Part shown: positions 1-34,354 of the stretch, piece after piece
How the letters are laid out: the number at the start of each line of letters is the position of its first letter
Numbering within the stretch: position 1 is the first letter of the stretch
Assembly (NCBI GenBank): GCA_016794245.1
Contig: JAEUKR010000053.1
Coordinates: forward strand, 1-34,354
DNA length: 34,354 nt
Reading direction: 5' to 3'
From: Caedimonas sp.
GTDB lineage: Bacteria > Pseudomonadota > Alphaproteobacteria > Caedimonadales > Caedimonadaceae
Made by a program: the position numbers and the translations under genes
The notes under the pieces: model-generated
Databases searched by the model: none
What the model was told of the DNA's origin: nothing
What the model saw: only the letters and a program-made list of their open reading frames with translations

Positions 1-68
1 TTCTCTAAAAAATCACCCTTTGCCGTTAATTCCTCTAAGCGCTTCTCAATGCTGGACAGTCCTGACAT
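1..68 (-). CDS. Partial CDS running off the left edge, unidentified
   Basis: An ATG at 68 on the minus strand opens a frame with no stop up to the window edge. The 22 visible codons begin MSGLSSIEKRLEEL and look like the start of a coiled coil. A GAGGAGG ribosome-binding site lies at 80-86, 11 nt upstream, which supports a real start. The reading frame overlaps the end of the broken portal-like ORF at 46-246. The visible part is too short to assign. If the neighbour really is a portal remnant, this could be another phage or gene-transfer-agent gene, but that is only an inference from position. Confidence 0.45.
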   Translation of the reverse strand, partial: MSGLSSIEKRLEELTAKGDFLE

Positions 69-246
69 CTAAAAATAAACCTCCTCTCATAGCCTTGAAG
101 TATAACTTTATCATAACCTTATCCGTTTTTGGAGGTCTCCTGATTGGCTGTCCTACCTGGCTCATCGCGATAATCGATCCAACAGCGCTTGACTTGGACT
201 GATCGTAGGGCTTTTCTTGCCAGGATGTTTTAAGCCATTTCCACAT
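46..246 (-). pseudogene. Possible broken phage/GTA portal protein N-terminus
   Basis: This 66-codon frame begins MWKWLKTSWQEK, and the segment SSAVGSIIAMSQVGQP (about residues 19-34) resembles the N-terminus of HK97-type or gene-transfer-agent portal proteins. In those proteins a short basic start is followed by a Gly-Gln-Pro or similar segment and then W-T-P-R-x-Y. After GQP the likeness stops and the frame ends within about 30 codons, while real portal proteins have about 400 residues. The simplest reading is a deletion remnant. It lies 250 bp downstream of bioA on the same strand. The family match is from memory of a short segment, so it could equally be a small unrelated ORF. Confidence 0.35.
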
Positions 247-496
247 ATAATCCTCCGCAGTGAGTTGAAAAAAGCATGGGATGTGTGTATAAAAGAAAAT
301 ATTATTAATAACTTATTTATATAATAATTATATATTATGTAGAATATTTATAATTTAATAAGTGGGTATGTATTTATTTTTTTATTGCTATAAAATAATA
401 TTTTATAGTCATAATTATTCATATTACATTTATGAATATACCTAAATGGAAAAGAAAAAGACAAGTTTTTTGAATGATGGGCATTTTTTAAACGCT
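247..496. other. AT-rich noncoding spacer with palindromes
   Basis: This spacer has no credible ORF and is much richer in A and T than anything else in the window, especially from 295 to 440. It contains a 21-bp near-perfect palindrome at 388-408 (CTATAAAATA-A-TATTTTATAG) and a smaller inverted repeat TTCATA/TATGAA at 418-436. It separates the 3' end of bioA from the broken portal-like ORF. It may hold the promoter for the minus-strand frames to its left, but no clear -35/-10 pair was picked out. Confidence 0.5.
388..408. repeat. 21-bp AT-only-core palindrome
   Basis: CTATAAAATA and TATTTTATAG are exact reverse complements separated by one A. The palindrome lies in the AT-rich spacer downstream of bioA. 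It could be a protein-binding site or a weak transcript-end hairpin, and no binding protein can be named from sequence. Confidence 0.45.
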
Positions 497-1825
497 TTAA
501 AACACCGAAAGTAAAGCTCTCTTTGTGATTTCTCTGAGATGATCAATCTCGGGATTCTCGATGATCAAGGGAGGGAGCCAGTAAATCGTCTTTCCCAGAG
601 GCCTCAACAAAGCGCCCCCCTGAAAAGCGGCGTGAATCATTTTCTCCATTTTCTCGAACGTATACAGATGATCCTTGATATCAGCCGCCGCTATCATGCC
701 GATACCCCGAATGTTGGTCAGAACATCGGTCTCATGGGCAACGTCATATAATGATCGCAGCATATAAGACGCTTTTTCGTCTAAGAGCGACCAGTTAAAA
801 TCATTGGACAGGATTGTGAGTGTTTCAAGGGCGAGCCTTGCACCGAGGACATTGCCCGTATAGGTATGCGAATGATAAAAGGTTTCTTTCCCGGGATTCA
901 TTTGTGCAGGAGCGGCATCATAAAAACAATCGTAGATGTCGTTCGTTGTCAAGACGGCGCTGAAGGGAACCCAACCGGACGTAAGACCTTTGGAGAGGCA
1001 TATAAAATCAGGCGTTATCTTTGCATGTTCGCAGGCAAACATTTTTCCTGTTCGACCGAGTCCCGTCATGATCTCGTCCGCGATTAGATGAATGTTGTGC
1101 GCTTTTGTCCAGGCGCGCAGCTTTCCTAAAAAATCCTGGCTGTACATCCTCATATTTCCGGCGCCCTGGACAATAGGCTCCAAAATCAGGGCTGTAACGC
1201 TATCGCTGTTTTTTTCAAGAGTTTCTTCGATAGAATCCCAATAGGCCGAGCAGTCGTTCCAAAGCGGATCCGACGATCCGTTTAAATAGGGAATCCCCTG
1301 AAGGACAATACAGTCAAAAAGGATCGGGCTGTAAACGCTCTTGAAAGTTTCAAGGTGGCTGACGCTCAATGCGCCACAAGTCTCGCCATGATATCCTTGG
1401 GCAAGAGCCAGAAACTTTGTTCGCTTATGCTCTCCACGATTTATACGGCTGTGAAGGCTCATCTTTAGGGCAATTTCAATGGCGCTCGATCCATCGCCCG
1501 CATAGAAGGCCTTGCTCATGCCGGGGAAAAGTTTTACGAGTTTTTCTGATAAGGCAATGATCGTTTCATTCGTTGTCGTCGCACCAATAACATGCTCGAA
1601 TTGGCTCACTTGTTCGATGAGCGCCGCCTTGAGGCGTGGGTGATTGTGACCCAGTGACTTACACCACCAACTCGAAATTCCATCGATAACCTTCCGTCCA
1701 TCTATACCCTCTATAAAGCACCCGCTGGCTCGCCTGACCACAAAGGGAGGATACTTCTCAAGGCTTTTCATGTGAACGGCGGGATGCCAATGAAATTCAA
1801 GATCTTTTCTTTGCAATGGGTTCAT
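497..1825 (-). CDS. bioA: Adenosylmethionine-8-amino-7-oxononanoate aminotransferase
   Basis: BioA is the PLP enzyme that uses S-adenosylmethionine as amino donor to turn 7-keto-8-aminopelargonate (KAPA) into 7,8-diaminopelargonate, the third-last step of biotin synthesis. The class-III aminotransferase landmarks are all present: DGISSWWCKSLGHNHP near the N-terminus, YHGETCGALSVS in the middle, ADEIMTGLGRTG, and the PLP lysine in LSKGLTSG (about residue 279 from this start). The 442-residue length is normal for BioA. The frame stays open to another ATG at 1873. I prefer the ATG at 1825 because the 16 extra residues are not typical of the family and the extra stretch holds the putative BirA operator. 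Neither start has a good ribosome-binding site. The gene diverges from the bioBFHCD operon. Confidence 0.95.
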   Translation of the reverse strand: MNPLQRKDLEFHWHPAVHMKSLEKYPPFVVRRASGCFIEGIDGRKVIDGISSWWCKSLGHNHPRLKAALIEQVSQFEHVIGATTTNETIIALSEKLVKLFPGMSKAFYAGDGSSAIEIALKMSLHSRINRGEHKRTKFLALAQGYHGETCGALSVSHLETFKSVYSPILFDCIVLQGIPYLNGSSDPLWNDCSAYWDSIEETLEKNSDSVTALILEPIVQGAGNMRMYSQDFLGKLRAWTKAHNIHLIADEIMTGLGRTGKMFACEHAKITPDFICLSKGLTSGWVPFSAVLTTNDIYDCFYDAAPAQMNPGKETFYHSHTYTGNVLGARLALETLTILSNDFNWSLLDEKASYMLRSLYDVAHETDVLTNIRGIGMIAAADIKDHLYTFEKMEKMIHAAFQGGALLRPLGKTIYWLPPLIIENPEIDHLREITKRALLSVF

Positions 1826-1856
1826 CGTTAACCAAATTATTTTTTTAGGTTGACCA
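1825..1856. promoter_or_regulatory. Putative BirA operator (bioO-like) between bioA and bioB
   Basis: TCGTTAACC, 14 nt, then GGTTGACCA forms an interrupted inverted repeat. BirA operators in other bacteria follow roughly TTGTWAACC-N14-16-GGTTWACAA, and this site matches 8/9 in the left arm and 7/9 in the right arm with an allowed spacer. It lies in the divergent bioA-bioB control region, and a full repressor-type BirA is encoded at 6297-7286. The right arm contains TTGACC (1850-1855), the -35-like hexamer of the presumed bioB promoter, so bound BirA would block transcription. Confidence 0.7.
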
Positions 1857-1878
1857 TTTTTCGTTTTTCTCATATTAC
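1850..1878 (+). promoter_or_regulatory. Candidate bioB operon promoter
   Basis: A -35-like TTGACC at 1850-1855 is followed after 17 nt by TATTAC at 1873-1878, a moderate -10. Transcription from here would leave a leader of about 40 nt before the bioB ATG at 1928. The -35 overlaps the right arm of the BirA-type operator, the arrangement expected for biotin repression. No promoter for the bioA direction was convincing. Confidence 0.4.
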
Positions 1879-1927
1879 GGTTGAGTCATCAAGACCATTT
1901 GTCAGGAAATCATAGGGAAGTCAGATC

Positions 1928-2917
1928 ATGGTTAGGAATCATCGAATAACTTGGACGCATCAATCTGTTCAGGACCTCTTTGAAAAGCCATTCTTTGACC
2001 TTATAAGTCAGGCTCACGAAATTCATGGAAAACATTTCGATCCGTCCCGGATTGAATTATGCGCTCTCATCAATATAAAAACGGGGGGATGTCCCGAAGA
2101 TTGCGGGTTTTGTCATCAAAGCGCTCATTTTAAGACGGGCCTCGACAGAGAAGCTCTTATGGATGTAGAGAGTGTTGTTCAGAAAGCAAAAAAGCTGAAA
2201 CATCTCGGGGTGCAAAGATGCTGTCTGGGGGCGGCGTGGCGGACACCGCCCAAAAAAGATTTTCCAAGGGTGATAGAGATGATCCGGCATGTTAAGGCGC
2301 TTGGATTTGAAACATGCGTGACTTTGGGTTTCCTGGATCAACAACAGGCGAATCAGTTAAAAGACGCGGGTCTTGATTATTACAATCATAATATTGAAAC
2401 CAGCCCGGAATTTTATGCGAATGTTGTTTCCACTCATTCTTTTCAGGATCGGCTGACAACGGTTCAAAATGTCTCCAGGGCGAAAATAAACGTCTGCTGT
2501 GGGGGAATTGTTGGATTGGGCGAAAGTCGGGAAGATCGTATAAACTTTCTTTTGGCATTGTCTCAAATTAAAACGCCGCCCAAAAGCATTCCGATCAATC
2601 GGATGATTCGATTCGACAAGACACCTTTGAAGGATGTTGAGGCTCTGGATGTGTTTGAGTTCATCAGAACGATCGCCGTGACACGCATGATGTTCCCTCA
2701 ATCCATGGTCAGGCTATCGGGGGGACGAAAGGAATTGTCCGAATCGGATCAGGCTCTTTGCTTTTATGCCGGCGCCAACTCGATATTCGTGGGAGACAAG
2801 TTGCTCACGGCGCAAAATCAAAGTTTTGATTCGGATATGTTTCTCATGAAACGGTTGAATCTTGAACCCGTCAGACCAGCTTATGTTACAGGCGAAACAG
2901 ATGTTTTCTCAGCTTGA
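1928..2917 (+). CDS. bioB: Biotin synthase (radical SAM)
   Basis: BioB inserts sulfur into dethiobiotin in the last step of biotin synthesis. The radical-SAM [4Fe-4S] motif CPEDCGFC supplies Cys55, Cys59 and Cys62. The ligands of the second, sulfur-donating cluster are also recognisable: Cys99 in CLGAAWR, Cys130 in ETCVTLGFL, Cys190 in NVCCGGIVGLGE, and the arginine segment VRLSGGRKELSE near residue 265. At 329 residues it has family length. AGGGAAG, about 8 nt before the ATG, is a reasonable ribosome-binding site. It is the first gene of bioBFHCD, and its 3' end overlaps bioF by about 35 nt, suggesting coupled translation. Confidence 0.97.
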   Translation: MVRNHRITWTHQSVQDLFEKPFFDLISQAHEIHGKHFDPSRIELCALINIKTGGCPEDCGFCHQSAHFKTGLDREALMDVESVVQKAKKLKHLGVQRCCLGAAWRTPPKKDFPRVIEMIRHVKALGFETCVTLGFLDQQQANQLKDAGLDYYNHNIETSPEFYANVVSTHSFQDRLTTVQNVSRAKINVCCGGIVGLGESREDRINFLLALSQIKTPPKSIPINRMIRFDKTPLKDVEALDVFEFIRTIAVTRMMFPQSMVRLSGGRKELSESDQALCFYAGANSIFVGDKLLTAQNQSFDSDMFLMKRLNLEPVRPAYVTGETDVFSA

Positions 2918-4052
2918 AAGTCGATCACAGTTTCTTGAACGGAAAGCTCTTGTGCGCAAAAGAGATGCGGTAAGAAATGCTCCAAACGCGAAAGTTTATA
3001 TAAACAGCGAGGAGTATGTCAATTTCTGCTCAAATGATTATTTAGGCCTTGGGCAGCACCCAAAAGTAAAAGAAGTCATAAAGAATAAAATAGATGATTT
3101 GGGTTTTGGAAGCGGTTCATCTCCTCTCCTGAGCGGGTATTCTCCGGAATGCAAAGCGCTTGAAGAAAAATTCTGCGATGCTCTTGGGTATGAAAACGCT
3201 CTTGTTTTTCCTTCAGGGTATCAGGCGAATATAGGTGTTGTGTCCGCCCTGGTGTCCAGAGAATCGACTGTCGTGTGCGATGCGCTTTGTCATGCCTCGA
3301 TCCTTGATGGCATGATCTTGTCAAGATCAAAAATGAGAAGATATCGTCACAACGACGTCGATCATGCGCAGGCGCTTGTCGAGGCTCATAGTCCTTGTTT
3401 ACTCATCACGGAAAGCGTCTTTAGTATGGAAGGGACTCTCGCACCCCTTGTTGAATTGAGAAATTTGTCTCGCTGTTACGACATACCTTTTTTTGTGGAC
3501 GACGCGCATGGATTCGGCGTTCTTGGAGAAAGCGGATGGGGAGCCATTGATGGGTGGGAAACAAAAAACGTCAAACCGGACATTCTGGCGATATCTTTTG
3601 GAAAAGCATTGGGGGCCAGTGGGGCTATTGTTCTGTCAAGCGACAAAGTGATGGGGCACATCTTGCAGTACTGTCGAAGTTATCGATACACAACAGCGCT
3701 TCCGCCCCTCATCTGTTTAAGTGTGCTGGAAAGCCTTAACGTGATGGAAGAGGAAAAGTGGCGCCTGCAAAACCTGAGAAGAAATATCCGCCTTTTTAAT
3801 CAGTATGCAAAAGACGCTGCACTGCCCTTGATATCACAGGACATAACCCCCGTTCGCTCGATCCTGATCGGCGATAATCGACGCGTGTTGGAAATTTCGG
3901 GTCGTTTGAAAGAACGTGGCTTTTATGTGGCGGCTATTCGTCCTCCCGCTGTACCTGAGAACATGGCGCTGCTGCGAAGTTCTCTTCATTGTGACCATAC
4001 GGAATCGGACATTATTCGTCTCATCGCGTCTTTGAAAGAAACCCTGTCATGA
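2883..4052 (+). CDS. bioF: 8-amino-7-oxononanoate synthase
   Basis: BioF condenses pimeloyl-ACP (or pimeloyl-CoA) with L-alanine, losing CO2, to give KAPA. It belongs to the alpha-oxoamine synthase family of PLP enzymes. Visible landmarks are NFCSNDYLGLGQHP near residue 47, FPSGYQAN, the cofactor-binding DDAHGFGVLG, and the PLP lysine in SFGKALGASG (about residue 241 from this start). The start is uncertain. ATG 2883 (389 aa) and ATG 2901 (383 aa, with a weak AGGCG upstream) both give normal lengths, and both lie inside the end of bioB. The gene ends in a 4-nt ATGA overlap with the next gene. Confidence 0.95.
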   Translation: MLQAKQMFSQLESRSQFLERKALVRKRDAVRNAPNAKVYINSEEYVNFCSNDYLGLGQHPKVKEVIKNKIDDLGFGSGSSPLLSGYSPECKALEEKFCDALGYENALVFPSGYQANIGVVSALVSRESTVVCDALCHASILDGMILSRSKMRRYRHNDVDHAQALVEAHSPCLLITESVFSMEGTLAPLVELRNLSRCYDIPFFVDDAHGFGVLGESGWGAIDGWETKNVKPDILAISFGKALGASGAIVLSSDKVMGHILQYCRSYRYTTALPPLICLSVLESLNVMEEEKWRLQNLRRNIRLFNQYAKDAALPLISQDITPVRSILIGDNRRVLEISGRLKERGFYVAAIRPPAVPENMALLRSSLHCDHTESDIIRLIASLKETLS

Positions 4053-4852
4053 ACGCCGGATCTGACGTTATTGCTTTCATCCCGGGGTGGGGCTTTAAAT
4101 CCTCCATAGGAAAACAATATCTTCATCAAATATGCAACACATTTATCGATTTGCCGGATCCATGGGGTCTCTCGGATCTTCCAGACCTCTGGATTCCATC
4201 GGATACTTCAACTTCAAATCCGGATCTCAAAAGCTGTTCCATTGAAAACGTTTGCCGTCATATGGAAGCGGCGCTTTCAGGAAGGCGCAGAATGATTCTG
4301 CTAGGCTGGTCTTTGGGTGGGCTGATTGCCGTAAATTTATACCACAGAAAACCGGAAAATTATAAAGCGATGATTCTTGTGAATTTTACGCCCTGTTTTT
4401 CAAAGGGGGTAAGATGGCCCGGAATTTCATTGTCAAATCAGAGAATTTTCACGGATAATCTTGAACAGCCCTATCAGACGTTTGTGACATATTATCTTTC
4501 TCTTATGGCCTATCCTTATCCTTCTTCTCTGGTATCGTCCGCAATGTTAGCAACAGGAGCGGGTATAGAAACGCATCTCATCTCCGAGGCGCTTATCCAT
4601 CGATATAAAGCTTATGTCACAATCCTTTTTCAAACAGATGCGCGTCGTCAATATGTCGGAATCAAGATTCCTGCTCTGCTCATTCAGGGAAGCAAAGACC
4701 CGATTATCCCGTCTTCGATCCATTCGTATCTGAAAAAATTGAACCCCTCTGTTGATTATAGATGTATTGAAGGCGCTGGCCATGTCCCGTTTGTTTCTCA
4801 TTCAAAAGAGACGCATCGTCTGATCCAGAATTTTTTGGAAACAGTATTATGA
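4049..4852 (+). CDS. bioH: Pimeloyl-ACP methyl ester carboxylesterase, BioH-type alpha/beta hydrolase
   Basis: BioH cleaves the methyl ester from pimeloyl-ACP, releasing the chain from further elongation so that BioF can use it. This 267-residue protein has an alpha/beta-hydrolase triad: Ser88 in GWSLGG, Asp217 in QGSKDPIIP and His245 in GAGHVPF. The segment VNFTPCFSKGVRWPGI resembles the SSPCF...WPGI stretch of E. coli BioH. It overlaps bioF and bioC by 4 nt each (ATGA), so it is an integral member of the operon, unlike E. coli where bioH lies elsewhere. Other operon-borne esterases (BioG, BioK, BioJ) can fill this role. The sequence favours BioH over BioG, but biochemical equivalence is inferred. 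Confidence 0.85.
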   Translation: MNAGSDVIAFIPGWGFKSSIGKQYLHQICNTFIDLPDPWGLSDLPDLWIPSDTSTSNPDLKSCSIENVCRHMEAALSGRRRMILLGWSLGGLIAVNLYHRKPENYKAMILVNFTPCFSKGVRWPGISLSNQRIFTDNLEQPYQTFVTYYLSLMAYPYPSSLVSSAMLATGAGIETHLISEALIHRYKAYVTILFQTDARRQYVGIKIPALLIQGSKDPIIPSSIHSYLKKLNPSVDYRCIEGAGHVPFVSHSKETHRLIQNFLETVL

Positions 4853-5610
4853 AAGACTTTGAGTGTGTCTCTGATCAACATCACGAGGGTATCAAGAAAT
4901 GTTTTGAGAAAGCAGCTCCTCATTATGAGAATTACGCCGTCGTTCAGAAGCGCGCGGGCAAGCTATTGATAAAGGCTCTTCTTGAAGTCAAAGCGCCTCA
5001 TAAAAAAGTTCTGGATTTGGGATGCGGCGATGGGACGACAACCCTTGAATCGTGTCGCGCCTTTGATGAGATACGGACAATTCATGTGAATGATTTTTGC
5101 AGTATGTTTCTTGAAAAAGCCTTGAGTCGACTTCGTGACTTCAACTCGCAGGGCTTTCTATACAATTTTGATCACGAATGGACTTTAGAGTCTTTGTATG
5201 ACTTGATCTTTTCCAATATGGCTTTCCAATGGAGCCTGGATATTAATTCTCTTTTTGCCCAGAGTGCCAGTCACTTGAAACGTGATGGTTTTTTAGGATT
5301 CACTCTTCCGCTGAAAGGAACTTTTGCCAAGCTGGATCCTCACAGAGTCAACAGATTTCATACGTTTTGTTCTATTTCCGAATCGGCGGTCAAGGCGGGT
5401 TTCAGAAGGCTGTACGCTCGCCAATACACGATACCTCAGAAATTTAAAACATGTTTAGACGCTCTAAAATCAATCAAAGGATGTGGCGCTCATTATGTCT
5501 TTCATGAGAACAAGAGACAAACCATGATGAACCGTACCGAACTTTATCGTCCCGTTTCTCTCACGTATCAGATTGGCGTTTTCGTGTTCAGGAAGGAACC
5601 ATCCTTATGA
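4849..5610 (+). CDS. bioC: Malonyl-ACP O-methyltransferase
   Basis: BioC methylates the free carboxyl of malonyl-ACP with S-adenosylmethionine, disguising it so that fatty acid synthase can extend it to the pimeloyl stage. The N-terminal pattern CFEKAAPHYENYAVVQKRAG is typical of BioC. The SAM-binding motif I is LDLGCGDGTTT at about residues 55-65, and SNMAFQWSLD matches the conserved motif that follows strand 4. At 253 residues it has family size. ATG 4849 overlaps the bioH stop by 4 nt, and the stop overlaps the bioD ATG by 4 nt. Confidence 0.93.
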   Translation: MKDFECVSDQHHEGIKKCFEKAAPHYENYAVVQKRAGKLLIKALLEVKAPHKKVLDLGCGDGTTTLESCRAFDEIRTIHVNDFCSMFLEKALSRLRDFNSQGFLYNFDHEWTLESLYDLIFSNMAFQWSLDINSLFAQSASHLKRDGFLGFTLPLKGTFAKLDPHRVNRFHTFCSISESAVKAGFRRLYARQYTIPQKFKTCLDALKSIKGCGAHYVFHENKRQTMMNRTELYRPVSLTYQIGVFVFRKEPSL

Positions 5611-6254
5611 AACTGTTCGTTACGGGAACGGATACGGAAATTGGGAAAACCTATGTATCGAGGCTCCTTCTGCAAAAATTAAACGCTCAAAAGCTCCAAA
5701 CGATCGGATTAAAACCCGTTGCCTCAGGCTGTGAATGGATCGAGGGGCGATATATCAATAGGGATGCTTACATTTTACAACAAACAGCTTCTATTGCTTT
5801 ATCTTACGCCCAGGTAAACCCTTTCTGTTTCAGACCGTGGGTTTCCCCTCACATTGCGGCTCAAAGGACAGGGATCACATTAACGATAGAGAAAGTTTGC
5901 GCGCACCTGAAAAAGGTCTCTCGAATCCCTCATGACATCATGGTTATAGAAGGCGTGGGGGGTCTCATGGTTCCCTTCAATGATAAGGAATCTCAATTGG
6001 ATCTTGTCAAAGCGCTGGGCTGCCCTGTTCTTTTTGTCGTAGGGCTGAAATTAGGATGTTTGAATCATACATTGCTTAGTATCCATATGTTGAAAACGCA
6101 TCGAATTCCAATCGAAGGGTGGATCGTGAACCATATAGATCCTGCTGCTGAAGCTGTTATTGAAATGGTGCATACTCTTAAAGTCTTGTTAAAAGGCATT
6201 CCTTACCGTGGCTATATCCCTTTTGGTTCTGATCCATCGGTGGAAATCTGGTGA
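5607..6254 (+). CDS. bioD: Dethiobiotin synthetase
   Basis: BioD closes the ureido ring: 7,8-diaminopelargonate plus CO2 and ATP gives dethiobiotin. It has the P-loop GTDTEIGKT at residues 7-15, the substrate-binding KPVASG at 36-41, and EGVGGLMVPF at 115-124, the standard dethiobiotin synthetase signature. It is 215 aa, normal for the family. It is the last gene of the plus-strand operon and converges on birA with a gap of about 40 nt. That gap begins with a weak inverted repeat (GATGAA/TTCATC, 6253-6276) followed by TTTG, too weak to call a terminator with confidence. Confidence 0.95.
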   Translation: MKLFVTGTDTEIGKTYVSRLLLQKLNAQKLQTIGLKPVASGCEWIEGRYINRDAYILQQTASIALSYAQVNPFCFRPWVSPHIAAQRTGITLTIEKVCAHLKKVSRIPHDIMVIEGVGGLMVPFNDKESQLDLVKALGCPVLFVVGLKLGCLNHTLLSIHMLKTHRIPIEGWIVNHIDPAAEAVIEMVHTLKVLLKGIPYRGYIPFGSDPSVEIW

Positions 6255-6296
6255 TGAAAGAAGTCTATCCTTCATCTTTGCGGTCGATTTAATTCT

Positions 6297-7286
6297 TCAG
6301 GTTTTCATGACGGAGGTATCTCCGGATGAAAAGCTTTGAATGACGCCAGAAGGCAGTTCTATGAGTAGATGACCGAGTTCGTTGATTCCTCTGGCCATAC
6401 CGGAAATGTGTCCCCGGGATGTTTTCAGGAGAATGGTTTTATTGTGTAACATATCATACTTTTGCCAGTCATTTCTGAAGGCATTCATGCCATTTTGACT
6501 GAAGCACTCAAGACCTTCGAGGGTTGCGTCTATGACTCTGGCTGCTACGATGTTTCGATCTACCGTATGGGCTAAGTGATGTTCCAAAGAAGTCCATGGT
6601 TGATCGATGTCTTTTATAGAAGCGTCTTTCATATTGATATTAAGCCCGATTCCTATAATGGTTCTGCAATTTCCATGAGCTTCTGCTGTGATCTCGATGA
6701 GGATTCCCCCCATCTTTTCAGAGCATAGGTAAATATCATTTGGCCATTTAAGGGAAAGAGACAACTTGGGGTTGGGAAATGGGTTAAATGATTCAAGGCA
6801 TTTCGCCAGAATGACGCCCATGACCAGGCTTAGACCTGACAATTCGCTGATATCTTTGGAAAATGTATAGCTAAGGCTTAGATAAAGGTTTCTGCCAAAA
6901 GGCGATATCCAGGATCGTTCCATACGTCCTCTGCCATGGGATTGGTGTTCTGCCAGACAGAAATGAGGACAATTTGCATTATTTTCTTTATTTTTCAGGT
7001 AATCGTTTGTTGAGTCAAGGCTTTCAAAGACATCCAGGGTATAGTTTTTATTTTGCGTCTTATGACAGATCTTTTGTTTATCCAAAAGAGATAAGTATTC
7101 ATGCAAAATATATCCTTTAGGGTGAGATTGGATGGGCGCTCCAAAACTCTTTAAACGCTGAATGATTTTCCAGACGGCTGTTCGCGAAAGTCCTAATTCT
7201 CTTGCAATCTCTGTGCCGGGGTGAGAGTGACAATCGTTTAGAATATGAACCAACTTTAGAACGGATGAAGACAATTGATGCGTCAC
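6297..7286 (-). CDS. birA: Bifunctional biotin-protein ligase / biotin operon repressor
   Basis: BirA makes biotinyl-AMP and transfers biotin to acceptor proteins such as the acetyl-CoA carboxylase carrier subunit. With an N-terminal winged helix it also represses bio genes. The helix-turn-helix is at about residues 24-48 (GTEIARELGLSRTAVWKIIQ). The catalytic part shows DSTND (91-95), HGRGRMERSW (117-126), SLKWPNDIYL and KMGGILIE, followed by the C-terminal cap. The usual GRGRRGR loop reads GRGRMER here, so the last glycine of the biotinyl-AMP loop is replaced. This is odd but may be tolerated. The start codon is GTG, since a stop lies three codons upstream. Its presence as a two-domain protein fits the operator at 1825-1856. 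Confidence 0.95.
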   Translation of the reverse strand: MTHQLSSSVLKLVHILNDCHSHPGTEIARELGLSRTAVWKIIQRLKSFGAPIQSHPKGYILHEYLSLLDKQKICHKTQNKNYTLDVFESLDSTNDYLKNKENNANCPHFCLAEHQSHGRGRMERSWISPFGRNLYLSLSYTFSKDISELSGLSLVMGVILAKCLESFNPFPNPKLSLSLKWPNDIYLCSEKMGGILIEITAEAHGNCRTIIGIGLNINMKDASIKDIDQPWTSLEHHLAHTVDRNIVAARVIDATLEGLECFSQNGMNAFRNDWQKYDMLHNKTILLKTSRGHISGMARGINELGHLLIELPSGVIQSFSSGDTSVMKT

Positions 7287-7543
7287 AATGGTTTAAGCCT
7301 CTGGGTTTTTATCCCCTTTGTCTTTCAAGCTTTAGGGGGGGTGGCTGTAGGTTTTCGTCCTGCTCACATATATTTTATACGCGCTGGGCTTCTCGACAAA
7401 CAGCCATTTTTCGCCTCCCAATCTAAACTCTGAATACAGGTTCCAAGATATAAATTCATGCCTACGCGAAAGTAACAAGGTTAAGCGGCGATGGCAACCA
7501 AGCCATGTAGAAATCTTCACGAAACCTGACTTTTTATTTGATT
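7287..7543. other. Intergenic region upstream of birA
   Basis: It holds a family 1 repeat (7310-7370) and presumably the birA promoter on the minus strand. The short frame at 7332-7520 has no ribosome-binding site and no recognisable features, so it is not called as a gene. Confidence 0.5.
7310..7370 (+). repeat. Family 1 dispersed repeat, copy 1
   Basis: It reads CCCTTTGTCTTTCAAG at the left, a G-rich centre, and CGTCCTGCTCACAT at the right (7355-7368). It matches the other family 1 copies at 10294, 12240, 15870, 16949 and 29967. It lies just upstream of birA in a noncoding gap. Confidence 0.75.
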
Positions 7544-8689
7544 TTAATCCTTAATCTCCGTGTTTTCCTGTTTAAAAATCAAAGGTGTGTCACTGTCTCT
7601 GTAACTGTTAAATGTCGGAAGCATGGATTCAAATTTCTTTGTTTTGGAGAAAGCTATCGCGAGAATGTCTCGAAAGTACCTCCAATATTGTGTTGGTACT
7701 TTTTTTTCCATAAGTCGTGTTTTCGTCCAAATCCCTTGCATACATTGTGTTGTCGCTGCATCTATAGAACTCTCTCGCAGCAGAGGAAGGAATTTCTCTT
7801 TAAGGAGTGAGGAACGATCCGCCTTTGTATAGGCGGAAATACCGCGCCAAAAACTGTCGCACCATCCTTTATGAATGCCCATCGGAGCTTTAAATATTTC
7901 AGGGAACAGGGTGACTATGTTGTCGATGGCATCGAGATTTTCTTTAATCGCCAGTTCTTTCTTTTTCAGGTTTTCAGCGAGAAGCTCTGCGTTTTTGGAA
8001 TCCATATGTTCTTTATTTTTGTTAAGATGGTTGTAAGCGTGAGAATTTTCCAAAGCGTTTTCATACAGATTTTGAAGGCCTTTTACAGTGGAGTCGACAA
8101 AAGACAGGGTCATAACCCAGACATATGTTTCGTCCTTGATATTGTTCTTCAAATTGATAATGCGGGGGTCAATTTCCGAAATGCCTGTACGCTCCAGTGA
8201 TTTGATGCTTGCAAACTCTGAAGACACGTAACTTGCATAGAGAGCAATGATATTCAATTCTTCTCTCGATCTTGAAAACTTGCTCTCTTTTTCAACAGAG
8301 GTGGGGTTTTGATCGCTCACGGATTCTGAAGGCTCATGCGGAAGAGTGATCTGAGCAGCCGATGACGGAGAAACGATACTGGCCTCTAGATAGGCTTTCT
8401 GATTTTCATCCCGGCAACGGTTATAAAGTTCTTTGAAATGCGCATTGGTTTGAAAAATAATATTTTGAGCCGCCTGAAATCCTTGTTGATATCGAGGAGA
8501 GTTGATCTTTTCGTCCGCTTCTGTCACGCAATGATCTCTGGTCACTTGGACAAGAGTCTGAGACCTCAAAAGGCCATACTGTTCGAGCGCTCCTTCCACA
8601 TCTGGAGAAAGGCCGACTCTGTCGCTTGCCTGCGACGAAACACTTATGGACAGCAAAGAAGCCGCCATGATCACTCTAAACATTTTCAT
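7544..8689 (-). CDS. Exported protein of unknown function
   Basis: I do not recognise this 381-residue protein. The chosen ATG at 8689 has an excellent AAGGAG ribosome-binding site 8-9 nt upstream and gives a clean signal peptide (MKMFRVIMAASLLSISVSSQAS, cleavage after about residue 22). Longer in-frame starts up to 8806 would bury that signal. The mature protein is hydrophilic and largely helical, with lysine- and glutamate-rich stretches around residues 200-260 suggesting coiled coil. It has four cysteines in the mature region and no membrane segment. It lies 141 bp downstream of the start region of another exported protein on the same strand (8831-9931), so the two may be co-expressed. A periplasmic or secreted host-interaction role is possible but unproven. 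Confidence 0.75.
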   Translation of the reverse strand: MKMFRVIMAASLLSISVSSQASDRVGLSPDVEGALEQYGLLRSQTLVQVTRDHCVTEADEKINSPRYQQGFQAAQNIIFQTNAHFKELYNRCRDENQKAYLEASIVSPSSAAQITLPHEPSESVSDQNPTSVEKESKFSRSREELNIIALYASYVSSEFASIKSLERTGISEIDPRIINLKNNIKDETYVWVMTLSFVDSTVKGLQNLYENALENSHAYNHLNKNKEHMDSKNAELLAENLKKKELAIKENLDAIDNIVTLFPEIFKAPMGIHKGWCDSFWRGISAYTKADRSSLLKEKFLPLLRESSIDAATTQCMQGIWTKTRLMEKKVPTQYWRYFRDILAIAFSKTKKFESMLPTFNSYRDSDTPLIFKQENTEIKD

Positions 8690-8830
8690 CAATCCATCTC
8701 CTTTTATAATCAATCTTATAAGTGTTCTAAGGATGGATTGATAACCATCCTCCCTGTATATATAAAAATAAAGATTTTTCTTCAGTGTGTAAATACGGCT
8801 TCGCATAGTTCATTCGTTATGCTCTCTGAC

Positions 8831-9931
8831 TCAGTTTGCCAAACCGATCGAGATTTTCGAAAAAATTCTATTAAAATCAAGCTTTTCAAAATCAAGAGCG
8901 ATCTTTCTGATATTTTCATATTCTCTGGCATTTGCCAGTTTGGTTTCTATTTTATCAAGCAACGGTTGTTGTTTGTCTTCCAAAAGATCAAGACAGGCGA
9001 GGGCTTTTTGGAGAGCTTCTTGTCCTCTGTGGATATTATTAAGGGCGGCTTGATGATCATGAAAACGATGTGCCGCCCACATAAAAAGTTGTCCAGCCGA
9101 AATATATAAATCGGCCCATTCACCTGCCTCGGCTGAGGCGGCAGCGTTCAGGTAATTGTATCCTGCCAGAACAAAACTATAGGCAACAAGTTTGTTCTTC
9201 TCTTCAGAGGTAAGTCCTGAAATGTTGGTTGCGCAGATCCTGAGACCAAGATCAGTTAATTTTCGAGCCTGTTCTGCTTTTGAATCTGATCGATCAAAGT
9301 TAATCTTCATGATCAGGAATGCTGGTACAACGGATGTGATTTGCGAAGGCAGAATATGTTGCGCATAATCACTCAGCCCTGTACCTATCTCTGTCTTTAA
9401 AATGAATTCTTTTCTCTTTGGTGCGGCGTTCTGTTGAATCTCCCATTTTATTTTTTGCGCCTTCTTGTGCCATTCTGCAATTGACAGAAGGTCTTGATCG
9501 TTCCATTTTTTATAATCAATCGATCCGACAGGGGAAATTTTTTTAATGAAATTAAAGAGATAGGGAGAATATTTTTGGTATGATAATTCTTCGGCCGTTC
9601 TTCCAGTTTGAATTCTGCCGATGAAAAACCCCTTTTGGTTCTCTTTTTGATCTGCTATTTCCTTCTCTTGATCTTCTCTTTCCCTTTCATAAAGAGTCTG
9701 CCAATACTCCTCACTTTCCTGAACCTTCAAGAGAGCATAATTCAAATTCAAAATAGCCTGTTTTTCTTGAGGACTTAAATCATCCCGTAAAAACAAGATA
9801 CTTTCCGAACGAACGGGCAGGATATTTTTCGTCTCGATATCCACCGTGTCTTCGTTCTTTATCTCGGACGATTGTGCAATGTTTAGGGGTAACGAGAGCA
9901 TAAAAAATAAAGAGAACAGATCTTTTCTCAT
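8831..9931 (-). CDS. Exported helical protein of unknown function
   Basis: This 366-residue protein matches no family I know. It starts with a typical signal peptide (MRKDLFSLFFMLSLPLNIAQSS, cleavage about residue 21-22) and has an AGGAG ribosome-binding site 9 nt before the ATG. The rest is hydrophilic and predicted mostly helical. A strongly charged stretch rich in Glu, Lys and Gln near residues 80-105 could form a coiled coil, and an alanine-rich helical region lies around 255-310. It precedes the exported protein at 7544-8689 on the same strand. Similar size, export and helical character suggest a related role, but no clear sequence similarity between the two is visible by eye. Confidence 0.75.
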   Translation of the reverse strand: MRKDLFSLFFMLSLPLNIAQSSEIKNEDTVDIETKNILPVRSESILFLRDDLSPQEKQAILNLNYALLKVQESEEYWQTLYEREREDQEKEIADQKENQKGFFIGRIQTGRTAEELSYQKYSPYLFNFIKKISPVGSIDYKKWNDQDLLSIAEWHKKAQKIKWEIQQNAAPKRKEFILKTEIGTGLSDYAQHILPSQITSVVPAFLIMKINFDRSDSKAEQARKLTDLGLRICATNISGLTSEEKNKLVAYSFVLAGYNYLNAAASAEAGEWADLYISAGQLFMWAAHRFHDHQAALNNIHRGQEALQKALACLDLLEDKQQPLLDKIETKLANAREYENIRKIALDFEKLDFNRIFSKISIGLAN

Positions 9932-10085
9932 AATAAATTTCTCCTGCTTGTTTTTTAAAAAAAATAAAATATATTTTTTGTTTAAAATAAGAAGAATAAT
10001 ATTTATATTTTATACTAAGTATTCATCATTAATTGTTGATTAAAAAATTTTAGGAATGATCCTTTAATTTTTTAGTTGCGATTGT

Positions 10086-10125
10086 GTATCCTTCACCTTT
10101 CAAGATATGGAGATGTTGGGATTCA
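10086..10125 (+). repeat. Family 1 dispersed repeat, partial copy
   Basis: It begins GTATCCTTCACCTTTCAAGA and continues through GGAGATGTTGGGATTCAA, matching the left and central parts of family 1. The right end (CGTCCTGCTCAC) is missing. Confidence 0.55.
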
Positions 10126-10293
10126 ATATATTTTTCAGACTTCTTTAGTTGATGTAGGAAAGATCTGCAGATTAAGATGCTAGCTATATGAACGCACTCC
10201 TTGCCTTGTCATGCAAATATCTATACCTTGAGCGAAGATTTCAGGATGTGGGTGTGGGACGATCTGTGAGTTTTGCGCAAAATCCATAAAAGA

Positions 10294-10351
10294 ATGTGAG
10301 CAGGACAGCCCCCAACGTTCCGTCGCCCTACATCCTCAAAGACGAAGTATA
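10294..10351 (-). repeat. Family 1 dispersed repeat, copy 2
   Basis: In plus-strand reading it starts ATGTGAGCAGGAC, passes through CCCCCAACG, and ends CAAAGACGAAGTATA, so it is in reverse orientation. It finishes 6 nt before the uvrC ATG, and its GACGAAG end is the only purine-rich stretch near that start. Confidence 0.7.
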
Positions 10352-10357
10352 AGCGCC

Positions 10358-12238
10358 ATGAACGAAAAAGATCTATTCTCCTCTGTCTCTCCACCAACGG
10401 CTCTTCAAAATGGCGTCCAGCTTATCCAGGATTATGTCAAAACTTTGCCTACATCTCCGGGCGTCTATCGAATGCTCAACCAGCGTTATGAAGTTCTTTA
10501 CGTCGGAAAAGCGAAAAACTTGAAAAAGCGCGTGCACAGTTACACACAAGTTCATCGTCTTCCGAATCGTTTGAAACGTATGGTGGCTGAAACATCCTTG
10601 ATGGCATTCGTGATCACCCATACAGAGGTGGAAGCTCTCTTGCTTGAGGCCAATCTTATCAAGAAGTTGTCGCCCCGCTATAATATTCTGCTTAAAGACA
10701 GCAAATTTTTCTCGTTCCTGACGATTACGGATCACCTTTGGCCAAGGCTTATGAAACATCGCGGAGCGAAAGAAGAAGCGGGAAAGTACTATGGCCCGTT
10801 TGCCTCAGCCGAAGCCGTCAATCATACGCTGACGACCCTGTATAAGGTTTTTCAGCTGAGATCATGCTCGGATCGTTTTTTTGCTGCTCGTAAAAAACCT
10901 TGTTTGCAATATTATATCAAACGCTGTACGGCGCCATGTGTAGGATATATTACAGCGGAAGAGTATGCTGGCTCCGTTCAACAAACAATCAATTTTCTGG
11001 AGGGAAAATCCCGTCAAGTCCAGGAAGAGCTGAGCGCTAAAATGTTTGAAGCAAGCGCTCTGAAACATTATGAACGCGCCGCTAGTTATCGCAACATGAT
11101 CCAAGCGATTGCGCAAATCCAGGCGCAACAGAATATCAACAGTTACATCTTGAAAGACGCCGATATCATTGCAATCGCTTCTTTGGCGGGGCGCGTCTGT
11201 GTGCAGGTGTTTTTTTTCAGGGGGGGAAGCAACTATGGCAGTCACAGCTTTTTTCCTGAACACCTCGAAGGAATGTCTTTGGAGGAGACGCTTTCTGCTT
11301 TTATGGGTGTATTCTATCAGGATAATACCCCTCCCGATGAAATCCTTGTCAATCTTCTCCCCTGCGAGGCGAAATTAATGGAAAAAGCTTTTTCCAGACT
11401 TGCAGAGCGCAAAGTGCGTTTGCATGTTCCCCGGAAAGGACCGCGCCGCAAGATTGTTGATCATGCTTTTGAAAATGCGCAAGATGCTTTGGCGCGCTAT
11501 TTGGCCGAGTCTAAATCCCGGACTCAACTGATGCGGGGCGTTGCGGAAATTTTTCGTCTCCCTGATGTTCCCACGCGCATTGAAGTCTATGATAACAGTC
11601 ATATTCAGGGAACAAATGCGATCGGAGCCATGATCGTTGCGGGTTCCCAGGGACTTGATCAGGCATCTTATCGCAAGTTTACCATCAAAACAGCGGGACC
11701 CGGCGGCATAACGCCGGGAGATGACTATGGTATGATGCGAGAAGTCATGCAGCGCCGCTTTGCCGGGACGCTTGCCCAAGAGCCTGAGCGCAATCGCTTG
11801 CCAGATCTTTTGCTGATTGATGGGGGTCAGGGCCAGTTAAGTGCGGTGCATGAAGTTCTTGACCGATTGAAGGTTGCCATCCCTGTTGTTGCGATTGCAA
11901 AAGGGCCTGAGCGTCATGCGGGGCGAGAAACCTTTTTGCAAAAAGGACGAGAACCCTTTTCCCTGGATCAACGAAAAGACATCCTCTATTTTTTGCAGAA
12001 ACTGAGAGATGAAGCGCATCGTTTCGCGATCGGATTTCATCGTCAAAAAAGAACGAGAGAATTGACAAAATCTGTTCTGGACGATATCGCCGGCATTGGA
12101 CTTGCGCGAAAGCGCGCTTTGCTTCGTCGATTTGGTTCGACACGCGAAGTCGCGCGTGCTGGTGTAGAAGATTTGCAAACCGTTGAAGGAATTAGTGCAA
12201 GTATCGCGCAAAGAATATATAATCATTTTCATCGTTAA
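10358..12238 (+). CDS. uvrC: Excinuclease ABC subunit C
   Basis: UvrC makes the two incisions on either side of DNA damage in the UvrABC nucleotide-excision repair complex. The N-terminal GIY-YIG nuclease domain is clear (PGVYRM at 34-39, VLYVGKAKNLKKRV at 46-59). A cysteine-containing segment, KKPCLQYYIKRCTAPCVGYI, follows. The UvrB-interaction (UVR) helix pair is at about 221-255, the RNase H-like nuclease domain holds EVYDNSHIQG and LLIDGGQGQL, and a tandem helix-hairpin-helix (DDIAGIGLARKRALLRRFG) ends the protein. At 626 residues it is full length. The following order uvrC-pgsA is common in Alphaproteobacteria. A family 1 repeat begins 2 nt after the stop. Confidence 0.97.
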   Translation: MNEKDLFSSVSPPTALQNGVQLIQDYVKTLPTSPGVYRMLNQRYEVLYVGKAKNLKKRVHSYTQVHRLPNRLKRMVAETSLMAFVITHTEVEALLLEANLIKKLSPRYNILLKDSKFFSFLTITDHLWPRLMKHRGAKEEAGKYYGPFASAEAVNHTLTTLYKVFQLRSCSDRFFAARKKPCLQYYIKRCTAPCVGYITAEEYAGSVQQTINFLEGKSRQVQEELSAKMFEASALKHYERAASYRNMIQAIAQIQAQQNINSYILKDADIIAIASLAGRVCVQVFFFRGGSNYGSHSFFPEHLEGMSLEETLSAFMGVFYQDNTPPDEILVNLLPCEAKLMEKAFSRLAERKVRLHVPRKGPRRKIVDHAFENAQDALARYLAESKSRTQLMRGVAEIFRLPDVPTRIEVYDNSHIQGTNAIGAMIVAGSQGLDQASYRKFTIKTAGPGGITPGDDYGMMREVMQRRFAGTLAQEPERNRLPDLLLIDGGQGQLSAVHEVLDRLKVAIPVVAIAKGPERHAGRETFLQKGREPFSLDQRKDILYFLQKLRDEAHRFAIGFHRQKRTRELTKSVLDDIAGIGLARKRALLRRFGSTREVARAGVEDLQTVEGISASIAQRIYNHFHR

Positions 12239-12239
12239 A

Positions 12240-12290
12240 ATATACCCTTCATCTTTCAAAATGTGGGGGCGTTGGTCTTCGGGCTTCAGG
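12240..12290 (+). repeat. Family 1 dispersed repeat, copy 3
   Basis: It starts ATATACCCTTCATCTTTC, has GTGGGGGCGTTGG in the centre and CGGGCTTC toward the right. The right end is altered. It begins 2 nt after the uvrC stop codon. Confidence 0.75.
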
Positions 12291-12431
12291 CTTGGTTTTG
12301 TTCACGTCCTTTATGGATAGTGTGCGGGATTCACCGATCGTCTGCCACCTCGCATCTTGAAATCCTTCGGGCATAAGGATTTAATACTTTTATCAGCGTT
12401 GATTTTCATGACATTAAAGAAAGACTCTCAA

Positions 12432-12989
12432 ATGGCCAAGCTTCCCAATATCTTAACCCTGCTTCGTATTGCGCTCATTCCAGTCGTTATTTTTCTTTTC
12501 TACCTGCAAAATCAAACAGGTCATTATGTCGCCGCAGCAATTTTTATTCTTGCCTGCATCACCGATTATCTGGACGGATATTTTGCGCGCACTTACGATC
12601 AAACCACCGACTTTGGAAGGTTTCTGGATCCGATAGCGGATAAACTTCTGATCTGTTCCACACTATTGCTTCTTGTTGGATTTGATCACATTAAAGGGTT
12701 GTCTCTCATTCCCGCGATCGTCATCTTATGCCGGGAAATCCTTGTGTCAGGTTTGCGAGAGTTTCTTTCAGAAACACACCTTTCCATGCCTGTAACGACA
12801 TTGGCGAAATGGAAAACAGGCTTGCAAATGTCAGCGCTTTCAATCCTTATTATCGCAAAACCAGATCATGGCCTTTTTTCGCTGGCAAACGCGGGACTCG
12901 CTGGCTTATGGATTGCCGCGGCTCTTACATTGGTCACAGGATACGATTATATGAAGGCGGGTTTAAAAATGGTCTCATCGCGCTCGTAA
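12432..12989 (+). CDS. pgsA: CDP-diacylglycerol-glycerol-3-phosphate 3-phosphatidyltransferase
   Basis: PgsA makes phosphatidylglycerol phosphate, the committed step to phosphatidylglycerol and cardiolipin, in the inner membrane. The CDP-alcohol phosphotransferase signature D-G-x2-A-R-x8-G-x3-D-x3-D is complete in LDGYFARTYDQTTDFGRFLD followed by PIAD. The start MAKLPNILTLLRI at 12432 matches the usual N-terminus and gives 185 residues, the family length. The frame is open further upstream to a TTG at 12357, but that adds atypical residues. Several hydrophobic segments fit a multi-pass membrane protein. It follows uvrC and converges on mutS. Confidence 0.93.
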   Translation: MAKLPNILTLLRIALIPVVIFLFYLQNQTGHYVAAAIFILACITDYLDGYFARTYDQTTDFGRFLDPIADKLLICSTLLLLVGFDHIKGLSLIPAIVILCREILVSGLREFLSETHLSMPVTTLAKWKTGLQMSALSILIIAKPDHGLFSLANAGLAGLWIAAALTLVTGYDYMKAGLKMVSSRS

Positions 12990-13020
12990 AAGAAGCGTTT
13001 GTTGATCTTTTGTTGAAATC

Positions 13021-13043
13021 CCCTTGTTTAGTAAATTCAAGGG
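13021..13043 (+). terminator. Possible hairpin downstream of pgsA
   Basis: CCCTTG (13021-13026) and CAAGGG (13038-13043) form an exact 6-bp stem with an 11-nt loop, starting about 30 nt after the pgsA stop. There is no T-tract, so it is at best a weak or factor-assisted terminator. Confidence 0.35.
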
Positions 13044-13058
13044 AACTTTGAGCATCAT

Positions 13059-13086
13059 TTTAATATAAAATATTTTCTATATTAAA
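13059..13086. repeat. AT-only inverted repeat at the mutS 3' end
   Basis: TTTAATATA (13059-13067) and TATATTAAA (13078-13086) are perfect reverse complements with a 10-nt spacer. The element lies between convergent pgsA and mutS and covers the mutS stop codon. A stem with no G or C is unlikely to be a standard intrinsic terminator. Confidence 0.45.
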
Positions 13087-15781
13087 TGTCGAGAGAAGCT
13101 TTCCATTCAAACAGGATATCAAGGGCTGCTCGCGGCGTAAGCGTCTCAAGGTCCAGAGCCGCAAGCTTCTTCTCCAATTGAAAGAATCTCTCTTCTTCTG
13201 GTTCTTCCAGGACGACCGTTTCGTAAAGATCTTGCTGAAATACAGGCTGAGAGAGATGTCGCGAAGCTTCATGCGCTTCACTCATCTCGACAGGTTTTGT
13301 TGAAGCCGTTGAAAAAAGTGGAAGATCCAATATTTTACGCTCTTGATAACCGCGAGATTGCTCAAGAATTTTTAGAAAATTTTCCGCGCGGCGCACGACG
13401 ATTGGAGGAATGCCCGCAAGACGCGCTATATGAAGCCCGTAAGACCTGTCTGCTGCTCCTTTGACGATTTGATGAAGGAAGATAACCTCGCCTTTCCATT
13501 CGCGTACTTTCATCGTATAGCAAACAAGGTTCGTCATGTTACGCTCAAGATCCGTCAATTCATGATAATGGGTCGCAAACAGGGTTCGACACCTGATTTG
13601 ATCGTGGAGATGTTCCAGTACAGCCCAGGCCAGTGATAAACCATCATAGGTCGAGGTGCCGCGCCCAACCTCGTCAAGGATGACAAAGGACTTCGAGGTC
13701 GCCTGATTGAGAATGGCCGCGGTTTCCACCATTTCAACCATGAACGTGGAACGCCCCCGCGCCAGGTCGTCAGAGGCGCCGACCCGGCTGAACAGTCTGT
13801 CGACAACGCCGATCCGCGCCGAGGTCGCAGGCACATAAGACCCCATCTGGGCCATCACGACGATCAGGGCATTTTGCCTTAGAAACGTACTTTTTCCTGC
13901 CATATTTGGCCCTGTTAACAACCATTGGCGGGTTTGGTTTTCCATGAGGCAGTCATTCGCGCAAAAGCTTGTCTCGTTTGAGGCGATCAAAGCTTGCTCG
14001 ACGACTGGATGACGACCGCCGCGCACATCGAAATCCTGTGACCCATCCAACTGGGGTCGGCAATAATTCCGCACTTTCGCCAGATGCGCCAGTGAGGATG
14101 TCACATCTATGAGAGCCAACGCTTGAGCTGTTTTCAGGATAGAATCCGCCTGTCCCACAACCTCGTCCACCAAATCCTGAAAAAGTTTAAGTTCCAGAGC
14201 CAGCGCATGACTTGCCGCCTGATTGAGTTTTTGTTCAAGTTCCGTCAGTTGAGGCGTTGCATAACGTATCGCGCCGGCCGTGGTTTGGCGGTGGATGAAC
14301 TCAGGCCCTACTTTGGAAACATGATTGGTAGTGACTTCTATATGATAGCCGATAATATTGTTGTGTTTGATCTTTAAAGAAGGGATGCCATACTTTTCAC
14401 TATACATCGCCTGAAGTCCTCTCACGTGGGAAGCGCCTTCATCGCGCAAACGCCGCGTTTCATCCAATTCTGGCAGATACCCTTCCGCAATAAAATTTCC
14501 CTCGCGGGTATGGGGCGGCAACTCCTCTTTAAGGGATCTTGTCAGACGATCAATCAACAGATCCTGAAAACCGATCTGGTTTCTTATGGCTGTAAAAGCC
14601 TCATCCGTCACATGATCAAAGAGCTTTTGAATCCTGCGCGCCGCCGATAGCCCGTCGCGCAGAGCCGCCAGATCTCTTGGCCCGCCGCGCCCCAAAGAAA
14701 GTCTCGCTAAGGCGCGCTCTATGTCAGGACATTCTTTGAGGTGTTGCCGCACGTCCTCTCGAAGCTTTGGCGCCTGAAAAAAAGCATCGACCCGTTGCAG
14801 GCGTTCATCAATCATGTCGCAATACGCAAGCGGCATGGCGACATATTGCGCTAGCAAACGGCTTCCCCCCGCGGTGATGGTTTGATCGATGGAGGCAAGA
14901 AGGCTTCCCTTGCGTTCTCCCCCCAGTGTAAACAGCAATTCAAGATTTCGGCGGGTCGAAGCGTCAATTTCCAGGAAATCGCCGGCGATAAGGCGCTGAG
15001 GAGGTCTTAGAGTGGGTACGCCGCCTTTTTGGGTAAGCTGAACGTAATCAATTAGTATCCCGGCGACTGTCATCTCAGCGTTGGAAAGAGTGCCGAACCC
15101 CTCAAGCGCCTTCACGCCATAGACAGATTCCAGGCGTTTGAGGGCGTTTTCTCTGTCGAACCGACTGGAAGGCAGAGGATGAAGTTGCTTACGCCACTCT
15201 CGAAAGACTTCATAAAGTTCAGGGCGCTGGATCAGCTTCTCTGAGACTACCAGCTCACTGGGATGAAGGCGCGCAAGCGCTTCTTCAAGGTTTTCCTTTT
15301 TGCAGGATTCCACAGAAAAAATGCCGGCCGAAATATCGATCGCTGCCAAGGCAAAACCCTCGGAACGCGCCTCGGTATCCATCATTAAGGCAACCAGATA
15401 GTTGTTTTGCCGCGCCTCAAGCAACGTCTCCTCTGTCAAAGTCCCTGGCGTGACGACACGGATGACGTCCCGCTTCACCACTGATTTTGCGCCCCGCTTT
15501 TTTGCCTCGCCTGGATCTTCCATCTGTTCGCAAATCGCGACGCGAAAACCCTGCCGCACGAGGCGTGCCAGATAATTTTCGTAAGCGTGATACGGCACGC
15601 CGCACATGGGGATATCTTCGCCTTCCGTTTTTCCGCGCCGTGTGAGTGTGATGTCAAGGGCGGCTGCGGCTTGGATTGCATCGTCAAAAAAAAGCTCGTA
15701 AAAGTCTCCCATTCTGTAAAACAGCAAACAATCCGGATATTGTTCTTTGATCTGGTGATATTGTTGCATCATGGGGGTCAT
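13082..15781 (-). CDS. mutS: DNA mismatch repair protein MutS
   Basis: MutS recognises mismatched or looped-out bases and starts methyl-independent or methyl-directed repair with MutL. The N-terminal mismatch-binding domain carries the Phe-x-Glu motif in [11 protein letters not shown] (about residues 26-36). The ATPase near residue 620 has Walker [11 protein letters not shown], the [14 protein letters not shown] signature, Walker [16 protein letters not shown] and the [11 protein letters not shown] segment. A C-terminal helix-turn-helix and dimerisation region follow. At 899 residues it is complete. The ATG at 15781 has AAGGAA 9 nt upstream. No MutL or other repair partner lies nearby except uvrC, which is transcribed toward it. 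Confidence 0.98.
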
Positions 15782-15869
15782 TATTTGCGTTCCTTAAAAA
15801 AATTATCCGAATTTCAAGAAATCATTTGCCTTCTTTGTTGAAATCTCTGAAATATATTCAAAGGATTTC

Positions 15870-15931
15870 AAAATGTGAGCAGGACGAAGCCCGATATCCA
15901 ACGCCCCCACAGTTTCAAAGGCGAAGGCTAT
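15870..15931 (-). repeat. Family 1 dispersed repeat, copy 4
   Basis: On the plus strand it reads AAAATGTGAGCAGGACGAAG, then CCAACGCCCCCACA, and ends TTTCAAAGGCGAAGGCTATC. It is one of the best-preserved copies. It lies between mutS and pstS, 36 nt before the pstS ATG. Confidence 0.85.
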
Positions 15932-15966
15932 CGTATCTTTAATGAAACTGAGAGTAATCAAGCTGA

Positions 15967-17022
15967 ATGTTGCAAACAAGAGGACACTTCATTTTTTTGA
16001 CATTTCTGATAAGTTTCCTTAAGGTAGATGCGCTTTGCGCCAGATCGTACATTCAAGTCGTAGGATCGTCGGCGATTTATCCCTTTGCCATCGCGGTTGC
16101 CGAGACTTTTCATCAAAAGACAAAATTTCCCACGCCCATTATCGAATCGACTGGGACGGGAGGAGGAATCAAAACCTTTTGTACCGGCATTGGCCTTAAC
16201 ACGCCTGATATTGTGCTGGCTTCGCGTGCCATGTCTGAGCGGGAGCGACACTATTGCCTTCGACAAGGCGTCACGGATATTCTGGAAGTGACTCTGGGAT
16301 TCGATGGGATCGTGATCGCCAGCCCTGACCTGAAAGCCCCGTTCTCTCTCAGCAGAGAGCAACTTTATCTGGCGCTGGCGGCAAAGATTGAAGATCAGCC
16401 TAACAGAAATTTTTATTGGTCTGATGTTTCATCTGAATTTCCCCAACGAAAGATCCGTCTTTTAGGTCCTTCCTCCGCTTCAGGAACGCGAGAAGCCTTT
16501 ACCCAGCTCATCATGCAAAATCGTCAGACAAAGCTGCGTCATGACGGTGTTTATATCGAAGCCTCCGATCAGGAAACGGTAATCGTTCAGAAACTGCAAC
16601 TTGAACCTGAAGCTTTCGGTGTTTTTAGTTTCAGCTTTCTGATGTTGAATAGCGACAAGGTGACGCCATTGCCGATTGAAGGCGTTACCCCGACCTTTAA
16701 GACAATCGTTTCGGGACAATATCCTCTTTCCCGTCCCTTTTATCTTTATGTCAAGAGCGCTCATCTCGATCGCGTCAAGGGGCTTGCTGCCTTTGTGGAG
16801 GAATTTATTTCCGCTGACGCGGCGGGTCATGAGGGTTATCTTGCTTCGTATGGGTTTATTCCTCAGCCTGAACAAAAACGGTTGTTGGAGGAAAAGAAAG
16901 TTCATGCGCTCACGCGTCCGAAGAAAGTCTCTTTACCCGAACAATTTCAGGATGTGAGCAGGACGAATCGTGATCATCGTGATGTCCAGAACCTCCGCAA
17001 TTTGAAAGGCGAAGGGGAGTGA
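15967..17022 (+). CDS. pstS: Phosphate ABC transporter substrate-binding protein
   Basis: PstS captures phosphate in the periplasm and delivers it to PstCA. The first 26 residues form a signal peptide (hydrophobic core FIFLTFLISFL, cleavage near ALCA). The mature protein has the phosphate-binding pattern VVGSSAIYPFAIAVAE, ESTGTGGGIKTFC and the SSASGTREAF loop typical of PstS. Homology appears to stop near residue 327. The last two dozen residues, starting QDVSRTNRD and ending LKGEGE, are encoded by a family 1 repeat in reverse orientation (16949-17018). The start is ATG 15967 without a good ribosome-binding site. No convincing Pho box was seen upstream. The stop overlaps the pstC ATG (TGATG). 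Confidence 0.92.
   Translation: MLQTRGHFIFLTFLISFLKVDALCARSYIQVVGSSAIYPFAIAVAETFHQKTKFPTPIIESTGTGGGIKTFCTGIGLNTPDIVLASRAMSERERHYCLRQGVTDILEVTLGFDGIVIASPDLKAPFSLSREQLYLALAAKIEDQPNRNFYWSDVSSEFPQRKIRLLGPSSASGTREAFTQLIMQNRQTKLRHDGVYIEASDQETVIVQKLQLEPEAFGVFSFSFLMLNSDKVTPLPIEGVTPTFKTIVSGQYPLSRPFYLYVKSAHLDRVKGLAAFVEEFISADAAGHEGYLASYGFIPQPEQKRLLEEKKVHALTRPKKVSLPEQFQDVSRTNRDHRDVQNLRNLKGEGE
16949..17018 (-). repeat. Family 1 dispersed repeat, copy 5, inside pstS
   Basis: It reads CAGGATGTGAGCAGGACGAA at the start and TTTGAAAGGCGAAGGGGA at the end on the plus strand, with a diverged centre. It forms the final coding part of pstS, and its purine-rich GGCGAAGGGGA end is the ribosome-binding site of pstC. 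Confidence 0.8.
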
Positions 17023-18212
17023 TGAAAGTTTTTTATCTTTTTTGCCTGATGATCGTCTTCGTCCTCAGTTTTTTCCTATCTTATCGTAAAGCGTCCCGTT
17101 TTATGTCGCGTCCTTTCTCTTTGCCTTTCTATCATGGGGCATCGGGAACCCTCATGAGCGCAGGGTCGGGTCTTGTATGTTATGTCCTTCTCTTCCTTTT
17201 TGGGGTGGACCCAAAGGAGATCTGGATAATCTTTAGCGCGGCGGCGGGAGGGTTCTTCATCTGGCATTTTACAACGCCTGGATGGCGCGCGCAGAAATGG
17301 GTGGAAAAAACCCTTCGATATTTTTTGCTTATGGCCGCATTTTCAGCTGTTTTCATGACAATCGCGATTGTCTTCACGCTTTTTTTCGAGACGATACGCT
17401 TTTTCAGCATCATTTCTCCGGCGGAGTTTTTAGCGGGGACGCAGTGGAATCCGCAAACGACCTATGGGGATGCGTCTCGCGCCGAGGATTATGGGCTTTA
17501 TGGCGCCGTTCCTCTTTTCGCAGGCACTTTGCTGATCATGTCAATCGCCATGGTCATGGCAGTTCCTGTAGGTCTGTTTATTGCGATTTACACGCGAGAG
17601 TATGCGAAAGCGGGAACGAGAAATATGATTAAGCCTGTCATTGAAATTCTGGCGGGCGTTCCTACGATCGTTTATGGATTTTTTGCCCTTGTCGCCGTCA
17701 TGCCGTTACTGCAAAGTCTTGGCGAGTGGATCGGCGTTGAGATATCTGCGCAAAGCGCTCTTGGCGTTGGAATCGTGATGGGGTTGATGATTATTCCCTA
17801 TATTTCTTCTCTTTCTGACGACGCTTTGGGCGCTGTGCCTCAGGCGTTGCGCGATAATTCGCTGGCTCTTGGCGCCACGCCTTCCGAAACAATTAAAAAG
17901 GTTGTCATCCCTGCGGCTCTCCCCGGTATCGTCTCGGCGATCCTGTTGGCTGTTTCGCGAGCGATTGGAGAAACCATGCTGGTCGTTATGGCGGCGGGTC
18001 TCACGGCTCATTTGACTTTTAATCCTTTAAAGTCTGTGACGACGGTGACTGTTCAAATTGTCAGTCTGTTGACGGGCGATCAAGAATTCAACAGCCCTAA
18101 AACGCTTTCGGCTTTCGCTTTGGGGATAACGTTATTTTTGATGACATTCGCGTTGAATGCTGTTTCTTTGAGCGTGGTCAGGAGGTATCGTGAAAAGCAT
18201 CATGATGCCTGA
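17022..18212 (+). CDS. pstC: Phosphate ABC transporter permease PstC
   Basis: PstC is one of the two inner-membrane permeases of the high-affinity phosphate importer. It has the ABC-importer permease core: several transmembrane segments, the PVGLFIAIYTREYAK stretch, EILAGVPTIVYGFFAL, and the cytoplasmic EAA loop DNSLALGATPSETIKKVVIPAALPGI that contacts PstB. At 396 residues it is longer than E. coli PstC because of an N-terminal hydrophobic extension, as in many Alphaproteobacteria. ATG 17022 is preferred, with AAGGGGAG just upstream. A GTG at 17019 is one codon earlier. It overlaps the stop of pstS and the start of pstA. Confidence 0.95.
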   Translation: MKVFYLFCLMIVFVLSFFLSYRKASRFMSRPFSLPFYHGASGTLMSAGSGLVCYVLLFLFGVDPKEIWIIFSAAAGGFFIWHFTTPGWRAQKWVEKTLRYFLLMAAFSAVFMTIAIVFTLFFETIRFFSIISPAEFLAGTQWNPQTTYGDASRAEDYGLYGAVPLFAGTLLIMSIAMVMAVPVGLFIAIYTREYAKAGTRNMIKPVIEILAGVPTIVYGFFALVAVMPLLQSLGEWIGVEISAQSALGVGIVMGLMIIPYISSLSDDALGAVPQALRDNSLALGATPSETIKKVVIPAALPGIVSAILLAVSRAIGETMLVVMAAGLTAHLTFNPLKSVTTVTVQIVSLLTGDQEFNSPKTLSAFALGITLFLMTFALNAVSLSVVRRYREKHHDA

Positions 18213-19467
18213 ATCCTATCCTCTGATGCGTTATGATTCTGCCAAAAGGCTGCCTCGCCGATACGCGGCGGAGCGACGGTTCAAGTTTTATGGCAAAATC
18301 GCGATCTTGTTAACGTTGGGCTTTTTGCTCACTCTTTTATCGGGTATCGTCATGCGTGGCTTGCCGGCTCTTCAAAAAGCGCAGATTGGTCTTGATGTTT
18401 CGTTTAACCCCGCCTTTATCTCAGAAGAAGGTCGCTGCGCTCTTTCATCCCTTACAAGCCAGTCCTTGCGAACGCTTTTGCCCAACGTTAAAAAGGAAAA
18501 TGCGCCCTCTCTTCTTTCTCTTATCAGTCCTGGATCGTGCCGTATCCTGCTGCATCATCTCAGGACACATCCCGAAGACGTGGGTCGAACGATCCTGATG
18601 TGGCTTCCTGCTTCAGATGATGTGGATCTGTTTTTAAAGAACCGTCGAATGCGAGAGCCTTCGCAAAAATGTCAGCGCCTCAATGTCAGACAGATCCAGG
18701 CCCTTGATCATCTCGAACAAAAAGGAAGAGTGAAAACGATTTTCAACTGGCGTTTTTTCACGGAAGGGGATGCGCGTAATCCTGAATTTGCCGGCATTGC
18801 CAGCGCTTTCGCGGGATCACTGTATTTAATTGCCATTTCCTTGCTGTTTGCGTTTCCCGTGGGAATTGCCGCGGCTATTTATCTGGAAGAGTTTAACAGG
18901 CGCACCCGTCTTGCCCGGTTGATCGAAGTCAATATCTCCAATTTGGCGGCGGTTCCCTCTATCGTTTTTGGTCTTTTGGGTCTGGCTCTGTTTTTAGGAG
19001 TATTCAGGATGCCGCGTTCTTCCGCTCTTGTCGGTGGCTTGACTTTGGGTTTGATGACGTTGCCGACGATTATCATCACCAGTCGTTCTGCCCTCAGAGC
19101 GGTTCCCGGATCCATCCGCTATGCGGCTCAAGCTTTGGGGGCTTCGGAGATTCAAGTCGTCTTTCATCATGTGTTTCCGCTGGCGATGCCGGGCATCCTG
19201 ACGGGTACGATTATTGGAGCGTCTCGGGCGCTGGGCGAGACGGCGCCTCTTCTGATGATTGGCATGATGGCTTTCGTGACAGACATGCCCCGCTCTCCTC
19301 TTGACCCTGCGTCGGCCTTGCCCGTTCAGATCTTTACCTGGGTGCGCAATCCTGAACCCGGCTTTATGGCGAACGCGGCGGCGGGGATTATTGTTCTGTT
19401 GGCTTTTATGATTTTTATGAACATGATTGCCATTCTCTTGCGACGCAAATTTGAGCATCGGTGGTAA
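18190..19467 (+). CDS. pstA: Phosphate ABC transporter permease PstA with N-terminal extension
   Basis: PstA pairs with PstC to form the phosphate channel. The C-terminal half (about residues 200-420) carries the permease core, with [30 protein letters not shown] and the EAA loop [26 protein letters not shown]. The first ~190 residues form an extra region with one membrane segment (about 38-56) and a periplasmic part. This matches the DUF3333-type extension common in alphaproteobacterial PstA. The GTG at 18190 has AGGAGG 4 nt upstream. An ATG at 18202 is the alternative. Its first 23 bases overlap the end of pstC, which indicates coupled translation. Confidence 0.93.
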
Positions 19468-19492
19468 GGGAAAGAGAAAAGAGAAAAACAAT

Positions 19493-20263
19493 ATGCATAT
19501 ACCATTTCCGACCAAAGTCGCCTCCCGAAATCTGAACCTTTACTACCGCACAAAACAGGTCCTTTTTGGAATCAATCTTGATATCCCTGCTCAAAGCGTC
19601 ACCGCTCTTATCGGCCCTTCGGGGTGTGGCAAAAGCTCGTTTCTCAGGTGCCTGAACCGTATGAATGATTCGATTGACGGCGTGCGTCTTCAGGGAAATA
19701 TTCTTCTGGAAGGACAGGATATCTATCAAAAAACAGTTGACGTCGTTCAATTAAGAGCGCGCGTGGGAATGGTTTTTCAAAAGCCGACCCCTTTTCCGAA
19801 GTCTATCTATGATAATGTAGCCTATGGTCCGCGAATTCATGGGCTTTATCGGCATAAAGACGAGCTGGATGAAATTGTCATCAGGTCTCTTGAGCGGGTT
19901 GGCCTCTTTCAGGAAGTGCAGGATCGTCTTCATCAGTCGGGAACCAGCCTGTCAGGAGGGCAGCAACAACGTCTGTGCATTGCGCGTGCGATTGCCGTCA
20001 ATCCTGAAGTGATCCTGATGGACGAGCCATGTTCGGCGCTTGATCCTGTTGCCACAGCACGTGTTGAAGAACTGATTGACGAACTCAGGGAAAACTTTAC
20101 CATAGTTATTGTGACGCATTCACTTCATCAAGCGGCGCGCGTTTCACAAAAAACAGCATTTTTTCATTTAGGCGAGCTGGTCGAAGATGGCGAAACGGGA
20201 GATCTTTTTACTAACCCCCAGGACGAAAGAACGCAGGCATATATAACGGGCCGGTTTGGCTAG
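19493..20263 (+). CDS. pstB: Phosphate ABC transporter ATP-binding protein
   Basis: PstB is the ATPase that drives phosphate import through PstCA. From the ATG at 19493 the protein has 256 residues, normal for PstB. Walker A is GPSGCGKSS (41-49), the Q-loop lies in [22 protein letters not shown] (an unmistakable PstB segment, 91-112), the signature is LSGGQQQ (153-159), Walker B is VILMDEP (173-179), and the switch His is in [12 protein letters not shown]. The reading frame is open back to 19427, inside pstA, but only the ATG at 19493 has a purine-rich leader and a normal N-terminus. It is followed after 12 nt by phoU. Confidence 0.97.
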
Positions 20264-20275
20264 AAAGAAGGAGTC

Positions 20276-20962
20276 ATGGTTTCGAATCACATTGTAAAAT
20301 CCTATGATGAAGATTTGAATTACCTTAATCATCAAATTTCAATGATGGGCGATCTGGCGATTGAACAGCTCAATAACGCCATCGCGGCCGTTCTCGACCA
20401 TGATATTGTCCTTGCGGCGCAAATTATTGACAAGGATCCGGAGATCGACCAGATCGAACATGAGATAGACGCTTTCGCGATTCGCATGATTGCCTTGCGT
20501 CAGCCTGTGGCAAAAGATTTGCGCAATATTATTTCTGCCCTCAAAGTGTCCAATCATCTGGAGCGTATTGCGGATTACGCTACCAATATCGCCAGGCGCT
20601 CGCCTTGCATAGACGATCTTCCCAAAATTTCCGCTGTTCATATGCTTCCCCGGATGGGCGAGATGGCGGCGACGATGATTCGCGAAGTCATCTTTTCCTA
20701 CATTGAAGGTGCGGATGATCAGGCTCTCAAAGTCTGGCGGCGCGATCAGGAACTTGATGAAATGTACATAAATTATTTGCGTGAACTTCTCCTCTATATG
20801 ACGCAAAATCCCCATCACATCAACTCGACCACCCAGCTTTTATTTGTGGCCAAGAATATCGAACGCATTGGCGACCACACGACGAATATCGCAGAGATGG
20901 TTTATTACCTGGTTCGCGGCGTTCCTTTTACCGAACTTCGTCCTAAAGGAGATCTGGGGTGA
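20276..20962 (+). CDS. phoU: Phosphate transport regulator PhoU
   Basis: PhoU links the Pst transporter to the PhoR sensor, holding the Pho response off when phosphate is plentiful and limiting uptake. It consists of two similar three-helix bundles. Each shows the family metal-site pattern, here in ERIADYATNIARR (about 98-110) and ERIGDHTTNIAEM (about 201-213). At 228 residues it has family length. AAGGAG lies just before the ATG. It is the fifth gene of the pst operon. Neither phoR nor phoB is in this window, so the partner kinase must lie elsewhere or be absent. Confidence 0.96.
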   Translation: MVSNHIVKSYDEDLNYLNHQISMMGDLAIEQLNNAIAAVLDHDIVLAAQIIDKDPEIDQIEHEIDAFAIRMIALRQPVAKDLRNIISALKVSNHLERIADYATNIARRSPCIDDLPKISAVHMLPRMGEMAATMIREVIFSYIEGADDQALKVWRRDQELDEMYINYLRELLLYMTQNPHHINSTTQLLFVAKNIERIGDHTTNIAEMVYYLVRGVPFTELRPKGDLG

Positions 20963-22737
20963 CGGCTCAAAAATTAACGCAGCTTCGCGACCTGTTGGAT
21001 CAGCAGGGCGTTGACGGTTATCTCATTCCCAAAGCGGATGAGCATCAATGTGAATATTTGAGGCCGGACGCGGAACGGTTGCAGTGGTTGACACGCTTTT
21101 CAGGCAGCGCTGGATGCGCGATTGTCTTGAAAGACAGGGCCGCTCTTTGTGTGGACGGCAGATATGTGTTGCAAGCCCAATATGAAGCGGACAGAATACT
21201 CTTCGAGATTGTTGACACAACGTACACAGCGCCTACCGCGTGGCTGGTCAAGAACGTGCCTCAAGGCGCGAAGATTGGGTTTGATCCCTGGTTGATGACG
21301 CACAGCGCGTTTAAAAATTATGAAAAACGTCTCGCGGAAAAGGAAGCTTTTCTCATTCCGCTCGATCACAATCTGATTGACGATCTTTGGCAGAATAAAC
21401 CGCCCCGCTGTTTGTCTGAAATGGTGATTCACCCTCTTGAGGCGGCAGGGATGTCTCACCAGGAAAAATTAAACGATCTGTCTGAAAAAATCCGCAGCCA
21501 AAACGCGGATGCCGCCCTTGTCACGATGGTGGAGTCTGTGAACTGGCTCTTCAACATCCGGGGGCATGATTTGGCGTATATGCCTGTCACCTTCGCCTTC
21601 GCCCTCATTTACAGGGAGGGAAGAGCAACCATGTTTGCAGACCTTGCAAAAGTGACGCCTGACGTTCGTGATCATCTGGGGGAGCGGGTTGAGATCCGCG
21701 CTTATGAGGATCTGCTTCCCGCCCTGCAAGAATTGGGTCGTCGGGGGCGTACAATCATGATGGATCCCGCCCTTGCGCCCTTGAAGGTCATTACAACCCT
21801 TGAACAGGCGGGCGGTCGCGTCCTGTTTGCAGATGATCCCGCGCTGCTGCCGAAAGCCTGCAAAAATGAGACTGAAATCAAAGGGATGCGCGAAACCCAT
21901 GTAAGGGACGGCGCCGCCTTGACGATGTTTTTGCATTGGGTGACAACGGAAGGCGTCTCCCGAAAGGTAACAGAGATGGAGGCTGCTGAAAAGCTTCATG
22001 AATGTCGCGCGCGATGGGCAACTTTTTGGGGAGAGAGCTTCCCCACCATTTCGGCCGCCGGGCCTCACGGTGCAGTGATTCACTACCGCGCAACGCCTGC
22101 TACCAATCGTATGCTACAGATGGATGACCTTTATCTTGTCGATTCGGGCGGACATTATCATGACGGCAGTACGGATGTGACGCGAACGATTGCGCTTGGG
22201 CATCCCACATCCGAGCAAAAAGATCGTTTTACGCGCGTGCTCAAAGGCCATATCGCTCTTGCGCAGCTGATCTTCCCCCAGGGTACTACGGGTGGCCAAC
22301 TGGACGCCTTCGCCCGTCGTTTTCTTTGGGAGGCGGGACTGGATTATGCCCATGGGACAGGACATGGCGTGGGATCAGTGCTTAACATTCATGAAGGTCC
22401 TCAGGGAATTTCGAAAATGCCCAACAGGGTTCCCTTACAGCCTGGGATGATTGTTTCCAACGAGCCGGGTTATTATAAGCCGGATCATTACGGTATTCGT
22501 CTTGAGAGTCTTCTTGTCGTTATGGCTGTTGACCTGCCGGGTGCAGAACATCCTATGCTAGGGTTTGAAACATTGACGTTGGCGCCTGTAGACCTGGCTT
22601 TGATTGAACGTTCCTTGATGACGCCTTCAGAGATTGAGTGGCTGAATGCCTATCATCAACGGGTCTTTGCGTCTCTTGCGCCGCTAATCGAACCGGAAAC
22701 AAAAAGGTGGCTTTATGAGGTCACAAGACCACTTTAG
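20959..22737 (+). CDS. Xaa-Pro aminopeptidase (aminopeptidase P, M24B)
   Basis: This cytosolic metallopeptidase removes an N-terminal residue next to proline. It is of the long three-domain type (592 residues): two creatinase-like N-terminal domains, then the pita-bread catalytic domain. All five di-metal ligands are visible: Asp395 in LVDSGGHY, Asp406 in DGSTDVTRT, His469 in HGTGHGVG, Glu502 in SNEPGYY and Glu516 in IRLESLL. The GTG start overlaps the phoU stop by 4 nt (GTGA), so translation is probably coupled to phoU and the gene transcribed with the pst operon. A functional link to phosphate uptake is not known. The gene may simply share the transcript. Confidence 0.94.
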   Translation: MTAQKLTQLRDLLDQQGVDGYLIPKADEHQCEYLRPDAERLQWLTRFSGSAGCAIVLKDRAALCVDGRYVLQAQYEADRILFEIVDTTYTAPTAWLVKNVPQGAKIGFDPWLMTHSAFKNYEKRLAEKEAFLIPLDHNLIDDLWQNKPPRCLSEMVIHPLEAAGMSHQEKLNDLSEKIRSQNADAALVTMVESVNWLFNIRGHDLAYMPVTFAFALIYREGRATMFADLAKVTPDVRDHLGERVEIRAYEDLLPALQELGRRGRTIMMDPALAPLKVITTLEQAGGRVLFADDPALLPKACKNETEIKGMRETHVRDGAALTMFLHWVTTEGVSRKVTEMEAAEKLHECRARWATFWGESFPTISAAGPHGAVIHYRATPATNRMLQMDDLYLVDSGGHYHDGSTDVTRTIALGHPTSEQKDRFTRVLKGHIALAQLIFPQGTTGGQLDAFARRFLWEAGLDYAHGTGHGVGSVLNIHEGPQGISKMPNRVPLQPGMIVSNEPGYYKPDHYGIRLESLLVVMAVDLPGAEHPMLGFETLTLAPVDLALIERSLMTPSEIEWLNAYHQRVFASLAPLIEPETKRWLYEVTRPL

Positions 22738-22833
22738 AGAGAGGGATCAAAATATATAGACCAAAGGGGATCTCAAAAGGTGAACGGCATACCTCTTCGT
22801 TTCCCTTTGCAATCAGAATCGTTGACAATAAAA

Positions 22834-22858
22834 AAAACCGCGCCAGAAGCGCGGTTTT
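22834..22858 (-). terminator. Strong intrinsic terminator (minus strand, probably bidirectional)
   Basis: AAAACCGCGC and GCGCGGTTTT form a perfect 10-bp stem around a 5-nt loop. Read on the minus strand it is followed by a run of T residues (complement of 22831-22837), a textbook terminator for the barrel-protein gene ending at 22885. On the plus strand TTTT follows the stem, so it may also end the pst-aminopeptidase transcript. Confidence 0.9.
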
Positions 22859-22884
22859 GAAAGTTGAGGTCGTTCAGGATCAAA

Positions 22885-23481
22885 CTACCACTTGTAGCTG
22901 AGGCGAGCGAAACAGTCCGTTGCCTGTGGCTGGTATTTATCGGTACCAACCTTGCGGGAGTTATAGAAAGTATGTGTGGCTTCTACACCCACAATAACAT
23001 GATCCGTTGCGTGGAAAGCAACGCCGAGTCCTGGGACGAATCCTGTGCGACGGCTTTTGTTATCACCTACTTTAAAGTTCGCTGATTCAACGCCTGCCTT
23101 AGCATAAAACAGAGCATTGCCAAACACAACGCCTGGACGCAACGCCAAACCAAAAGAGTTATTGCGTTGTGTTTTTAAACGGAGGGCACCCACAGTGTGG
23201 GTTTGATTGTTGCTGCTAAGGTTACCATAAGCCTCCAAACCTACATAAAAACGGTTTGGAAAATGCTTGCCATATCCCGCGTGTAAACCACCAATCACGC
23301 CCGTTGCGGCAACTTTAGCATTCAAAGGGGTTGCTGGTACTTTAACCTCTGTGTTTGTTGTTCCCGCACCCAGTTGACCGCCGAGATAGAAGCCGGAGAA
23401 ACTGCACTCTCCAGCCATAGCGGAAGTCGCCAAAGCGCCTACTAATGCTGTTCCAGCAAGAGCAAGTTTAAATGTTTTCAT
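22885..23481 (-). CDS. Small outer-membrane beta-barrel protein (Omp25/Opa-like)
   Basis: The 198-residue product has a classic signal peptide (MKTFKLALAGTALVGALATSAMAG, cut after AMA). The mature sequence alternates short amphipathic strands and glycine-rich turns (FYLGGQLGAG, GVIGGLHAGYGK, FYVGLEAYGNL, GVVFGNALFYAKAGVE) and ends in SYKW, a terminal aromatic residue as BAM recognition requires. This fits the eight-stranded porin-like Omp25/opacity group that is abundant in alphaproteobacterial envelopes. AAGGAA lies about 9 nt before the ATG, and a strong terminator follows. A plausible minus-strand promoter (TTGAAA, 18 nt, GATAGT) lies about 100 nt upstream. Function beyond surface structure cannot be told. 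Confidence 0.88.
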   Translation of the reverse strand: MKTFKLALAGTALVGALATSAMAGECSFSGFYLGGQLGAGTTNTEVKVPATPLNAKVAATGVIGGLHAGYGKHFPNRFYVGLEAYGNLSSNNQTHTVGALRLKTQRNNSFGLALRPGVVFGNALFYAKAGVESANFKVGDNKSRRTGFVPGLGVAFHATDHVIVGVEATHTFYNSRKVGTDKYQPQATDCFARLSYKW

Positions 23482-23881
23482 CTTTGAATTCCTTTTTTAT
23501 CAGTTAAATCAAAACTATTTGTCAGTCTAAAGCCTGAATACTCATTGAAAAGACATTTAGACTATCCTCAGAATCTTACATGTTTTTCAATAGGTCAAGG
23601 AAGAGATGGAAAAAATAATAAAACAGTCACAATTGTTGTTTTTATGCATCACTGCTTCATATCTACATTACAGGAGTCTTACATCAAAATCCTGAAAGGC
23701 GAAAGGTATCATAGGGTATCATATAAACCATAATCGTTTGATACTTGACTGCAGGATTCTTCAAATTAAACTTTTCAAAATGTCGTCTTCTCTTTTTTAA
23801 GTTTGACGAATTTCCGGGAGCAGAGTAAAACAAGCCATTAATTCTAACCTTCAATTCTTTGTTACGCCGAGACTTTATATC
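23482..23881. other. Divergent intergenic region with repeated GGTATCATA
   Basis: The 400-bp gap separates the barrel-protein gene (minus) from an exported-protein gene (plus). It holds two direct copies of GGTATCATA (23705-23713, 23715-23723) and an inverted TGATAC (23739-23744), an operator-like cluster. Its right side carries CCTGAAAGGCGAAAGGTATC (23692-23711), which looks like a single end of a family 1 repeat. No ORF in it looks real. Confidence 0.5.
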
Positions 23882-25066
23882 ATGAAATTGAATCCTTCTC
23901 TCCTTTTCGCTGCTGGATTAAAGGCTTTTATGGCTATTGGCTCTATAGCCCTGGCGCAGGAAGAGACGTCTATGTCTTTGCAGACGCCTGAAACGATTTT
24001 TACTCAACCGCAAGATGTTGAACAGGAAAAAACCAACCCCGTTCCCGTACAGGCAGTGTCACGTTTCCTGGCAGGACTTCCGCAAGGGAAAGAATATGAA
24101 GCCTTGGAAAGCCTGCCGAATTGGCAAATCTATCGGTCGGTATTTGAGACAAGATGGTCGATGGTCGAAAAAGCGCGGATCGTCCCGATGAGCCAATGGC
24201 GCGAGGCGGCTCTTGGAAAAGTAACATTGCCTGTATTTTACCCTATGGGGGGGCCGGATGTTTTCAATGTGCTGACTTTCTTTCCCGACAGTCCTGAATA
24301 CATCCTTGTGGGGCTTGAGCGCATCGGCGATATCCTGACTCTGCAAAGTCTTGCCAGGGAAGGGGCGGCGCCCCGGATCATCGCCAATCTTGAGCAAGGC
24401 ATGAATTCTCTTTTTCAGCGGAGTTTCTTTATTACAAAAGATATGTCGCGCGACTTTTATGAGCGCGGCGTTTTGCCGACGATGCTGGCCTTGATCGCCC
24501 GACTTGGATATGATGTTCTTGACGTAAAATTCGTCTCTTATACGCCGGAAGGCAAAATACTGGAAAATCCCGATTGTTCTGCCAGACAGGGAGTAGAAAT
24601 CACTTTTCGCAAGTCTGGCGGGCAAAACAATCAGAAACTTTATTACTTCAGACAAAATCTCCATAACGGGACGATCGCTTCTTTTGCGCGCTTTGTCGAG
24701 GCGAGAGGTTCTTTTGCCGTGATGTTCAAGTCTTCCTCGTACACGCCGCACCAGGTGGGCTTTTCACATCTGGTGGAACTGGTTGAAAAATGTGGCGAGA
24801 TGATCCTGCAGGACGATTCGGGAATTCCCTATAGCCGATTAAAGAAAAACTGGAACGTCAGCCTCTACGGGGCGTACACGAAACCTTACGGAGAAAGCTT
24901 TCAGGCCTATGTGCAACCTGAGTTAGCCCATATTTATGCAACTGATCCCACTATTCCGCCCTTGGGGTTCAGAATTGGTTATGGATATGGAAAAACGCCG
25001 TCCTGTATACAGGTGGCGCGGAAAAAAGTTTCCCGCCCTGCAAATCCAGACCTTGAAATTAAATAG
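23882..25066 (+). CDS. Exported protein of unknown function
   Basis: This 394-residue protein has an N-terminal signal peptide (hydrophobic LLFAAGLKAFMAIGSIALA, cleavage after ALA at about 25). The segment FYPMGGPDVFNVLTFFPDSPEYILVGLERIGDI (about 119-151, only its key residues GGPD, FFP and LVGLE matter) resembles a motif I recall from uncharacterised bacterial proteins with YPFSGPD and a following LxGLEPxG. I cannot name the family. The mature part is mixed alpha/beta, without membrane segments, and ends in a basic tail. The ATG lacks a good ribosome-binding site. It stands alone between a barrel-protein gene and an MFS transporter gene. Confidence 0.75.
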   Translation: MKLNPSLLFAAGLKAFMAIGSIALAQEETSMSLQTPETIFTQPQDVEQEKTNPVPVQAVSRFLAGLPQGKEYEALESLPNWQIYRSVFETRWSMVEKARIVPMSQWREAALGKVTLPVFYPMGGPDVFNVLTFFPDSPEYILVGLERIGDILTLQSLAREGAAPRIIANLEQGMNSLFQRSFFITKDMSRDFYERGVLPTMLALIARLGYDVLDVKFVSYTPEGKILENPDCSARQGVEITFRKSGGQNNQKLYYFRQNLHNGTIASFARFVEARGSFAVMFKSSSYTPHQVGFSHLVELVEKCGEMILQDDSGIPYSRLKKNWNVSLYGAYTKPYGESFQAYVQPELAHIYATDPTIPPLGFRIGYGYGKTPSCIQVARKKVSRPANPDLEIK

Positions 25067-25193
25067 CGGAAAAGCGCAACAGTGTTCTAAAATATGGATG
25101 ACAAGTTCTAAAATATGAATGGCAAAAGGAATAAATTTTATTTATAGATAGTGTCTTGTGGACTTCTGGCAAGATAATTTAAGGAAGAGCAAG

Positions 25194-26540
25194 ATGACAA
25201 AAACACTGAAATCAATAGATTCTCCCCTACCTGATGAAAAAAAAAGAGGCGCTTTGCCTTGGATCATCTGGGGGTGTGGAGGTCTTTTTTATTTTTATCA
25301 GTTCATCATTCGCGCTTCGCCCAGCTATATGACGGAAGAGCTTATGCAGTCCTTCCAGGTGCATGGATTGGCCTTGGGGGCTTTGGTCTCTTTTTATTAT
25401 TATGCTTATGCGCCGATGCAGATTCCTCTTGGTCTGTTGCTGGATCGTTTTGGTTCGCGACGCGTCTTGATCACATCATGCAGCCTTTGCATTTTGGGAT
25501 CTATGATGTTTGCGTCCTCTCATACGTTAACCATCGCTTGTGCAGGCCGATTTTTGATGGGCGTAGGATCTGCGGGCGCCTGGATTGGAAGCCTGAAGCT
25601 GGCAACCTTGTGGTTCCCCGCCGATCGAATGGGCGTGATTATCGGAGCCACCATGTTCTTGGGAACGATGGGGCCTTTCTTCGGAGGGCCGCTATTGGCC
25701 AATCTTGTCAATTATGCCGGGTGGCGGCAAGCGATGTATCTGTTGGGAGCGATAGGGACATTGCTGGTGATTTTCATGTGGGTGTTTTTATCTGATCGAT
25801 CGCCAGATTCGCCCTCTGTTTCGGCGGAGGCTCAACCTCCGGAATCAATTTTGAAAAGCCTTCAAAAAGTTTTTTTCGTACGTCAAGTCTGGATTAACGC
25901 CGCTTTCGCTATGCTGATGTATGTTCCTATTGCTGCTTTTGCTGATTTGTGGGGGGTTACCTTTATTCAAGATCTCTATCACGTTGAGAAGCCCCTCGCT
26001 GCCAGTGTCATTTCCTGTGTCTATTTTGGCATGAGCATGGGGGCTTTTGTCAGCGCTTACTTTTCTGACAGGATCGGCAGCCGTCGTTTGCCGATGATGA
26101 TTGGAGTCATCGGGTCATTGATAACGTATAGCTTGATTATTTATATGCCGGGGATTTCGTTGACAATAATGTACGGTTTAACTTTTCTTACAGGATTCTT
26201 TTTTACAGGTCAGTTGATGTGTTTCGCCTCGGCCGTTGAGATGGTACCCGTTTCTTCCAGTGGCGTGGTCGTGGGATTCACCAACATGGTCGTCATGTTG
26301 AGTGGCGTTATTTTTCAGCCTTTTGTAGGGTGGCTTCTTGATTCAAGCCGTCGCATGGCACAAGATGCGCCCCTGCACTCTTCGATCTATACGCTGCAAG
26401 ATTGGAGATTTTCTTTGACATCAATCGTTATTTGTTTGGTAATAGCCCTCTTTTTAGTAATTTTTATTAAGGAAACCCATCCCAAAATGGGCGTACTTCA
26501 TAAACATGGCAAATTAAAGACTAAATGGAAAGAATGTTAA
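25194..26540 (+). CDS. Major facilitator superfamily transporter
   Basis: This 448-residue inner-membrane protein has about twelve hydrophobic segments with the MFS signature between helices 2 and 3 (GLLLDRFGSRRVL, the G-x3-D-R-x-G-x-R-R pattern). It has a second, degenerate copy, AYFSDRIGSRRLP, after helix 8. The opening WIIWGCGGLFYFYQFIIRASPSYM is similar to MFS members of the nitrate/sialate-like or 'oxalate:formate'-like groups in intracellular bacteria, but the substrate cannot be read from sequence. ATG 25194 has AAGGAAG upstream. A GTG at 25158 is possible. Its end overlaps the epimerase gene by 16 nt, so the two are probably co-translated. Confidence 0.9.
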   Translation: MTKTLKSIDSPLPDEKKRGALPWIIWGCGGLFYFYQFIIRASPSYMTEELMQSFQVHGLALGALVSFYYYAYAPMQIPLGLLLDRFGSRRVLITSCSLCILGSMMFASSHTLTIACAGRFLMGVGSAGAWIGSLKLATLWFPADRMGVIIGATMFLGTMGPFFGGPLLANLVNYAGWRQAMYLLGAIGTLLVIFMWVFLSDRSPDSPSVSAEAQPPESILKSLQKVFFVRQVWINAAFAMLMYVPIAAFADLWGVTFIQDLYHVEKPLAASVISCVYFGMSMGAFVSAYFSDRIGSRRLPMMIGVIGSLITYSLIIYMPGISLTIMYGLTFLTGFFFTGQLMCFASAVEMVPVSSSGVVVGFTNMVVMLSGVIFQPFVGWLLDSSRRMAQDAPLHSSIYTLQDWRFSLTSIVICLVIALFLVIFIKETHPKMGVLHKHGKLKTKWKEC

Positions 26541-27538
26541 AGAATTTACAAGAGTCTCCCCTACTTGTTACAGGCGCCGCAGGCTTTATTGGTTCTCATC
26601 TTTGTCAAGCCTTGTTATCCCGGGGATGTAAGGTGGTCGGGGTGGATAACCTTAATGACTATTATGATGTCACGCTTAAACAAAGCCGGTTAAAAAATCT
26701 TGAGAAGTTCCCAAACTTTCAATTTCATCAGCTTAACATCCATGATCGGAACGCCATGGAAGCACTATGGCAAAGCTATCCCTATATTTATCACGTCATC
26801 CATTTAGCGGCGCAGGCGGGTGTGCGTTACTCTCTCAAGAATCCTTATGCCTATATCGAGTCCAATATTATGGGGCATATGGTGATTCTTGAGCTTTGCC
26901 GCCATCGTCAGGGTTTTCAGCATCTTGTGTATGCGAGTTCTTCTTCCGTGTATGGCGGAAATGACAAATTGCCGTTCGCTGTTCAGGACCGATGCGACAA
27001 ACCGATTTCCCTTTATGCAGCAACCAAAAAGGCGGACGAATTGATTTCGCAGTCTTATGCCCATCTTTATCAAATACCTATGACGGGTTTGCGCTTTTTT
27101 ACCGTCTATGGTCCTTGGGGGCGACCGGACATGGCCGCTTTTATCTTTACAAAGTCCATCCTTGAGGGGAGGCCGATTTCAGTCTTCAATTATGGTGAAA
27201 TGAGACGTGATTTTACATACATCGACGATATCGTCGATGGTATTTTGGGGTCTCTTGAAAGTCCTCCGCAGCCTCAAAAACCGGGCGATGCCCCTCATCG
27301 CATCTATAATTTAGGGTGCCATCAGAGTGAAAAATTAAAGGATTTTATCGGAATCATCGAGGATGCCGTTGGCAAAAAGGCTATCCTTGATCTTCAGCCT
27401 CTCCAGGAAGGAGACGTGCCCGCCACTTATGCTGACATTCAAGCGTCACAACAGGACTTGGGGTTCGCCCCTCGAACATCTATTCGGGAAGGATTGCCAA
27501 AATTTGTTGCATGGTATCGTGATTATTATGGCGTTTAG
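26525..27538 (+). CDS. NAD-dependent sugar epimerase, UDP-glucuronate 4-epimerase type
   Basis: This 337-residue short-chain dehydrogenase-fold enzyme has the NAD-binding GAAGFIGSH (about 18-26) and the VDNLNDYYDVTLKQSRL segment that marks UDP-glucuronate/UDP-galacturonate 4-epimerases. It also has the catalytic ASSSSVYGG and YAATKK (Tyr-x3-Lys). FFTVYGPWGRPDMA and MRRDFTYIDDIVDG further support that subgroup. Such enzymes supply uronic acids for capsule, LPS or exopolysaccharide. The ATG at 26525 lies inside the MFS gene, and a second ATG 9 nt downstream is possible. No glycosyltransferase lies nearby, so the glycan served is unknown. Confidence 0.92.
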   Translation: MERMLKNLQESPLLVTGAAGFIGSHLCQALLSRGCKVVGVDNLNDYYDVTLKQSRLKNLEKFPNFQFHQLNIHDRNAMEALWQSYPYIYHVIHLAAQAGVRYSLKNPYAYIESNIMGHMVILELCRHRQGFQHLVYASSSSVYGGNDKLPFAVQDRCDKPISLYAATKKADELISQSYAHLYQIPMTGLRFFTVYGPWGRPDMAAFIFTKSILEGRPISVFNYGEMRRDFTYIDDIVDGILGSLESPPQPQKPGDAPHRIYNLGCHQSEKLKDFIGIIEDAVGKKAILDLQPLQEGDVPATYADIQASQQDLGFAPRTSIREGLPKFVAWYRDYYGV

Positions 27539-27880
27539 ACGGTTCGGGTCTTAACATCTCTTTAGAGGTGCGCCGGCGGATTTCTCAAAAGAGCTTTGAT
27601 TTTTTGAGGTTTCTTTCATCGTCAGATATGGCAGAGGATATATTAAGTATAAGTAAAATAAGTAAATGCGAAAAATTATATACTCTTCGCTTTTCGGGAT
27701 ATGGGCCGATACCCTCTTTGAGGCTAAGACTTTATTTTAAGAATTTCTCTTAGATCTTGAGAGGTTTTCGAGTGGGAGTTTAATGTAGCTTCGATTTTAT
27801 TGGTTGGCAGAATTCTATTGACTAAGGGATAGAGAATGTTTACAAAATGTGCTTATAAATCAAAAAAGTAGGGAGTAAAA
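27539..27880. other. Intergenic region, 342 bp
   Basis: It is AT-rich toward its right end and holds the presumed promoter of the exported protein at 27881. The frame at 27568-27753 has no ribosome-binding site and no recognisable motif, so it is not called. No repeat family copy or strong hairpin was seen. Confidence 0.5.
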
Positions 27881-28903
27881 ATGATGGTAAAATATCTACA
27901 CAAAATTTCTCTTATGGTTTGCATGCTCAGTTTTATGAGTTCAAATATTTCTGCTTCTGATATAAAAGAAGAAGGCGATTACAAGCTACCTATTAAATTT
28001 AAATCCTTTGTTTATGATCCTAACACTAAAAGCTTTGAAGGAGACTTCTTTCAAGAAACAGAGAACATTGCTAGACAATTTGGGGGTTTTTATACTGAAA
28101 AATATAAAAAGGTAACCTACGAAGATCTTCCTCAAGCTCAAGAGAAACTTAAATATATTAATTCAGCGTTTAACAAAGAAGAGTTAAATCAGTTGAAATT
28201 ACAAAAATTGAAGTTTAAAGAGGAAGGAACCACTCTTGAAACTCAGGATTTAGAGCGCTACAAAGTACTAAAGAAACAAGAAGATGAATTTATTTTACAA
28301 GAATCTATTGTTGAATCCTTACAGGCTCAAAGTAAAAAATATGATAGACGTCGTATTGCTATGACTGATATGGGTGTAATTTTTCAGAAGATTTTTTATA
28401 TAGAGATGCTTCAACCTCAAAGTATTATTACTAGTTCCTACTTTTACTACATTTCAAAGATTGAGGAAATGCGAGAACTTAAATTAATTGACTTGAGTGG
28501 ATCGGCAGACAAAATCTCATCAAAATTTAAGCCTGAAGATATAGAAGGTACTGATTTGAATGAAATGAAAAAGAGGTGCGACTATATCTTTAATTTTTTG
28601 AAGGAATATATTTATAAATTGCATAATGAAGAAGCAAGGAGAATTGATCATGGAAGAAGATGTCTAGAAAACCAGAGAATTATTGACAGTAATAAATTCA
28701 GTAATGTTCTTAATTTATTAAAACTTAATGGTTCATTTTCTAATAAAGATATAAGTGAATTAGTTAATTATTTTGAAATCAAAGAGTTAAGAAAAGAAAA
28801 AAAGCAAATGGAAAATAAGGTAAGACCTCTGGCTAATTTGTATCTTTCATTTTTTAAAAATTTAGAGTCCTTTCAAAAAGAGATCGTAATAAATAAAAAA
28901 TAG
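27881..28903 (+). CDS. Exported coiled-coil protein of unknown function, AT-rich
   Basis: I do not recognise this 340-residue protein. It opens with a signal peptide (hydrophobic ISLMVCMLSFMSSNISAS, cleavage about residue 26) and has GGGAG 5-6 nt before the ATG. A second ATG follows directly. The mature protein is very rich in Lys, Glu and Gln, with long predicted helices around residues 80-150 and 240-335, consistent with coiled coil. Base composition is clearly lower in G+C than in the neighbouring genes, which suggests either fast evolution or later acquisition. A hairpin lies 4 nt after the stop. Secretion plus coiled coil is common among host-directed proteins of intracellular bacteria, but nothing here proves such a role. 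Confidence 0.75.
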   Translation: MMVKYLHKISLMVCMLSFMSSNISASDIKEEGDYKLPIKFKSFVYDPNTKSFEGDFFQETENIARQFGGFYTEKYKKVTYEDLPQAQEKLKYINSAFNKEELNQLKLQKLKFKEEGTTLETQDLERYKVLKKQEDEFILQESIVESLQAQSKKYDRRRIAMTDMGVIFQKIFYIEMLQPQSIITSSYFYYISKIEEMRELKLIDLSGSADKISSKFKPEDIEGTDLNEMKKRCDYIFNFLKEYIYKLHNEEARRIDHGRRCLENQRIIDSNKFSNVLNLLKLNGSFSNKDISELVNYFEIKELRKEKKQMENKVRPLANLYLSFFKNLESFQKEIVINKK

Positions 28904-28907
28904 ATAA

Positions 28908-28934
28908 ACTATCATTCTCTATAAGGGAGATAGT
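28908..28934 (+). terminator. Hairpin just after the AT-rich exported-protein gene
   Basis: ACTATC (28908-28913) pairs with GATAGT (28929-28934), and TCTC with GGGA inside, allowing a G-U pair. It starts 4 nt after the stop codon but is not followed by a T-run, so termination is only a possibility. Confidence 0.4.
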
Positions 28935-29191
28935 GAAAGAGAGCTTGTATTTTGAGGTGTAGAACCTTATGAACAAGCTTTCTTAGTAAAATGACGACTC
29001 CTCACAACTTGGAGAGAGGGAAAGACTCATCTTTTCCACCTCGATGCTTAAGCTTATAAGCATTTCCAAGATAAAAAGAGAGAGTTGATCGCTCAGACAA
29101 AACGGCGTGCGTCCGATATATTAACTTCCTGTTGCGGGATTTTTTCGGATCAGTTAGTCTTAAAAAAAATTATAGTTCAGGTGAGGATTCA

Positions 29192-29968
29192 ATGAAATTT
29201 ATCTATTTATCTGTCATGATCGTCTTGCTTTCAATTCCTGTCACTGCAGATGAAGAAGTTTTCACATCGCAGCAAAAAGAAGCTCTCGGCAAAGTGATCG
29301 ATGATCATTTAATGAAAAATCCGGAAGTGTTGGCTTCTGCCCTCGAACATCTTCAGCAAAAACAGATGAAAGAACAGATGGAAAAGAGCAAGGCTCTGAT
29401 ACAAAAAAACGCGGCACAGTTATTTAACGATCCTGACGATTATGTGGCGGGCGATATCAATAGTCCTGTGGCGATGGTCGTCTTCCTGGATCCTTATTGC
29501 GGGCATTGCAGGAAATTTCATAGCGTCATCACTCAGGCGCTGGATACGTCGACAAGTTCGGGCATTAAAGAACTAAAAATTATTTTTAAAGATTTGCCTA
29601 TTTTTGGAGATTCTTCCGACCTGGCTGTAAGGGCGATGCTGGCGGCAAAAAGCCAAGGAAAATATATTGATTTCCAAAAAGAAATCTTTAAACAGGAAAA
29701 ACCCGTCACAAAGGAAGAAATAACCAAAGTTGCGGCTAGCTTGGGTTTGGATGGATCTCGTCTTCTGATAGATATGGAGTCGGATAGAATAAAACGGATG
29801 GTTGCTTCTCATCGTCAGTTGGCAGAAGCGTTAGGTGTTGGAGGAACTCCCACCTCAATTATTGGTGACCTGATGATTCCGGGAGAAATCAGTCTCGAAA
29901 ATCTTAAAGCGCTTGTGTCGAAATATAAGCAATCCAAAGCTCCTTCGACCTCTTCGAAAAATAGCTGA
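29192..29968 (+). CDS. DsbA-family periplasmic thiol-disulfide oxidoreductase
   Basis: It forms or exchanges disulfide bonds in exported proteins. The 258-residue product from ATG 29192 has a signal peptide ending near VTA (residue 19), then a helical region rich in Lys and Gln (about 25-75). A thioredoxin fold follows, with the active site PYCGHC (Cys103, Cys106) and the cis-proline segment GGTPTS near residue 225. It fits the DsbA/BdbD (Thioredoxin_4) type with an N-terminal helical extension, as in alphaproteobacterial and rickettsial DsbA-like proteins. GTGAGG lies 7-8 nt upstream of the ATG. The longer frame from 29132 would bury the signal peptide. No DsbB partner is in the window. Confidence 0.92.
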   Translation: MKFIYLSVMIVLLSIPVTADEEVFTSQQKEALGKVIDDHLMKNPEVLASALEHLQQKQMKEQMEKSKALIQKNAAQLFNDPDDYVAGDINSPVAMVVFLDPYCGHCRKFHSVITQALDTSTSSGIKELKIIFKDLPIFGDSSDLAVRAMLAAKSQGKYIDFQKEIFKQEKPVTKEEITKVAASLGLDGSRLLIDMESDRIKRMVASHRQLAEALGVGGTPTSIIGDLMIPGEISLENLKALVSKYKQSKAPSTSSKNS

Positions 29969-30028
29969 TATACCCTTCGCCTTTCAAAATCCAGAGGTGT
30001 TGGGGATCAAGATTCGTCCTGCTCAAGC
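29967..30028 (+). repeat. Family 1 dispersed repeat, copy 6
   Basis: It reads ATATACCCTTCGCCTTTCAA, AGAGGTGTTGGGG, and ATTCGTCCTGCTCAAG. It begins at the last base of the DsbA-like stop codon and is well preserved. Confidence 0.85.
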
Positions 30029-30219
30029 GCTTGACTTCTTTCTTGGCCGGATAGGGGCGCGAGGATTTTAGAAGGCAAAGGGCGTAACGAGAGAAGCGCC
30101 CGCCAGATTTGATTCAGGTCGGGAGAGACGTTTTGTGGATCAAGGTCACGAAGGTCATCGTAGTGCGCTGGTCGCTTCCAAACGCCACCAGCGATAAACG
30201 GATTGACGTCTTTTGCCAT
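30007..30219 (-). CDS. Possible small protein, hypothetical
   Basis: This 70-codon frame begins MAKDVNPFIAGGVWKRP and has a protein-like composition up to about residue 50 (NVSPDLNQIWRALLSL). Its last 20 or so codons run through a family 2-like segment (KILAPLSGQERS) and then the end of a family 1 repeat (EQDES, stop). It has no strong ribosome-binding site. It could be a real gene whose tail was replaced by repeats, a remnant, or chance. No function can be proposed. Confidence 0.35.
   Translation of the reverse strand: MAKDVNPFIAGGVWKRPAHYDDLRDLDPQNVSPDLNQIWRALLSLRPLPSKILAPLSGQERSQALEQDES
30033..30076 (+). repeat. Family 2 (MITE-like) degenerate left-end segment
   Basis: GACTTCTTTCTTGGCCGGAT and the following GCGCGAGGATTTT align with the left part of the 33172-33262 element (GACCTCTTGCATAACCAGAT ... 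GCGTGAGGATTTC). The right terminal repeat was not found near it. Confidence 0.45.
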
Positions 30220-30336
30220 ATTGCTTATACTTAAAAGCTGTTTAGAAAATTCTCTGTTATCGTTTCCTCATGGTTTTGGGCGCGGTTTCAGATCCTCTGT
30301 AGAGCTTTAATCATAATGCAGACGCATTCAAGGAAT

Positions 30337-30374
30337 AGACTTCTTTCCTAACCGGATATGGCCAGAAAAGAAGT
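30337..30374 (+). repeat. Family 2 (MITE-like) short degenerate copy
   Basis: AGACTTCTTTCCTAACCGGA followed by TATGGC matches the left end of the 33172 element at about 22 of 29 positions. ACTTCTTT (30339-30346) and AAAGAAGT (30367-30374) form an 8-bp inverted repeat, so it is a shrunken palindromic version. Confidence 0.5.
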
Positions 30375-30422
30375 TTAATATGTTGTCCTCTAAAGAAAAC
30401 TCTCGCGATGTTGGCTTAAAAA

Positions 30423-32201
30423 ATGAAACAATTGCCAAAAACACTTTACGCCTTTATCGTGCATTTTTTGCAGTGTCAGTGGCGCAGCTTTGGACTTATG
30501 GCGCTGAGCATGGCTTTCTGGTCGATCAATGAAGCCCTTTATCCGTATTTTACGAAAATATTGATTAATCAGGTCGAGCGACTGCAACCGGGACTTGAAG
30601 CCCCATTTACGGCGCTTGCCTTTCCTTTGCTGGGCTTACTGATATGCTGGTTACTGATGGAAGCCTCCATGCGAAGTTTGGGAATTGTGTCCATGTATGC
30701 GTGGCCTGAATTTCGTAAAAACATACGCGAAAGCGTATTTATGTATACACAGGGACATTCGCACAGTTATTTTGCTAACCATTTTGCCGGCAGCGTCGCC
30801 AACAAAATATCTGACCTCCCGCGGGCGTGTGAGCATATCGTCGATATTTTTATCACGAGCTTTTTTGCAATTGCTCTGACCTTTTGCATTTCCTTAGCCG
30901 TGGTCTTTCAGGTGAACGTTATTTTTGGCGTCATTTTAATCAGTTGGGTCGCAATTTTTATGGGGCTTACTTTCATTTATCTGCCCAAAGTCAACACAAC
31001 CGCCGAAATGCACGCGGAATCCGTTTCCGTCCTGAATGGTCGTGTCGTGGATAGCCTGAGCGGTATGATCGCTGTACGTTTATTTTCACATTTTGACTAT
31101 GAACTAAAATACCTGAGAAAATATCAAAAAGATGAAATAAATAAATCCAGGAACGCAATCTGGGCAATTGAAAAGTTGAATATCTTCCGGGGGCTTCTTT
31201 CGTGCGCTTTTATGATTGTGATGTTTGCAACTCTTGTTTATGGATGGAATCAGAAATGGGTCTCTCTGGGAGATTTTTCTCTCATTGCCATAACCTCTTT
31301 TAATCTTATGGGGTTGGTTTGGCATTGCGCCTATAATATTACGCAGGTTGTTAAACAAATCGGGATAGCCCAGGCGGCTCTCTCGCTTCTCAGTGTGCCG
31401 CATGGGATTCAAGATGTTCCTCACGCTCGACCCCTTGTCGTGACAAAAGGAGAAATTGTTTTTGACCGCGTGACGTTCCAATACAAACGCAACACAAACG
31501 TATTCAAAGAGCAAACAGTCAAAATTGAGGCAGGTCAGAAAGTAGGGCTGGTCGGTTTTTCAGGATCCGGCAAATCGACTTTCGTGAATTTGATTTTAAG
31601 GTTTTATGATATCCATGAAGGAAGAATTCTCATCGACGGTCAGGATATTTCTCAAGTGACGCAAGCATCGCTGCGGACACAGATTGCCATGATCCCTCAA
31701 GATCCTGTCCTGTTTCATCGAACACTCTTGGACAATATTCGCTATGGACGACTTGACGCGACGGACGAAGAAGTCTTTGAGGCCGCTCGTCTTGCAAATT
31801 GTGATGAATTCATTCAGCATCTGGAAGCCAGCTTCCAGACCACGGTTGGGGAACGAGGGATAAAGCTTTCAGGAGGACAGCGACAGCGCATCGCCATTGC
31901 CCGCGCCCTCTTGAAAAACGCACCCATTTTAATTATGGATGAAGCTACCTCGGCCCTTGATTCGGTCACAGAAAAAATGATTCAGGAGAGCTTGAAGGAA
32001 TTGATGAAAAATCGCACTTCCTTGCTTATTGCGCATCGGTTGTCAACCCTTAGAGATATGGATCGCATCCTGGTGTTTCATAAAGGGGAAATTATTGAAG
32101 ATGGAACGGTGCGTGGACTTTTACGTAAAAAAGGTCATTTTGCCCAACTTTGGCATATGCAATCAGGAGGATTCTTGCCAGAGACGGCGGAAGGAGCGTA
32201 A
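30423..32201 (+). CDS. ABC exporter, fused permease-ATPase (MsbA-like)
   Basis: It is an inner-membrane half-transporter that should work as a homodimer, exporting a lipid, peptide or drug. Six hydrophobic segments occupy residues 1-310. The ATPase domain has Walker A GFSGSGKST (378-386), signature LSGGQRQ (482-488), Walker B ILIMDEA (502-508), the D-loop SALD and the H-loop AHRLST. Length (592 aa) is normal for MsbA/MdlB-type exporters. The substrate is not evident. Alphaproteobacterial intracellular species often carry several of these. The ATG at 30423 has no obvious ribosome-binding site. A YgjP-like gene follows in the same direction after 135 nt. Confidence 0.92.
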   Translation: MKQLPKTLYAFIVHFLQCQWRSFGLMALSMAFWSINEALYPYFTKILINQVERLQPGLEAPFTALAFPLLGLLICWLLMEASMRSLGIVSMYAWPEFRKNIRESVFMYTQGHSHSYFANHFAGSVANKISDLPRACEHIVDIFITSFFAIALTFCISLAVVFQVNVIFGVILISWVAIFMGLTFIYLPKVNTTAEMHAESVSVLNGRVVDSLSGMIAVRLFSHFDYELKYLRKYQKDEINKSRNAIWAIEKLNIFRGLLSCAFMIVMFATLVYGWNQKWVSLGDFSLIAITSFNLMGLVWHCAYNITQVVKQIGIAQAALSLLSVPHGIQDVPHARPLVVTKGEIVFDRVTFQYKRNTNVFKEQTVKIEAGQKVGLVGFSGSGKSTFVNLILRFYDIHEGRILIDGQDISQVTQASLRTQIAMIPQDPVLFHRTLLDNIRYGRLDATDEEVFEAARLANCDEFIQHLEASFQTTVGERGIKLSGGQRQRIAIARALLKNAPILIMDEATSALDSVTEKMIQESLKELMKNRTSLLIAHRLSTLRDMDRILVFHKGEIIEDGTVRGLLRKKGHFAQLWHMQSGGFLPETAEGA

Positions 32202-32336
32202 AAAGGCGTTTAATTCCAAAATGTATTTCCTTCTTGAAAGACGAAGGGTCTAAAGACGATAGAATGATCAAAGCCACGGACAGGGTTTATGCTGAAAATA
32301 CTGAAAATAATACGGGAGGAAAGACTTTAAACGTTT

Positions 32337-33044
32337 ATGGTGGAAATCTTTTCTTCTGTGCGAATCTATGATCAGGACTTTCCCGTCATTTATAAATCCT
32401 GCGCCAAATCGCGGGTCATACGCCTGCGCTATTCTCGTTGTGGACGAGAGATTTTGGTGACGGGACCTCAAAGCGTTTCTGGCTCTCATATCAAAGTGTT
32501 TATTCAAAAGTCGATGACGTGGCTTCATACTCATGTTCCTCAGCCAAACCATTATAAAAGCTTCTCTTCAGGCGTGATTTTTCCCTTTTTAGGACATGAT
32601 TTAACGATACGTCACCATGCCAGTCGTTCGTCAAGCGTCTTGAAAGACGGTTCTCTTCTGCATGTGATGGGTCCCCTTGAGAAAGTCGAAGCCCTCATCC
32701 TCCAATGGATCATAGTGCAGACAAAAACGTATTTTGAGAAAATATGTTCCTTTCATGGGCCTGCAATAGGGGTAACGCCAACGGACGTTCGTATCAGGGA
32801 TCCTGAAACCCGCTGGGGAAGTTGCAGTTCGAGAGGCGCCCTTTCTTTTTCCTGGCGGCTTGCCCTCGCCCCTCGCGAGGTCAGCTTTTATGTCGCCGTT
32901 CATGAGCTTAGCCATCTTAAAGAAATGAGTCACAACCGTACCTTCTGGAAATTGGTGGCTTCTCTTTGTCCTGATTATCAACGTCACCAAAAATGGCTGG
33001 CCCAGGAAGGTGCTTCTTTGCATCTTTGGGGGCGAAGAAGCTGA
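32337..33044 (+). CDS. YgjP-like metal-dependent hydrolase (DUF45)
   Basis: This 235-residue protein belongs to the YgjP/DUF45 (COG1451) zincin-like family, whose biological role is poorly known. It has the family hallmark RWGSCSSRG (159-167) followed by the zinc motif HELSH (His189, Glu190, His193) and the downstream His199 in EMSHNRTFW. A TAA three codons upstream of the ATG fixes the start at or after 32337. The nearest GGGAGG is about 17 nt away, too far to be a normal ribosome-binding site. It follows the ABC exporter. Confidence 0.92.
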   Translation: MVEIFSSVRIYDQDFPVIYKSCAKSRVIRLRYSRCGREILVTGPQSVSGSHIKVFIQKSMTWLHTHVPQPNHYKSFSSGVIFPFLGHDLTIRHHASRSSSVLKDGSLLHVMGPLEKVEALILQWIIVQTKTYFEKICSFHGPAIGVTPTDVRIRDPETRWGSCSSRGALSFSWRLALAPREVSFYVAVHELSHLKEMSHNRTFWKLVASLCPDYQRHQKWLAQEGASLHLWGRRS

Positions 33045-33171
33045 AATTCATGACAGGATCAGGTATCAGGATATATACCTACATGCACATCCTGGAAGGC
33101 GATGGGTGACAACTATATCACGTTGCGCCCTTGGAAGCATAATCATCATGATTGAAATTTTTTACATCAAA

Positions 33172-33262
33172 AGACCTCTTGCATAACCAGATATGGCGTG
33201 AGGATTTCGAACGAGCTTTTAACGCCAAAAGCATCCGCCAGTATAGGTTATGCAAGAGGTCT
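33172..33262. mobile_element. MITE-like element with perfect 17-bp terminal inverted repeats
   Basis: AGACCTCTTGCATAACC (33172-33188) and GGTTATGCAAGAGGTCT (33246-33262) are exact reverse complements enclosing 57 nt without an ORF. A further TGGCG/CGCCA pair lies inside the arms. This is the structure of a miniature inverted-repeat transposable element or the collapsed ends of an IS. The outer edge lies within the rsfS stop codon. No clear target-site duplication was seen. As RNA it would fold into a long hairpin that could end both convergent transcripts. Confidence 0.75.
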
Positions 33263-33617
33263 AATGTTCAACGCCCCACATTTTTTCAAGGTTATAAAGG
33301 GTACGTACTTCAGGCTTGAAAAGGTGGATAATCACATCCCCCATATCAATAAGGATCCAATCTGAATTTGGCAGTCCTTCAACGGAAATAAATTTCATTC
33401 CTTTACCCTTGAAGTGTTCGCGCAATAATTCAGCAATCATGCTAATGTGCTTTTGTGAGCGCCCGCTCGCAACGATTATCGTTTCAGCAATCGTTGATTT
33501 TCCTTCAAGATTAATCGTAACGATGTCAAAGATTTTGTGGTCTTCGAGAAGTGATTGGATTTCAAAAGGAAAAAGTGCCTTGGTCACCGGAGAACTCTGC
33601 TGGTATGTTTGAATCAT
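33261..33617 (-). CDS. rsfS: Ribosomal silencing factor RsfS (Iojap family)
   Basis: RsfS binds ribosomal protein uL14 and blocks joining of the subunits when nutrients are short. The 118-residue protein shows the family pattern: DIVTINLEGKSTIAETIIVASGRSQKH in the middle (about 31-57, key residues GKS and ASGRS), then EGLPNSDWILIDMGDVIIHLF and PEVRTLYNLEKMW. The last is highly characteristic. Its TAG stop is partly formed by the terminal repeat of the MITE-like element at 33172-33262, so the C-terminus WGVEH may have been set by the insertion. The usual end of the family is close to this length. Deformylase lies upstream on the same strand. Confidence 0.95.
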   Translation of the reverse strand: MIQTYQQSSPVTKALFPFEIQSLLEDHKIFDIVTINLEGKSTIAETIIVASGRSQKHISMIAELLREHFKGKGMKFISVEGLPNSDWILIDMGDVIIHLFKPEVRTLYNLEKMWGVEH

Positions 33618-33729
33618 CGTATTTTTCTATCTATATTTTACCTGATTTTGCTTGTCTGTTTGAGTCTTTCTTCCGTAGATATAACGCAGATTTATATCCT
33701 TTGTCTTTCAGAATATACCCTTTGCTTTT

Positions 33730-34263
33730 TTATCGGGTTTCGTTGACAGATTCTCTGCCCTGCTTCAGGGCCTCTGTCCGTTTCTTTCGGTAGAATTCTA
33801 TGGGCAAAAGTTCACTTTCCGGGACCAGGTCGATAAATAAAGTTCCGTTTGTGTGATCAACCTCATGCTGAATCACACGCGCAAGAAAGCCTTGCGCTGT
33901 TCCTTTGATGAGACGTCCTTCAGCATCGTAACCCTGATAGACGATTTTTTTGAAACGCGCAACCATTCCTCCCAAGCCATCCACCGAAAAGCAGCCCTCA
34001 TAGTCCAACGTTTTTTCCTCTCCTGAACCTGTATAGGAGGGATTGATCCATAAGGACTGGGGTAAAGTGTCCATCAGATCAGGGCGCCACTTCTTGAGTT
34101 TGGGGTCATCTTTCACTTCAAGGACGATCAAACGCTTATGAAAGCCCAGTTGTGGCGCCGCAAGCCCTACACAGTTTTTTTCGTTCCTGAATTTAGTTAT
34201 CAGCACATCCATTAGGAGACCTCCAAAAACCAGCAGATTTTGAGGCATGGAGAGAGGATTCAA
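33730..34263 (-). CDS. def: Peptide deformylase, divergent N-terminus
   Basis: Deformylase removes the formyl group from the initiator methionine of nascent proteins. All three metal-site motifs are present: VGLAAPQLG (motif 1), EGCFSVDG (motif 2, Cys ligand) and QHEVDH (motif 3, two His ligands and the catalytic Glu). The EGCFSVDGLGG form recalls the organellar-like subgroup. The N-terminus is unusual. The standard P-D-x-x-L-R segment is absent, and only about 31 residues precede motif 1 even from the TTG start at 34263. An ATG at 34212 has a good GGAGG 7 nt upstream and would give 160 residues with just 12 before motif 1. It may be a shortened variant that still works, or one with reduced activity. 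Confidence 0.88.
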   Translation of the reverse strand: MNPLSMPQNLLVFGGLLMDVLITKFRNEKNCVGLAAPQLGFHKRLIVLEVKDDPKLKKWRPDLMDTLPQSLWINPSYTGSGEEKTLDYEGCFSVDGLGGMVARFKKIVYQGYDAEGRLIKGTAQGFLARVIQHEVDHTNGTLFIDLVPESELLPIEFYRKKRTEALKQGRESVNETR

Positions 34264-34291
34264 GAACTTATTAGCATTTTTAGGTTCTTTT

Positions 34292-34354
34292 TCAGGCTTT
34301 ATCGTCCAATTTCCGTGGAAGATTTAAGAGAATAACAGCTCCTTTTTCACGAAC
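34292..34354 (-). CDS. 3' end of an unidentified gene, cut by the right edge
   Basis: A minus-strand frame is open from the window edge to a TGA at 34292-34294 and ends VILLNLPRKLDDKA. The other frames in this stretch are interrupted by stops, for instance a TAA in the deformylase frame. Twenty visible codons are too few to name the protein. It would lie directly upstream of def and could be co-transcribed. Confidence 0.35.
   Translation of the reverse strand, partial: VREKGAVILLNLPRKLDDKA

Follow-up and report, generated by a model that had tools for sequence, protein, structure and literature searches.

Organization of the biotin locus

We analyzed a 34,354-nucleotide stretch of DNA from Caedimonas sp., referred to here as the window (G000:C27), which belongs to a draft genome of 1.33 Mb in 56 contigs. 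Genes for biotin synthesis and biotin ligation span positions 497-7286: bioA on the minus strand, bioB, bioF, bioH, bioC and bioD on the plus strand, and birA again on the minus strand. The features are as follows.

497-1825, minus strand: bioA, DAPA aminotransferase, conventional start ATG at 1825 (TIGR00508, 445.5 bits, cut-off 405)
1825-1856, no strand: predicted BirA operator between divergent bioA and bioB; left arm TCGTTAACC at 1825-1833, AT-rich spacer at 1834-1847, right arm GGTTGACCA at 1848-1856
1850-1878, plus strand: predicted bioB promoter; -35 TTGACC at 1850-1855 (in the right arm), 17 bp, -10 TATTAC at 1873-1878
1871-1873, minus strand: possible upstream bioA start (ATG), overlapping the bioB -10; it would place the operator inside bioA
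1928-2917, plus strand: bioB, biotin synthase (TIGR00433, 386.4 bits, cut-off 225)
2862-4052, plus strand: bioF (TIGR00858, 368.5 bits, below the cut-off of 426; gene order)
4049-4852, plus strand: bioH-like esterase (TIGR01738, E = 3e-29, below cut-off; gene order)
4849-5610, plus strand: bioC (TIGR02072, E = 5e-39, below cut-off; gene order)
5607-6254, plus strand: bioD (TIGR00347, 150.5 bits, cut-off 83.3)
6297-7286, minus strand: birA, bifunctional biotin ligase/repressor, convergent with bioD (PF08279, PF03099, PF02237)

The listed TTG start of bioF overlaps bioB, and the true start probably lies further in. Upstream of birA, on the same strand, two adjoining genes (7544-8806 and 8831-9931, minus strand) code for proteins with signal-like N-termini; neither matched an entry in Pfam or NCBIfam. 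The window has no Rfam matches, that is, no riboswitch or other RNA-based control was found in it.

An earlier note on this DNA had placed a BirA with a DNA-binding domain at the far end of the locus, and the domain searches bear this out. The product of birA has an N-terminal helix-turn-helix (HTH) at residues 10-60 (HTH_11, E = 6e-12) followed by a catalytic domain and a C-terminal domain, which makes it a Group II BirA. Its best PDB matches are enterobacterial BirA structures (8f8u and 1bia). In its recognition-helix region, LSRTAVWKIIQRLK lines up with MSRAAINKHIQTLR of E. coli BirA; the E. coli sequence was entered by hand for this comparison and is consistent with the 1bia alignment. A search for biotin protein ligases (BPL) returned a single match in the window genome. 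Since no second biotin ligase was seen, this BirA must also biotinylate the carboxylases.

The operator between bioA and bioB

The site at 1825-1856 reads TCGTTAACC-AAATTATTTTTTTA-GGTTGACCA, with the sequence and coordinates that the earlier note had given for a BirA-type operator. Fifteen of its 18 arm positions agree with TTGTTAACC-N14-GGTTAACAA. It is the sole match to this pattern in the window at three or fewer mismatches, and 0.01 such matches are expected in shuffled sequences. The outer arm positions are degenerate (TCG..., ...CCA). BirA operators have inverted arms like TTGTAAACC and GGTTTACAA placed 14-16 bp apart, and the site has this form. Its 14-bp spacer had been described as standard; this length is normal, but it is one of three normal lengths rather than the only one, as spacers of 14, 15 and 16 bp occur in 8, 13 and 5, respectively, of 26 gammaproteobacterial sites.

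We built a weight matrix from these 26 bioB/bioA sites, leaving alphaproteobacterial sites out, and ran the kind of scan that the earlier note had proposed. The operator scored 20.1 bits, the highest value in the window, against a leave-one-out range of 17.0-28.7 bits for the gammaproteobacterial sites. With its own reverse reading set aside, it stands 9 bits ahead of the runner-up independent site (10.7 bits), and no other site in the window is a strong BirA-type match. Of 300 random sequences matched to the window in length (34 kb) and composition, 1 reached 20.1 bits anywhere. By sequence alone, the operator would thus be about a 1-in-300 event per 34 kb, and a chance origin is less likely still given that it lies between bioA and bioB. 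The exact core GTNAACC-N14-GGTTNAC occurs once in the genome, at this operator. Matches with one or two mismatches elsewhere in the genome do not have the exact core, and their frequency is close to that of matches to reversed-pattern controls; we rejected them as additional regulon members. Judged by its form and setting, 1825-1856 is a real and, by itself, ordinary BirA operator, and it is very probably functional and repressed by BirA-biotinyl-AMP.

Conservation in loci of the same gene order

Scanning genome contigs for BioB identified three further loci (L049, L050 and L051) in metagenome-assembled genomes (MAGs) whose records are titled Alphaproteobacteria or Proteobacteria bacterium. 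Their BioB proteins show 67-69% identity, and the gene order is identical, with bioA divergent from bioBFHCD and then a convergent birA. Each has GTTAACC-N14-GGTTGAC between bioA and bioB. Across the four loci, the invariant columns amount to 14 of 14 in the core arms, 3 of 14 in the spacer and 32 of 82 among the other gap-free positions (Fisher p = 4e-6). With BioB this divergent and the spacer randomized, selection is needed to explain the intact arms. The earlier note had named a lack of arm conservation in relatives of the same gene order as evidence against an operator; the arms proved invariant.

The bioB promoter and the start of bioA

A bioB -35 had been presumed in the right arm, and it is found there at 17 bp from a -10. 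The site therefore stands upstream of biotin genes and overlaps their promoter, as sites of BirA regulons do. The layout TTGAC-N17-TAnnnT recurs at most of the homologous sites; L049 is an exception, with 14 bp instead of 17 between the two elements. Because the right arm holds the TTGACC element, BirA bound here would sit over the bioB -35.

The conventional bioA start (ATG 1825-1823) overlaps the operator, and in many gammaproteobacterial loci the bioA ATG is likewise no more than about 15 bp from the operator end. Each of the four alphaproteobacterial loci has an in-frame bioA ATG across the operator, at the position equivalent to 1873. Across the operator, the bioA frame has no stop in any of the four, and the other two frames are both stopped in each. 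In L049 and L050, no ATG, GTG or TTG occurs from the 1825 position up to the conserved HWHP motif, so the operator there is most likely part of the bioA coding sequence. For the window and L051, ATG 1873 and ATG 1825 are both possible starts, and the window operator may lie inside bioA. We looked by eye for a bioA promoter among -35/-10 pairs on the minus strand upstream of 1873 and saw none that was convincing.

The bioB leader also contains a TCAAGACC box at about 1889-1896. It is conserved in the four loci, with TCAAG invariant, and is accounted for neither by the operator nor by the bioB ribosome-binding site.

Origin of the locus

The window genome belongs to the Alphaproteobacteria, and the order of L049-L051 falls in the same class. 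Genomes with enterobacterial BirA share only the phylum with the window genome. The shared class follows from genomes of the L049-L051 order that turn up again, at identical coordinates, in our set for the class of the window genome (G305 = G249, G300 = G150). No 16S gene was found in the window genome or the related assemblies.

BioB is rare around the window genome. It was not found in other genomes of the same order (10 genomes, 5 genera), where the remaining matches of the search are short and weak (about 26-33% identity) and are interpreted as lipoyl synthase and enzymes like it. Of 17 genomes in the order of L049-L051, 3 have BioB. In the BioA tree, the window groups with the three MAGs in a single clade (SH-aLRT 100), which lies inside a clade with 26 gammaproteobacterial BioA proteins (support 100) and apart from alphaproteobacterial BioA. 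The BirA tree, with moderate support, places the alphaproteobacterial HTH-BirA proteins among gammaproteobacterial BirA and apart from alphaproteobacterial Group I BPL. Almost all BirA matches in 385 alphaproteobacterial genomes are without an HTH; those at E <= 1e-20 that include it number three (G000, G249 and G022). The match in G022 (L211:7990-9003) is an HTH-BirA in another alphaproteobacterial family, and there is no BirA site within 18 kb around that birA.

Sampled upstream regions of ordinary alphaproteobacterial bioB genes have no such site, their best matches reaching 9-13 of 18 positions versus 15-16 at the loci described here, and gammaproteobacterial bioB promoters have the same GGTTGACA right arm. 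In gammaproteobacterial genomes such as G994, G698 and G705, birA has the same strand as bioA and lies 4-5 kb from it in the direction of bioB, a spacing like that of the window. Several of the gammaproteobacterial loci nearest by BioA (L093-L098 and L101) have no site scoring at least 14 upstream of bioA, which means that not all of the donor-like group has this control.

From these comparisons, bioA, bioBFHCD, birA and the operator look as if they were imported together from a gammaproteobacterium-like source. The earlier note had taken the biotin genes to have kept a repression that many host-restricted bacteria have lost, and this part of it does not stand. The gammaproteobacterial placement of BioA and BirA, together with order-mates that lack bioB, indicates that control was acquired with the genes and not retained from an alphaproteobacterial ancestor. 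The class itself has been reported to be without BirA regulons: Leyn et al. (2016), in a large survey of proteobacterial regulons, describe alphaproteobacterial BirA as having lost the DNA-binding domain, with BirA regulons apparently absent (PMC5343134).

BirA and its operator in relatives without bioB

HTH-BirA also occurs in genomes that lack BioB, namely G002 and G003 of the same family and G303, G305-G309 and G311 of the order of L049-L051. These proteins show 49-55% identity and mostly occur beside an ordinary Group I ligase. In most of these relatives a single gene preceded by a BirA site lies convergent to the HTH-birA gene; for G307 and G311, both the site and its gene are on another or a broken contig. 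Among 28 related genomes, the exact N14 site is present in 12 of the 13 with HTH-BirA and in 1 of the 15 without (Fisher p = 8e-6 under the N14 rule, an indicative value since the genomes are related and non-independent). The thirteenth HTH-BirA genome, G002, has an N15 version of the site. An exact match in G006, which has a GC-rich spacer and no HTH-BirA, was taken as chance.

The genes behind these operators in G002, G003 (two copies), G306, G308 and G309 code for proteins with a Biotin_lipoyl domain (PF00364, E 6e-11 to 1e-14). The target proteins of G307 and G311 have the same E-x-M-K-M motif, which is invariant in an alignment of seven target proteins. (The loci L153, L155, L156, L157, L158, L161, L212 and L213 correspond to G306, G309, G002, G003, G003, G308, G307 and G311.) Judged by eye, each of the acceptor-type targets has a signal-like hydrophobic start, and most of the C-termini have a transmembrane-like segment and a basic tail.

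Two targets differ. In G303 (L162:3978-5461), the operator TGGTAAACC-N14-GGTTGACAA precedes a protein that contains ESMKME and has no Pfam match; it may be a degenerate acceptor. In G305 (L154:4474-5454), the gene behind the operator codes for an F-box-like protein (PF12937, E = 5e-10) with a signal-like N-terminus, which puts a eukaryote-type domain behind a biotin repressor site.

We lean toward the view that HTH-BirA and its operator form a mobile control cassette in host-associated-looking Alphaproteobacteria. On this view it runs biotin synthesis in the window, and in related genomes without bioB it controls an exported, membrane-anchored biotin acceptor (signal peptide, biotin-attachment domain, long linker and C-terminal transmembrane segment) whose expected ligase is the repressor itself. 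The presence of ligase, operator and biotin-acceptor target in one unit suggests feedback between acceptor supply and biotin status. In open-licence papers, we found no report of a BirA-controlled exported biotin acceptor or of BirA regulons in this group.

Alternative explanations and proposed mechanism

The arms could be conserved solely through their overlap with the bioB -35 and with N-terminal codons of bioA (GQP...LT), with no binding of BirA. GGTTGAC does include TTGAC, and both arms lie within the open bioA frame, but the invariant left arm GTTAACC is outside any identified promoter element and the codons next to the arms vary freely. Moreover, the same arms, N14 apart (N15 in G002), stand upstream of the ATG of unrelated genes, for exported biotin acceptors and an F-box protein, in genomes with HTH-BirA, and we regard overlap as an improbable explanation. 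The foreignness of the locus to its order and trees that favor import would also agree with an operator that is a passive relic of a recently imported operon, out of use in its new host. We consider this very unlikely, given arms that are intact despite the divergence of BioB and the randomized spacer, and a BirA that is intact, HTH included, and is the sole ligase found in the genome. Control by another regulator, such as BioR, is extremely unlikely. BioR is a known biotin regulator of some Alphaproteobacteria (PMC4554459), but it was described from Rhizobiales and Rhodobacterales (PMC5343134), and no TTATnnATAA box, the mark of its regulon, is present in 1781-1960.

We thus favor, with high confidence, a joint reading in which the site is a genuine BirA operator, bioBFHCD and bioA are under ligand-dependent repression, and the whole unit is a gammaproteobacterial import. 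In E. coli, BirA bound to biotinyl-AMP dimerizes on two half sites. In the window genome, when biotin is plentiful, BirA with biotinyl-5'-AMP would likewise dimerize on both arms and cover the bioB -35, blocking bioBFHCD. The leftward bioA transcript, which would have to start on the bioB side and cross the operator, would also be blocked. Under biotin shortage, or with abundant unbiotinylated acceptor, BirA would be consumed as a ligase and the operon released. The structural genes, birA and the operator would have entered the alphaproteobacterial lineage as one unit. In this explanation, BirA binding and its dependence on the ligand are inferred, as are repression and the promoter of bioA.

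Comparison with known systems

The locus resembles the E. coli-type BirA-bioO system of Gammaproteobacteria in its divergent bioA and bioB, in its TTGTAAACC/GGTTgACAg arms on the bioB -35, in its HTH-type BirA and in an operator that adjoins or overlaps the bioA start (ATG at -1 from the operator end here, +7 in enterobacterial loci). It differs in that its spacer is 14 bp rather than the enterobacterial 16, birA is linked to and convergent with bioD, the bioA frame may cross the operator and the host is an alphaproteobacterium.

BOOM, the horizontally acquired biotin operon of intracellular bacteria such as Megaera and Wolbachia, is a single co-directional six-gene operon that includes bioA. 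The window locus is not of this kind, its bioA being divergent and its birA linked. As is proposed here, a full biotin pathway was gained horizontally by an alphaproteobacterium in the case of Megaera (PMC13134042); the Megaera paper makes no mention of birA or an operator (PMC13134042), whereas the import in the window is divergent and has its own repressor and operator. The BioR regulons of Alphaproteobacteria also control biotin synthesis in this class (PMC4554459), but they use a GntR repressor and a short palindrome, and window positions 1781-1960 have no such box. The Coxiella burnetii locus CBU_1008-1002 has the order bioA-bioBFHCD-birA with birA linked (PMC5423948); compared by gene order alone, it matches the window and belongs to a different class.

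Biological implications

The window locus and its relatives are clear exceptions to the statement in PMC5343134 on alphaproteobacterial BirA. What is noteworthy about this operator is its host class, its apparent arrival as a complete unit and, in relatives, its predicted reuse ahead of a gene for a biotin acceptor. A transcription factor would have crossed between classes along with its operator and the genes that it controls, and the arms survived the drift around them. In the relatives without biotin synthesis genes, the same switch has a new target, and regulon rewiring can be tested there directly. These relatives also point to a predicted exported protein that carries biotin. If this is true, their BirA regulon would consist of a biotin acceptor in place of the genes for biotin synthesis.
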